Assembly (NCBI GenBank): GCA_010093485.1
Contig: MU001513.1
Coordinates: 323,696 to 387,695 of the forward strand
DNA from: Karstenula rhodostoma CBS 690.94
Taxonomy: Eukaryota; Ascomycota; Dothideomycetes; Pleosporales; Didymosphaeriaceae
Direction of reading: 5' to 3'
DNA: 64,000 nt
This document shows, piece by piece, positions 1 to 64,000 of the stretch. The position numbers and the translations under genes were made by a program. The notes under the pieces were generated by a model. It saw only the letters and a list, made by a program, of their open reading frames with translations, had not been told where the DNA came from and did not search any database. Positions within the stretch are counted from its first letter, which is position 1, and each line of letters opens with the position of its first letter.

Positions 1-247
1 GGGGAACTTGGAGATTGTGTACTATAGATATCGATTATACGTAGCTAATAAATATTTCGAAGGCTATATAACTGATAAAAACTCCCTGTCTCTAGACCCC
101 GGAGACCTAACATACACCACTGTCTGGCAGTTTTGAACAGGCTACCAAGTGTATGAGGTGCTATGTTATACATGTAATGCAGGGTTTGACAGTAGCATGT
201 ACCAGTCGTCTCCCTTTGAATTATTATTATTATACTATAGTGCTACT

Positions 248-1465
248 CTACTCGACCCAGATAACATTGCTGACCCCATCTTCTCCACCATACGTTCCCC
301 TAGGCGGCAGGACAAGATTCGTGACCAGCGGCCCAAGCTTTCCTGTCTTCGTATCCCGCTTGACGATGGCAATGTTCGCGGTCGTCTGTCCAGCGATAGC
401 AGCATAAGTGCCTGCCTCGTTAAACGAGAAAGAGCGCGGGTAGTATCCGTGCGCGTTGGTTAGTTCCTGGAACGTGAGCTTGCCCTGAGCGCCGATCTCG
501 AAGATGGCGATGGAGTCTTGTTCGAAGCCGAACGTGGTGTCGTTGCGGTTGGATGCGTATAGGAAGTCGCCGACGACGCGGATCTCGGCGGCCTTGACGG
601 TGACGTTGCCAAGAGGGACGTTGGGACCGTAGTTGGAGAGGGTCTGGACGAGCTTGAGGGAGAGGCAGGACTCCTTGGATCCGTATGAGTGGTCGGGGTA
701 GTTGACGTCGTAGACGCCGACGGAGCTGCTGACTTCGTTGAGGGAGTAGTACTTCAAGGCGCGCCCGGCCTGGCGGAAGAGGCCGTGACGAGGCCCGTCG
801 CCTGGGAGCGAGGCAATCGCGGGGCAGGCAGTGAGTTGACCAGTGTTCTGGTTGATCTTGAAGATGCGAGTCAGATCCGCACCCAGGTCAGGAACGATGA
901 GGAAGTCTCCTGTTGGGTCGGTGAACGCAGCATGCGGGTGGGGCTTGTCCTGGCGGTCAGGGCGGGGTCCAGGAGCAGCCATGGTGAACTCGAGCTTTTG
1001 AAGAGCCTTCGTTTTGGAAGTGATAGGCAGCTTGTACGTGGTGATTGTCGAAGGGGAGTACTCGGAGGTGACGAGGAAACTCCTGCCATCAGGACCTCCG
1101 TATGTAAACCCGTGTACCGAGTTCCCCTCTGTGTCGGTAGAGCCAGTGAGAGTCAGGGCATCCTTTTTGGTGAAGTCAGGCCCGACAGACCACTGCGATA
1201 GGTTGCCACTGCCCAGGCCCTCGTTCAACCAGCTTTCGTCGATACAGTAGACGGTGCGCGTCTCTTCGTCGAGGTGCAACCAGGTGGGCGTCACGCCGCA
1301 CGCAGTGATGTTCTGAACAACCTTCAGGCTGGCTTTTGTGGACGACTTGAAGGATAGGTCCAACGAATAAAATTGACCTGCAAAGTTCAAGGCCAGAAGC
1401 TTGACTGCCGATGCCTGGGAGAGCAAAGAGAGGCCCAGAAGGGCAACAGACTTGACGGGAGCCAT
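248..1465 (-). CDS. Secreted lactonase-family beta-propeller protein
   Basis: Single-exon protein of 405 residues. The reading frame is open for 27 codons further upstream, but the Met at 1465 is preferred because it is followed at once by a secretion signal (MAPVKSVALLGLSLLSQASA). Repeated blade-like segments (for example HGFTYGGPDGRSFLVTSEY, HPHAAFTDPTGDFLIVPDL, FLYASNRND) match the seven-bladed propeller family that includes 6-phosphogluconolactonase and fungal carboxy-cis,cis-muconate cyclase (PF10282). By family knowledge these enzymes open or close lactone rings; the substrate here is unknown, and the signal peptide argues for an extracellular or secretory-pathway role rather than the cytosolic pentose phosphate pathway. 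It ends in VSNVIWVE, a usual family-like C terminus. No intron is needed. Its nearest neighbour, the pectin lyase, has the same orientation and is also secreted. Confidence 0.82.
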   Translation of the reverse strand: MAPVKSVALLGLSLLSQASAVKLLALNFAGQFYSLDLSFKSSTKASLKVVQNITACGVTPTWLHLDEETRTVYCIDESWLNEGLGSGNLSQWSVGPDFTKKDALTLTGSTDTEGNSVHGFTYGGPDGRSFLVTSEYSPSTITTYKLPITSKTKALQKLEFTMAAPGPRPDRQDKPHPHAAFTDPTGDFLIVPDLGADLTRIFKINQNTGQLTACPAIASLPGDGPRHGLFRQAGRALKYYSLNEVSSSVGVYDVNYPDHSYGSKESCLSLKLVQTLSNYGPNVPLGNVTVKAAEIRVVGDFLYASNRNDTTFGFEQDSIAIFEIGAQGKLTFQELTNAHGYYPRSFSFNEAGTYAAIAGQTTANIAIVKRDTKTGKLGPLVTNLVLPPRGTYGGEDGVSNVIWVE

Positions 1466-2032
1466 TGCTGGAAGGAAACGATCTTGACGAAGGCTGCGTA
1501 GAGTATCACAGGTCCCTAAGTGCCAACAGAGGGGATTCCAGTTCATTTAAAGACCCCATGCTCGCCCATTGACCCGGAATCGTCAATCTCGCGCACCTAG
1601 GCGTGGGATCCTCTGTCCACACTTTTGGGATGGTGCCAGTGCAGGAACGACCTAATCCACGTGGTTTTAGCCTGCGATCCAATCATAGGCGCTCGTCTCC
1701 AGCCGACCGGATAAAATGCGGGGGGCGACGGGCACACTGTCCGACAATCCGGGACACGGGAACGTGAACGTGAATGTTCTAGAACCCATCAGCATGTCCA
1801 GCTCTCGCACGCAGGAAGGCTGAGTAGTTTGAAGAGTTTGGACGTCGCCACAAAATCGATAGGCTCGGGGTAAGGGAAAATGCGCTTGAATACGCGAACT
1901 TGCCGCGCTAGGCTGCTTTGAAATTGGATGCTGAAGAATGTATTTACAAAAGAAGAAGACCATCACTCGCGAAAGACTGGTTGTGATCAAACATCGACCT
2001 CGTCACCGAATTTCGCTCCTCCACAGTTTTGC
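1466..2032. other. Intergenic region without a supportable gene
   Basis: This stretch lies between the lactonase-like start and the pectin lyase stop. Open frames here are short and show no family resemblance or splice logic. It should hold the lactonase promoter and the pectin lyase 3' end. Confidence 0.5.
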
Positions 2033-3271
2033 CTAGATCTTGCCAATGCCGGCGCTTTTGGGAACACCCGACGCGTCCTTGTCAGCAGCAGCTGCCTTGC
2101 TGCTGAAGGAACTCAAGACGTCGGTGGCGGTGCCGGTGAAGTCGCCAGAGCCGGTCAAGTTGTTCTCAACGCATGCACGGCCGAGAGCACTGGAGCAGTC
2201 GGTGCCTGTGTAAAGTTTGCCCTCAAGGGTGGACACGGGGGTCTTGACGCCATCAAAGGTGTTGCCCTCAGCCAGAATGTAGGCACCAGAGTCAATCTCA
2301 AAGGCGTGGCCGGTGGGATCAATGTTTCCCCAGTAGTTGTTGACGGCGTGGAGGACAGTCTTACCACCAACCTTAGGGCCACGGCCAGAGGTGTTGTGGA
2401 TGTAGTTGCCCTTGAACGTCACTTGGTCGTCGGATCCGAGGAAGAGCACGGACCTGATGTCATACGTTAGTGAATCCTTTTCACGTCAAGAAGCATAGGT
2501 GTCGTACCAGTAGTGGTAAGCATTGCACTGAGCGGACCATGAAGTCGTGCCGTCAATCTCGCTGTTGGAGATGGTAACCTTTCCGGAAGACTCAGTTCCC
2601 AGAACGATGTGCTGGCGACCGATGAGCGAGGTCTTGACGTGGTCGATCCAGATCAGGTCGGCGCCGTCAATGGTAATACCGTCACCTCCCCAGACGTACT
2701 CGGGGTTGATACTGGTGACGTGGATGTTCTGGATGATGATGTTCTTAACACCGTTGGCCATGCGCAGACTGATTATAGCTTGTCAGTACGATCTCACAAA
2801 ATGAGTTACATGGCAGACGTACCCCTTGCCCTTGATAACACCCTTGCTGCCCTCTCCAATGATGGTCTTGTCCGACGCAACAACGATACCGTCGACGCCG
2901 GCCTTGTTGTAGGTGATGCTGCTTACCTTGGGCGCGTCGGGCTCATAGTTGGTGCACCAGTCGTCCTTGTTGATTGCAGTCTGGCACTGCGAGCCAGTGC
3001 CCCATGGCGAGCAACCGGCAGCTGTTGTCGTGCCCTCACTATCCGTGAAGTCGAATTCCTGGTTAAGGATGATAACACGGGGCTCGCTGTCGCCAAGGTA
3101 GGAGACCAGCTCATCCGTAGAGGTTGGAGTGACAGCTGTGGCAGCTCCTCCACCGGTGACACCCGACGCAAAACCCTCAGCGGCGCCGGAGACAGTCGCG
3201 CGCTTGATGGAAGCCGTAGGAGCAGCCAGTGCAGCGCTGGCGCCGAGAAGAGCGATCACGAATCGCTGCAT
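2033..3271 (-). CDS. Secreted pectin lyase (polysaccharide lyase family 1)
   Basis: Three exons read 3271..2823, 2768..2508 and 2453..2033 with GTACGT/AG and GTACGA/AG introns, giving 376 residues in continuous frame. Residues 1-16 are a signal peptide; a dibasic KR shortly after suggests propeptide cleavage. The body carries the PL1 right-handed beta-helix signatures: [19 protein letters not shown] (Ca/substrate-face region), [10 protein letters not shown], and the NTSGRGPKV segment holding the conserved catalytic Arg, followed by HAVNNYW. These match fungal pectin lyases (EC 4.2.2.10) better than pectate lyases, including the short conserved end SAGIGKI. It cleaves esterified homogalacturonan by beta-elimination outside the cell, so it is a plant cell-wall degrading enzyme. 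Length and intron positions look normal. The remaining doubt is pectin versus pectate specificity. Confidence 0.93.
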
Positions 3272-4116
3272 GATGATATGATGGTAGATGGACTGGCAGT
3301 CTTGTGAATGGCACAGATGGAAATGAGTGATGAACTGAAGTAAAGCGAGTGACCGGCAAATCGCAACTGTAAACGAATGAAGGGAATGGCTTGAAGGTTG
3401 AAGATAGGATGGGTGTCTTCTGCTCCCACCGTCTTGTTATATATCCATGGTAGCCATCATGGATAGCCCTCGGCACGATAGCTGCGCCGCCTACGCGTTG
3501 TCTGTCGTAAAGTGTGGTCGTTTCATCCTCGAGGAGCTCAGGCCATGGACCTGACGGGCCGTTTATTGTTTGTGGGTTCCTTGTGTAGGTCGTTGCTCCA
3601 ATGGGAAACCCAAGTCCACACTGACGCAAGCGCCTCATTCCTGGGAATCAATCCAGTACATCGCTAGGGCTCTAGCGTCCGCTGCCTGTTGTTGCTGGCG
3701 TGGAGATTGAATTTTCCGTAGACCTGTGTTTCGTCTTGCTGGGCGCTTGTTCGGTTTCGGCAAGCGCCTCACCATGTTTCGTCACTTCCCGGCGCATCGG
3801 ACGGGAGTGGCGCTCTTTCTCCCTCTAGGCGGCGACTGCGTACCTCTACGAGAACATTCGCGCATTGATTTGGGACACTGCATCCCTTTGCAATTTTGCG
3901 TTCTTCTTGCGTGCCATGTCTAATGAGTGACGAGCTTTTTCGTTGTCATTGCCATTAACATCACCTCTATCTCACAGACCTTTTCCGTGCTTGTTTCGTA
4001 CAGTACACGCGTCTTCTTCCTAACGCACTAACAAGATCGTCTCACAGCCAATCTACCTGCATTCGCTCATTACATCCTCCCCACGCACCCCACCCGCCTT
4101 GCTCCCGAGATGAGGC
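3272..4116. other. Intergenic region, pectin lyase promoter side
   Basis: No frame in this stretch shows a recognisable protein. The part next to 3271 is the probable pectin lyase promoter. Nothing else is supportable by eye. Confidence 0.5.
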
Positions 4117-5240
4117 CTAACATGATTTGGCAAATTTGCTGCGCGCTCTGAGACTGGGTCCATACCACCACAGCCCTACGATTGCAACGGATGGCGCATC
4201 CGTTTCAAACACCCAGATTTTTGAACAGCGGCTGGGAAAAGTGGATAGCACCGCATGCCATAGCGCTACGCAGGAACCCATTTGCTGCAAAAATACTAGC
4301 CGCATAGCGTGGGTAGTTGATGGGCAGGTATACAAAGATGCAGTTCAAGAGCTTTGACAAATCAGTTGGATAAAAGAATAACATCAAGAAGATGATGCCA
4401 GAAAGGATTAAAGTCTCCTAGAAACCCCATTGCGAAGCCGCTCATGACAGGTCCAAGCGTCGGACCGGCATAACCAAAGAATGACCAATAAGACAATGCG
4501 TAGGGGATTTTGTTGAATGCGTACATGTCGCTTGCTGATGCAGCACCGGCACTCAAGACTGTGCCACCGAAGAAGCCTTGGATGAATCGTATGACGACTA
4601 TGCCAGCGAAGTTACTGACTCCGCTACTGATCGCCGTCACAATGACGAATATAGCGAGCGATATCGTATATGGCACATTCCGTCCAACCATGGGTATCTC
4701 GGACAGTGGACTAAAGATCGGGGGTCCAGTTCCGTAGCCAAGAACGTGCATCGAGAGGACCAATGCCGATACCTGTCCTGAGGTGCCCCATTGCGTCTCG
4801 AAATGGCGTAATGATGGCAGACACGCTGTAAACTATGTTGCAATATGTATGTAAAAGTACTCAAAAGCATACATTGACTCACTCAAGAAGGCCAAGAGGC
4901 AGATCTGGAAGAACACAAACGCCTTCTTCGTGGCTGTCCAGTTCTGGGGTTATCTCGATCCATCGGGTTGAACCCTAATTCCTGGAATTTTGGCTGTTGC
5001 CCTCCGTGGTGATCTCTCTCCAGGTCTGTCCTTGTCTTTCTCGTCAGAAGAGGCTTGATCGGATCCATCTTCAGGATCCACATCGCGTTGAGCTCCGGTA
5101 TGTGGAACAACCTTTTGTTTCTCGGGTTGTGGTAGCTGATAGTTCTCCTTTTCATCCTCGTATAGAGCTGGATGTTGGTGAATTTTGTTGTCAGGGAACA
5201 GAAAAAGCAACGTCTCATTAGGCACCATAGGCTAATCACC
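4117..5240 (-). pseudogene. Decayed DHA1-type MFS transporter
   Basis: Pieces of a drug:H+ antiporter-1 transporter lie in order on the minus strand but cannot be joined. Near 4905-4960 is the pre-TM1 motif NWTATKKAFVFFQICLLAFL. It is out of frame with the preceding hydrophilic part (NPMDRDNP) because a C-run near 4945 is one base short of the expected DPENPQNW motif. From about 4840 to 4400 the frame reads GTSGQVSALVLSMHVLGYG, then RFIQGFFGGTVLSAG and SYWSFFGYAGPTLGPV (TM2-TM5). The intron-like gap between these two parts does not restore the phase. After about 4385 the frame jumps straight to a C-terminal-type segment, LPINYPRYAASIFAANGFLRSAMACGAIHFSQPLF, so the loop and TM6-TM10 are missing. 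Multiple independent lesions make a sequencing error unlikely as the sole cause. Confidence 0.78.
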
Positions 5241-6289
5241 TTGTTTGACCCTTCGCTCGACTGTATCACCATTCCGTAGTTCAGTGTGTAAGAGCCACCA
5301 TGCATTTTTTGCTCGCGTGGTCTACGAAAGATAAATGCCAATCAACAAAATGGGAGGACAATTCGTCTAAACATTCTTGAGTAGTATCTGGACCAGGGGC
5401 TTGTTGAACTAGATGTCGTGGGTACTGTGAGTATCCCGAAACCCCACAAGGAGGGACGAATAGTGGGACTGTACGAGTGTGTATGCAGTGTTCTGGTTGG
5501 ACGAGTGCTCCCGACCCTTGTTGTCCCGTTCTTTGTTGTAACACGAACCGGATCCAACAGGTCCCTTTACGTTCGCAGGATTTGCGGAAATATTGGCTCG
5601 GCTGTCATTTAAATGATTGTTCAAGGACTGTTTCCAATTCATTTGACTATCATCCCCCCTAGAATCCCCGAACAATACGATGGCCACCACCGACATGCCT
5701 GCGAAGCACACATCGGACACCCACATCTGCTTGAGCGAAGCCGATAGAGAAAATACGACACTGGGCACCGACGTTTCTACGGAGTCCTTGAAGCCAACAT
5801 TCAGCGTATACTGGCTTGACGGCACACTCGCCGGACGCGTTAGAGCCAACGGCGACTTCGAACCCAACGAAGCGAATATACGCGATGGAACGGTCTTCGA
5901 TTTCTGGAGTCAACGGGCTGGCTATGTGGACAACCAGCAGTTCCGATCGAGTTGATGACTTTGGATTTGGTATGTTCTTTTGGAAACGTATATATTTTCG
6001 ATGGCAGCTGACGGATGCGCAGGAACACCTCCGGAGTTTGGAGTTTGGTGAAGCATGAGGATAGTGAAGCTCGGCGTATGAAGATATGTAGACAGGTCTC
6101 CTCCAAGTTGGCCTAGATATGGAAGGTGTTTCGTACAATTGCGAATGATTTGGCTTCAACGTGCTCCCTGAAGACCATCTTCCATTGAACGCTTTTTTGA
6201 CGTGACGTAAGGCTGTGCTGCACACTTAAGCGTTCAATGTCGTTCTTCCATGGTAGCTATGGACCTGTACGCCATAATTGGGTACGACT
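5241..6289. other. Gene-poor stretch between pseudogene and repeat cluster
   Basis: Only short overlapping frames occur here. One plus-strand frame (5680..5955) encodes 91 residues but matches nothing I recognise and has no splice context. I see no supportable gene. Confidence 0.45.
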
Positions 6290-6433
6290 GCAACGTCGAT
6301 GCGGCACAGGGCATGCTCTGTGTTAGACCCACCACATTCAGCAACGTCGATACGGCACAGTGCGTCGATGCGGCACAGGACGTCGATGCGGCACAGGGCA
6401 TGCCCTGTGCTAGACCCACCACATTCACCAAGG
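6290..6433 (+). repeat. Imperfect direct repeats with a GTCGATGCGGCACAGG core
   Basis: Two nearly identical units of about 50 bp (about 6292-6342 and 6383-6433) each start with ACGTCGATGCGGCACAGGGC and end in CCCACCACATTCA. Between them lie two shorter copies of the ACGTCGATGCGGCACAGG core. Differences between the long units are mostly T/C transitions. The array abuts the 3' end of the small membrane-protein gene at 6425. Confidence 0.85.
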
Positions 6434-6889
6434 CACAGCGTCCGGACCCCTCTCCATACGCATCACTCCGCTCATCCTCTCCTGTCTTGCTTCCTCAACC
6501 TCGCCATACCCGTGACCTCCATCCCATCTCTTCTTTAACCGCTTCGCCGCAAACTTTCCTACGCCCCAGACTGATGCGGCAACAATGGTGCCAGCAATGC
6601 CTGTTGGTGCAATCACAAATGCGGCGCCGCTGAACACAGTGCCCAGTGCACCCGCGCCAATCGTAGCCACGAGGGAACCAATGGCGACATACTTGGCATA
6701 ACGAACAATGCGCCAGAAGGCGAAGATGAGAGACGAGCGTAGGAGTCGCAGGACTGCGCGTGTACGACGACGCGTAGGCGCTGTGCCGGCTGTTGATGGG
6801 TCGTAGATGTAGCGCAGATTGCGCTTTGCTGTGCTGAGCGCAGAGCGGGAATGCGCGTCTATGACCTTCTCGTCGCTATGAGAAGCCAT
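6425..6889 (-). CDS. Small hypothetical membrane protein
   Basis: Intronless frame of 154 residues starting at the ATG at 6889. A basic N-terminal third (KRNLRYIYDPSTAG..RRRTRAVLRLL) is followed by two hydrophobic stretches: roughly residues 50-75 (SLIFAFWRIVRYAKYVAIGSL) and 78-110 (GAGALGTVFSGAAFVIAPTGIAGTIVAASVWGVG), rich in Gly/Ala. A basic, charged tail (AAKRLKKRW..EVEEARQER) follows. This looks like a two-helix hairpin membrane protein. I do not recognise a named family. Clean codon content and an uninterrupted frame favour a real gene. Its last codons overlap the end of the direct-repeat cluster, so the C terminus may have been altered by repeat expansion. Confidence 0.6.
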   Translation of the reverse strand: MASHSDEKVIDAHSRSALSTAKRNLRYIYDPSTAGTAPTRRRTRAVLRLLRSSLIFAFWRIVRYAKYVAIGSLVATIGAGALGTVFSGAAFVIAPTGIAGTIVAASVWGVGKFAAKRLKKRWDGGHGYGEVEEARQERMSGVMRMERGPDAVPW

Positions 6890-7937
6890 TGCGAATGTTC
6901 GGATTAGTGGATTGCTTTCCTCTGCTCGCGTTGTAGAGCAAGATCGCTAGCGTGAGGTGAGGTTTTATCATGACGTCATTGGTCAATATGCATTCATCCG
7001 CTAGTGTTCAGCTCACGCTGTCAACAACACTCACCCCAGCTATGACATATCTCGGGACGCACACTCGAAACTTCTCTGGATACGGGAATTACTTTGACAC
7101 GTTCCCCTAGCATGATTAAACTGGCACTCGCCTCCAAACACCCGGCGAGGAGGCAGAAAGCTGACTTCAGCTGATGCAAACCCACATGCGCAGGAATCGC
7201 CCCATCAAGCATGCGACTCGCTGGTCCTGTATATCCTCCATCGACCTAACCGAGTCTTACAGCCAACATCTCTCTGCCATTGTCGAGCATCATGTTTTGG
7301 CTGGTAGAAAGCGCCTACTCTGTTGATAGGTCTCGGGATATGTTTGCGAGATGCTCGATAATCCTTCTCATCAATAAACCAGATCTCGTAAGCCCCTTCT
7401 TGCCTTCAGAAGCATGGAAAATGCTCAAACGATGATTCCATTACATTCGAATGAGTAAAACACCTTCGTGGTTACGATTCACAGGTTATAATCGGTGGCT
7501 TCGACCAATGGAGGCCAAGGCAGGGCAACCATTTGCAGGGACTCGTAACGCTCCGTCTCAGCTCAAGATCCGCAGGACAAACTGGAATAGTAGTTATCTG
7601 CTCCAATCAATCTTTTTCTCAATATGAACTGCTTGAATGTTTTGTTAGCATCCATCCACGAGGCTTTGCTGCCGGGAGAGCTTTGCGAGCCAACGAATCT
7701 TTTCGATTTGCATGGGCTTTGGACCGGCTTACACCTTTCCAGATCTTCTGCCGCAGCTCAACGGGTAAACTTAAGGGGCTATAGCCTGGATAGACTTGCG
7801 TATTTGGGGTGTTTGTTAAGCTGCATGTGGAATCTGAGACCCTGGCGCAACGACCACGTTGAAAAAGAGGCCTCTCCGGACCTTGTAATTGTAGTCGAAT
7901 ACGTTCAATGTAGTCGGCCCTGTGGTACCGTGCGCGT
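6890..7937. other. Gene-poor region with a possible F-box-like fragment
   Basis: Around 7720-7800 on the minus strand one frame reads SLPVELRQKIWK, the core of fungal F-box/2EXR-like N termini, but nothing recognisable continues on either side. It may be a relic. No other coding signal is supportable. Confidence 0.35.
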
Positions 7938-8150
7938 CTAGTGTTTCCCAATCCACTGGTAGATCGCTACCATCACGAGGACGAAGCAAGTGATTAGTAG
8001 AAGGCAGAGAAACAGAAGAAAAAGCCCAAGCTCTTTCGAACAGTTGAGAGACCCTGTGATGGGGCCCCATTGGGCAGGGGTGTTGTGTGGTGCGATGTTG
8101 TCGTTGTGTGCGACGGGGGCGTTGGGTGTAGCTGGTTCGCATGATTGCAT
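7938..8150 (-). CDS. Possible small single-pass membrane protein
   Basis: A 70-residue frame begins at the ATG at 8150. It has a polar N-terminal half (MQSCEPATPNAPVAHNDN...) and one strong hydrophobic helix near the C terminus (LGLFLLFLCLLLITCFVLVM) ending in IYQWIGKH. This arrangement resembles a tail-anchored or type I miniprotein. No homologous family is recognised and no intron is required. It could also be chance or an exon of a larger unrecognised gene. Confidence 0.35.
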   Translation of the reverse strand: MQSCEPATPNAPVAHNDNIAPHNTPAQWGPITGSLNCSKELGLFLLFLCLLLITCFVLVMVAIYQWIGKH

Positions 8151-8523
8151 GTTCGATTTTCTTATTGAATTTAGTGGAAGAATGGTTTCGGGCTCGTAAC
8201 GAAGAAGCCTTGAGTAGCGGGTGGAAGTTGGTTGAGAAAGGAGGGTGAACCAACAGGTGACGTGTTTACTTTTAAATCCGAGCATAGTGAAGAAGGTGCA
8301 ACGTCGGTGCGAGAGTGTCCAGAAGCAAGCTGTGGCGAGAGTGCAGAAGGTGCATCTCTTAAATAGGTGAGTGCCAGGCGACGTGGCAGGTTGTGTGACC
8401 ACGGTTGAGTTCCCAACAAGGGAAGCCGCAACCAACCAGGTGGACCCTCGCCAAATGCACCCAAGACCTAAGACTAATGAACATTGCGCTCAAGTAGCGC
8501 TTTACTAGGAGTGGACTGGATAG

Positions 8524-9066
8524 AGACATCATCTGCGCGAGACAGTTAGCCTTGTCAATGAGTGTACAGAAAGGAGTCGAACCAGTGACGGGCAAGAAGG
8601 CCCATGAGCCAAACGTGCCGGATTGAGAGACGAGTTCTGAAGCGTTTTGGAGTGTTCCTGTGCTTTGCGAGATGAGGCACTCGAAGATAGTCTGAGAGCT
8701 GTTTCCGTAGGCCCAGGTAGGTGGGCATCCGGCAGCAATGGCGAAAGCATAGTAAGATTGCGAAGGGACCCAATCTTTGTAATGATACTGCTGAGGCAGA
8801 TACGGCGACGCAGTTATAGACTGGGACATTAACGATTCGGATCTTAAAAGGATCTCGAATGTACTCACGTTGACGAACAACGACGTCCCAAGCGTGCCGC
8901 CATATGCAATATCTAGCAACATTACGGAGCCTGCGCCTGCTGATTCCCCGGATATAGTGACTCGACTGGGATCACCCCCGAACAGTTCAATGTATGCCTG
9001 GACCCATTGGAGGGCGAAGAGTTGGCGCCACGCAGGCTTCCTATTTATGTATGTACCAAGTGCCAT
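8524..9066 (-). pseudogene. Carboxylesterase type B remnant
   Basis: The minus-strand frame contains an unmistakable carboxylesterase/lipase type B core: FALQWVQAYIELFGGDPSRVTI, the nucleophile elbow GESAGAGSV, then LLDIAYGGTLGTSLF. A probable intron with a GTGAGT donor near 8865 follows; it happens to be open in frame. After it come ASPYLPQQYHYKDWVPSQSYYAFAIAAGCPP and QSGTFGSWAFLPVT. Upstream, the expected oxyanion-hole and NYR region is absent and the segment before FALQW is garbled. Downstream of FLPVT the family sequence stops, so the Glu and His of the catalytic triad are missing. Roughly one third of a normal protein of about 550 residues survives. It lies in the same decaying region as the MFS pseudogene. 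Confidence 0.75.
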
Positions 9067-10907
9067 ATTCTATTACGTCGATGCATATGCGGATGCGGGG
9101 AAATGCTAGTATGAGTATGAACCGCATCATACAGTTGACCCTTTGTGCTATAACTGCGGTTAGGAGAATAATGGACACAAGGACTAAGCCAAATCTAGTT
9201 GGTGTGTGATTTCCATTGAGATGAGTTGTTCTGAGCGAGGCCGGTACGGAAGTATCGGGCGCTAGAAAATACATGGCGTAAGCCACTCTGCTGGATGCTA
9301 TGGACACGAACTCCGGGGCACAGGAGGGTTTTATCACATGTTGCAAGTACCCAATCAGGGAGCTATGTTGAGTATGGGGTTAACCCCGAGGTCTGTAAGC
9401 TACCACGTGACTGAATACCTCCTGTGCCCCGTACCGTAGCGCAAGCGATCTTGGCTTGCAATGCATCTCACAGTGTTCTGGGGGTTCGTTGATCTCCGGT
9501 GACCGCGCCACAAGAAGACGTGCTGCAGTGTCTCCGTTCGCGATAAAGACATCCGAGAACAATTAAAACCGAGAGTGCTGCCCAGGGTATATTGTATAGG
9601 ACTTCTCGCGGTGCATTGTACGACGGAGGGTTCTCCTGTGAATGGACAATATCAAAGTCGCAGTGCTCGCTGTCTCGGGGACGCGCAGTCCAATGTCAAC
9701 CGGCCCGAAATAGGTAAGATGCCTTTCCCCCAAGCTATTGGCCGGCTGACTCGTTTTGAAAGTGCCGCGGACAACGGTGAGCGTGCAATCGAGGTGCAGG
9801 GCGCTTCCAGAGTAGGCAATCGGTCCGTGCGCTAAGGTGACCGCGCAGTCGGCTCCCCGGCCCTCGTTCGCAATTCACCGCTCTCATCTCATCTGCCCGC
9901 ATCGGTCGCGTCCTTGTCCCGAGCCCAGAACACGATCGGTAGACTAGTAGGCTTTGAAATGCTGCCCATGGGGACAGAACCCACGGCCGTCTGAACCAGA
10001 GTCAACCCGAAGACGTCCACGAGCTCTAAAAAGCGGGGTACGTGAAGAAGGTTCGACGTCCACACCCAACTGTCGGCTCTGAATCGCAACCCCAGGCTTT
10101 TCCCCTCACGCCCGGCATCGTTTGAGATTGATGCAGGTGCAGTGGCAAAGGTCGGCCCAAACTCACCTTTTCAGGCCCTTGGGACTTTCTTTTACAGAAA
10201 TGCCATGCGCTGAACACGTCATTGGTGCGCTTATCATCGTGGGTGGCCCCAAGATGCGGGAGGATCCTTCGGTGTTCACCCGTACCTGGCTAGCAAAGAC
10301 CGTCTTCGTCTTGACCCAGGATACCAGCCTCTCGTTTAGTGTACAGCACACAGCTTCAGTCACACCGGCACAAACTACGAACCACGAACCAAAGGGCTGC
10401 TGCTGCTGCGAGTTTTGAGCCCAGCTAACCAAGTGCTCGAGAATTAGCACACCTTCACTCATGGCATGGGGACTGGAAAAAGTAACGAGCCAATGATCGA
10501 AGGCCCTGGGACTGGTGTCCAGGGTGTCCCCATTGGGACGAACACCTTGTCCGGGCGTTGAATCGCACGTTGTCCCAGCCCAACCGACGGGTCCGTGGAC
10601 TCGCGATGATAGGAAACCATTTTAGCAATTCCGTTGGGCAGATCAGTTGCACCTCTAGCCTTGCCGTACTCCGGTGTGCAATAGAAGCTTCGACTTCAGC
10701 TCCTACTACTACGAACGTCTCAGTCTACGCGTCCTGGGTCTCGGGTTGCTCTGTAGTCGCCACGTGCAAGCCCTTGCCCCGTTGGTCGGACTCGTCTGGA
10801 TCCGGCATCTACGCCGCGTCTCTACTTAACCATAGGCCATCCCAGAATCTATCTCCGGGTGCCCCCTCAAGTAGTGTTTACGTGCGTTGCAACGTTGAGA
10901 TGTGCTC
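9067..10907. other. Long gene-poor interval
   Basis: About 1.8 kb without a coding frame I can support. Base composition is normal, not RIP-like. The right end is the promoter side of the rhodopsin-like gene. Frames seen here are short, mutually overlapping and lack family motifs. Confidence 0.5.
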
Positions 10908-12532
10908 ATGGCAACTCCTTTGCGTTCACCCCCACCAGTACGTGCCCTCCACTCTCGACCTAGCTCAGTTCTAATCTATGATAGGGTGTCGCATCCATTT
11001 TCGAACACTCGGGCTCCCTGGCTTTGCCGGCGATAGCCACAGCGGGCGTGTGTTTGCCTTTGATCTTCCTGTGTGCCTTTGCTCGTACCTTCAGTCGCGT
11101 CCTTGTTCACAAATGGACTTTTCAGGATTGTAAGTGCGCGATTCGATATTATCGTAACCATCTCTGACTGGGAAAGATCTCTTTTGTTTCACTCTGGTAG
11201 GCAGTGACCACAATTTCACGCTCGTGCTTCACGTTAACATCGTATAAGGTGGTTGGTGTTGCGTTCATCACCTACTCAATACCTTGTAAGTCTTTACAGT
11301 CTCTACCCCAGGCTGTGTTGACTTATTGTGTAGTGACGGTCGCCCAGCCCTTTGGATACCATGTCTGGGACATCGATACTCGTCGTTTGACTAAGCCTTG
11401 GATGCTTGTATGTGACCCTTAAACGCCGCTGGACATTTTATTGACACACATTGCAGCGATTTCTGACATTCGCTATCTTCACAGGTCCAGTGCTATGGTT
11501 CAGCAAAACCATGGTTATTGCGCATCTCATACATGTCTTCACATCCGTAAGATGGTTCAAGAACACTGGATATATCATCATCGTAGCAACCGGCATGATT
11601 TACGGACTTTACACCTGCACTACTAGCATCGCGTGCTCCCCGAAGCCGGATGACGATCTCGATTCCTACATCAAGGGCTTCCGTCAAAGGACGTGCTCTG
11701 GGGCAGGAGGGGCGAATTTGGCTGTGGGCCTACTCATGGCACTGATCAACTCACTCGCCGATTTCTATCTTCTGATCGCTACGTTCATCTTAAGTCCATC
11801 CATGAACGTCACGGTCAAGGAAAGACGAGTCATCTGGCTCATGCATTTCGTGGGCGTAGTGTAAGAGATATACTACTATTCATGATAGGACTAGCTGACG
11901 TAGTCTAGCGCTGTGGTCTGCAGCATTCTGGGTCTGGTCTATCGGATCAAAGCTTTCCAGGACGTTGATCTCACCGGGTACCAAATTCCCATCGTTGTCG
12001 CGTTGTGAGTAACTACCTGCATCTTCCAACCCAGAGTGCTAACAATAAGTGCAGGATCCTGGAGGTCTCTATCAGCCTAATGATCCCTTGTATGACCAGT
12101 TTCTACCAGATCTATCGCCACTACACCTATGTCGAGATTAACGAAAGGACCACAATCGGCACACCTAGCTCGCGTTATCACAGCTCGCTCTCGTACGATA
12201 AAAGCCCACTGCGCACACATACATCCACGCCTCTACCGGACCCAAAAACAAGCTGGCGCAAAACGCACATGAGCGTAGAAGAATTACCTTTCCGGAAGGC
12301 CTCGGTGGACTTTTACCGGAAAAGTCCACTCGCTCTCCAGGATGCCCGCGACTCGCGCATGAAGAGACTGCCCCCAACCCCGCTGCCCATGGCTTCGCGG
12401 AACAATTCTGTCGCAGAGATAACCGAGGGAAGTTCGAAAAGACCAAAGACACCGAAGTCGCCTAAGACACCAAAAACGCCTAATAGCGCACGGAGTATGC
12501 GCCTTACCATTCTCTTTGAGCGCCGGTCGTAG
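10908..12532 (+). CDS. Fungal rhodopsin-like seven-helix membrane protein
   Basis: Seven exons keep one frame: 10908..10937, 10985..11129, 11205..11285, 11334..11407, 11457..11860, 11909..12004, 12055..12532 (435 residues). The start MATPLRSPPPG is typical for this family. TM1 is ALPAIATAGVCLPLIFLCAFAR, followed by the loop motif PFGYHVWDID (the usual GxGxHxWD position) and LQ/RFLTFAIFTGPVLWFSKTMVIAHL. Further helices are YIIIVATGMIYGLYTC, NLAVGLLMALINSLADFYLLIATF, IWLMHFVGVVAVVCSILGLVY and PIVVALILEVSISLMIPCM. This is the fungal rhodopsin domain (PF20684) found in PTH11-like and related integral membrane proteins; ligand and role are unknown. The cytosolic tail of about 140 residues is Ser/Thr/Pro rich and ends with a run of KTP/KSP motifs (see findings). 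The 48-nt third intron is frame-neutral and could be retained. Confidence 0.83.
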
Positions 12533-13440
12533 CCTCCACATTCTTCAAAAGCTGTCGATGCTTGAGTGATCCTCTCAACGAGGTCTATGTTTCTCCTTAG
12601 AAAGTATTTTATCTTGAACAGTTATGGTGTTCGGGCAACACGGGGATGAGAATACGATACCCTGTACCGGTAATGTGGTTTTTGTAAGTTGAAGCGGTGT
12701 CATACGAAATAAGGACATTGCTGGAAGTCAAAAGTACTTAATTGTTATTACTACTGTTTACTATTATCCACCTTCCGTTGGACTCCTTCAGTGCTGCCTA
12801 TTTGCTTTATGCACATGCTTTGCAGGCAGAGCCTTGATTTGGTGACTCAATCGAAGTAGATTGAATCTCAGAGTTTTGCAGTACTTCCTTCCACGAAACA
12901 CAAAGTATTGCGATGGAGCATTGTGGGTCTACATTTTTCGTCGAGGGGCCGGGAATAACGGATTTAACACCATTCCCACCCACTCTCAGACGTCACTAAC
13001 CGCACCTCCCCTCATCATCTCTCACACAACCCTAACGTCTATACGACAACCACAAAACATCCCCAAGCATCGAAGCCTCTCCAATTGCTCACACGCTAGA
13101 GTAATAGTGCCAAATCCGGGTTAGAACCACACCACGGACATCTACCACGCGGCAACCCCGTAAGCCACCTTCCCCTTTCGATACGGGCGCTCCCGAAACC
13201 AGCCAGCATCTTGCGAGTTCCTGTGCCTTCTAGAAATACACCCCTGCCAGCACTGAACTACACGAGAATCGTCCGTGAGCCCGCTACCGATACGGTACGC
13301 GTCCCGTGCGCGCCCGTTCTCAGGCGACCTGAAACGCTGACGACTGAGAACTGCAGTTCGCTGCTTGAGCCCCCAGGTGAACACTTCACAGCAAAAGTAC
13401 AGGATATCCTTGTCTCGTGCGAACAGTGCTTGCGAAGAAG
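12533..13440. other. Intergenic region
   Basis: Between the rhodopsin-like gene stop and the SDR start. No supportable gene is seen. The last hundred bases are pyrimidine-rich leader-like sequence before the SDR ATG. Confidence 0.5.
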
Positions 13441-14696
13441 ATGTCCGTCTTCAAGTCTGGGTCTAGAGCACTCATCACGGGCGGAGCTTCGGGTATCGGT
13501 CTTGCCGTCGCGCAATTATGTTTGAAGCACGGGATGCGTGTTGCGGTCGTTGACTTCAACAAGGAGACGCTTGCTCTGGCGAAGAGCAGTCTCAAGGGGG
13601 ATGTGCAGTGCTTGCAAGCGGATGTCAGCCAGGAGCAGACATGGAAGGGAATCAGAGAGAAGGTTGGGGACGTCGACTTCCTCATGCTAAACGCGGGAGT
13701 TGGGGAAAGAGGCACGTGGGGAGACTCCGAGTATTTCCAGAAGGTGAGTCCGTGGGTGGGACGAGGGAGCGTTTGAGGTCCTGCACGGCATCGGGTGGTG
13801 TGCTGCTCGGCGAGGATGGATGGCGGTGCTTGCGAGTGCATGTCACCAACCGACGGACTTCGGCTGCCAACCACCACGTGTATACACCGCGCCACAGCGT
13901 CCACCATCAGCCCCTACTATCGCATCCCAGCAGCACACCGTTCCGACCCCCTGCGACCCCTACACTTCCTCAACGCATCCTCTGCCACACCTCGCTCCGC
14001 TAACCCGCCCCCTCACAGATCCTCTCCACCAACCTCTTTGGCGTGGTCAACGGCCTAAACACCTACGTTCCCACCTTCCAAGCCCGCAGCAATGCCTCCC
14101 CCGCCGCTATCGTCATCACAGGCAGCAAGCAAGGCATCACTAATCCGCCGGGCAACCCGGCATATAATGCTAGCAAGGCCGCAGTCAAGACCCTCGCCGA
14201 GCACCTGAGCTGGGACCTCCGGGAGAACAAGGGGGTTAGCGTGCATCTGCTTGTGCCGGGATGGACGTTCACGGGGCTGGTAAGTTGGCTTTTCTTTTCC
14301 ATCTTGATTGGATGGGGTCGAGGGATGTTTGGGATGAGGTCGCAGTGAGAGTCTGATACTCAGCGAGCATATCCCATACACACATCCACCATACCCTTGC
14401 CCCCATCGTACCAGACCGCATTAACATCCCCCCAGTCCGGCAACGTCCCCGGCGCCTCCACCGAGAAACCCGCCGGCGCCTGGTCCTCCGAGCAGGTAGC
14501 CTCGTACATGGAGGCCAAGATGGCCGACGACAAGTTCTACATCATCTGTCCGGACAACGATGTCAGCGAGGCCACGGACAAGAAGCGCATGCTGTGGACC
14601 GTGGGCGACGTCGTGAATGGGCGGCCGCCGCTGACGCGGTGGAGGGATGAGTGGAAGGGGAAGGCGGAGGAGTGGATGGGGAAGCAGGAGGTCTGA
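13441..14696 (+). CDS. Short-chain dehydrogenase/reductase (SDR)
   Basis: Three exons 13441..13743, 14019..14279 and 14436..14696, all phase 0, give 274 residues. The first intron (275 nt) is unusually long for this window. Classical SDR motifs are present: the NAD(P)-binding TGGASGIG at residues 13-20, a VVDF acidic end of strand 2 (suggesting NAD preference), LNAG in place of NNAG, Asn106, Ser137, Tyr150 and Lys154 (YNASK). The start ATG at 13441 is chosen over an upstream in-frame GTG because the family begins a few residues before the first strand. The C-terminal exon carries a substrate-loop region and a Trp-rich end (LTRWRDEWKGKAEEWM). Substrate is unknown. Typical single-domain cytosolic oxidoreductase. 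Confidence 0.88.
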
Positions 14697-14805
14697 GTGC
14701 GAGGGGAAGGGTGCGGGGTGGTATGTATGTACTATATTGTAGCTTGGTGTGTTTATGAAGGGTATGTACAGGGAGGTGGTATACGCAATGCAGGAGACTC
14801 CGCAT

Positions 14806-17708
14806 CTACGCCTTCCCGTTCGCAGCAGCCAGTGTACCCAGATCCTCCCTGGCCGTCTCGAAGCGCTCGACGCCTGGCCTTTCTACGTTCTCGATTTCCT
14901 GTCCCGCAGAGTCATTCTTCTCACGCCCCAACGCGCCAGTATCCGCGGTCTCGAACCGCTCCACACCCGGTCTCTCTCCACCTTTCTCTACCACCTGTTC
15001 AGTCCCCTCGCCCTCCACAACCCCAAGTTCCTTCCCCTGTTCCAACCCCGGCGACGCTAAATTCACACTCTGCAAAGTCAACATACTCGCATTCGCGCCG
15101 CCTTCTCCACCCACCCTCAGCGTAAACGGATACGCGACCCCTCCCCTCGTGGGCCGCGTACTCAGCGTGTCCGTTGTGGGAATCAGTGTCGGCGGGCTCT
15201 GCGGCCTCTCCCCGCCATCCGGCAACACGAGTGACGGCGTGGGCGCGCCGTTGCTGCCGTCGCGCTCGGGCGCTAGGATGGTGGCGTCGGCGAGGGAGGG
15301 CGTCGGCGGCGCGAGGTGCGCGAGGTTTTCCATGGACGCGGTGATTTGGCCGCGGTCTGTGACGTTGGAGTGGCGGGAGCGCGAGCGCGGGCGGGTTGGG
15401 GGCGCCGGGGCAAGGTGCTTGTTAGGGTTGCGGCGGGTTGGGGGCTCTGAGGTTGGGTCGGAGAGGCCGTCGGTTGTGGTGGGTTGGGAGGAGTCTGCTT
15501 CGAGGGATTGGGACTGGTCGGCCTTTTCTTCACGGCCGATCTGTGGAGTGGGTTAGTCTGTGGTAGGTGGGAAGAGAGAGGGGTACGTACGGTCGCTTCA
15601 TCGTGCTTGCTTCCCCACAGACTCCACATCGCCATGCCCCAACTCTTCTTGGCTTTCTTCTCCTTCTTCATGCCCTTGAGTATTCGTCCTGCCAGTGCGG
15701 TCGGAGGCGGCGTCTCGCCGTCGAACCCTTCGTACCCCTTCTCCATGTCCTTCATGCGCTTTTTTTGGATCTTGAGCTTCTGTTTTGCAAACTTGCTGTT
15801 CCACTGCTGCTGCGCCTTCATCCACTTGTTAACTGGACCCTTCTTTGGCACGCCCACGTCGCTACTCGGTAGGTTGAGTGCCTCCAGTTCACTCGGAGGA
15901 GGAAGCGGGTAAATGCGCCCATGGCGGTCGACTCGTTGGCGGATCATGTGGTTTTCGAACGGAGGTATAGGGTCACCAGCTCTACCTACCACAGCCCCCT
16001 GCTCCTTCTTAGTGTCCACGCTTTCGAAGCCAACGTGCTGAGCGCTTTGGGGCATGTTCAGCTTGATGTCCTCTGCGCCGAGCTGGCTGTTGGATGAAGT
16101 AGACCCCGAGTCAGTACTAACGACGGAGATACTGTCGTCGTCCATGATGTCGATGGAGGTCTTCTGCGCACGAGCGAGTGCCCACGCGCCAAACTGCGCC
16201 ACGCCACGATACATGTGTTTTGCCGGCCGAGTGAAACTAAGCGTCGGTGCGACGTGGCACAAGTCGTCCCAGACCTGTAGTTGTACATTTGTGGGTCTGT
16301 ATCGAGCTGCCTGTTCCTGAATGGCTTCGGCTGTCTGATGGTTCGATGGCGGAGGAAGGTAAGCAAGCGGCTGGGCAGCCTTATGAGCAATGTAGATTTG
16401 TTCGTCCTTGAGGAGTTCCCCTCCACCAACCTGGATCAAAAGAGGAGGAAGACCACCCAGCGAAGGCTGTAACGCGGGTGATACTAGCGGATGCGTGATC
16501 ATATGGTTGGGCGCATATAACTGGATCTGGTCCTTGATCTCAACGAGCTTTCCGTCCAGCTGGAGAGAAAGCAACGACTTGGGTCCTATACTATATTTGC
16601 CGTCCTGAGATATCCAGGTTTCTGTCCCAGCTCCATCGCTTTCATCCGAGATCGGCGCATTCGACAGATGTCCCAGATCGGGCTTGTCGGCATTGGTGAG
16701 CGAGAAGCCTCGCACGCGATCTTGTTTCTCCTCTTTCTTGGCCGACTTCTCTTTTTGTTTTTCTTCTCGTGTGGTGGCAGTGTCTAATTTCGGCTTTTCG
16801 CTGCCCGGTCTGTTGCCCTCGTAGGCCAGTAGGTCGTCGGCGTTTGGAGGTGGCCAGCTTACGCTGGGCTTGTGAACGAAACCATGCGGAGGAATGTAGT
16901 CTAGCTTGCCATCCCCAGCCAGACTGGGGAAGCTGTGCGTGAGGTCCACCCACGGAGATAACAATATCGCACCAGCGGGAAGAGGGATGCCCTGGTCGCG
17001 CATCACCACCAGCATCGTCAACACCATACCGCCGCCCGCAGAGTCGCCAGCCAAAATGATGGTGGACGGGTCGTGTTTCTGCTCCAGCAGATACAGATAT
17101 GCCGCTAAGCAATCCATCAAGCCGCACGGGAACGGAAACTGCGGCGCGAGCCTATACCTCGGCGCCAGCACCCTCGCCTTCAGCTTGCGCGCATGCCTCT
17201 GCATCTGGTAGCGGTGCTCGTCCACGCTGCCAAAGTAATATGCCCCGCCATGCACGTACAGCATGACGCGCCGGCCCTTGACATTCGGCGACTTCTTGCG
17301 CTCCTCCATGTCCTTGCGCATCTCGATCCATTCAGCCTTGAGCTCCTCGTTTCCTTCCCTCCGCCACTCCCACCATGTATTACCGCCGACTGTCTTGATG
17401 CCGCCAGGTCCGAGCTGCGAGCGGATGTGGTTGGCGGAGAGTTTCAATTGCGCGTCGGGGATCACGAGCTGGTCAACATGGACCCACACCGGCACGGGCA
17501 CCCATTGCGACGTGAAGGCCTGTATTTCCTCGACAGCGTGGAGGGACGAGTAGTGCAGGAACCTTCTTATGAGTTCGAGGCCTTCGTGGTACGAGATGTG
17601 CGCGGTCGGCTTCTGCTTGAGCGGACGGCGGTTGAGGTAGTGCGAGATGTAGGTTTCAATGATGGTGGGCGCGACGGCGGCGCCCACGGAGATGGTGTTG
17701 ATGGGCAT
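14806..17708 (-). CDS. Alpha/beta hydrolase (hormone-sensitive lipase type) with long disordered tail
   Basis: Two exons, 17708..15591 and 15540..14806, separated by a 50-nt GTACGT/CAG intron, give 950 residues. The catalytic domain covers about residues 30-510. It has HGG at 154-156 (oxyanion hole), GDSAGG with Ser223 as nucleophile, a GGGELLKDEQ region likely to hold the catalytic Asp, and WDDLCHVAP with the His. A long charged insert (about residues 290-345, many Lys/Glu) interrupts the cap. After residue 510 the protein is largely low-complexity: basic KKKRMKDMEKGYEG-type helix, then Ser/Pro/Thr-rich sequence. The last exon contains ERPGVERFETA twice. By family knowledge it is an esterase/lipase acting on acyl esters; the length is about twice that of a minimal HSL enzyme. 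Reading straight through the intron would give a different, Pro-rich and premature end, so the spliced form is preferred. Confidence 0.84.
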
Positions 17709-18095
17709 GCGCGCAACCCAGGGCGGGGGGATTAGGAGATGCTAGGAAGAATGTGCGTGGTAGTAGGATGGTGGGAACATGTCGAAACTTGTCCCCCGGT
17801 TAAGTGTGTCAGGGGAGCTTGCGATGTGTTCAGCCTGAGATCTGTGTTGTTCCCCAAGCACATGCACATCTTCACGACCAGGGTCCTCGGACGCCCACTA
17901 CGTCACGGGACGCGAGAACCGCGGCAATCTTCATATCGGGCAACATTGTCTCTCATTGAAGTTAGTCGCGAACTACAGAGCACTGAAAGCGTCTACACCG
18001 TGCTGTAGAGGGTTAGATCCACGGTAGAGTGGGCACATGGTGCACGTAGTGCAAGAAAAGAACCATCTTCATGCCTGTCAATTCACAAAAAATAT
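17709..18095. other. Intergenic region, hydrolase promoter side
   Basis: Contains the probable hydrolase promoter and the 3' end of BFR2. No gene is supported. Confidence 0.5.
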
Positions 18096-19647
18096 CTAGC
18101 TCCGGAACAGCATCAAGCCTTGCTCCGCAGCATCCACTGCATCCTCGTCCTCGCTCACGACCTCGTCCTGCTCGCCTAGTGCAAGGCGCTGCCCAAACAG
18201 GCTGGTGAACAGCTCATCCCGCTGCCGCTCGCCCCAAAGCCCTCTCTGCTCTGGCGCCATGAAATTCTGCAGCTTCTCGTGCACCGTGTATCGCAGTCGT
18301 CGCCCTTTGCTGGCTTTTGTGTCGACAATCTTCTTCGTCTTCGCTTCGCGCGCCACCTGCCATGGGGCCTGCACAACGAACTCGGCCGTGCCGCTGTTGG
18401 ACAGCTCGGCGGACCGTTGCTCGAGGAGCTCCTTCAACAGCAGCCCGTAGAAGTCGGCGTCGTCATAGATGTTGGCATCCGGCAACGGCTTGGAGGATGC
18501 CGACTGGACGGGGGCACATGAGCGGGGCGTCTGTGTTCGCGCGACGAGATGGGTCGAGTTGGTGAGCTGGGAGTCGAGCACCTCTGTCAAAGTCTGCTCG
18601 GCGCTGACATTTAGCTGGCGCTGAGCAGTTGCAATCTTTGCGGTCCGTGTCTTCGCAGACCATTTTTCCATGACGGCTCTCCTTTGCTTCTTTGCCGCGC
18701 TCTCGTCAGCGCGCAGGCTGTCCCAAATCTCAGATGAAGCGGTCGAGGATGTGAAAGGTGCCCGCTTGCGCTTTTCGCCCGTACGCGCCTCCTCGATCGA
18801 CGCTCGGAGGCCCGTGAGGTTGTTCAGGAGCGTCAATGCTGCGGCCTCGGCGGCCTCAACCGACGCAGTAGGTGCAGATTCGTCTTTGTGGTCTTCAGCG
18901 ACCATGGAGTTGGTCGAGATGAGCGCCTTCTGCAAGCGCACTCGGGTGTTGAGGAAAGAATCGAATGTCTTGCGCTGAGTCTTTATTGCTTGACCTTTCG
19001 CAACGTCGGATTGCGCGGCGGCGGCGAGGCTGGTGGTGAGCGACTTCTGGTCCTTCATCAACTCGCGGACGTCTTCCTTGTTCTTGCTCATGAGCGCCCT
19101 CGTTTCAGCCGCGTCATTGCCATCCTCGTCATCGTCGGATGCACTTTCGGAGTCAGCCTCGTCATCTTCCTCTGCGCCGTCCATGTCCATGTCCATGTCC
19201 TCGTCCGAGCCGTGCTCTTCGTCTCCAGATTCATCCCCGTCTTCTTCATCGCTCCCCGAACCTAGTGCTTCTGGAGCTGCTCCATTTTCAAGCTCAACTT
19301 CGCTGTCATCATCATCGTCGCTGCCACTACCGCCCTCGTCGAAGCGCTTCGCAAATGGGTCGTCGCTGTCCTCGTCTTCTACGGCGTTGCGGCTAACCTG
19401 GGTGCCGGTGTACTGGGGACCTAAAGGAACAACCTCCTTCTTTCTGAGCTTGCTTTTCCCAACATCTGCGTAGTGCTCGCGACCGGCATTGTCGTCCTCC
19501 GCGCCCGAGGAATCGGCGTTTTCGTCTTCACTGGAGCTTGACGGCGCCGGGTCGAGCAGCGCCTCGGGATCAAAGTCTGCGCGGAAAAGTCAGACATGAT
19601 CTGCAAGCCATGTGCATGCCCTTACCTGTGATTTTCGATTTCTTCAT
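18096..19647 (-). CDS. BFR2: BFR2/AATF ribosome-biogenesis protein
   Basis: A 22-nt first exon (19647..19626, MKKSKIT) is joined by a 49-nt GTAAGG/CAG intron to 19576..18096, giving 500 residues. The N-terminal 180 residues are acidic (runs of Asp/Glu, with DMDMDMDG coded by a short GACATG repeat). The middle contains the AATF/Che-1 domain with KGQAIKTQRKTFDSFLNTRVRLQKALI and EIWDSLR. The C terminus carries the TRAUB domain beginning at IYDDADFYGLLLKELLEQR and followed by KLQNFMAPE. In yeast Bfr2 is an essential nucleolar factor of the small-subunit processome and AATF is its animal counterpart; the same nucleolar role is expected. It is divergent from IND1 with only 165 bp between start codons. 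Confidence 0.93.
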
Positions 19648-19812
19648 GGCGATATGCGCGGCTGCGATGTGTGAGGATTGGGACGCAACTTTGCGGCCCC
19701 GCTAAAAAGTTTCGGCTGCGAAATCTTGGCAGGCGCGTTTGGCGTGGCTGCACCTTCCGTCCCAAGCTGCGGAGCTTCTTCGCCGCTCATTCGTCACCCC
19801 CGCGATGCCACC
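19648..19812. promoter_or_regulatory. Shared divergent promoter of BFR2 and IND1
   Basis: The start codons of the two genes point away from each other with 165 bp between them, so both promoters and both 5' UTRs must fit here. The segment contains GC-rich stretches (GGCAGGCGCG, CAAGCTGCGGAGC) and no evident TATA box. Co-regulation is inferred from the geometry only. Confidence 0.7.
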
Positions 19813-20867
19813 ATGAAGCCGCGTCTGTTCTCTACATTGCGCCGCCTGCAGCATGAGAACCCCCTGGTACGCCCTGGCATGCATGTTGATTCATCTGGAG
19901 TGCTAATCGCCCGTCACAGGGGCTGCCACGCTCGGGCGCACCGCCGCAGATGCCTCGCATGCAGCGCGGCCTGCCGCAAAAGCGAAGCATCAAAGACGTG
20001 AAGAAGATCATTGCCGTCTCATCCGCCAAGGGAGGAGTCGGGAAAAGCACCATTGCAGGCATGCCAACCACCACGAAGGCCATGATCGCGATCCTGACCC
20101 ATTGCAGTGAATCTGGCCCTCAGCTTTGCGCGTAGCGGATACAGAGCTGGCATCCTCGACACTGACATCTTCGGCCCATCGATACCCACCCTGCTGAATC
20201 TCTCCGGCGAACCCAGACTCTCAGCTAGTCAGTCTTATTCCTGATGCGACCCAGACCCGCCCCCACGCGAAATCTGACACAACCGTCAGACAATCAGCTC
20301 ATACCACTAGCCAATTATGGTCTGAAGAGCATGTCCATGGGCTATCTAGTCCCAGAATCCTCGCCGGTGGCATGGCGTGGACTTATGGTGATGAAGGCCT
20401 TGCAGCAGCTCCTCCACGAGGTCGAGTGGGGTGGCCTTGACGTCCTTGTGCTCGACCTGCCGCCTGGAACCGGCGATGTGCAATTAACAATCACCCAACA
20501 GCTCATCCTCGATGGCGCCATCATCGTATCCACCCCGCAGGACCTCGCTCTCAAAGACGCCGTAAAAGGCGTCGAGCTCTTCCGCAGAGTGAACACGAAC
20601 ATACTCGGCCTTGTGTCTAACATGAGCGGCTTCCAGTGCCCTGGTTGCGGGGAGACGCACAACGTGTTCGGAGACATGGATAAATTAAGAGACATGTGCC
20701 GCACGTACGACATGAGGCTACTGGGTGAGCTTCCGCTGCATGCCGCCATGGGTGCCGGAGCTGAGGGGGGGAAGCCGACCGTGGTCGCGGAACCAGACAG
20801 TTCCAGAGCCCACATTTTCGCTTCCATGGCGAACGACGTGGCACGGATAATAGAGTTACAGAAGTGA
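19813..20867 (+). CDS. IND1: IND1/NUBPL, mitochondrial Mrp-family Fe-S carrier for complex I
   Basis: Four exons: 19813..19866, 19920..20058, 20108..20227, 20290..20867 (296 residues). The N terminus ([16 protein letters not shown]) looks like a mitochondrial presequence. The deviant Walker A KGGVGKST is at 55-62, the switch [13 protein letters not shown] follows, then MSMGYL, the Walker B-like [13 protein letters not shown], and the Fe-S binding CxxC at Cys221 and Cys224. These mark the Mrp/Nbp35 P-loop family, and the presequence and length fit IND1/NUBPL rather than cytosolic Nbp35 or Cfd1, which carry other cysteines. The role is insertion of 4Fe-4S clusters into respiratory complex I in the matrix. 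The second intron (20059..20107) starts with GC rather than GT. Yeast-type fungi lacking complex I lack this gene, so its presence fits a Pezizomycotina host. Confidence 0.93.
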
Positions 20868-21654
20868 TGTGCCAAACATTCGCATGCCAGGCATACAGTC
20901 ACCCAGGCCCACAATTGTAATCGCACCTCCGGCAAGACTCGTTCCTCGTTCGATTCCATGATCCATGATCGCGCGTCACTGCAAGGGCGCGTAAAGCATT
21001 ACCAAGACGAACGCAGCATTTCTTGCTCTCGTCCAGTGAGAGATTCGAAGCCCAGTATACCATCGATTAAACGTATGGAACGGACATCTTGGTAGTGTTC
21101 ATCCAACGAGGCAAGTGCCTCGGCCCGAGCAAGGGCCCTCGTCACAGCGCTAGTCATATATGATGATCATGTTCATACATCGAAACTCCATTTCAGACCA
21201 TAAGATCAACATGTTACTGCGAAAAGATGTTAATAAACAACTCGAGGTAGATCAGGCTTGTCTGAGCATCTTCAAAAATCCATAATACGGTTTTTGTGTC
21301 ATACTGGAAGTTGCGATATCCCAATCCGGAAGACTAATGACTTCAACACCGTCAGATTCCACGACATCGTTGGTCAGAAAATTCCCATCCCATGAAGAGC
21401 CTCATACACACGTAGAAACACTGACCCGGGCCATCGGAGTTCGGCTCGTTCCTGAATCCATCGCTTCTCTGCGTCTCTCCAATGCACGATGCCCAGTTGC
21501 GTGGCACTCGCATGGCTTGCAAGGTGCTGCCTTGTACTACCATCTAATGGTCTTGTCATGTCTATATAACACTGACCCAACGCGTCGGTCCTGCAGCATG
21601 CACGAAGCAGCTCTCGCAACAACCCTCGTCTGCTTCACCGACTGACAGTTCACC
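20868..21654. other. Intergenic region before the MFS transporter
   Basis: No supportable gene. The right end should hold the transporter promoter and 5' UTR. Confidence 0.5.
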
Positions 21655-23387
21655 ATGGACGTTCTGGCTGACAAAGAAACCGGCATCTTGCACCACACTG
21701 TGCAGGTGATCCATGTGCAAGAGCAAAAAGATATCAGCGACGACATCGTGGTCGATGCTAATGTTGGTAACGTGGATAGTAACTTGAAGCTTGCGCCGGA
21801 TGGCCATACTGTTCTTGTGCCACAACCCTCGGACGACCCGAACGACCCTCTCAACTGGTCTTCGACTAAGAAGCATGCTCTTCTTATCGTCCTGTCTATC
21901 ACGGCCGGTCTGGGTGACTACAGCTCTGCTTCCGGAATTCCCTTGATCATGGCCCAGGGTCTGGAATGGAACAGGACGCCCGCCAAAGTCAACGAGACTG
22001 GCAACCTGAACGTTCTCATGGTGTAAGCCTCCTACCTATCATGGCAGACACATGCTGAAACAAACAGTGCCATCGGTGGTATCTTCTGGATTATTGTCTC
22101 TACGTGGTGGGGCCGTGGTCCCGCCCTCTTCTGGTCTACTCTTACCGGCTGCATCTTCACCATCGCCTGCGCTGTCACCCACAACTACGCCGTCTACTAC
22201 GCTTTCCGCGTTCTCATGGGCTTCAGCTTCTGCGCCTTCCAAATCGTAGGTCTGGCTTGCATCAAGGACATGTTTTACTTCCACGAGCACGCCCGCAAGA
22301 TCGGCATCTGGACGTACGGCGTCTTCCTAACGCCGTACCTCGCCCCCATGTTCAGCAACTTCATCATTGCAGGCACACACGGCAGATGGCGCGTGGCCTT
22401 CTGGCTCGTCTTCGCCGTCGGTGCACTCGACCTGGTCCTCATCCTCCTGATCTCCGACGAGACGTTCTACGACCGCACCATTCCCCAAGAAAAGCAGCCC
22501 GCTCGCCCCAAGACGTTCATGGGCCGAATGTCCCGCCTCGTGGGTGTCTGGCAGATCCAGAACCACAACGCAGCGGGCTTCTACCACCTCCGACACGCGG
22601 TGACGCGCCTCGTCAAGACGCTCCTCAAGCCCATCATGATCCCGTGCATGATCTACTAGTCCGTCTCCGCTGCCCCTCCCCCTGCCTCTGCTAACACCAG
22701 CCACCAGCGCCATGACATTCATGTGGGCCGTCGGCATCAACATCACGTCAGCCATCCTCCTGCAAACGCCCCAAGCCTACGGCGGCTACGGCTTCGACAA
22801 CAACGCCATCGGCTACCTGCTCTTCGCACCCCTCATCGCCGTCACCATCGGCGAGCTCAGCGGCCACTTCTTCAACGACCTCATCGCCCGCCGCTACGTC
22901 GCCCGCCACAGCGGCATCTTCAAGCCCGAGGCCCGCCTCCTCATGAACCAGGTCGTCGTCATCCTCATGGTGCCCGGGCTCGTCCTCGTCGGCCAGACCC
23001 TCGAGAAGCATCTCAGCTACGCAGGCATCATCATGGGCTGGGGCATGTATGTGATTGGAAGCATGCTGGCGAGCGTGAGCTTGACGGCGTATTGTCTGGA
23101 TAGCTATGGGAGTGCGAGCAGTGAGGTTGCGGGCTTGTTGAACTTTGCGCGTGGTATGTGTTCAGCCCGGTCGATCCATGGTTTGCAACATGCAGTCTGC
23201 TAATGGAATAACCCTAGTGGGTGCCGGTTTCTCCGTCGGCTACTTCCAAGAGCCCTGGGGCAAGATCCACGGCTATGGACAGTCGTTCGGCATCCAGGCT
23301 GCCATTGTCGCCGCGGCGTCCATCATCGTCGCGCTGCTCCAGGTCTACGGTTCGCGCATGCGTGCAAAGGGCGGCCATGTTGTGTAG
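21655..23387 (+). CDS. MFS transporter, DHA1/HOL1-like
   Basis: Four exons 21655..22022, 22068..22658, 22708..23153, 23218..23387 give 524 residues in frame. The cytosolic N terminus ends in the signature DDPNDPLNWSSTKKHALL, characteristic of fungal drug:H+ antiporter-1 transporters. About 12 hydrophobic segments follow, for example IGGIFWIIVSTWWGRGPALFW, YYAFRVLMGFSFCAFQIVG (motif region of TM4), AFWLVFAVGALDLVLILLI, then the long central loop rich in Lys/Arg, and FMWAVGINITSAILL onwards. GGYGFDNNAIGYLLFAPLIAV and ARRYVARHSGIFKPEARL resemble HOL1-type members. Substrate is unknown (drug, polyamine or organic cation). The second intron has the weak donor GTCCGT but is required, because the frame otherwise hits a stop at 22657. 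Unlike the relic at 4.1-5.2 kb, this copy is intact. Confidence 0.88.
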
Positions 23388-23625
23388 AACCTAGGGTCTG
23401 TAGACTCGTTCGTCTCGAAGGTGGGGGGTGTCCTGCTTGTGTGGCGGTTGTGTGGGTAGGAGTGGGAGGTAACCAGTGATAGATAAAAGTCGCTGGGGTG
23501 ACGTTGCGGATAAAATCCCGGGTCGGATTTTGGGTAATGAAGTAATGTGTATGCAAATCAATGTACGCTCTTTTTGTGTCGATGGAGGTGAACCTCATCT
23601 CATCGACGTACTCAAACAAGTTAAA
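23388..23625. other. 3' flank of the MFS gene
   Basis: Short noncoding stretch downstream of the transporter stop and before the short insertion element. No structure is evident. Confidence 0.4.
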
Positions 23626-23698
23626 TGGTCAGACAAGCACTGAGTTTTGCCGCGACCTGCCCAAGCTCGTGAAGTATCACATTTGGTCAGACAAGCAC
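23626..23698 (+). mobile_element. Short retroposon-like insertion, copy 1, with target-site duplication
   Basis: TGGTCAGACAAGCAC occurs at 23626-23640 and again, identical, at 23684-23698. The 43-45 bp between them start TGAGTTTTGCCGCG and end GAAGTATCACATTTG, sharing the 3' end with three other copies in the window. It is the shortest copy. It has no terminal inverted repeat and no coding capacity. Confidence 0.8.
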
Positions 23699-24023
23699 AG
23701 AGGTGCTAATACAATGCAAAAGATGTCGAAACAGCTGTCCATGTCGTCACCAAACAACTCAAACCGACGGCACATGAGTTTGGTGCAGTTGATAGATTAG
23801 GATGGCTTTCATCCTAGGTTGTCGCGGCGAAGGATAGGAGGGTTGGGGTGGAGTATGAGTGGACGTAGGCTTGGGTGCAGCTGATTGCTGGTACGAGGTT
23901 CCGAAGTCCATCTTCGAAACAGAAAAAAATAATTAAACCAACGCCCGAATAACAACATCTCCAAAGTCATGAAATATCTGACCGCACGCGATGGGTATAA
24001 ACAACATCGCCCAGCCCTCCTCT
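23699..24023. other. Noncoding interval
   Basis: Lies between insertion copy 1 and the 3' end of the PNPOx-like gene. No gene is supportable. Confidence 0.4.
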
Positions 24024-24885
24024 TCACAGAAAGAACTCCTTGTGCTGCACCTTCCTCACAAAGTCGGGTGGCGTCAGAGTGATGGCCAGCGTCACACCGA
24101 TGACCAAGCTCAGTATCGCCACGAGAATGAGATGTACCGGCGATATCTGCTGTGCAGGCCTGGGGCCAAAGTCTCTCGGCGCCCACTTCCCAACCCATTT
24201 CTTGAGCGGCGCGACCCCGTTCTTCTGCGCGAACTCGTAGCCGCGCTTCATGCCCGGCATGCCGTCGATGCTGTACTGCGACTTGAACGCCCAGTACCTG
24301 GAAACCGTTAGTTTTACTCGGTCCAACGTGCATGTCACATGGAAGTACAGGCGGGGCCTACCGATCCATGCTCTCCCCCTCCTGCCCTTCGAGGTACTTC
24401 TTCTCCTTCTTCGCAAAGAAGTCGTCGAGCGTAGTCCGCCACCCCGTCCACTCATACGTCGGCACGCTGAACCCACAGCTCGTAGCGCACTGGTGCACAT
24501 CCACGAGGATGATGCTCCTGCTCCCCGGAATGGTATCGACCTTGTTCTCCCGCACAAACACATCCCACTCGGGCGTGCCATTCTCCACGGCCCGACCAGT
24601 GCCCCAGATGCGGACGATCCTGGGCGGCCCCGTGTATGCGACGAGCATTATGCAGATTCGGCCGTTCCGGGGCTCGTGCAGGTGGGCGTGGGTCTCGACG
24701 CCGGAGCCGGTGAGGTCCAGGTACCAGAATTGCGTGGGCGAGACGACGCCGAATTGCTTACCGCCTTTGGGGGAGATGTTGATGTGGCCGTCGGGGGAGA
24801 GCGGCGCGGTGCCGACGAAGAGCATTTTCTGGTCGAGGATCCATGGTTTGAGGGAGTCGGGGATGGTTTCGTAGTAGACGCCCAT
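24024..24885 (-). CDS. PNPOx-like FMN split-barrel protein with C-terminal membrane helix
   Basis: Two exons, 24885..24362 and 24297..24024, joined across a 64-nt intron, give 265 residues. The N-terminal 150 residues match the pyridoxamine 5'-phosphate oxidase-like split barrel (PF01243 group): QKMLFVGTAPLSPDGHINISPKGG, FWYLDLTGSGVETHAHL and GRICIMLVAYTGPPRIVRIWGTG. By family knowledge these bind FMN or a related cofactor and act on small molecules; the reaction is unknown. The second exon ends with one hydrophobic helix (SPVHLILVAILSLVIGVTLAITL) and a short tail, which predicts a tail-anchored protein. The start at 24885 sits in a good ACCATGG context. A short mobile insertion lies 16 nt upstream (24902-24952), so the 5' leader is recently altered. 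The gene is convergent with the MFS transporter. Confidence 0.85.
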
Positions 24886-24888
24886 GGT

Positions 24889-24965
24889 GGAGGATGTTTC
24901 TCAAATATGATACTTCGCGAGCTTCTGGAAGCCGCGAAAAAACACAGTAAAGGGAGGATGTTTCT
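24889..24965 (-). mobile_element. Short retroposon-like insertion, copy 2, in the PNPOx-like gene leader
   Basis: GGAGGATGTTTCT occurs at 24889-24901 and, identical, at 24953-24965. The 51-bp insert (24902-24952), read on the minus strand, starts CTTTACTGTGTTTT and ends GAAGTATCATATTTG, the family 3' end. The nearer duplication copy lies just before the ACC of the start-codon context, so the insert is in the probable 5' UTR. Confidence 0.85.
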
Positions 24966-25618
24966 AGGCCTGGAAAATGACTGTTGCAAGGCGTGGTGTG
25001 GTTGATGTGAGGAAGTTTGGAATGAGGTTGCAAGACGGCCTTTGCTCGTGTTGTTGAATGCGCGGCCGAGACGAATGACTCAAAGCGTGCCAACAGCAGC
25101 TGGATAGAACCCACGAACCCACGAATCCAAGTTTTATTTGTATGTTCTGGCAATTCCAATCCTTTAGTTTGGCGATTAATCCGTGGGAGATGGTACTTCT
25201 AATGTAAGTCTCAATACTGTAGAGCGAGCTAGCGTTAGTACGGCGGGGCAGTGACAGGCCAGAACCAAGGCTTACAAAAAAGGAATGCACAATCGCGACC
25301 TTGAACTGGACATGTGGGGATCCCGGAGTCGTGGAAGACAATAGGGAGGCGCCCGCGAGGAGGGGGTGTGTTGGGGTGATTGGTGGGGTGAGTCACGTGT
25401 GACGGTGGCTCTGGGATTATCGTCGCCTCAACCATCTCAACACTCAACCACCACCTTGAAGAAAGTACGTGCCCACAAGTCTCTGACGGGCTTCGTTATG
25501 CACAGAGAGATGGGCTGTGAGTTTATCATTAAAATCATAAGGTTGCCGCCGATCTTGTACTTCATTCATCGTCAACAAAAACGATGCACCTCAAAAAACC
25601 CAAAAAGAAACTTTCTAT
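24966..25618. other. Intergenic region with one dispersed-repeat copy
   Basis: No supportable gene. Positions about 25310-25357 hold a 48-bp segment with about 80 percent identity to 33915-33962 (see findings). Confidence 0.5.
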
Positions 25619-25700
25619 TGACCGTGCCAGGGGTCGAACCTGGAATCTCTTGATTACATGTGGATCGTAGTCAAGCGCCTTGCCATTGGGCCACACGGCC
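25619..25700 (-). tRNA. tRNA-Arg(ACG) with a 10-nt intron
   Basis: The minus strand folds into a full cloverleaf. The acceptor stem is GGCCGTG with CACGGTC (one G-U pair), the D stem is GCC/GGC, the anticodon stem is CTTGA/TCAAG, the variable loop is AGATT, and the T stem is CCAGG/CCTGG around TTCGACC. The anticodon loop is CTACGA, then 10 extra bases (TCCACATGTA, positions 25655-25664), then A. Removing these at the canonical 37/38 intron site leaves the 7-nt loop CTACGAA with anticodon ACG, read as arginine (CGN box; A34 becomes inosine). Position 25619 supplies the discriminator base. CCA is not encoded, as is normal in eukaryotes. Confidence 0.92.
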
Positions 25701-25971
25701 GATGCTGTTCCAACTCATCGATAAAATAATTGCAAATAGAGAGACATATATTCGTGATGTTTGTTGCGTTGGGCATGGAAAGAAAAACTGTGCTGGAAGT
25801 GGGGTGGCAAGCCGGTAGCAGCCGGGCTTAGTGCGACTGCCGTACCGTCCAAGGTAGGGTAGCTGCGATGCGCCGATGCATAGTGTGTCAAGGGCATTGT
25901 TATTCATCTATCATCTGCCTGTGGAAGAAACGCTAAACCGATTTTAATACATGCTATACCGTGTACATGGC

Positions 25972-28169
25972 CTACTGATATCCCACACCGACCTCACCGG
26001 GGAAGGAAGCCCAGAACTCCTGCGTCGCATCCCTCATCATCTCCTCCATGTCTGCGCTCGTGAAGTCAAAGTTCATATTGAAGTTGTCATCGTCCTCGAG
26101 AGGTGGAACCGTGTGCTGAGCACTCCAGTTGAAGTTTGAGGTGTAGCCATTCGGCGCAGACTCTGGGGAGATCAGCTGCTGCTGCTGTTGTGTAGGCGCA
26201 GTGGTAGGTTGCTAGTGATGATTAGCCATGTACAGCCAAGTGCGAGAGCCATGCATACCTCTTGCGCAATGCCATTGCGAACAACGTCTGTGTCCAGCGA
26301 TGGTTTCGCGTCAGCCGGCTTCTGCACGGGAGACGGCTGCAGGGCTCCATAATCCACCATAGCGCGTCGCAACGCCTGGCGCTCGTCCGGTGACACAGGT
26401 CCGTCTTGTCCTAGCACAGAGCGGTAGTAAGCCTGCATGCGCTTGATTGTTTCAAACCACGTGTCTGACATGGGCCACTGGTTCTTCATCTCTTTCAAAA
26501 AGGTGCACCCCCGGATGACCCGCTCCCGCGCCTTCTCCGTGACGCGCGGGTCGTCCTCGCCAGATGGGAAGTTGTAACTGTAGAGCATAACACCAACAGC
26601 AGTGTAGATGGTGAAGCCGATCCACGGTACCAGGCCGCGCAAGAAGAAGACGCCAAAGTTGCGCATCTCCTCCAGCATGTCGAGCACCATGGACGCTTCG
26701 TTGAACAAGTCTCGCCGCGAGGATTGCTGCCACATCTTCCACCTGTCAACGTGCTCGCTGTGCTCATGGAGTGCTTCTTCAGGTGTGTTCTGCGATCCTA
26801 GGACTGGGAGGTAGGCGCGGTGGAGGAACATATAGCTCATAAAGTATATGCAATGCATATAACAGTATGCTTGTCCCTGGTCAACAGCGTTGTGGCTGTG
26901 CAGCGAGAACAGCTCGTATTGAAGACGGGTGGGCAGAGAACTCTTCCAGTGCTCAAGCTCGCAGATGAGCTGCTGGAATTGGGAAGACACGGCCCAAGGG
27001 AGCTGCGTCTTGAGTTCCTCCGAGCACGCCCATCGAGCTACTTTGCCCCATATGTTTGCTGCGCGAAGGCTGTACCCAATGATACCCAGCTCTCCGACGG
27101 CCAGAGACAGCGGAGGCATGTGTATCGACCCGTCGAGGCGCTGGGTGCAGACAGGCTCGCCAAAGACGAAGTTCTCTCGCTCGCAAGGCAGCTGGATGGC
27201 CATATCGCTGGCCGCGAGCGATCGCTTGCGACCTCTGCCGCCGCTAAGCAGCGAGTCCATCAAGAAGCAAGTCCAAGCTGTCCGTCGGCTCACTTCGGCT
27301 TCGATGAACTCCTCGCGTGTCGGCTTGCGGTTCCTGGGACCCTTTGGTTCCTGGGTGATGTCCATGACCTCTATCAGACGAATAGCCATGCCGAGATAGA
27401 TCCATGCGCGGCGCCCGTTCCCTGCTCCCCAATCGTGTCCCGTCAACATCAAGAGGGCTTGGACGCGGCTGATGCTCGGCGTTTCGAGGTCGGACTGCAG
27501 GATTTGGCGGGCGTGGGCGGCGAAGGCATTGCTGGCCTCAATCTGGGTTCTGAAGGGCGCAGGCGGCTCTCTCACGAAGCTGCCACTGTCAGCGAAGCCG
27601 AGGGCGCAGCGGTTCTAACTGTACCGGACTGCCAGGGCGAGCATGGCCCAGACCATCCATGGCTCCAGGGTGCGCGCGCGGATGCGCAGCAACAGCGTGG
27701 GGGTGTGGTGGAAGCTCCATTTGTAGCTACAGCGCAGGTAGCTGTTGACGACCTCGTCGGTAAGCAGGTCGAAGGGATCCAGGCTGTCCAGCAGAGATGC
27801 CGTGGCTGTCGGCGACAGGGCTGCCGAAGCGGCAGCAGTGGGCTCGTTGCGGCTAGGCTGAGGTATCTCGTTCCTAAGATGGGATGGAACAGCGAGACGA
27901 TCGTTGGGCGCAGGCGAGTTCAAGGGCGGCGTAACCATCGCAGGCCCGTCGTCTTGCCTCGGCCGCTTGGGCCTGCGATGAATTGCACTCGTTCCAGGCG
28001 GCGGGAATTCGCAGAGGTCCGCCCTACCCGCTGCCTGGCATCGGTCGCAGGGTGGAGCGTCTGGCGCGCATTAGCATACGGGCCTCGATTAGGCGGGGGC
28101 GCGATGACCATTGTGGATGCATTTCTGCTTCGCGCTCCGACAGGTGACGCAGGCGACTGGATTGCGCAT
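25972..28169 (-). CDS. Zn(II)2Cys6 transcription factor with fungal_trans domain
   Basis: Four exons 28169..28109, 28060..27625, 27579..26259 and 26211..25972 keep frame (685 residues). The binuclear cluster is at residues 7-37: CVTC, then C17, then C25, C28 and C37 (CDRC..LC), split by intron 1 as is common in this class. A Pro/Ala linker precedes the middle homology region: LLDSLDPFDLLTDEVVNSYL, RTLEPWMVWAMLALAVRF, and GRRAWIYLGMAIRLIEVM followed by EVSRRTAWTCFLMDSLLSGGR (PF04082). The C-terminal exon is Gln-rich then acidic (PPLEDDDNFNMNFDF), a likely activation region, ending FPGEVGVGYQ. The start is uncertain: the frame stays open upstream through a Lys-rich segment without an ATG, so 28169 is the first ATG; an extra 5' exon is possible. 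Target genes are unknown. Confidence 0.86.
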
Positions 28170-29156
28170 CGCATCGGTGGGCGTAGGCGTTGATGCCGTG
28201 CCCTGGGTTGTTGCCTTTGCCTTCTTCTGAGCCGCCTTCTTTCCGCTTGGTCGGCGACTGGCTGCATTGGGCCGACCCCGACATGCAATCGGCCTCTCCT
28301 ACACAGAACAACAGCAATACTCAACAATCTGAACTCGAACCCACTGCATGCTACAGTAATGCAGTATCGTGGCTTGGTAAGTCTACTGAGGGAACGCAAT
28401 GACTCCCCAAAGATCGGTCGGACGAACATCCATTGCTTGGCAAACCACCCCTAGCCATATCGTGGGGACCGTTGTATGAAAACAAAGTAAAGCAGGCTGC
28501 GTAGAATCTAAAGTTGTTTCTTTATTCTGACGCAGCTCTAAGTATCCAGATATAGATCTATAGTAAGTAGAGGGGACGATATCGAGGTCGCGAGTCAGAC
28601 GTCACTGACCAAACCTCGCAGAGTTATACGAGATCCTTGCCCTCTACAATTGGCATCTAGTGAAACTCTTTCTGAATACTAATATGTGAAATCTTCTCTG
28701 CACTCGCGACGCTGTGCGTCGTGCGCCTGCCTGTTTCATTGCACTCACGCCCGCTCCCCGATCTCCCACGCCCGCCCCCGAAACTCAATTATCAACCCAA
28801 CACCAAAAATCCACCACCAGCCAAGTCAAACACACAGCACGACCCTCCGGAGCACGAACCTGCGCTAAGCCCCGTGCCTGCTGCCCACGATATATATCTC
28901 CAGCGCCGCGCTCCCCCGCGCGCTCTCCACCTCGCCCGCGAACTACTCACGTTAACCCAGCGAGACCTCACGATTTCTATGGCATACGCATGAGAATGCG
29001 CGAATTCTCCCTCTACTTACTCCCTTTACTCTCTTTACCCCGCGCACCTCGATCTCAACTCGACTTTCCGCCGGACACGGTCGCGCTTCGATTTTGAAGC
29101 GCGACTATCTACCCCCCTTCTATCCTGACTTTCGAAGCTTGGTGAGGTGCTTCGTC
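28170..29156. other. Intergenic region between divergent genes
   Basis: About 990 bp separates the Zn-cluster regulator and the zinc-finger gene, which are transcribed away from each other. No gene is supported; several Pro-rich C/T-rich leader-like stretches precede 29157. Confidence 0.5.
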
Positions 29157-32100
29157 ATGTCAGGAACTACAGGCAATTCAAAACCCAAGAGGGCTACGCC
29201 GTCTCCAGATCTTATTATCAACAAGACTTGGGCGGCAGCGCTCGACAAAGCCCTTCGATCGTGGAACAACTTGCGACCAGAGCAAAAGACCACAGACAAT
29301 TTTTACGGTTTCGTTGACAAAGTTTTGAGTCACCATATTCTGCCGCACGATGCCATAATCACTCGGGAGATCTTCGACCAGGCAGTATCCCACGAAGCTC
29401 CAGAAGGCAAGCGCAAGCGCCTGGTTACCGACGACGAAGACTACGATGACAACATTTACCACGACGGATGGGAATATGTAAGTCTTATCGGAACATGTGC
29501 ATTTCTCTCGCTGACACATTCTACAGGTGCTTGGAGCAAAGAAACGCTGCAAGTGGCTGGACACTCGTGAGTCAGTAGTTGAGCTGGCAACTTGGCGTCG
29601 ATACGATAAAGAAGGCTTGATTCACTGGGTGGCAACATGGCAGAAGCTGCGGGAGCTCGTTGAAGCCCATCCAGTCCTAAAGGATACGGTCCCATGGGAC
29701 ACGCTGCCGGACGTAATTAAGAAAGCTGAAGAAGCTGAGCTGAAGAAAGCTCAAGAAGCCGTACTGAAGAAAGCTCGAGAAGCCGCACTCAAGAAAGCGC
29801 AAGAGGCAGCCTTACAAGAAGCTCGAGAAGCCGACGGTACGTCGAAACATCAAGCCGGCCGTGTGCGAAAGACAGCTGTTAAACATGATTCCACAACAAC
29901 TAGTGGCTCTGTGCAACACGGTAACATCACAGTCTGCCGATCATCCAAAGAATTGGAAATAATCTCGCAGGACTCCTTAGCTCATGGAATTTTCTTGTCG
30001 TTGCTTCAACTCAGTGTTCACCCTGGTATGGAGCCCAAGAGAGCAAAATTGACCCAAAAATATCTGCTACGCCGATTGGAGAACCCTAAACAGTACCGAC
30101 CCAAGACACCACCGCCTCGTCTCTTTCGCAGGCCGAATTCTGTTCCTCCGATTCATAGCTTGGGCACTGGGGCTTATAAAGCTCATGGCGTTGAATCACA
30201 TTTCTTCGTCATTCCCGCACTTGAAGAAGCAAGGCAAGAAGAAGAGAATCGACTTTGGACCAAGATCGTGGCTGCTTCAAGTCTCAAAGACTACACAACC
30301 GTGGGTTTGGGATCTACTCCTAAGCATTATGAGCTCGATCCGCGTGTAGGTGTCCTTGATGTGGACCGGTTCTGGGGCACAACCCTCGAGATATCCTTGC
30401 AGAACCCCTATTCCACAAGCGAAGTTGCACTCTCTAAACAACAATTCATGGAGAGGGCAACGGAGCTGTGGAGCGTTCTTTGGGGACTGTGTGAGCATTC
30501 GTGGCCAACTCATAAATGTTTTCCCTCCTGGCCCGTCTTCAACACGCAAACTGCGACTGCAAGCTTCATCCGAGACTTGCACGAAGATTTCCTGGTCCCG
30601 ACCTGCAAAAATCTTTACACACTCCACAAGTTTGGCATAACACTTGAGGAGTTCGGTATGGCGTTTAGCCCCTTGCTTTGGCGCATTGACATACTTCTTC
30701 AAATCCGGGCAATGCTTGGCAGGACACCTGAAGCTACCCTATTTGATGGATTCACCATGGGAAATCTTACCATATTGCTCGACTATATCATTGACATGCT
30801 CCTCAAGCTTGAATTGGTATACCCCTCTATGGATAACTGGCAAGAAGAGCATGATTGGACACTCCCTTCAGACCCTCTTTGGCTGGGTTCCGGTAGAGGC
30901 CCCTATGTGAGGACTACTGCCTCGACCCTCAGCGCGTCGGTGGCCGCTGACGACAACGAGATCTACAAGACGGGTACAAAAGTGTGTGCGAGATGGCTTT
31001 TCAGTGCTTATACCCATCTACGCGTCGAAGGCAAATTGACACGGAAACTCACTGGTAGTGGGACCTGTGTAGGGAAAGACGCGGGCACTTGCCCACTTTT
31101 GCACCCGAATCTACGAACGCCGCGTCTTTGCACCTTTTGGTTGCACAACAAATGCAACAAATGGAACTGCGAATGGGTACATGCTGATCCCGACCCCGAG
31201 TTCCAGCGGTGGAAGCCTGTTCAAGTATGTAGGAATCTTGTGTTTGGTAACGTATGTGGCAAGGGTATGAATTGTCACTACGACCATGACGAAGAAGTGT
31301 GCGCCAAGGCAAAGGAAGCCTACCGCAAGTCAAATGGAGTTTGCCGAGACTATCCATATTGTCTTAGGGGTGCTGCATGCCATTTCCAGCACAAGGGACC
31401 GGAGGTCGATGTTCAACCACCGCCCAAGAGTCGAAAGATCTGCGAACTCTTCTTTCGCTTCGGAACTTGCGATGTCAAGTTTTGTCATCTTCTCCACACC
31501 CGCGAGGAAACTGCTGCTTCACCTGCCGCTCCACTCGCAGCACCGGCAGTTTCAACTCCCATGGCCCAGAAGCGCCCAGCGCCAGATCCAGAAGACGAGT
31601 GTCGCAAGAGGCAGAAGCAGGAAACTCAAGTTATCGCTCCGCCTGCTGCTTCCATTGGGTTCCCGATGCAAACTCCGGGAATCAACGCGAATGTCCAGTT
31701 ACCACCAAGCGGTGGCGTTGCTTCCTTCGGCTATGGACGACAGGTTTCCAGTACCGTGTACCCAAACAGCCCGTTGAACGCTTCTGGACCGTACCGAAGT
31801 CCAGTACCGCTTGTGCAGCAGCAGCAGTTTAGGAACAACCCTGCCTCTCGTACTTGCCATTACTGTGGCGGTGTTGGTCATGTTCAACGTCAGTGCTGGC
31901 AGAAACAGCGTGACAATGCCCCTGGGGCGTACGGGCATCCTAAAACTGCCGGTCAGTTCATGCAACAGCCTGGTCATATGATGCAATATCCGGGCGCATA
32001 CTCGTCCCCGTACACCCAGTACTCTCCACAGTTCAGTCCACAGATGCCTCCCTCGACCCCGCTGACAGCACCGTCACCATACCTACAGCATTCGCCCGCC

Positions 32101-32945
32101 ACTAATTCGGCATATGCTTCCGGTGGCTATGGATTGCGTCACAACGATGGTCGTCCGAATGCGCCGCACTTGGAAAATTCACAGATGCGCGGCACACCTA
32201 CACCAGCTCCGAAACCAGTTCATGGCCCGTCTCACCCGCAAGCCTTTGCGCCAGCCCTTAGCTCTCGACCTCTGCAGCCCCTTCATCAGGTGCAGGAACG
32301 GTCTCCAAGTGGAACTCTGGTAGATCGACAAGGCTATGAGAGTACTGAGCAGAATAAAAAGCCTAATCGTGATACCAATGGCAATCTCGAATCACAGGAT
32401 CTGAAGCGCCACAACTCAGGTAAGCCACAACCCAAAAAAACTTGTGAAGGAACTTGTTTACTAATTACTTTCTGCAGCTGGGTTTGACCAGGAGAATAAG
32501 CGCTCCGAGTCCCGCACTGAGTCGCGCGGTAATAGGTCCCAACTGCAGACTGATCAACTTCCGCCTCAACGGAAGCGCCGGAGGAGTGAAGACTTGGACT
32601 CAGAGTCCACCACCCAAAAACGCTCCAAGATAGGTAAGGGAGCTCCGCAAAGCCATCAAGGATGTCACAGCAACTAACCTTGTTTCACAGATGTTGTTCA
32701 GAATGGCCGCGGACCCGAAGACAAACCTCGTGCGGGCAACTCGAACACGTTGAACCGCGCCACTTCTGGTAAAATTGACTCACAAACTTGTATTGGAGGC
32801 AATATCTAATGAGTACAAAGGCACGAGCACACAAAATGAGCCCGCTTCAAAAACCCAAGCTCGCAACCCGCCTCGCGTCTCGCAAGATGAACAAGAGAAG
32901 CGTCGGAGACGTGCCCAGAGGTTCGGAAAACCACCGGCGCCGTAG
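29157..32945 (+). CDS. Large CCCH/CCHC zinc-finger protein, probable RNA binding
   Basis: Five exons 29157..29477, 29527..32419, 32478..32633, 32691..32768 and 32821..32945 give 1190 residues. Visible regions in order follow. A novel N-terminal region. An octapeptide array KKAxEAxL repeated five times at about residues 171-210, a probable charged helix. A globular-looking stretch of about 350 residues of unknown family. A cluster of CCCH fingers from about 615 to 775 (LCTFWLHNKCNKWNCEWVH, VCRNLVFGNVCGKGMNCHYDH, VCRDYPYCLRGAACHFQH, ICELFFRFGTCDVKFCHLLH). A CCHC zinc knuckle at about 882 (CHYCGGVGHVQRQC). A long Gln/Pro/Tyr-rich disordered region. A basic tail EKRRRRAQRFGKPPAP. The start Met is at 29157, since the frame upstream has only TTG. 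Zinc fingers plus basic tail suggest a nuclear mRNA-processing or export factor; this is inference. The three small 3' exons all split codons after G, a regular phase pattern. Confidence 0.8.
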
Positions 32946-33040
32946 GCTGTCTCCAGAACGAAAACGACCCGCATCGTGCTTTCATTTTATCGACATAACC
33001 CACAAGACCACAATACCGTTACACTTGCTCAAGCCACACC
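32946..33040. other. 3' flank of the zinc-finger gene
   Basis: Short noncoding stretch before the nested repeats. Confidence 0.4.
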
Positions 33041-33247
33041 GTCGATACCACACCCGTTATTCCGCCCCGCTTGAGCTCCTTAGCTGTAGGCCATGCCTCC
33101 TAAGTTGCAACAATAGCGACGTGAATGGTTGGGTACAATCACCACTAGTAATCGAGTGGCCCCTTCGACGCCGCCCCCACTATTCCGCCCCGTTTGAGCT
33201 CCTTGCCGTAGGCCACGCCTCCTGAGTTGCAATAGTAGCGATGCGGA
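33041..33247 (+). repeat. Diverged direct repeat pair (about 85 bp each)
   Basis: Copy A (about 33041-33125) and copy B (about 33164-33247) share CATTCCGCCCC-like starts, TTGAGCTCCTT, GTAGGCCA, GCCTCCT and AGTTGCAA in the same order. Differences are mainly C/T and G/A transitions. The period is about 124 bp. Confidence 0.8.
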
Positions 33248-33474
33248 TAGTCGGCTACGAGCAGAAAAAGACAGCAAGTGTGATTATTCCAGTCCAAAAA
33301 AAAAAACAAGAAACCCCTCAAAACCAATCAAGGCTTCTACGTGATACGGATAGTCGGCCACGAGCGGAAAAAGTCAGCAAGTGTGATCATTTCGGACCAA
33401 AAATAAAACAAGAAAACAAGAAAACAAGAAAACAAGAAAACAAGAAAATCTTCGAAAACAGTCGAGGCTCCAAC
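33241..33474 (+). repeat. Second tandem duplication with an expanded AAAACAAG microsatellite
   Basis: Unit C (33241-33340) and unit D (33341-33474) both run CGGATAGTCGGC, CGAGC, GCAAGTGTGAT, CC-A-rich, AACAAGAAA, CAAGGCT/CGAGGCT. In unit D the A-rich part has grown into about five copies of AAAACAAG (about 33407-33448), which explains its greater length. Confidence 0.8.
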
Positions 33475-34796
33475 GACACCCGCATTCCCCCGAACCCCGA
33501 ACTCAAAACCCCTCCACTTGTAAGTTCTTCCACTGTCCAGCGAGGCCCACCGACGAGAGAGTGCACGCTCAACTCGGTGGGTGGGCACCAGATAACTAGG
33601 AGGGAACGCCTAGTTTGACGGTGCCTTTCGCTGGACGTGGAAGGATGTGCGAGTGGGGGGCGTGGATCGGCCGGCTTCGGGGAATGTCAGCGGGTCTGGT
33701 AGCACAGATGGGACTTCATTCACGGTTTAGACTTTCGGCACACCACTACGGCATCTGGGTTTTGTTCAGTTTCCACTTTTCATGTCGAGTTTTTATAGCT
33801 GTCTGACAGATTTTTCTCCGGAACAGCTATGGTTTTGCGTTTGTGTTAATTTCGTTGTGGATTTCGTGGAGTTCTTCTCATCGGTGCTTTCAAAACATTC
33901 TCATGGTTCATGCGACATATGGGGATCCCGGGGCCGTGGAAGATAATAAGCAGACGCCCGTGGGTGCCCGTACATATGAAACGAGGGTTTATCAGGCGTT
34001 TTATACCCCATCTCAATGTTCGATAGACAAAATAATAATAAATGACGTTGCATTGAGAAGCAGTGCTACACCCTGATGATTGAAACTTATTGATCGTGGA
34101 ACGATGTCTACTGAGATAGGCTCCTTGACATGGTGGGTGATAATGAACACTCCAAAAGGACCCTCCTGATTCACGAGTCGTCTGAGATATCCATAGCTCG
34201 CTGAGCATTAGTTGAGCTTCTTCCACATTTCCACTGCTGGAAAATTCGTATAGGTAGGAGCCTTTGCGTGTTGTTCATCGCTTTTGCTATTCTTAATGTA
34301 TAATGCAGTGCGCAACATATCTATACGAGCATACTAGATCAGGAGTCTGTTGGGCTGGGTAACCCAGGGAGCCGGCTCTGTAGAGGAGCGGCGCGTTGCT
34401 GGAGCTTGGGTGAGCATACTAGAGGAAGCAAAGGTCTTAAGCAGAACGAGACAGTATATCTCTGCCACTTTCTCCCTTCTGTTCATTCGAAGAAATTGTC
34501 TAGAGAAAATACAAAATTATATCTCGGACAGAACTGAAGCATGCGAACATTCTCAGTTGATGGGCCTATATGCCGAACTTGACAAACCGGAGTAGCTCAC
34601 AACATCTTCTGCGCTGGTTGGTTCTGTCTGTCTGTCGGTGAAGCTGAGTTGCGTGACCTCTTCCACATTCATTGCGCCAACACAAAGGCGGCTAGCGTAT
34701 AACCTCAGATTATATGCATCATTCAACAACACCCGTTTGACACCTCTTCTTGATACTCAAATCTTTGCGCACCGCAAAACCCGAATACGTTCTACC
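33475..34796. other. Intergenic region with a dispersed-repeat copy
   Basis: No supportable gene. Positions about 33915-33962 match 25310-25357 in the same orientation. The right end contains the leader of the RRM gene; an open frame there lacks an ATG until 34797. Confidence 0.5.
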
Positions 34797-36137
34797 ATGC
34801 CTCGCGGCGAGAAGGTCGCGTTGGGTGAGATTAGCGCACCAGAAGATCGTGTAATTCGCGTCAACAATCTCCATTGGGATGCTACAAACGCGAATATCAC
34901 TCGATTCTTCAGAGGTTACGGCCTCGTAGACTGGAAGCGCTCCGTCAACGTCAAAAGCGGTAAGTCAACCGTCGCCTATGTCCTTTTAAGCACCCTTGAG
35001 AACGTCGTTCGGGCAATCGAAGAGCTCGATGTGAAGGTGCTATTGGGTCGTCAAGTCCGGATCATGCGGGCAAAGGGAGGCTTTCAGCGTAAGTTGAATA
35101 TCGTGAGAGCGAAAGCAAATACCACTGATTCTGTTTGTGCAGTCACACCCTCGGGGCTTCTCAACCTCGAAAAACCTGGCCACGCGGTCACCGTCGACAA
35201 ACACCTTAGATCACCTGCTCTCGCAAAAGAATCGGCCATGGATCCCGAATCCCAGGTTATGTCGTTCCCACCTCTCACTGGCACCTCGCAAGCTCAGGCC
35301 GCCCGTGGAGCCTCCCTGCGCCGTTCCCGTATCCCGCCACCCGCCCTCATCGAAAGCGACGAGCACCGCTCTATGAAGATGTTCCAATCTCGCCGCAGCC
35401 GCTTTCAGCCTGGCCCCCAAGGCCCAGAGCACCGAGTACTCCTCATCAGCAAGCTCCATCCCGATGCAAACCGGAACGCCGTGGAGCTCTTCTTCCAGGG
35501 GTTCCGCGTAGTCGACTACAAGCGCAAGTACAACGATCGCATTGGCAGGTACAACAGCACCGCCTTCGTTCTCTTCGAGTCGGTCGAGGAGCGCGATCGT
35601 GCACGATACATGAAGCAAGGACATAAGATTCTCGGCAGGGAAGTCAGCTTGGACATCGCGACTAGGGGCATTCGCGTTGGCAACAACGGCTTCCTGCTGG
35701 ACAACACGTCTGAGATCGCCTCACCGCCGAGGCTTCCTCTCGCGTATGGGGCTGAACGACTCGGCAACGACTTCCCTTCTCCCTCGGCCACGTACCCGTC
35801 GAGCGATCCTCGATCGGAGACTGATCGCATCGCCTATCACCCTCAGAAGTGGGTGCAACCCGATATCAGCACCAACAACCTCGAACAGACTACGAACATT
35901 GTTCAGCAAGCCACCCCACCCGCGCAGATTTCCAGCCACTACCTAGCACCCAACCATCATCACGAGGCAGATGGCGGACAGCCAATTCCTCCGTACGATA
36001 TGTTGAGCGAGGTGCTTCTCCCCACAAACATCCAGAGGACGCCTCGTCGTGGCCTCAGGCCTTGGAACCTCGCCGGCAACAACAGCGAGGACAAGCGATA
36101 TAACGTGGTCACCGAGACGGAGTGGTATGAATTCTAG
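34797..36137 (+). CDS. Two-RRM RNA-binding protein
   Basis: Preferred model has exons 34797..35088 and 35143..36137 (428 residues). The 54-nt intron (GTAAGT, CTGAT branch-like site, TGTGCAG) is frame-neutral and stop-free, so a 446-residue unspliced form is also possible. RRM1 is at about residues 16-98: RVIRVNNLHWDATNANITRFF (RNP2 region) and KSTVAYVLLSTLENVVRAIEEL (RNP1 region). RRM2 is at about 192-270: HRVLLISKLHPDANRNAVELFF and YNSTAFVLFESVEERDRARY. Both RNP1 cores are degenerate, lacking the usual aromatic pair, so RNA affinity may be low or atypical. The tail is disordered and rich in Pro, Ser and Gln. The ORF stays open upstream to 34638 but without an ATG. A short mobile insertion directly follows the stop codon (see findings for a possible alternative 3' exon). 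Confidence 0.78.
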   Translation: MPRGEKVALGEISAPEDRVIRVNNLHWDATNANITRFFRGYGLVDWKRSVNVKSGKSTVAYVLLSTLENVVRAIEELDVKVLLGRQVRIMRAKGGFQRKLNIVRAKANTTDSVCAVTPSGLLNLEKPGHAVTVDKHLRSPALAKESAMDPESQVMSFPPLTGTSQAQAARGASLRRSRIPPPALIESDEHRSMKMFQSRRSRFQPGPQGPEHRVLLISKLHPDANRNAVELFFQGFRVVDYKRKYNDRIGRYNSTAFVLFESVEERDRARYMKQGHKILGREVSLDIATRGIRVGNNGFLLDNTSEIASPPRLPLAYGAERLGNDFPSPSATYPSSDPRSETDRIAYHPQKWVQPDISTNNLEQTTNIVQQATPPAQISSHYLAPNHHHEADGGQPIPPYDMLSEVLLPTNIQRTPRRGLRPWNLAGNNSEDKRYNVVTETEWYEF

Positions 36138-36146
36138 TAAGTACTT

Positions 36147-36230
36147 CAAAGAAATTGCCCGAGTTCCTTTACTGTGTTTTGCCGCGGCTTGCCCGAGCGC
36201 GCGAAGTATCAAATTTGACAAAGAGCTTGC
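36147..36230 (+). mobile_element. Short retroposon-like insertion, copy 3, behind the RRM gene stop
   Basis: CAAAGAAATTGC (36147-36158) and CAAAGAGCTTGC (36219-36230) form an imperfect 12-bp duplication (10 of 12 identical). The insert of about 60 bp starts CCGAGTTCCTTTACTGTG and ends GCGAAGTATCAAATTTG, the family 3' end. It begins 10 bp after the stop codon at 36135-36137. Confidence 0.75.
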
Positions 36231-36674
36231 AGCAGCATGAATGTGTGTTCGGAAGGTGAGGTTTGTCAGCTGAGGATTGGTTAACCAGATGGGCACCTCG
36301 CCTCCATCATTCATGGGGGATTCCAAGATAGTTTCACAAGACAACGGCACCTTGGTTTCCAGGTCGCATGGCATAAATTGTGGGACTTTTGATCTTGTTT
36401 GGTACGATAGCTTGCAGCGATGGCAACAGCGGTGGCTTGCTGCCTGCGGTATTCTGAGTATGGGTCTTGGTCCAACTTATTAGTAGAAGATGGCGGCTTA
36501 TTGCAGCCAACACGGAATTGTTTGCATGGACTTTACGCCATGTTCTGACATGGATCTCAATCCCCAGACATTGAATCAATTCACCCCAAGAACTCCACCC
36601 AGTACCCGCGTGGTATACCTATTTAATGTAAAATGCAATACAATGTTGGCTGGCTGTAAGGTAAAGCGAAAGCT
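36231..36674. other. Noncoding interval between convergent genes
   Basis: Lies between the RRM gene and the convergent F-box/2EXR-like gene. No gene is supported. Confidence 0.45.
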
Positions 36675-38225
36675 CTACCTGCGCATCTTATAACTGCAGA
36701 ACAAATCATAGAAATCATAACAATCACCCCTGTTCGAGCGGCGATGCGGCTGGACTGAATCCCGGTCCAAGCCTTCATCGAGCCATTCAATAGGAGACCA
36801 ATCCATCGACTGACTTCCTGCAGCGTCAATCATGTGAAGAAACACCATGATGAATTTGTAGCGTCGCCCATGACAAAACTCCAGCACGTTCTGAGAGAGG
36901 AAACCCTGTTTGAACGAGATCTCAACAAGGGGGAAACGTCGAGGGTATTTCACAGTAATCTTGGTGATATGCTCATTGTAGAGGCCCAGCCATTTGCTGC
37001 GGTCATCTGTAAACATGGCTTTGAGATCCTTGTTCACAGCCAGACTGTACGAACTCGAACTCCGCCTGTCCCCAAGGTGGATGAACCGTGCCGAGATTGT
37101 CGAACGGGTGCCGATGAACCTGAGCGTTGGGAGGATATCAACTTCAAAGCCTCGCCTAACATCGACAGCGATATTGGCTGCGAGACGTCGAACAGGAGCG
37201 TCTTCAAGTGCCAGAGTCCACATCATCTTGACATACTCTGCGCTTTCTTCTGCTCCCACGCATACCTCGTTACGTTCAATGTATAGCGGCCGGAACTCCG
37301 CGCGCAGTTGACGGCAAACTTGGGTCAAGCCGTGGAACAAGCGCCGAGAAGCTAAGTAGAGAACTGGGCCTCCGTGTTTGTAGTTTCGTGTCAGTCGTAT
37401 GTTTGCACTAAACTTGTGTTCTTGATTTCCAATTGGCTTCTCTGTAGCTAGATCGTACACCTTGTTGCGTAACTCTGTAATTGTCAGCTATGCAGACGTG
37501 GTGTTTCGGAACAGTACTCACCAGGTGGGAGGTTGAGAAAAAGCGGTAGCTTCGGCGATTGCGTGGTGATGGAGTGATTGCTTGAGCTCTGCTGTCGCTC
37601 GCGCACCTCTAGGTCATCGTTAGTCTTCTATATAAAAAGATGTGCAGGAATACTTGCTAGTGAATAGTTGGACGGAAGGAGGCTGTTGGAATTGCGCGGC
37701 CAAGGGGTTCTTGAAGTGATTGCTTGAGCTTCGACGTCGCTTCTTGGGAGGCGCATTTTGTTCCCAGGCTTCCCGGAACAACTTGAAAGATTCGCTGCTA
37801 CCGGCCTTGTTTAGAGTGTTTCCTGGATGATTTGCTGTCATAACACGACTGCTACCCTCGATGTTTGAGTGATGTGTCTTGACGCCTGAGAAGGGAGATG
37901 TTCCAGGCAGTTGCTGACCAGGGATCAAAGAAGCGTGCACAATTGACTGAGCAGTGCCGGTGCCTTGAATGATGGCTTCGCGGTCGAGAATGTCGCCCTC
38001 GTAGAGTTTCTCATATCCGTCGTGAACACCTGTGCCTGTGTCCTGGTCGACGCGTAGAGGATTGGAAGAGATGGGTGCAGCTCTGCTTACACCTGCGCTT
38101 GACTGAGGACCCGGACGAGTCTCTACTGAGCTGAAAGAGTTGAGATCAAGGCTCGAAATTTCGAGAACGCCTGCGTGCGCCTTCGAGAAGCGCTGCCGTT
38201 TCCTGGGGCTGTCGTTGGCGGACAT
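36675..38225 (-). CDS. F-box/2EXR-like hypothetical protein, gene model with a phase problem
   Basis: Two well-supported 3' exons, 37608..37522 and 37474..36675, join across a GTGAGT/CAG intron to read FLNLPPELRNKVYDLATEKP, then GLTQVCRQLRAEFRPLYIERNEV. This is the typical start of fungal 2EXR/F-box-like proteins that open with LPxELR and a VCRQLRxE motif. Upstream, a 572-nt frame (38225..37654) encodes MSANDSPRKRQRFSKAHAG and a Ser-rich basic region, and looks like exon 1. It has a GTATTC donor at 37653, a CTAAC branch site and a CTAG acceptor at 37609, all well placed. That junction, however, leaves the reading frame off by one. Options are a frameshift, a different donor, or two genes. The function of the C-terminal 220 residues is unknown. 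Confidence 0.6.
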
Positions 38226-38917
38226 CTCAATCGCGAGAGATAGAGCGAGGTGGTTTGGACAAGAGCGCGGTTACTTCGAACCGTCGGGTTATATAGGCGG
38301 AGAAAATGCGGCTGGTGGCTTGGCTGGCACCTGCTTATATATCACTCGTCGCACCTGAATTGATTCTTGGATTGCGTGTCAAAATTGATGCCACGTAAAT
38401 TCTCTGCTGACGACTTGGTTGAGAATTTGCGCACAGAACGACCATGGGAAATGTCACCTGCAGCACCAGCAAACTCGATCTACAAGAGAGTTGTTAAGGA
38501 TTGGATTTGAACAATACCGGCCCGAACAGCGTGCTATAGACTTGTGAGAATACACCAGCTAGAATCCAAGAGTAGTTCTACAGAGCACCCATCTTATCGC
38601 TATCATCAACAGATTTCACTAGATGCAAACAGTCGTGGAGGCAATCGCGCAATGTATACGGCAAGCATCTACGGCTTCTAGACCAAGCAATGCAGAAACA
38701 AGTTCGCCAATTGAAGTAGAAAGGTCAATCGTATGCAGAACTAGGCAGAACTATGTCGCCTTATCATGTCCACTGCAAGATCAGCAAGCCAGGAAACAGT
38801 CAAGACCGCCACTGTTCAGAGCACATACCCAAGCAAACCAAACTCCAAGAAGACCCGATCACGATCCTATCCATTACCACCATCGCCATTCACCGCATGA
38901 TTCAACTTCGATTCTGC
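38226..38917. other. Intergenic region
   Basis: Promoter side of the F-box-like gene and 3' side of the next minus-strand gene. Plus-strand frames here (38623-39175) are low-complexity shadows and were not accepted. Confidence 0.5.
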
Positions 38918-41012
38918 TTAACCACGGCTCTTCTTCTCCGCCAGGCGAGCCCTAAGCATCTGAATGTGGCGCTCCTGCTCCGCAATCTCATCGAGCGCCT
39001 GCTGGTCGCTGGCCTGCGAATCCTCGTCCACCGCCTCACCCAGGTCGTTGCTTGGGCCGTTGTAGTCTTCGATGGCGATAGGGTGATCTTCAACGCCAGG
39101 CTCACGCTTGATGCGCGGAGCGCGAGAGTAGCCAGAAGCGTCGGAGCGACCAGCAGCTGGGTCGGGACGGTGTGATGCCGAGCGCTTGAAGCTGCCGAAG
39201 GGAGAGAATCGCGCGGGGCCTGAAGGATGCGCAGTGGCGGAAGGAGCGGGCGTAGACAGCTGAAGGCTGGGCGAGGGAGACATCGGTGGGGGGTAAAGGG
39301 GCATGCCTGGGTAACCGTAGGGTGAGTAGCCATGTGCTTGGGCGCGAGGATCTTGACTGTTGCCGTCTTTGCCCGGCTGCTGCTGGCCGTAGCCGTGATT
39401 GGGGAAGCCGTAGGGTAGGTAGCCATGAGCTTGTGCGTTTCCGTCTTTATCCTGATGTTGCTGCCCGTAACCGTGTTCGGGATGCTGACCATAGCCAGGC
39501 CATGGGTACATGGGCGGCATCGGAGGATAGCCCTTTCCATAAGGCGGCTGCTGTGGGAAACCCTTCACGTTCGGCGGAGGATAGCCTAGCATCGGAGGAT
39601 AGCCTGGAAAGGCGCCATACGGACCTAATCTAGGGTGAGAGACTGAAGATCAACGATTTGAAAGCACATACCATAGCCAGGCATTCCATAGCCACCATAC
39701 ATATGCGGAGGGAGTTGCTGAGGAGATTGAGCATCGGATGATCCGATCGAGAGCTCAGAACGTTTGTTGGCCTTGGCTGGTTTCATCGACTTCCCCTGTT
39801 TCTCCTTCTTGATCAGCTTGGACAGCTTTGGCTGCTTCGGCACGATCATCTTTGGGGGCTGGTGCGGAGATCCCTGGCTGTGTTAGTAAATATACACTTA
39901 TCGTGTAGGGTACTCACGTGGATGTAAGCCTCCTTCCCTGCATACGGGCTGGAGAAGTCGGTACTATCTTCTTCCTCCTGACCATCTACCTCCATGTCAT
40001 CATTGTCGTCATCCTCATCCTCGCGATCGATATCGCTAGTGCGTTGGTAGTCATCATCACCGCACGCGAGGATGTGGTCGATATCCTCGTCTGTCTCCAG
40101 GTAGCCCTTCGGATTCGCGAGAAGGAGATGTTTATATCGGATTGAGAAGCTGGTCTCGATATCCCAACCGCGTGTGATCATGTCCTCGATGACATCAAAA
40201 TCGGTGGTAACGAGCTGAGGCTTCCGATTGCCGGTGTGCTTGATCCGGTGTCGGACAATGTCGTTCATCGCCTTTTTCAGGAAGACTTTATCGGTTGTTA
40301 GGTAGGATATACCGAGAAGAGCCTTGAGAACGGAAGGCAGCCAATTCTTGGGGTCTATGATGCAGCGTCAGCGTACACGCGGAAAGTGTTACATAAAGTT
40401 ACAGTACATACCAAGTTCATGTTGACGGAACGAAGTACGCTTGCCGCCTTTCTTCTTCTGCAGCGGGCGGTGGCATTTGGGGATGTAGTTTGTAATGAAG
40501 CCTCTACCCCAGTTCTTCTCGATGGCGCGGATGACCTCCATCTTCGCCTTCATGTCGTTCTTCGCGATAGGCTTGGCCGCCCAGGGCTTAGGACCCGGCC
40601 TCTTGTGGGGCTTGCCAGCGCTGAAGGGTGATGCCTTTTCAAGCTTCTGGAAGCCCCGGTGGTCTTGGACAGGCATAGTAGAGATGGGCTGTAGCTGGTA
40701 CTCACGAGGGCGACTGTCGCGGAGGGGCACATCATCCTCGTCACTAGACTCCTGGCGGATGCGAGATTCGACCGGAGACGAATGATCGAGGTCGTTGGTT
40801 GGCTTCATGGGCGGGTACTCCTGGCTTGGAGTATCGACAACGTGATCTACGTCCATCTGCAAGACCATATGAGGATCGCGCACGTGACAAACCCCCTGTT
40901 CAGAAGCTTTGCTTACCTGTTGCTGATCACCAAAGTAGCCGCGAATGTCGCGCGGGGTGTCTTGCTGCTGAGACACAGCAGGTGGAACGGGTAGAGTAGA
41001 ACTCTCGTGCAT
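38918..41012 (-). CDS. Low-complexity nuclear-type hypothetical protein with Gly/Tyr/Gln-rich repeats
   Basis: Exons 41012..40917, 40856..40412, 40354..39918, 39873..39672 and 39624..38918 keep frame (628 residues). The first intron (60 nt) is frame-neutral. A conserved-looking globular part runs from KNDMKAKMEVIRAIEKNWGRGFI to RQHELDPKNWLPSVLKALLGISYL and DDFDVIEDMITRGWDIETSFSIRYKHL, followed by an acidic patch (DREDEDDDNDDMEVDGQEEED). The last exons are Pro/Gly/Tyr/Gln-rich with an imperfect repeat of HGYGQQ...KDGN..AQAHGY.PYG, ending in a probable coiled coil (QQALDEIAEQERHIQMLRARLAEKK). No named family is recognised. The reading frame stays open upstream past 41450 with protein-like sequence (RPSFDHLYRPSPPKIEPARR) but no ATG, so the true 5' end may lie in an unseen exon. 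Confidence 0.68.
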
Positions 41013-43034
41013 GTTGGCGGGTGGTGGGGTGGGGGTGTTCAACTCACTTTCTGTCGTCGAGGAACGAGGTGTGCCTAGGCGCTTGCGAGAAGAGAAGCGA
41101 TCCGTGGTGACGGCAAGGACGCGCAAAGCCTTCCTGGTCGGAGGGCTCGACGTCCAGGTGACGGAAGAGGAACAATATTGATTGTCGACGAGGCTGTCAG
41201 AGGTTGTAGAAGGTGGAAGAGTAAGGGAGAGTTTCAGAGGTGGGGAACCTTTTGTAGGGCTTGAAGATGGGCGCCGGTTGCACCCACGCGAACACCTCAG
41301 GTGAAGTAAAGGTGAGAGAAAATTTGCAGTCACGGCAGATATGGCGCGCCTCGCGGGTTCAATTTTAGGCGGCGACGGTCTGTATAGGTGATCGAAACTC
41401 GGTCGCGACTTGTTGGCACTCCGGTTTAGCTCCAGGCGGCGTAACCAATAGAGAACCAGCAGAGCATCGAAACAGCAAGGCTGCTGAGCGGCGAAGCAGT
41501 TGATAAAAGTCTGATGACGATGACTGTATCCTGCCTAAGCCAGAGTTGGCCAAGGATAAGTACTGGCACGAGTCCGTATCTGGAGTTACGCTGCGTGTGC
41601 GACTCGGTGAGTGCCGTCCATATTGGAATGATGCCAAAAGCTGTCCGAACTGTTACGAGAGTACTGCAGTGGCATTGGTACTAAGCTCCGTCGATGGAGT
41701 TGCTGGCTCTAAAACCTTCAACGGCTTCTACGACTGATGATTACGCTTTCCCACGGCTCTTTAAAGTCCCGTTTAGGATCAGAGGCCGTACTTGAACGTC
41801 AACAATCGACAAACAGGCCCAGAGGTTTGTTCATGTCATGTCTGCATCGCTGGATCGAGCCGGTCGCACAGAAGCTTTCAAGAACCCTTCTGAAACCATC
41901 CAACAGTCTCAAGTCTTCGCTACGACTCTTCACCAACCAGCGCACCTCATCAACCCATCAACAATGTTGCCACATAGGCTCTCTGGCGAAGCAGCGTGCC
42001 TGAACACTTTAGGTTGGTAACTTCTGACCCTGTCCTGCGTGGACACGGGAAAGCACGCCCGGGTCCGGGTTAGGGTTCTTGAGAGGGTGTTTGAGGGGGC
42101 AACGCAAAATGCTTTACCCGGAGATTGAGATTCTGTCGTAAAGAATTGCAGAGATGGCTGTAGACATGCGGCTATCGAGATGAGTAGGAAGCCGGTGGCT
42201 TGAAGAGGGACATGAATGATTTCTGAATCGCCCAGGGACCGATAGCGACGACGACAGAGAAAGGGTTCCAGTTGAACCGCGTTGACATGAGGACTAAGCT
42301 TGTATATGTACGGCTGCTACTAGTTGATGGTCGAACACCCAACTGATCAGTATGGAGATTGCATATTACCGCTTGTGTAGAATAGAATGCACACGGACCA
42401 GTGGTGAGATGCTAGAACCGTGTAGTTGTATTCGTGATGGTTTTCTGATTGTTGACTCGAACTACAAAGTAGTGTCCCGTAAAGTGATAGACAAATATGG
42501 ACATGGACATGGACTGCCGTCCAAAAGATGTATTCGTGATTAGCAGGGTTGCTACCAACGTCACATTGTGGGTCTGGCTCTTCCCCAAGCCCATTGGAAA
42601 TGTGCTCAAGGCGTGCGGGAAGCGCCAGCCGTTGGAAACACGGTTCGTTGGTTCTTTGACAGTTTGAAAGTCAGTAGGAAGAAAGCAAACATGGTACCGA
42701 TTGGAATAGATGCACGGGCCACGCGTTGCTGTCCACGCCAAGACAGATGGCGTGCTCGACGCTAACAACTTTTTTTGTTCGCAGCGAGGACAGAATCATC
42801 AACAGCTTCGAACCAGGCCAATCATGTCGCGTCCGTTCGATTGCGTACTCCAGGTTCTCCTCGGCAGTCTTTGGGCCGATGTCGCCCTGAGCGCGCGGCT
42901 TTCGTCACCTTGTAGCCACCTTCACGCCTTCCCTCCGTGAAGCCTGCGGAAGCATTTCACCTCTTTCCCTCTACGTACAAGCAGCCTAGATTGGTTCCAG
43001 TAAACCAATTCAACAGGCGCATCTTGACCTCAAG
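41013..43034. other. Long interval, possible 5' exon of the preceding gene, MET10 promoter
   Basis: The first few hundred bases may contain further 5' coding sequence of the minus-strand gene. From about 41650 to 43034 no gene is supportable; the right end is the MET10 leader (pyrimidine-rich, no in-frame ATG before 43035). Confidence 0.45.
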
Positions 43035-46000
43035 ATGCACTTCCAGCAGACCGAATCTGCCGGCCCCGGCGCCGAAGCCCAGAAGGACCAGCCCAAGACC
43101 TTCACCCAGAAGTCTTCGAGCCTGCCTTTTGGACAGGACCTCTCCCTCGAATCAATCAGCGGCCCCACGTACCTGACCGCTCAGGCGCTGGTCCAGCAGG
43201 TCGCCTATACGCTCTCCGACAAGATATTCGCATACTCGGCCGAGGGTTTCGACTTGGATGTGGCCATCAAGGCATGGCAAGAGAATGGCAACAAAAACGC
43301 ACTCGGCTACCAGACGGGTGTGCAATCCCTTGAGACGAGAAATGGTGCTGGTTCCATTGCTCTCGGATACATGTTCTCCAAGGATTTCGACCTGAAGAAG
43401 CGCCATATCCCCCAATCCATCGTTGCCTCCTCCGCAACTCTGCACTACCTGCGTCCTGCGCTTGACCAGCTGGCGCTCCTCTACTCGGTCGCGAACCCGC
43501 TTACCGCCCACATTGCCGCCGTCGACTACACTGCCAACTCCGCTGCCGGGCTCGTTAGCGACTACGTCTCTTCCCTGACCATCGCTGAGGATCTGGGTCT
43601 CGGTCTTGTGTGCAGCCCATCTGTCTTCGAGACCCAGCACATGTCCCTGTTCGCCACCCTCTTGTCAAGCATCATCCCTACCATCCACACCTACGACGGC
43701 ATTAGCGTTGGACGCGAGACTGCAAGATTGGTAGACACCTTGGACCAGAGCAGACTTTACAACAACTACCAGGCTGTCCTCAAGGCTGTTTCCGAGGTGG
43801 ACAAAAAGCACTCAGACAATGCGGGACGTGTTGTGCGTCTTTTGCAAGCCTTCAACGACGAGCTTGGTGAGGACTACCGCTTGTTCGACTACTACGGTCA
43901 CGAGGAGCCGGAAAGCGTACTGGTCGTTTTTGGTACCGTAGAGGCTTCTCTGACTGCGCAGGTCGCGAATGCACTTGCTAAGGATGGCGATAAGCTGGGT
44001 GTGATCAATGTCCGCGTCTACCGCCCCTTCGTTGAGGAGGCCTTCCTCGAAGTGCTCCCCAAGAGCACCAGGAACGTTGCAGTACTTGGTCAAGTCAAGG
44101 ACGAGGCCGCCGTCTTCGATCCCGCTGAGAGCTCCCGTCTCTATTCCGATGTCTTTGCGACTATCCAATTTGCATTCGATCGCGACGTTGAAGTCACCGA
44201 CATCAAGTACTCCCGCGAGCAGGTTTGGACTCCCAGCAACATTCTGGACGTGTTCCAGCAGACGTACGGCGAGAAGACGCAGTCGGAGCAGGTCCGCTCT
44301 TACGTCGACATCCTCAACACCGCGGACGTCAAGCAGTACACTTTTTGGGATTTGGATGAGTCTCCGGCCGCAACTGCTCCTATCGTGATCGGAAAGCTCT
44401 TCTCTTCCGACTCTGCTAAGAACGTCTTTGTGCGCGCTGGTCACGACAACCTTGTCCGTGGAGGCACTGTCCGCACGGATATTCGTAACGCTGACTACAC
44501 CATCGAGGCCCCCTACTCTGTGGAGCAGGCCGACGTCACCTTCGTTGGTGATGAGACTCTTCTGAAGGAGTTTGACATCCTGAACAGCGTCAAGGCCGAC
44601 AGTTCCATCATTGTGAAGCTGCCTGGCGTCAAAGACGAAGATACCGAGAAGAAACTTTCCCCTGCTCTACGCAAGGCTCTCGTGGGCAAAGATGTCGAAC
44701 TGTTCGTTCTCGATCCTACCCTCTCCGAGAGCGTTTCGCAAGATCCTTCCCTGGAAGTGTACCTCACCCAGCTGGCGTTCTTGAAGGTGGCGCGCGAAGA
44801 CCTCCTCACGTCTAGCCTCTCCAAATTGGCTGCTATCAACGGCAACCAGGAGACGCTTGAGAAGTTAGTGGGCGAACTTGAGACAGCTCTCCGCGAGATC
44901 GAGTGTCCCGTTTCTTGGTCTACTCTCGAGGAAGAAGTGGAACCTATTCAGCTTCCTTCCGATATCAACGTCAACAGCTTCTCTGCCTACGACCGCACCG
45001 AGACCGAGCCACCGACCTACCTTAGGGACTGGAAGGTCGCAGCCAAGGGTTTCGCTTTCAAGGAAGCCTTTGGAGTCGAGACCGCACTTCGCCCCGATTT
45101 GGGTGTCAAGACCCACGTTGTCACTGTTCAGGAACGCCGTCGTCTCACGCCCAGCACTTATGACCGTAACATCTTCCACATTGAGTTCGATCTCGGCACA
45201 TCTGGCCTTACCTACGCGATCGGTGAGGCGCTCGGCATCCACGCAGAAAACGACAAAATTGAGGTTGAGAACTTCATCAAGTGGTATGGCCTTAACCCGG
45301 ATGAGATCGTCGAAGTCCCATCTCGCGACGACCCAGATGTCCTGGTCAACCGCACCGTCTACCAGTCGCTCCTCCAGAACGTTGACATCTTCGGCCGGCC
45401 GCCCAAGCGTTTCTACGAAGCACTCGCGGAGTTCGCCGATGACGCCGACGAGAAGAGGAAGCTTCTCGCTGTCATCAGCCCCGAGGGTGCTACTGAGTTC
45501 AAGCGCCGCGCCGAGGTGGACACCATCACCTATGCCGACATCTTGCTCGAGTTCAAGTCAGCGCACCCTTCGTTCCACGACATTGTCCGCATTGTCAGCC
45601 CCATGAAGCGTCGCGAGTACTCCATTGCCTCCTCCCAGCACGTCACTCCCAACTCTGTCTCCCTCCTTATCGTCACCGTCAACTGGGTTGACCCTCATGG
45701 CCGCGATCGCTTCGGTCAGGCCACGCGCTTCCTCAACAGTCTCAAGCCCGGCACCCCCGTCACCGTCTCCGTCAAGCCCTCCGTCATGAAGCTCCCCGCA
45801 AAGACCACCGCTCCCCTCATCATGGCTGGTCTCGGAACCGGTCTCGCGCCCTTCCGCGCTTTCGTCCAGGAGCGCGCCTACCAGAAACAGCAAGGCCACG
45901 AGATCGGCGAAGTCCTTCTGTACATGGGCTCGCGCCATCAACGTGAAGAGTACCTCTACGGCGAGGAGTGGGAGGCGTACCAGGCCGCGGGCATCATCAC

Positions 46001-46295
46001 GCTGCTCGGCCGCGCGTTCTCGCGTGACCAGCCGGAGAAGATCTACATCCAAGACCGCATGCGCCAGAGTCTAGGCGACATCAGGCGCTCGTACCTCCGG
46101 GACGAGGGTAGCTTCTACCTCTGTGGCCCGACGTGGCCTGTGCCCGATGTTACGGAGGTGCTGCAGGAGGCGATGGAGGTGGAGCACCGCGCGAAGAGCG
46201 TGAGGAATGGAGAGGAGAAGCCGAAGAAGGTGGATAGCAGGAGGGAGATTGAGACGCTCAAGGATGAGGGGCGGTATGTGCTTGAGGTTTATTAA
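43035..46295 (+). CDS. MET10: Sulfite reductase [NADPH] flavoprotein alpha component
   Basis: Single uninterrupted frame of 1086 residues, close to the length of yeast Met10. The N-terminal half resembles pyruvate-ferredoxin oxidoreductase-like domains (TYLTAQALVQQVAYTLSDKIF, AYQTGVQSLETRNGAGSIALGY, VANPLTAHIAAVDYTANSAAGLVSDYV). The C-terminal third is a ferredoxin-NADP reductase-type module: VVTVQERRRLTPSTYDRNIFHIEF, the FAD-binding RREYSIASS at about residue 857, the NADPH-binding GLGTGLAPFRAF at about 931, GEVLLYMGSRHQREEYLY, and a C-terminal aromatic end (YVLEVY) expected to stack on FAD. In fungi this subunit passes electrons from NADPH to the sirohaem subunit (Met5), reducing sulfite to sulfide for cysteine and methionine. 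Many long frames overlapping it in other frames are shadows of its high coding bias. Confidence 0.97.
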   Translation: MHFQQTESAGPGAEAQKDQPKTFTQKSSSLPFGQDLSLESISGPTYLTAQALVQQVAYTLSDKIFAYSAEGFDLDVAIKAWQENGNKNALGYQTGVQSLETRNGAGSIALGYMFSKDFDLKKRHIPQSIVASSATLHYLRPALDQLALLYSVANPLTAHIAAVDYTANSAAGLVSDYVSSLTIAEDLGLGLVCSPSVFETQHMSLFATLLSSIIPTIHTYDGISVGRETARLVDTLDQSRLYNNYQAVLKAVSEVDKKHSDNAGRVVRLLQAFNDELGEDYRLFDYYGHEEPESVLVVFGTVEASLTAQVANALAKDGDKLGVINVRVYRPFVEEAFLEVLPKSTRNVAVLGQVKDEAAVFDPAESSRLYSDVFATIQFAFDRDVEVTDIKYSREQVWTPSNILDVFQQTYGEKTQSEQVRSYVDILNTADVKQYTFWDLDESPAATAPIVIGKLFSSDSAKNVFVRAGHDNLVRGGTVRTDIRNADYTIEAPYSVEQADVTFVGDETLLKEFDILNSVKADSSIIVKLPGVKDEDTEKKLSPALRKALVGKDVELFVLDPTLSESVSQDPSLEVYLTQLAFLKVAREDLLTSSLSKLAAINGNQETLEKLVGELETALREIECPVSWSTLEEEVEPIQLPSDINVNSFSAYDRTETEPPTYLRDWKVAAKGFAFKEAFGVETALRPDLGVKTHVVTVQERRRLTPSTYDRNIFHIEFDLGTSGLTYAIGEALGIHAENDKIEVENFIKWYGLNPDEIVEVPSRDDPDVLVNRTVYQSLLQNVDIFGRPPKRFYEALAEFADDADEKRKLLAVISPEGATEFKRRAEVDTITYADILLEFKSAHPSFHDIVRIVSPMKRREYSIASSQHVTPNSVSLLIVTVNWVDPHGRDRFGQATRFLNSLKPGTPVTVSVKPSVMKLPAKTTAPLIMAGLGTGLAPFRAFVQERAYQKQQGHEIGEVLLYMGSRHQREEYLYGEEWEAYQAAGIITLLGRAFSRDQPEKIYIQDRMRQSLGDIRRSYLRDEGSFYLCGPTWPVPDVTEVLQEAMEVEHRAKSVRNGEEKPKKVDSRREIETLKDEGRYVLEVY

Positions 46296-46619
46296 GTATA
46301 GTATGGTATGGCAAGCGTGGTGTTGGGGTATAGACGAATGAATTTGTGATATCTCAACTTGCTTTCTCTGTGTCGTGCTCTGGTTTATGGTTGTGGAAGC
46401 GTACTCGTACTTTGCTTCAATCTTCATTTGGAACAAAGTATATATTACAGAATACTGTTGCATGGACACCAAGCCCCTCCCCCAATAGTCGTGTACAGAA
46501 ACAAAACATACTCTACACGTATCGCACATCCCATTCCACGGCATCGCAACAAAAGACAAGGAAAAGACCCCGGCCCCACGAGCGCCTATGCTATCCACAA
46601 CCCATTCCTAGCCCAGCCC
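46296..46619. other. Intergenic region between convergent genes
   Basis: Shared 3' flank of MET10 and the Roadblock gene. No gene is supported. Confidence 0.5.
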
Positions 46620-47298
46620 TCATGAGAATCCCGCACCATCCGGCATAACGAAACCTTTGGCATCGAAATCCTTCCGCAAATACTCAGTCAAGGCGTCAAT
46701 CTTCTTCCGCTGAATGTGCAACGCGCCACCCTTCACATCCTTTTCCCGGGTACTCATGGTGCTCAGCACACTCGCCGCCTTCCCGCTCCCCACAACCGCG
46801 TCGGCGCCATCGTCTCCTCCATCTGGCGGATACCGCGCCTCGCCGCGCGCCTCGGGCGTGATCTTGAACACCGCTTTCCTGCTTGGGGGGACGCCGCCGA
46901 CGAGGACCAGGAGGAGGGAGGGCTGGATTGCGCGGGCGATGATGTTGTTGTTTGCGGTCTCGATGGTGACGGTTTCGAGCTGGGGAGGGGAGGAGTCCGT
47001 AGCGGGGGAGGGCAGCTTGGCGGCGTGGTCTTTCCAGGCCATGGAGATGAGGGCGGCTTGGTCGCGGAGGTCGCGGATGTCGATGGGGGTGGTGTAGGCC
47101 ATGAGGGTGCCGTTGGGGGACATTACGCTGGGAGGTCATGTGAGTGGGTGCATGCGGGGCGTGGGCGGGGAAGAAGAGTGGTGGGTGGGTAGAAGGTACT
47201 GACAAGAGGCGGGGGTAGAGGTTGGGATGCGTGTTCTTGTTCAGCAGCTCGCTGAGCTTGAGGGCGTTGAGCATGGCGACGGGTGGAGACTTTGGCAT
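46620..47298 (-). CDS. Roadblock/LC7-domain protein, LAMTOR2/EGO-complex-like
   Basis: Two exons, 47298..47204 and 47127..46620, joined by a 76-nt intron (GTCAGT donor), give 200 residues. The start could be the Met at 47298 (MPKSPPVAM) or the second Met at 47274 (MLNALKLSELLNKN), which aligns better with the start of LAMTOR2-type proteins. Residues 9-125 follow the Roadblock pattern: an N-terminal helix, LFVMSPNGTLMAYTTP (strand pair), RDQAALISMAWKDHA (long helix), then VTIETANNNIIARAIQPSLLLVLVGG (central strands). A low-complexity Gly/Asp loop follows, then a C-terminal helix KKIDALTEYLRKDF. By family knowledge such proteins scaffold Rag GTPases on the vacuole membrane for TORC1 signalling. 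The identity as LAMTOR2 rather than another Roadblock member is inference. Confidence 0.72.
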
Positions 47299-48112
47299 GT
47301 TAGTCTACGCTGGGAGGTGAGGTGACTGTTGGGTTCGAAGAGGAAAAAAACTTGGAACAAGTGATGACAAAGAAAGGGATCGTTTGAAAAAGAAAAGAAA
47401 GCAAGCTGGAGTGCAGTGTGCAGCATACTGCAGTCAGTTGACTGGTGCCCTGCAGCCTCGGGCATGTGAATACCTACCTAAATCGTCTTGATTTCACCCC
47501 TCGACTTTTATCTCGGTGCGCTGAGGTCCCGCCACGTCGAAGACACGTAGACGGGCCTTGTTGCTAAATGAGTGGTCCTCAGCGAGAAGAGAGCATAGCA
47601 GAGGCAAAGGAGAGAAAGTTGCGTGTGTAAAGAGCGTATACTGATACTGACTGCAGTATGATGTTGCGATTAGAACGACGCCATGGCCGCGGCGCTATGG
47701 AGGACAGGGATCAGCTCGGGCCGTATCACGTGGACAGCCGCGCCCTGGCGCTGGAGGAAGGAACAACTCATGGGAGCGCAGGAAGGAACATCCATGGGCC
47801 ATTACCGTATCGTTCCTGGTTCGCGACGCGGAACAACTGCTGTTTGTGCTGCAGACGCAGAAGACGGTGACGATGAATAGCAAAGAGTGATAGCTCGTCG
47901 CGTAGAGCTCCCCACATCGGATCGGCGAGGGGCAGCGGCATCTTCAAATCGACGTCACCACCAGATAAAACTCAATTGCTCAGCCCTCCACCACATTGCC
48001 GTTCATGCTCTTGTTTCGACGCACACTAGCACGCCCACCATCCCCAAGCCCATTCACCGCCCGCGCTTCCAAGTACACCCCTCCGAGCACCTTCCTCCGA
48101 GCTCTAGCAACC
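47299..48112. other. Divergent intergenic region, Roadblock gene and GLO1
   Basis: Contains both promoters. Short frames here have no supportable product. Confidence 0.5.
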
Positions 48113-49174
48113 ATGGCGACCGATCCGACGCGCTACAAGCTGAACCACTCCATGTAAGAACACCTCGATGCGCGTCGCATGCCATTCGTTAACAGCACAG
48201 GCTCCGGGTCAAGGATCCCAAGCGATCGGTCGAGTTCTACGAGTTCCTGGGCATGAAGCTCATCCAGAAGCTACCCAACCCCGACGCGAAGTTCGACCTA
48301 TATTTCCTAGCATACGACAGCCCGAAAGCTGTGTCGCACGCGAACCAATGGACCGACCGCGAGGGTATCGTCGAGCTGACCCACAACTACGGCACCGAGG
48401 ATGACCCGAACTACAAGATCGCGAACGGTAACCAGGAACCTCACCGCGGCTTTGGTCACCTCTGTATCTCGGTCGACAACCTGCAAGCTGCGTGCCAGCG
48501 CATCGAGGATGGAGGCTACAAGTTCCAGAAGAAGTTGACAGACGGGAGGATGCGCCACATCGCCTTCGTCCTGGACCCGGACGGCTACTGGGTCGAGGTT
48601 ATTGGACAGAAGCAGCTGGAGCAGACAGAGAACGAGAAGGAGACGGACGTAGGCACATACCGTATGAACCACACCATGATCCGTGTCAAGGACGCGGAGA
48701 AGTCCCTTGCCTTCTACAAAGACATCATGGGCATGCAGCTCAAGCGCACGTCGGAGAACGAGAAAAATGGCTTCAACCTGTACTTCCTCGGATATGGCGC
48801 ACCGGCAAACGACTCGGCGCCAGAGGGTGTCAGTGCGACGGCCGACCATGAGGGTCTGCTCGAGCTGACGTGGAACTACGGCACTGAGAAGGACGCCAAC
48901 TTCAAATATCACAACGGCAACGACGAGCCGCAAGGCTTTGGCCACATTTGCGTTTCGGTCGACGATCTGGATGCAGCATGCGCACGGTTCGAGGAGAAGG
49001 GTGTCAACTGGAAGAAGAGGCTGACGGATGGCCGCATGAAGAACATTGCGTTTGTGCTGGGTACGTTATCATGTCGAACATAGTGACAGGGTACTGACGC
49101 TGTTCCCAGATCCTGATGGTTACTGGATCGAAGTTGTGCAGAATGAAAAGTTGAAGCAGCGATCCAATTGGTAA
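48113..49174 (+). CDS. GLO1: Glyoxalase I (lactoylglutathione lyase), two-domain
   Basis: Three exons 48113..48153, 48201..49060 and 49110..49174 give 321 residues. The protein is a tandem duplication of the glyoxalase fold. The first half has HSMLRVKDPKRSVEFYEFLGMKL, ELTHNYGTEDD, GFGHLCISVDN and AFVLDPDGYWVEVI. The second half repeats each motif: HTMIRVKDAEKSLAFYKDIMGMQL, ELTWNYGTEKD, GFGHICVSVDD and AFVLDPDGYWIEVV. The His and Glu metal ligands expected in each half are present, so both active sites may be functional, as in yeast Glo1. It converts the methylglyoxal-glutathione hemithioacetal to S-lactoylglutathione in the cytosol. The last intron splits the final DPDGYWIEV motif. Length matches fungal two-domain enzymes. 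Confidence 0.97.
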
Positions 49175-49728
49175 GGTAACAGCGTACGGAGCCGTCGCAA
49201 GCCCCAGATAGCGCAATCAACGCCAACGAAACTTGGCCACATCTTCACCACAATACACGAGAAGTGCGTAGGTGGCAGACAGGACTTAGGACGGTATACA
49301 TAACGCAAACTCCTTCAACACCCAGGCCGTCTACAACAACGCATTGCATTGCATTCTTCAAGTTTCACGTGTCGCCGGCTTCGCCCACACTTCGCAATCT
49401 TAGCAAACGCATAACATCGACAAACTAACAGCAGATACCCCTCTCACCTCCTCTCCGTGCCATTTGACAAGTGCAGTGGCGTAATCCGTGGGGTTTGCGG
49501 GGGCGGGGTAGCTCCCTTTGCCGCATCCAGCAAGCGGCCCTATACAAAGCGCAGTAGCTGATGAAGCGCATATGCATTCCGGCCGACTGCGGACCTGCTG
49601 CCGGATGCGTGTCTAATCGACGTGTCCAACCCCAAAGCGTGGTACTATGTCTCTCGTCACCTTCTCTTGACATTGACAGTGACACTTCGAACCCCGCCCT
49701 CCTTTTTGCTTCAGCATTTGCCTTCAGC
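49175..49728. other. Intergenic region, 3-PGDH promoter
   Basis: No gene is supported. The frame open from 49561 lacks conserved sequence until the Met at 49729. Confidence 0.5.
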
Positions 49729-51656
49729 ATGGCCATCGAGACGTACAACACGCGTCCCAAGATTCTTATCCCGGAGAAGGTCTCGCCGGATGGTCTGGCG
49801 CTACTGAAGGAGAGCTTCGATGTAGATGAGAAGAAGGGACTCAGCGCAGAGCAGCTGAAAGAGATTATTGGACAGTATGAAGCGCTGATTGTGAGGAGCG
49901 AGACGAAAGTTACAGCAGAGCTGCTGGGGGCTGCGAAGAAGCTGAAGGTTGTAGCGAGGGCTGGCGTCGGTGTTGATAATGTCGATGTCAAGACTGCGAC
50001 CTCTTTGGGCATTATTGTCGTGAATTCGCCGAGTGGGAATATCAATGCTGCTGCTGAACATACTATTGCGCGTGAGTACGGTCTGATGTGGGACCTAGGA
50101 TGTGGGACCTAGGATGTACTCAGTGTACTGACAGAGTTTAGTCTTGATGGCTGTGGCTCGGAACGTTGCAGATGCGAGTCAGAGTATCAAGGCTGGGAAA
50201 TGGGAACGAAGCCGCCTGACGGGCATTGAAGCAAAGGGCAAGACGCTAGCGATTGTTGGCCTGGGGAAGGGTAAGCATGATAGAAAGATGAGCATGAGTA
50301 CAAATCTCCCTAACAATTGTAGTTGGTCTCACCGTGGCCAGAATCGCCAGTGGCTTCGGTATGCGGTTGATCGCTTACGACCCATACGCAAATGAGAATC
50401 TGGCGGCAGCAGCATCTGTAACTTTACTACCCAACCTGGCCGACCTCCTCACTCAAGCTGATTTCCTGACTCTTCACACCCCACTGATTGCGTCGACGAA
50501 GGGCATGATCTCCAGTGCTGAGCTAGCCACGATGAAGCCTACAGCACGAATTTTGAACGTTGCAAGAGGAGGAATGATCGACGAAGACGCCCTCGTGGAA
50601 GCCCTAGACGCTGGCACGATTGCTGGCGCAGGAATTGATGTCTTTACATCTGAGCCCCCCGAAACTGAATCGTCAGCAGGCCGCTTAATTGCCCACCCAA
50701 AGGTCGTTGCAACGCCACATCTCGGAGCCAGTACGAAGGAAGCCCAAGAAAACGTCTCCATCGACGTTTGCGAGCAAGTCGTCTCCATTCTCTCCGGCGA
50801 GCTTCCCCGCTCCGCCGTCAACGCACCCATCATCCTCCCAGAAGAGTACCGCACCCTCCAGCCCTTTGTCACGCTTCTCGAAAAGATGGGCTCCCTCTAC
50901 ACGCAGCACTACTCCAGCAAAGTAAACGCCGCAAGCTTTCGCACCACATTCGACATCACCTACGAGGGCGCCCTCGCCGAGCTCAACACTACCAAGCCCC
51001 TTTTTGCCGCCCTGGTAAAGGGGTTGCTCTCCCCCATTAGCGAGACACTAAACATCAACATCGTGAACGCAGAGCTAGTGGCCAAGGAACGTGGCATCCT
51101 CATCAACGAGCAGCGCAGCCGCGAGAATGTCGAAGGCAAGCCGTATTCGAGCTTCATCACGCTGCGGGCGCGAGCAAGCCGCTCTTCGTCGCAGGCCCGC
51201 CAGGGACGCTCTGCCAGCCCCCTCTCCACGCGCATCCCGCAGACCCAGCCGCCCTCTACCGGCCAGGCACAGCTCAACCCCAGCTCCCAGCCTGCACCCA
51301 AAGAAACCTCAGAGCAAGTCATCCAGGGCTTCGTCTCGGGCAACAAGCCCTTCATCTCGCGCCTCGACCGCTTCAGCGGCGAGTTCGTGCCCCAGGGCAC
51401 GCTGCTCATCTGCCGCAACTTCGACTCTGTGGGCAAGATCGGGTATGTGGGAAACTTGCTGGGAAAGGCTGGTGTGAATATCAAGTTTATGAACGTGGCG
51501 CCGCTGCACGATGCGGATGAGGGGGGCGAGGCGGAGGGGCTGGGGAGTAAGGAGGCGCTGATGATTCTTGGGGTGGAGGGGGAGGTTACGGAGAGTGTGA
51601 GGAGGGGGTTGATTAGTGAGGAGGGGGCGTTGGAGGCGAGTTTGGTGGTGTTGTAG
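49729..51656 (+). CDS. D-3-phosphoglycerate dehydrogenase, long type
   Basis: Three exons 49729..50071, 50142..50270 and 50323..51656 give 601 residues. MAIETYNTRPKILIPEKVSPDG at 49729 is the family start. The N-terminal part has YEALIVRSETKVTAELL and LKVVARAGVGVDNVDV. The NAD-binding GLGKVG spans the second intron. Catalytic-site motifs NVARGGMIDEDAL, AGIDVFTSEPP and ATPHLGAST (catalytic His) follow. After residue about 310 comes the ASB-type regulatory domain (FAALVKGLLSPISETLNINIVNAELVAKERGI), then a Ser/Gln/Pro-rich insert of about 45 residues, then an ACT-like C terminus (GTLLICRNFDSVGKIGYVGNLLGKAGVNI) as expected for serine feedback. It catalyses the first step of serine synthesis. The layout matches the long bacterial/plant/animal type. 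Intron 1 contains a tandem duplicate of ATGTGGGACCTAGG. Confidence 0.94.
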
Positions 51657-51954
51657 GATGCGTTGGATGATGGAGGAAGCCGTAGTATGGGGTTGAGGTT
51701 GGGTTAGTAGCGTTCAACATCTCTACGGTGGCGGACTTTTGTCTACAGTTTATGCTCCACGTCTACTTCATGGTCATCGTGCAGGGTCAGCGTAAAGTCG
51801 AGGCAAAGTGGGTATTACATTCTTCGAAAGCTGGTATAGAACAGTGGCTAAAGGCGGACAATACTATATACTCCCGTGTTCATCCTTGGGCGTGGGTCAG
51901 ACATCAGAGCTCAGATGGGCCCATCAGGACCGCCCGCCCGTCCAACCCCCCTCC
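51657..51954. other. Intergenic region between convergent genes
   Basis: 3' flanks of 3-PGDH and FMP52; no gene is supported. Confidence 0.45.
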
Positions 51955-52710
51955 TCACTCCCTCCCCAACTTCTCAATCTCCCCCTGCCCAATCTCCCAC
52001 ACCCCCGCCTCCCTCTCCCCCTGCACACACTTCAACCCCGCCACCACCGCCGCCTTCCCAATATGCTCCGCCTCATTAACCCAAAAATCCGTCAGCCTCG
52101 GACTAATCTTCCGCATCCACCCAGCCAGACTCCTAACCGCCGCCTCAGCAGGTCTCGACTCCTCCCTCGCGCCCTGAATCAGGCCCGGCCGGAGTATAAC
52201 CGTGTGCTTGAAGCCCAGTGCCTTGACCTTCTCCTCCAGCTCCCCTTTCATCTGCGCATACGCCATCATGCTCGCGGCATTCGCGCCGCCGCTCGAGATG
52301 AGCACGTAGCACTCGACGCCGGCGTCCTTTGCGGCCTGCGCCAGCGAGACGTTGAGGTCGACGTCGATTTTGCGCTGCGCGGCGACGCTGCCGGCGGCGC
52401 CGCGCGTGGTGCCTAGGCCGCTGAAGAAGATGCTGGGAAGCGGCTGTTTGGGGAATGCCGCGGGCCAGTCGGAGGGGGTGGTGCTGGGGATGTGGGAGAG
52501 TTTGGGGGAGGCGGTCGGGTTGGGGGGTGCGCGGCGGGCGTAGGCGGAGACGGAGGCGATGGAGGGGTGCGCGAGGAGCGTGGAGAGGATGTGCGAGCCC
52601 TGAGGTGCGTAAGGGTTAGTTAGAGGGGCGCTGCTGGTGCGGCGCATCTATAGATCGCGGGAGAGACGTACGACGAGGCCGGTGGTGCCGGCGAGGGCGA
52701 CGGTCGTCAT
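51955..52710 (-). CDS. FMP52: FMP52-like mitochondrial NAD(P)-binding protein
   Basis: Two exons, 52710..52672 and 52599..51955, with a 72-nt GTACGT/CAG intron, give 227 residues. Exon 1 encodes MTTVALAGTTGLV, and the join completes the dinucleotide-binding GTTGLVGSHIL. Further motifs are IFFSGLGTTRGAAGS (strand 4 region), YVLISSGGANAAS, YAQMKGELEEKVKALGF (YxxxK-like Tyr and Lys) and HTVILRPGLIQGAREESRP. This is the HTATIP2/Fmp52 branch of extended SDR proteins. Yeast Fmp52 is a mitochondrial outer-membrane protein of unknown activity, and there is no classic presequence here, in agreement. Length is normal for the family. Confidence 0.9.
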
Positions 52711-53350
52711 GACTGTAGGTGGTGCGTTGGGCGGATCAGAGTCTCGCGGTACTACTGTATTGGCTTGTGCAGATGTGGGTTTGGTTTGGTGCGAAAGGCG
52801 ATCGAGAGTGTGGATGTTGGTTATGCGCCTGGTGAGGGTCGTCCGGTCCGCGTATTCGTCATGGGTGATCCCCGACGCGGCGGCGATAGCAAAGAGAAAA
52901 GCCGAGGAAGCCTCGGCAGGCTGCGGTCGTGCGAACTACATGGCTAGAGGTTACTAAACACACTGTTCGACGGGAATTGCGCCGAAGATGAAGACGGGGG
53001 TAAGATGCAGCTCCATCAAGTGATGCAAGAGGCACCGTCAGCGAGCATGGTCGACAGCCAATCACCGACGGCATGCACTACCTTGCACTTCTTTGAACAC
53101 ATTAATATCCTTTCACTCCATGACTCAGTGCAGTTCAATGCAGCACCCGGAGAAAACGTCAACATGCCAGCTGCGTGCGCCAGTGGTTGCTTGGTTCATT
53201 GTCATGATAAAGCAGAGCGATCAACCTACGCCATGCTCGACGATAAGCTGAGTGGTCTCGATGACAATATTTCCTAAGCAAAGAGATACCTATGGTGGTA
53301 GTCATCGTTGTCCGCGGGCTTCCCTGGCATGTCTCTCTTTCATAGTGACT
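52711..53350. other. Intergenic region
   Basis: FMP52 promoter and the 3' flank of the PD-(D/E)XK-like gene. No gene is supported. Confidence 0.45.
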
Positions 53351-55068
53351 CTAACGAAGAACACCTAGAGACTCTAGCAGTAGTCCCAAGGCTCTCATAC
53401 CACGTTTGTCCCCACGCAAAGATCTCTCAAGCTGTGTCAGGGCTTTATCAATATTTCCCTCCCTTTCCTCTTCATCTTCATCCTCCCACCCGTCCACATC
53501 ATCTTCTCCATCGTCTTCTTCTTCGTCATCTTCTGTGTACTCGGCATCTTTGTACTCGTCATCTTCAGAGTCCTCACTATCATCATTATGCACGTAATCC
53601 TCGTCCTGATCCAAACAAGTGTCCAATGTGTTCGCACGCCAAAGTGCGAAGTTCATTTTGTTCGTTGTTTTTGCTGCCTCCGAACGAGTGTGTTCCACTT
53701 CGCGAACCTCATCAATCGTTCGCTTCCACTGGTTAATACATCCGGAAAGCCATGGTCGCAAGTGATTCATCGCCCAAAAGTGAAGATTTTCGATGATGAC
53801 GCACAGCTTGATGTTATCCAACACATTTAGTAAGCTGCCTCTCCATATGCATCGCATCCGCTATCAAGGTCAGCGCAGGACGAGTACGAAAATTAGTCTA
53901 GACCATACATATCTGTAGCGACCTGCTTTGACTTCAGTGACATACGCAATCCATACTTTGATCCTAGGTCCAGTAAACGTCATACACAGGACAGGACGAA
54001 TCTCGTCGAGAATGGGGTGTTCTCGACCACCAGCAGCAGCATTAGCGAAGAGCGTCAAACACACGGCTGCTGCGTTGGCAGCTTGGCAGTGTAGGTAGTC
54101 TTCGTAGCGTGTGTCGAGATGACCGTGATGCTTCCATTCACAAACAGCCCACGGAAAGCAAGTTCGCGCCTTCACAGACAGACTGTAAAAGTCTGTACAA
54201 GGGCTGGGATTGAACCCGAATTTTCGATCTGGATGCTTTTTTGCGAGAAAGGTGTAATCCTCATAGAGCTCGTTGAGACGTGTCATGCCGAAGTTCTCGA
54301 CATAGTCTTCTCCGTTCAGAGGTCCGCACTCAGAATCACCTTGCTCGTATGCGTGGAAACTGAGGAAAAGATCCGGTTTCGGTGCCTTCAGTTCCGGTGC
54401 CTGTTGAGAGTACAAGGCGAGAACATCTCTACCATGCTTCCACGTATGATCACGCTCACTATGCAGCGTAATTAGCTCATGTTGCCGTTTCGAGGTAAGT
54501 TTTGATGGGTATGTACACTCGGAATCGTTTGATCACTTCATTAGGCTTCGGCTTGAATTTGTCGCTTTCTCCCTTTCTGGCCTTTTTCATTAGTCTCTTA
54601 AAGACGGTGTCTGCTATCACTTCAGTCCAACGTGATTCGTCTTCGGAATTGATCCAGTCCGCCTCTTTCTTGACCGTGGCTGCTATGTCGAAGTTCTCAT
54701 CGCAGCGTGTGATGTTGTAGCGGTCCTGGAAACTTTCCTTCGTCGAATCGTGCGCGTCCAGGCCTGGTCGCCTCTCAGGTATTCTGATGTGGTTTTTTTC
54801 CTCCTTAGACACCCCAGCCGTTTGTTCACCCAGCTCCTTCTGTTCCGTGATAATGGACGTGAGCAAAAATGTGCATGTAGAGCAAGCCCACGTGAAAATG
54901 GTGACTTACCCAGCGCTCATTGGCAATAATGTGCCTAAAATCAAGCAAGTATTGAGCGAGTATCCTTGCCTGAGGACACTCCTTTTTGAGCTGTTCAAGC
55001 GTCACGAGTTCTTCGATAATTTCAATGCCTGCATCTCTCAATGCAGATTCGTTAAGGACTCGGGACAT
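53351..55068 (-). CDS. Hypothetical protein with a PD-(D/E)XK nuclease-like core
   Basis: Four exons 55068..54910, 54839..54517, 54458..53909 and 53860..53351 keep frame (513 residues). The N-terminal 150 residues look helical (MSRVLNESALRDAGIEIIEELVTLEQLKKECP). The central part, ELKAPKPDLFLSFHAYEQ, CTDFYSLSVKARTCFPWAVCEWKHHG, then a helix with CQAANAAAVCLTLF, fits the D...ExK arrangement of PD-(D/E)XK nuclease-like fungal proteins, with EWK as the candidate catalytic pair. Next is a strand-rich segment (RPVLCMTFTGPRIKVWIAYV). The C terminus is strongly acidic (DSEDSEDDEYKDAEYTEDDEEEDDGEDDVD). Such proteins are common, lineage-specific and of unknown function in filamentous fungi. It is the last gene before the RIP block, about 0.7 kb away. 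The nuclease assignment is by motif only. Confidence 0.62.
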
Positions 55069-55760
55069 GTTGTAGGCGGATAGAGAGAAATAATACTTCT
55101 TACAGGGCTTACTAATCAACAATTGAGAAAGAGCAGTCCGTTGGTGACCTGCGAGTCGACGCAAGCATCGCGTGTTATACGTGTTTCGTGATAGCTGTGC
55201 CGCAAAACCATTACAGGGGTCTCGTTGCAGCTGCTATAGGTAGCTAGGCTCAGATCGAGTGGTTCAGGGAGTACACCCCTCCACTAAGATGTGCCGCGTA
55301 TTAGAAACATCGTATCCCGTTGGCATTTTCCTAGCTAACGAAGCAAGAAACCCTGATTTCGATAACGTCCCGATGCAGGCGCATAGTTATGGTCTATGAG
55401 CAGAGGCGACCTTGAGCTCTTTGATTCACATGCTAGTGTGCTGGCGCAGAGGATCCATATCCCAACAGAATGTCGCATATCTCACATGTTCTGTTCCGGA
55501 GCACCATTGCGATATGGCTCGTATAGCAGGAGATGAGATATCAATGGGGCGGAGTTGGGATGGTTTATAACAGTCAACTATTGGAGGGGGCTTGGGTTGT
55601 CGGGATTATGTGCAAGGGCAACTGGGATGTCGGCCTTTGGCCCCCAAATTGCTGCCGCGCTGATTATGCGAAGCTTTCAGAGCGATAGCGTCATGGACGC
55701 TTTTATACACCTCTCAAATCAATCATTTTTCACTGTGACCATCTAGTTTCACTGTCACAG
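55069..55760. other. Transition zone between last gene and AT-rich block
   Basis: Normal-GC sequence with no supportable gene; it changes within about 60 bp, near 55745-55800, to AT-saturated DNA. Confidence 0.6.
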
Positions 55761-56604
55761 AACTCAAGTGCTCTTGGGGTTCCTATAATGCAAGTCTTAT
55801 TGTTTATAATAAACAAAGTAAGGAAGTAAACTATTATAGTAGAGCTTCTATATAGCTAGCTAAACCTTAGGTCTATATATTACCTAATTAGGATACTTTT
55901 TTTAAGCCTTCTTATTAGCTAAAAAAAAGCTATTTAAGCGTTTTAATTAGCTCTTAAAACGCGATATAATAATATTAATCTAGGCTAGGAAAATCTAAAC
56001 TAGGCCTAATTAGGAAATCTAAAATATTAAAATTACTAAGTAAACTTTTCTCTTTAAATAGAACTAAAAATTATATTTCTAGCTTTAATAATAATTAAGT
56101 TATAGCTATTTCTAGTTTTATAGTAATAAATACTAAGATTTAATTACCTAAATAGGAAGTTTAGATATCTAAGTATTTTAAAAGTCTAAATATATCTACT
56201 CTTTAAGCCCTATTTAATAGTATAAATATTATAGTTCTAGATTATATAATTATTAAGATATTTAAGATTTAAACTTTCTAGATTTTTTTTAAAATCTTTA
56301 AGTATATTTAAAAATATTAACTACTTAGAAAAAAAAATATTATAAATTACTATTAAATTATACTACTAACTATAAGTAGTTTAGTCTAGAAACTATTATA
56401 ATTAGGTAATTAAATAAAAAGTTATAAAGTATTAAAATATAGAGTTCTACTAAAAATTATCTCTATAAAAAATAATAAATTTAATATTAGGTTTTTACTA
56501 AAATATTATATTAGTATTAACCTAATATCTATATTAGAAAGAAAAATTATAGTACCTTTTATTACTTACTTATTTAATAGTTTTATTCTTTTAACTATTC
56601 TTAA

Positions 56605-56905
56605 TTATTTTTAATCTATACTTACTTAAAACTATATATATTTATAGTATATTCTATTATATTTAATACTTTTATAGTATAATATACCTAGGAGTTTATT
56701 TATATTTAAAAATTATTTTAAAAACTATATTATTTAGCTTAATATAAACGTTTTATTTATAAATATCTATATTTCTATAATTTATAAAAAATAGATATTT
56801 TATAATATATTATTTATTTAAAATATATATTTAAGGTATATAATATATTTAAAGTAGATAATTTAAATATACTATACTTCTAAATTTAAGAACTTTTAAA
56901 ATTTA
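56605..56905 (+). repeat. Long direct repeat, copy 1 (about 300 bp)
   Basis: Matches 58380-58705 in the same orientation. Shared landmarks in order are ACTTAAAACTAT, AGTATATTCTATTATATTTAAT, TTTATATTTAAAAATTA, TTTATTTATAAATATCTA and TTTAAGGTATATAATATA. The spacing of about 1.78 kb would suit terminal repeats of a small element or a segmental duplication. Confidence 0.75.
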
Positions 56906-58116
56906 ATAGCTAGTATTAGTTAGTTACCTCTTTATTTATTTATTTAGAATCCTTACTTTATTAAGTTAAGTTTATTTAATTACTATCTTTCCCTAGAACT
57001 AGTTATTAAAATCTATTAAAAGCTACTAATTATAACTAGATACTAGTTAACTATATTATAATCCTTATTATCTTATTTTACTATTAATATAATACTAAAC
57101 TCCTATATTTAGTATTTTATAATTAAATACTATATACCCCTATTACTATTATTAAATACTAACTATATATAGCTATTATTCCTATTTTTATTTTTTATTC
57201 TTTATTTTTTATCTTTTATATATTACCTTATAGGCTCTATACTTAGGATTTAGAATAAAACTTAAAACTCCTTTACTATTACTATTACTATTATCTATAC
57301 CTATACTATTATACTATATAAAATCTCCTATATTTAGTAAATATTTATCTTATTACCTATTACTTTTATTATAAACTTTTTATTCTCCTTAGTTTTTTTT
57401 TTATTATTATAATAATTTTATATATTCTATATTTCTTATTACTATAGTATATATTTATAGCTAGGAAATAATAGATATTATATTACTAGCTAATCTAATT
57501 TATATAGTTTAAATACTTCCTTTATACCTATATATATTTTAGATTTAAATCCTAGCTAGCTCTTAACTTTCTAGATATTATAACTATTACCTATTATTAC
57601 TATTATTATTTAAATATTTTTACTATACTTTTTTACTTTATTATAGGTATTAGTTATTAGTATTTCTAAATAGATAGTAGGGAATAAGTATATTACTACC
57701 TATATAGGTTTATTAGTTAGGTTAATTCTAAGGTATAAGTAATATATTAATAAATTTAAAACTATAAATATTATACTATATTATTAAGTAGGATTTATAG
57801 TATACTAGGGATAGGTATTTTACTTATATTCTTTTCTCTTCTTATATATATACTATTAATAACTAATAGAATATAGAATAAAAGAAAGTAATATAGATAA
57901 TAGTACTTATCTATATATATTTTTCTCTTAGTTTTAATAAGAACTATTCTTTTTAATACCTTATTAACTCTTTATTATTAGATTTTTTATATATTAGTAG
58001 GTATATACTAAGTCTATTTTAATTAGCTTAGTATTATACTCTTTTTAATTAGCCTATATATAGATACTAAATAAGTTTTAATTACTTTTTTAGTTTCCCT
58101 TTATTTATATATTAGT

Positions 58117-58190
58117 AAAGTATAATATACCTTTTTATCCCTTTTACTTTATTAATTTACCTACCCTTATAGTAATTATATATAATATAA
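58117..58190 (+). repeat. Left copy of a candidate terminal inverted repeat
   Basis: AAAGTATAATATAC, TTTTATCCC, CTTTATTAATTTACC and CCCTTATAGTAATTATATA recur in this order on the opposite strand at about 61790-61875. A TA dinucleotide precedes the motif on both outer sides. Confidence 0.6.
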
Positions 58191-58309
58191 GATTTAATTA
58201 ATATACTATTTTTATTAATATATCTTTTTTTTTCTTTAAATATATACTATAATTCCTATAATAAGCTATTTAATAATACTTTATTAGTATATCTAGAGTT
58301 TAATACTTA

Positions 58310-58375
58310 AAGTAATAACTAAACTAATATCTAAACTAATATCTAGACTAATATATATATTAATATCTAGACTAA
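58310..58375 (+). repeat. 12-bp minisatellite, unit TAATATCTARAC
   Basis: Several adjacent units such as CTAATATCTAAA and CTAATATCTAGA occur here, and again at about 58805-58860. Confidence 0.65.
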
Positions 58376-58379
58376 TATT

Positions 58380-58705
58380 TATTTTAATCTCTATTTACTT
58401 AAAACTATTTTTATTTATAGTATATTCTATTATATTTAATCTTTTTATAGTATATTATATCTAGTACTCTATTTATATTTAAAAATTACTTTAAAAGTTT
58501 TATTATTTAGCTAAATATAAATATTTTATTTATAAATATCTAGATTTCTATAACTTAAAGAAATATAGATATTTTCTAATATACTATTTATCTAAAAAAT
58601 ATATTTAAGGTATATAATATAATTAAAATATAAAGTTACTTTATTTATATTTTTAAAATAGTTAATTTAAATATATTATATTTTTAAATTTAAAAACTTT
58701 TTTAA
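58380..58705 (+). repeat. Long direct repeat, copy 2
   Basis: Second copy of the repeat at 56605-56905. It is preceded by a cluster of TAATATCTARAC units (58310-58375), which recurs after it at 58805-58860. Confidence 0.75.
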
Positions 58706-59310
58706 ATTTATTTATATACTATCTTTATTACTATATCCCTTTTTTACTTAAATATATAATATAATTTCTATATTATATTACTTAATTATATTTTATTAGT
58801 ATAGTTATAGTCTAATATCTAGACTAATATCTAAACTAATACTTAAACTAATATCTAGTCTATATTATAAAAGATTTTTATTTTACTAGTATATATAAAT
58901 AGCTAGTATAGTCCTATATACACTTATATATAATTATATATACTAGATACCCTAGATATACTAGTTAGCCCTATATTTTTATAGGTATATATATATAAGA
59001 ATATATATAAATATACTATAATATTACTTTAGATATCTAAGATATCTAGGGTATCTAAGGTATTTAGAATATTTAGATAGCCTTTATATATATTTAGTAA
59101 GTAGCTTAATAAGTAGCTTAGTAAGTAAAAAAATTCTTAACTTAAAGTTTTAAAACTTTAAAAGCCTTACTACTATATAATAGTATAATAGATTATATAT
59201 ACTAGTATTCTATATAGAAATTTTACCTTAACCTAAAATATAATATTTTATTATATTAAAAATATAAAAAATATAGTTTTATATTATATTTAAAGAACTA
59301 GAATAGATAA

Positions 59311-59956
59311 AAACTAGTAACTTAATAAAGAAAATAATTATAATTATAGTAGAACTAGGCTAGAAGAAAGAAAGAAATTATATATAAAATATTAGTAATA
59401 GAAATAAAACTAATAGGTACTTATATATAAGTCTATAGAGTAGCTTAGATTATAAATTATTAAATATAATACTTCGCGAACTTAGGTAAGCCGCGCTAAA
59501 ACTTAATAAAGGAACTTAGTAGGGTACTAAAATATAAAGATTATAAATTATATAACTATAATTCTATTAAAAGTATAAAATTTTAAAAGTATTAGGTTTT
59601 AGTAAAAATAGAATAAATACTCCTATTAAGAGAATAGAATCTATAAAAATAAACTAGAGGATTCTAAAATAATAAGAATTAAAATAATTAATATATAATT
59701 TAAAAAAATCTCTATATAGTTCTAATTTTTTATAATTAATTTAAGATATTATTTAGAAATAGTTTATTTTTATATCTAAATTAAAATATTTTATATCTAT
59801 ATAAATACTTAGTCTTTTCTTAATATTATTATATTATATATTATTATAATATAAAATATTTATCTATTTCTTTATATAGCCTTTATTATATTTTATTTTT
59901 TAAATAATTCTTAAGATATAGATTTTAGTTAGATATATAGAAAACCCCTTATAATA
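59311..59956 (+). repeat. Left arm of a large inverted repeat
   Basis: Read as its reverse complement, this segment matches 61153-61706 along its whole length. The inner ends read AAAACCCCTTATAATA on both sides. It is about 91 bp longer than the right arm because it carries the short retroposon insertion plus its 14-bp duplication. Confidence 0.88.
59447..59551 (-). mobile_element. Short retroposon-like insertion, copy 4, inside the inverted-repeat arm
   Basis: AGATTATAAATTAT occurs at 59447-59460 and at 59538-59551. The 77-bp insert (59461-59537), read on the minus strand, contains AAGTTCCTTTATTAAG, GCGCGGCTTACC and TTCGCGAAGTATTATATTTA, the family 3' end with RIP-like changes. It is the longest copy. 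The matching position in the right arm has a single uninterrupted target sequence. Confidence 0.88.
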
Positions 59957-61152
59957 CTTTAATTATTTAAGAATTTAAATTAATATAGTAATACTATCTA
60001 GCTTAGTAGTATCTAAAATAGTAACTAGAAACTTAACTTCTAGTTCTATAATAAATCTAGTTATAGTACTAGCTACTTAGACTAATAAAATCTAATAACT
60101 TAGAGAGTAATTAATAAAATTTATAAATAAGGAGATAGTATTAGTAGTATAAATACTAAAAGTTAATTTTAAAATTTTAGAGCTCTTTAATAGAAATAAG
60201 ACTAGACTTAAAATCTTTCTAATAAATATAAAATTATATTATTAATATAATAGTTATATATTTAGAAATAACTATACTAAGGTTTTAGCTATTAGAATAT
60301 ATATAAAAGGGAGAGCTATAGAATAACTATAGCCCCTAATTAAGAATTACCTTAAATATAAAGAAATTCTAAAGAAATAGAAAATAGAAATAAAAAAGGC
60401 CTTTAAATTCTAAAATATTTTTAAAAAGTAGATCTAAGTAATATTTAGAGAGATAGATAAGAAATAATAAATAGAGTATTTTATTTAATATTTTAAATAA
60501 ACTAGATTTATTAGTAAATATTTAACTATATTTAGATAACTCTAAATAAAGATTAATTAAAATAATATTTTACTCTAGATAGTATACTATAATAGACTAA
60601 AAGAAATAGTTAAAGATAAACTAATTTACTATAATAAATCTAACTCTTTAAAAAATCTAATTAAGTTAACTATATAAATAGATAATAGACTATATAAGTA
60701 ATAACTAAAAAAGAAAAAATTAAATAGACTAGTATATAGCTAGAAAGCTAATATATAGAAACTATATTATAAGTAAAAAAATTATAATAGAAATATAATA
60801 ATAAAAAATAAAACCTATAAAAAAAAAACCTATAATAAAAAAAGTAGAATAATACCTAATAATAATATTTTAAGGATAGGGCTTATTTAAACTATAGAGA
60901 GAAGAAATACTTTAAAGCTAAATATTTTTCTAGAAAGTTCTAAAATAAATAAGCCTAAATAATAAAAATAGCTATAATAATACTATAGTTTAAAACCCCT
61001 ATACTATTATAAGGGAATATTATAAATAATAAATTTAAAATATTAAAACTACTAATAGAAGTCTAGAAGATAACTAATAAAAAGGATATTATAAAATAAA
61101 TTCTATAAGATTAGTATTAGGTATATAGTAAAGAAGATTACTATATATTAGA

Positions 61153-61706
61153 TATTATAAGGGGTTTTCTATATACCTAACTAAAATCTATACCTTAAGA
61201 ATTATTTAAAGAATAAAATATAATAAAAACTATATAAAGAGATAGGTAAATATTCTATATTATAATAATATATAATATAATAGTATTAAAAGAAAACTAA
61301 GTATTTATATAAATATAAAATACTTTAATTTAAATATAAAAGTAAACTACTTTTAAATAATATTTTAAATTAATTATAAAGAATAGGAACTATATAGAAA
61401 TCTTTCTAGATTATATACTAATTATTTTAATTCTTACTATTTTAGAATTTTTTAGTCTACTTCTATAAATCCTATTTTCTTAGTAGAAGTATCTATTCTA
61501 TTCTTATTAAAATCTAATACTTTTAGAATTTTATACCTTTAATAGAATTATAATTATATAATTTATAATTTAAGCTATTTTATAGACTTATATATAAGTA
61601 TTTATTAGTTTTATCTCTATTATTAATATTTTATATATAATTCCTTTTTTCCTTTTAGTCTAATTCTATTATAATTATAATATTATCTTCCCTTTTAGAG
61701 TTATTA
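61153..61706 (-). repeat. Right arm of the large inverted repeat
   Basis: Length about 554 bp, against about 555 bp for the left arm after subtracting the insertion. The arms enclose a loop of about 1.2 kb (59957-61152). Confidence 0.88.
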
Positions 61707-61789
61707 TTCTAATATCCTATTATTATCTTATAGCCTATTATTATAGTATAGTTTAGAAATATAAAGATTTATTTTTTTATACCTTTAGA

Positions 61790-61875
61790 TATATATTATA
61801 TATAATTACTATAAGGGCGGGTAAATTAATAAAGCTAGGGGGATAAAAAATATATTATACTTTATCCTTTAGATA
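61790..61875 (-). repeat. Right copy of a candidate terminal inverted repeat
   Basis: Inverted match to 58117-58190. It contains GGGCGGGTAAATTAATAAAG and one of the few surviving CG dinucleotides of the block. Confidence 0.6.
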
Positions 61876-64000
61876 TAATATTATATTCTCCTCTAGATTT
61901 TCTAAATTTCCCTAACTATATCTAAAATACTAAAATAATTATTAACTAATTATTATTATACTTATACTAATAAAGTTTATTATTATAGTCTAGTAATACT
62001 AATAAACTATACTTATTATATAGAAAAAAAGGTTCTAAAGTATTTTTAAATACTTTAATTAGAGAGTATATTATATATATTACTATTTATATAGAGTATA
62101 GTCTTTAGATTCCTAAAAAAGAGTAGAAATATATTTAATTTAAAAAATATAAAAAGTATTTTATTTTTCTTTATACTAAGACTAAAGTTACTTCTCTAAG
62201 AATAGAGATTATAGAGATAAAAAAATAGAAGTAGTTATTTATAACTTATAATATTTATATATTTAATATACTAAATTATTTAGAAAAAAGGATTTTAAAA
62301 AGTATAAATACTAGTACTATTTCTATATTACTACTATATAGACCTTTAACTAATCTAGACTAATTATAGGCTAATTTTTTTATTATTAATCCTTTTATCT
62401 TTTCTAATTTATTTTCTAATTTTAGGCTAATATTCTTATTAACTAACCTTTTTAAGATTAATTTTTTACTATTAACTAGTAGAAGTCCTTTAATAGTTTT
62501 TTATAATTTATTAGATTTCTTTTTAGTTTTTAAGTATTATACTATTCTATTTATTCTTTTTATTTAATTAGATATTTTTATTAATTCTTAATTATTTATA
62601 GATTTTTAATTACTTTAACCTTATACTTATTATCTTCTAACTCTAGTTAGGTTTTAATTAAAGTATTTAAAGATACTAGTTTTAAAAGTAATTTATAAAA
62701 AATAGAATATATCTTTATATCTATTAATAGAAGTAGCTTAGTTATAACTAGTCCTTTTATTTCTTAAACTTTAAAGGGTTCTATCTAAAAATAATCTAGT
62801 TTCTTACTTAGTTATTTTATTTTTAAATTTTTCTATAATAGGAAAACTTTATTCTTTTTTTTAAAAATTAGTTTTTTAATTCTTTATTTATTTATATTCT
62901 TAAATACTATAAGGGCTCTATAGGTAATTCTTTTCTATAGGACTTTATAAAATTCCTTTATTTTCTAAACTTTATTTTAAACTCTAGTAGAAATACTTTC
63001 TATATTTTTTAAATTTTAATAAATAACTAGCTTATATTTATAGTTTATATAGTAGGGTAAGTATTCTATTATACTTAACCTTAAGCTATTATATACTAAC
63101 TATATAATTAGTAAAAGTTTTACTTAATTATTTTATTATTTATTAATATAGAATTATAGATATTACTTAAGTATCTAGTTTATATATTTTATTTATTTAT
63201 CTATTTTAAGGTAGAAGCTTATTAATAACTTTTAGTTTATTTCTAGAGCTATAGTAAAAGTATTCTAATATTTTAAAATAAAGAATTTATTTTTATTTAT
63301 AATAAATTCTTTTAGTAATCTATATTTAGAAAATAGTATATTATTTACTTTATAGACTAGTTTTTTTACTATTATAGACTTTTCTATAGATTTAAATTTA
63401 GCTATCTTTATAAATCTATATATTATTACTATAATAGTATTATATATATACTTTATTTCTAGCTATAGTAATTTTAGAAGTTTTATAATAAAATCTATTA
63501 TTATACTTTACTATAGTTATTTTACTATAGGTAGTAGTTATAGAAGTTTATAAGGTATATATCTCTTAGACTTATTTTTTTAGTAAGCTAAATAGTTACT
63601 TATCTCTATTATAACTAATTACTTAAGCTTAAGGATAATATATTTATTTATAATATAATATATTATTTCTTTAATATCTAAGTATTCCTATTTTTTTAAT
63701 TTATATAGTTTTCTAATTAGAATAGATATATATTTTTTATTAATAATAATCCTTTATTAGTAGTCTTATCTAGTTTTATTAAAACTATACTTAAAAAGAT
63801 TATATTTCTCTTTCTAGTTTTAATTAAATTTCTAGTAATTTTAAAAGTTTTATATTTCTAGTTTTATATACCTTAGACTAGCTATTTATACTCTAATTTT
63901 TAATTAATTATACTTAAGTATATTATCTTTATATTTATATAATATTATATTATATAGCTTAACTTTATTCTTAGTTAAGTTTAATTATCTACTTAAAGTA

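Follow-up and report, generated by a model that had tools for sequence, protein, structure and literature searches.

The closest described systems come from other fungi and from known SINE/LINE pairs. Mg-SINE of Magnaporthe, whose partner LINE is MGL, is a non-autonomous retroposon whose 3' end has been proposed to imitate that of the LINE, and related chimeric inserts in Magnaporthe carry direct repeats of 10-20 bp and 5'-truncated parts (PMC2104539, in excerpt). The AfuSINEs of Aspergillus fumigatus, according to the excerpted text of PMC5063351, comprise a tRNA type of 140-493 bp and a 5S type of 259-343 bp, are present in few copies, and have target-site duplications in the tRNA-related families. 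In stringent-type SINE/LINE pairs the 3' end is specific, is not poly(A), and is predicted to form a stem-loop (excerpt of PMC3747384). The introner-like elements of Dothideomycetes are short, near-identical and present in many copies (excerpt of PMC4457414).

The family reported here, from Karstenula rhodostoma CBS 690.94, shares features with each of them. As in the excerpted account of Mg-SINE and MGL, it is a non-autonomous fungal retroposon with direct repeats and 5' truncation, but 51 of its 65 duplication-backed copies are 100 bp or shorter and no partner LINE was found; this comparison is by description only (PMC2104539). Like the tRNA-related AfuSINEs it makes duplications, but it has hundreds of copies, its unit does not exceed about 250 bp, and neither a tRNA nor a 5S head was detected (PMC5063351, in excerpt). 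It has the specific non-poly(A) 3' end and predicted stem-loop of the stringent-type pairs, whereas the LINE half was not found (PMC3747384, in excerpt). Unlike the introner-like elements, as far as the excerpt of PMC4457414 describes them, its insert ends have no common splice boundaries. A report describing this family was not found in our literature search, and the excerpts of PMC4112212 and PMC6710886 had no bearing on it. We consider that the family is probably an undescribed LINE-dependent, non-autonomous, SINE-like retroposon, which is non-coding and has a longest unit of about 250 bp.

The genome contains 44,326,383 bases in 29 contigs, and the window, i.e. the whole 64-kb stretch that was analysed, covers positions 323696-387695 of contig C22. 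The open reading frame 18096-19196 (minus strand) of the window encodes a protein that matches one of K. rhodostoma CBS 690.94 at 100% identity. Four inserts had been claimed in it by a preliminary description made from the letters alone, and all of them were found again. Insert 1 (23641..23685, plus strand, 45 bp, nearest to subfamily C) is flanked by the repeat TGGTCAGACAAGCAC, whose 5' copy (23626..23640, scored by script) and 3' copy (23684..23698) are identical at 15/15 bases; the first two bases of the repeat, TG, are also part of the insert end. Insert 2 (24902..24952, minus strand, 51 bp, nearest to subfamily E) is flanked by AGAAACATCCTCC, 13/13 identical, at 24889..24901 next to its 3' end and at 24953..24965 next to its 5' end (scored by script). 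An ATG on the minus strand lies 16 bp downstream of insert 2, as read by eye. Insert 3 (36159..36217, plus strand, ending at 36217 here) belongs to the young subfamily A, from which it shows a single difference over the last 60 bases, placed at the 5' edge. The open reading frame 34638-36137 ends 21 bp ahead of it. Its duplication (36147..36158 and 36219..36230) matches at 10/12 bases by eye, and the top score given by the script was only 6. Insert 4 (59461..59537, minus strand, 77 bp) has a 14/14 duplication, with one copy adjoining its 3' end (59447..59460) and the other its 5' end (59538..59551, scored by script); this is weak evidence because the surrounding DNA has about 16% GC and the repeat is AT-rich. 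The four flanking repeats thus matched the identities given before, with these limits on the 10/12 by eye and on the 14/14 in AT-rich DNA. For two of the four inserts, a start or stop codon was seen by eye no more than about 20 bp away. When the 18-base 3' end was searched with up to 3 mismatches, the window gave 4 matches, and 100 dinucleotide shuffles gave 0.03 on average and never reached 4. A tRNA gene (Rfam) is located at 25619-25700 on the minus strand of the window, about 0.7 kb from insert 2.

A genome-wide search for the shared 3' end, which had been proposed earlier as a check, yielded hundreds of matches. Tail A (GCGAAGTATCAWATTTG, 17 bases, up to 2 mismatches) was matched 392 times and its reversed-pattern control 3 times. 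The same body also occurs with a second 3' tail, tail B. This one (GCGAAGAGTCAACAATC, up to 2 mismatches) was matched 200 times (control 2), so that the two tails together amount to roughly 590 in the genome. The other parts of the element gave 378 matches for a 17-base core (up to 1 mismatch), 132 for a 31-base upstream body (up to 3 mismatches) and 16 for the farthest 5' block of 35 bases (up to 3 mismatches), and the control was 0 for all three. For 101 distinct tails (90 of tail A and 11 of tail B) there was enough flanking DNA to read them. They form a chosen sample and not a random one: L001-L030 were those most similar to insert 3, L031-L060 were the first 30 loci with an exact tail when taken by contig order, L061-L090 have exact 5' bodies, and L091-L102 and L106-L110 were fetched as long copies. 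Tail B was seen in L061, L063, L081, L082 and L086, and the copies carrying it look older.

Duplications were scored as length minus 3 per mismatch, and a score of at least 11 was called strong. As a control, the 3' flank of one copy was paired with the upstream DNA of another. Our results showed a strong duplication in 65/101 copies (62/90 with tail A and 3/11 with tail B) and in 0/199 mispaired controls, so the consistent duplications that the preliminary description had expected of true insertions are frequent. Their length was 13-15 bp in 56/65 cases, with a full range of 12-19. Several of the 36/101 copies without a strong duplication have a weaker one, including insert 3; L049 and the minus-strand match in L061, both lacking a strong one, may be chance matches. 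The 65 duplication-backed inserts measured 29-246 bp with a median of 92 bp, and 22 of them fell between 90 and 96 bp, a pile-up inflated by the choice of L061-L090. For the tail A copies in L031-L060 (repeats of earlier loci removed, neighbouring copies counted), the duplication score was at least 9 in 21/29, and the lengths were 29-148 with a median of 81.

The two ends of the inserts behaved differently. The 3' junction fell at the identical base in 48/65 duplication-backed copies and the 5' ends were many, so that lengths differ at one end only, as had been claimed. On the first-nick side a T|A step was preferred, with A at +1 in 55/65 and T at -1 in 40/65 against a background of about 0.26 each, and the base composition on the second-nick side was near background in the same 65 copies. 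The A belongs to the target and is not merely the last base of the insert, because the scoring demanded that the first duplicated base match in both copies. In 13/65 copies the duplication begins within the last two bases of the tail, which we interpret as expected if the nicked primer base-pairs with the end of the RNA. The constant 3' end, the variable 5' ends, the duplications and the one-sided T|A preference are the signature of target-primed reverse transcription, and this part of the preliminary description is well supported. With hundreds of insertions, some down to 29 bp with exact duplications, the starting and stopping points of a reverse transcriptase can be followed unusually cleanly in this family.

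The following course of insertion is proposed. The 3' end of the RNA, formed by the predicted hairpin CGCG-GCUU-NNNN-RAGC-K-CGCG and then AAGUAUCAWAUUUG, would be recognised in trans by the reverse transcriptase of a LINE. The LINE endonuclease would nick the bottom strand opposite T|A, and the nicked end would prime cDNA synthesis starting at the RNA 3' end. Synthesis would mostly halt after 30-150 nt, which would leave 5'-truncated stubs and duplications of 13-15 bp. The role of the hairpin, the LINE and the promoter are the parts of this scheme that we infer.

The hairpin CGCGGCTT-NNNN-RAGC-K-CGCG is predicted at the 3' end, where each of its 8 pairs is kept in 34-38 of 39 distinct sequences, a tally that left out sequences under an 11/21 match. 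The 4-base loop varies by subfamily (GCCC, CCAG, GCAA). Using ViennaRNA, the hairpin was drawn for subfamilies A and B, was placed inside a longer stem for C, and gave way to another fold for D. The predicted energy was no better than that of mononucleotide shuffles (z 0.11 to -0.97), and the stem contains wobble pairs with no clear compensatory change seen. From this prediction, it is plausible that the tail hairpin serves as a recognition element.

The longest duplication-backed copy, L106, is 246 bp long in a search that reached 300 bp upstream. L107 begins alike, with CCGAATTGTGAGCGCC, which gives a unit of about 250 bp; its start is taken as the point where the match to L106 ends, and no duplication above the threshold was found for it. 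Shorter long copies are L108 (221 bp), L099 (193 bp) and L109 (183 bp). By eye, L057, L092 and L101 have clean internal deletions, perhaps made when the reverse transcriptase jumped. All three forward frames of L106 contain stops, in line with the earlier statement that the element has no coding capacity. Taken alone, the 3' 96 bases have one open frame. Six loci that hold long copies were compared with Rfam; no match was obtained with E values up to 5, and no tRNA, 5S or 7SL head was found there. Of the A and B boxes of RNA polymerase III, which had been suggested as something to look for, a B-box-like stretch, GATCGAAT, was noticed by eye and no A box was seen. If the family is SINE-like, an RNA of about 250 nt from CCGAATTG to TTTGA is expected.

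The preliminary description had left the choice between 5'-truncated LINE ends and a mini-SINE. Our data lean to the SINE-like side, on account of the maximum of about 250 bp, the common start of L106 and L107 and the lack of a LINE body in 83 upstream regions; against it, no Pol III head was found, nor a master LINE among the LINE stretches read. Since the head that a SINE should have was looked for without success, and a LINE tail is unproven, the family was not classed as a SINE.

In the strongest competing explanation, the source of the copies is an autonomous LINE, or the transcript of another gene, and what was inserted is its 5'-truncated 3' end. The full-length copies would have been lost, destroyed or as yet unread, and the reverse transcriptase would drop off very early. 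The junction anatomy would be identical. One frame is open over 32 codons in all five subfamily sequences compiled here, and 8/13 variable columns (among the first 84) fall at third codon positions, but this bias is weak, the frame was picked afterwards, and a search with the peptide found no homologue, the candidates being only proteins of similar length. The duplication-backed copies end at 246 bp in a search that reached farther, and L106 and L107 have the same first bases, although the start of L107 comes without a duplication. In an all-against-all comparison on the plus strand, no common LINE body emerged from the 83 upstream regions, which measured up to 1.3 kb each; two pairs were the same stretch, and 10 further plus-strand matches measured 34-100 bp. 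We regard truncation of a LINE as unlikely on balance.

The search for a partner LINE gave 105 matches to the RVT_1 profile in the genome, most of them with several stops. The C4 and C20 LINEs have matches of about 750 bp; most of the stop-ridden matches span about 360-480 bp and, judging from this, are probably LTR elements. Four loci are LINE-like (C4, C20, C17 and C26). A native tail was not found in the stretches that were read of the C4, C20 and C17 LINE loci (L103-L105). The L103 LINE has a long open EN-RT frame of 1263 aa, and no other part of the genome matches its 3' 616 bases. The partner may be the C26 LINE or the C17 LINE past the stretch read, or it may have been lost or mutated beyond recognition.

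Two retroposon inserts were observed in L103 (888-1000 and 5018-5080), one directly behind the final frame and one near the start of the EN-RT frame. The C4 LINE was rejected as native owner of the tail, since the tail copy behind its final frame has a 13-base duplication of its own (11/13). The second insert has a 15/15 duplication by eye, and both are read as ordinary insertions.

The copy L095 (C17:1027300-1027590, minus strand) contains 47 bases, GTAAGT...CTAAT...TTACAG, that look like an intron, between ...GGGCAATGATC and CGCTGGAGGAGG... Five copies, L044, L053, L092, L093 and L096, run uninterrupted across this point and are similar on its left side, with 2-5 mismatches in 28. The duplication score of L095 was 5 with short flanks only, which is not strong. 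There are two readings: that L095 is an unspliced source, or a copy of one, and the remaining copies derive from spliced RNA, or that L095 has gained an intron. The exact lack of the stretch in similar copies suggests that the retroposon may pass through an RNA stage. In favour of the truncated-LINE explanation, L095 and the C17 LINE share a strand, and the copy sits about 2.7 kb past the last long frame of this LINE. The intron-like stretch itself leaves the odds of the two leading readings unchanged, because an RNA stage is common to both.

Signs of host mutation were also quantified. C>T changes were counted in 83/101 copies, namely those that agree with their own subfamily in 50 or more of the last 60 columns; stubs under 60 bp include some flank, and the rates are understated for copies picked by similarity. 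The counts were 23/536 at CpA, 34/1020 at CpG, 14/417 at CpC and 17/557 at CpT, so that an excess at CpA was absent. Among the differences of insert 4 from subfamily C, 16/17 were C>T or G>A, and this insert lies inside an AT-rich block (window positions 56000-64000, 14-17% GC), which is consistent with heavy repeat-induced mutation. Of the copies with long flanks, 87/89 are in DNA above 35% GC, a proportion from which strongly mutated copies would be missed by the patterns used. Repeat-induced mutation requires repeats of some hundred bases. That the copies escape repeat-induced point mutation by their shortness is a hypothesis that fits. Larger repeats appear eroded by this process, and the family would be a testable case of survival by being too short to recognise.

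A fuller version of the SINE-like reading can be offered tentatively. The retroposon would lack a head of the tRNA, 5S or 7SL type, and no LINE specific to the family would survive. It would persist under strong repeat-induced mutation in this genome since its copies are shorter than the defence can sense, so that being short would be its means of survival. Its source may have been a locus with an intron, such as L095, and the exchangeable tails A and B would fit different reverse transcriptases.

The introner-like alternative mentioned earlier, i.e. invasive spliceosomal introns, is suggested by small, near-identical copies in a dothideomycete, a class in which such elements are described (excerpt of PMC4457414), but it is very improbable: GT..AG placement is possible in only 4/65 duplication-backed inserts, the 5' ends vary, and the sole exception, the intron-like stretch of L095, sits within the unit and is not the unit. 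A cut-and-paste, MITE-like DNA element or a satellite spread by recombination would likewise give short, dispersed, non-coding copies, but it is highly unlikely given duplications that are not of fixed length (12-19), a single fixed end and a junction preference at one end; a DNA element was rejected on the variable 5' ends with matching duplications.

At C13:918600-919100, two pieces of the element, one 5' and one 3' (L110 and L015), lie in opposite orientation about 200 bp apart. Their flanking repeat occurs as an inverted repeat, which perhaps reflects an inversion after insertion.
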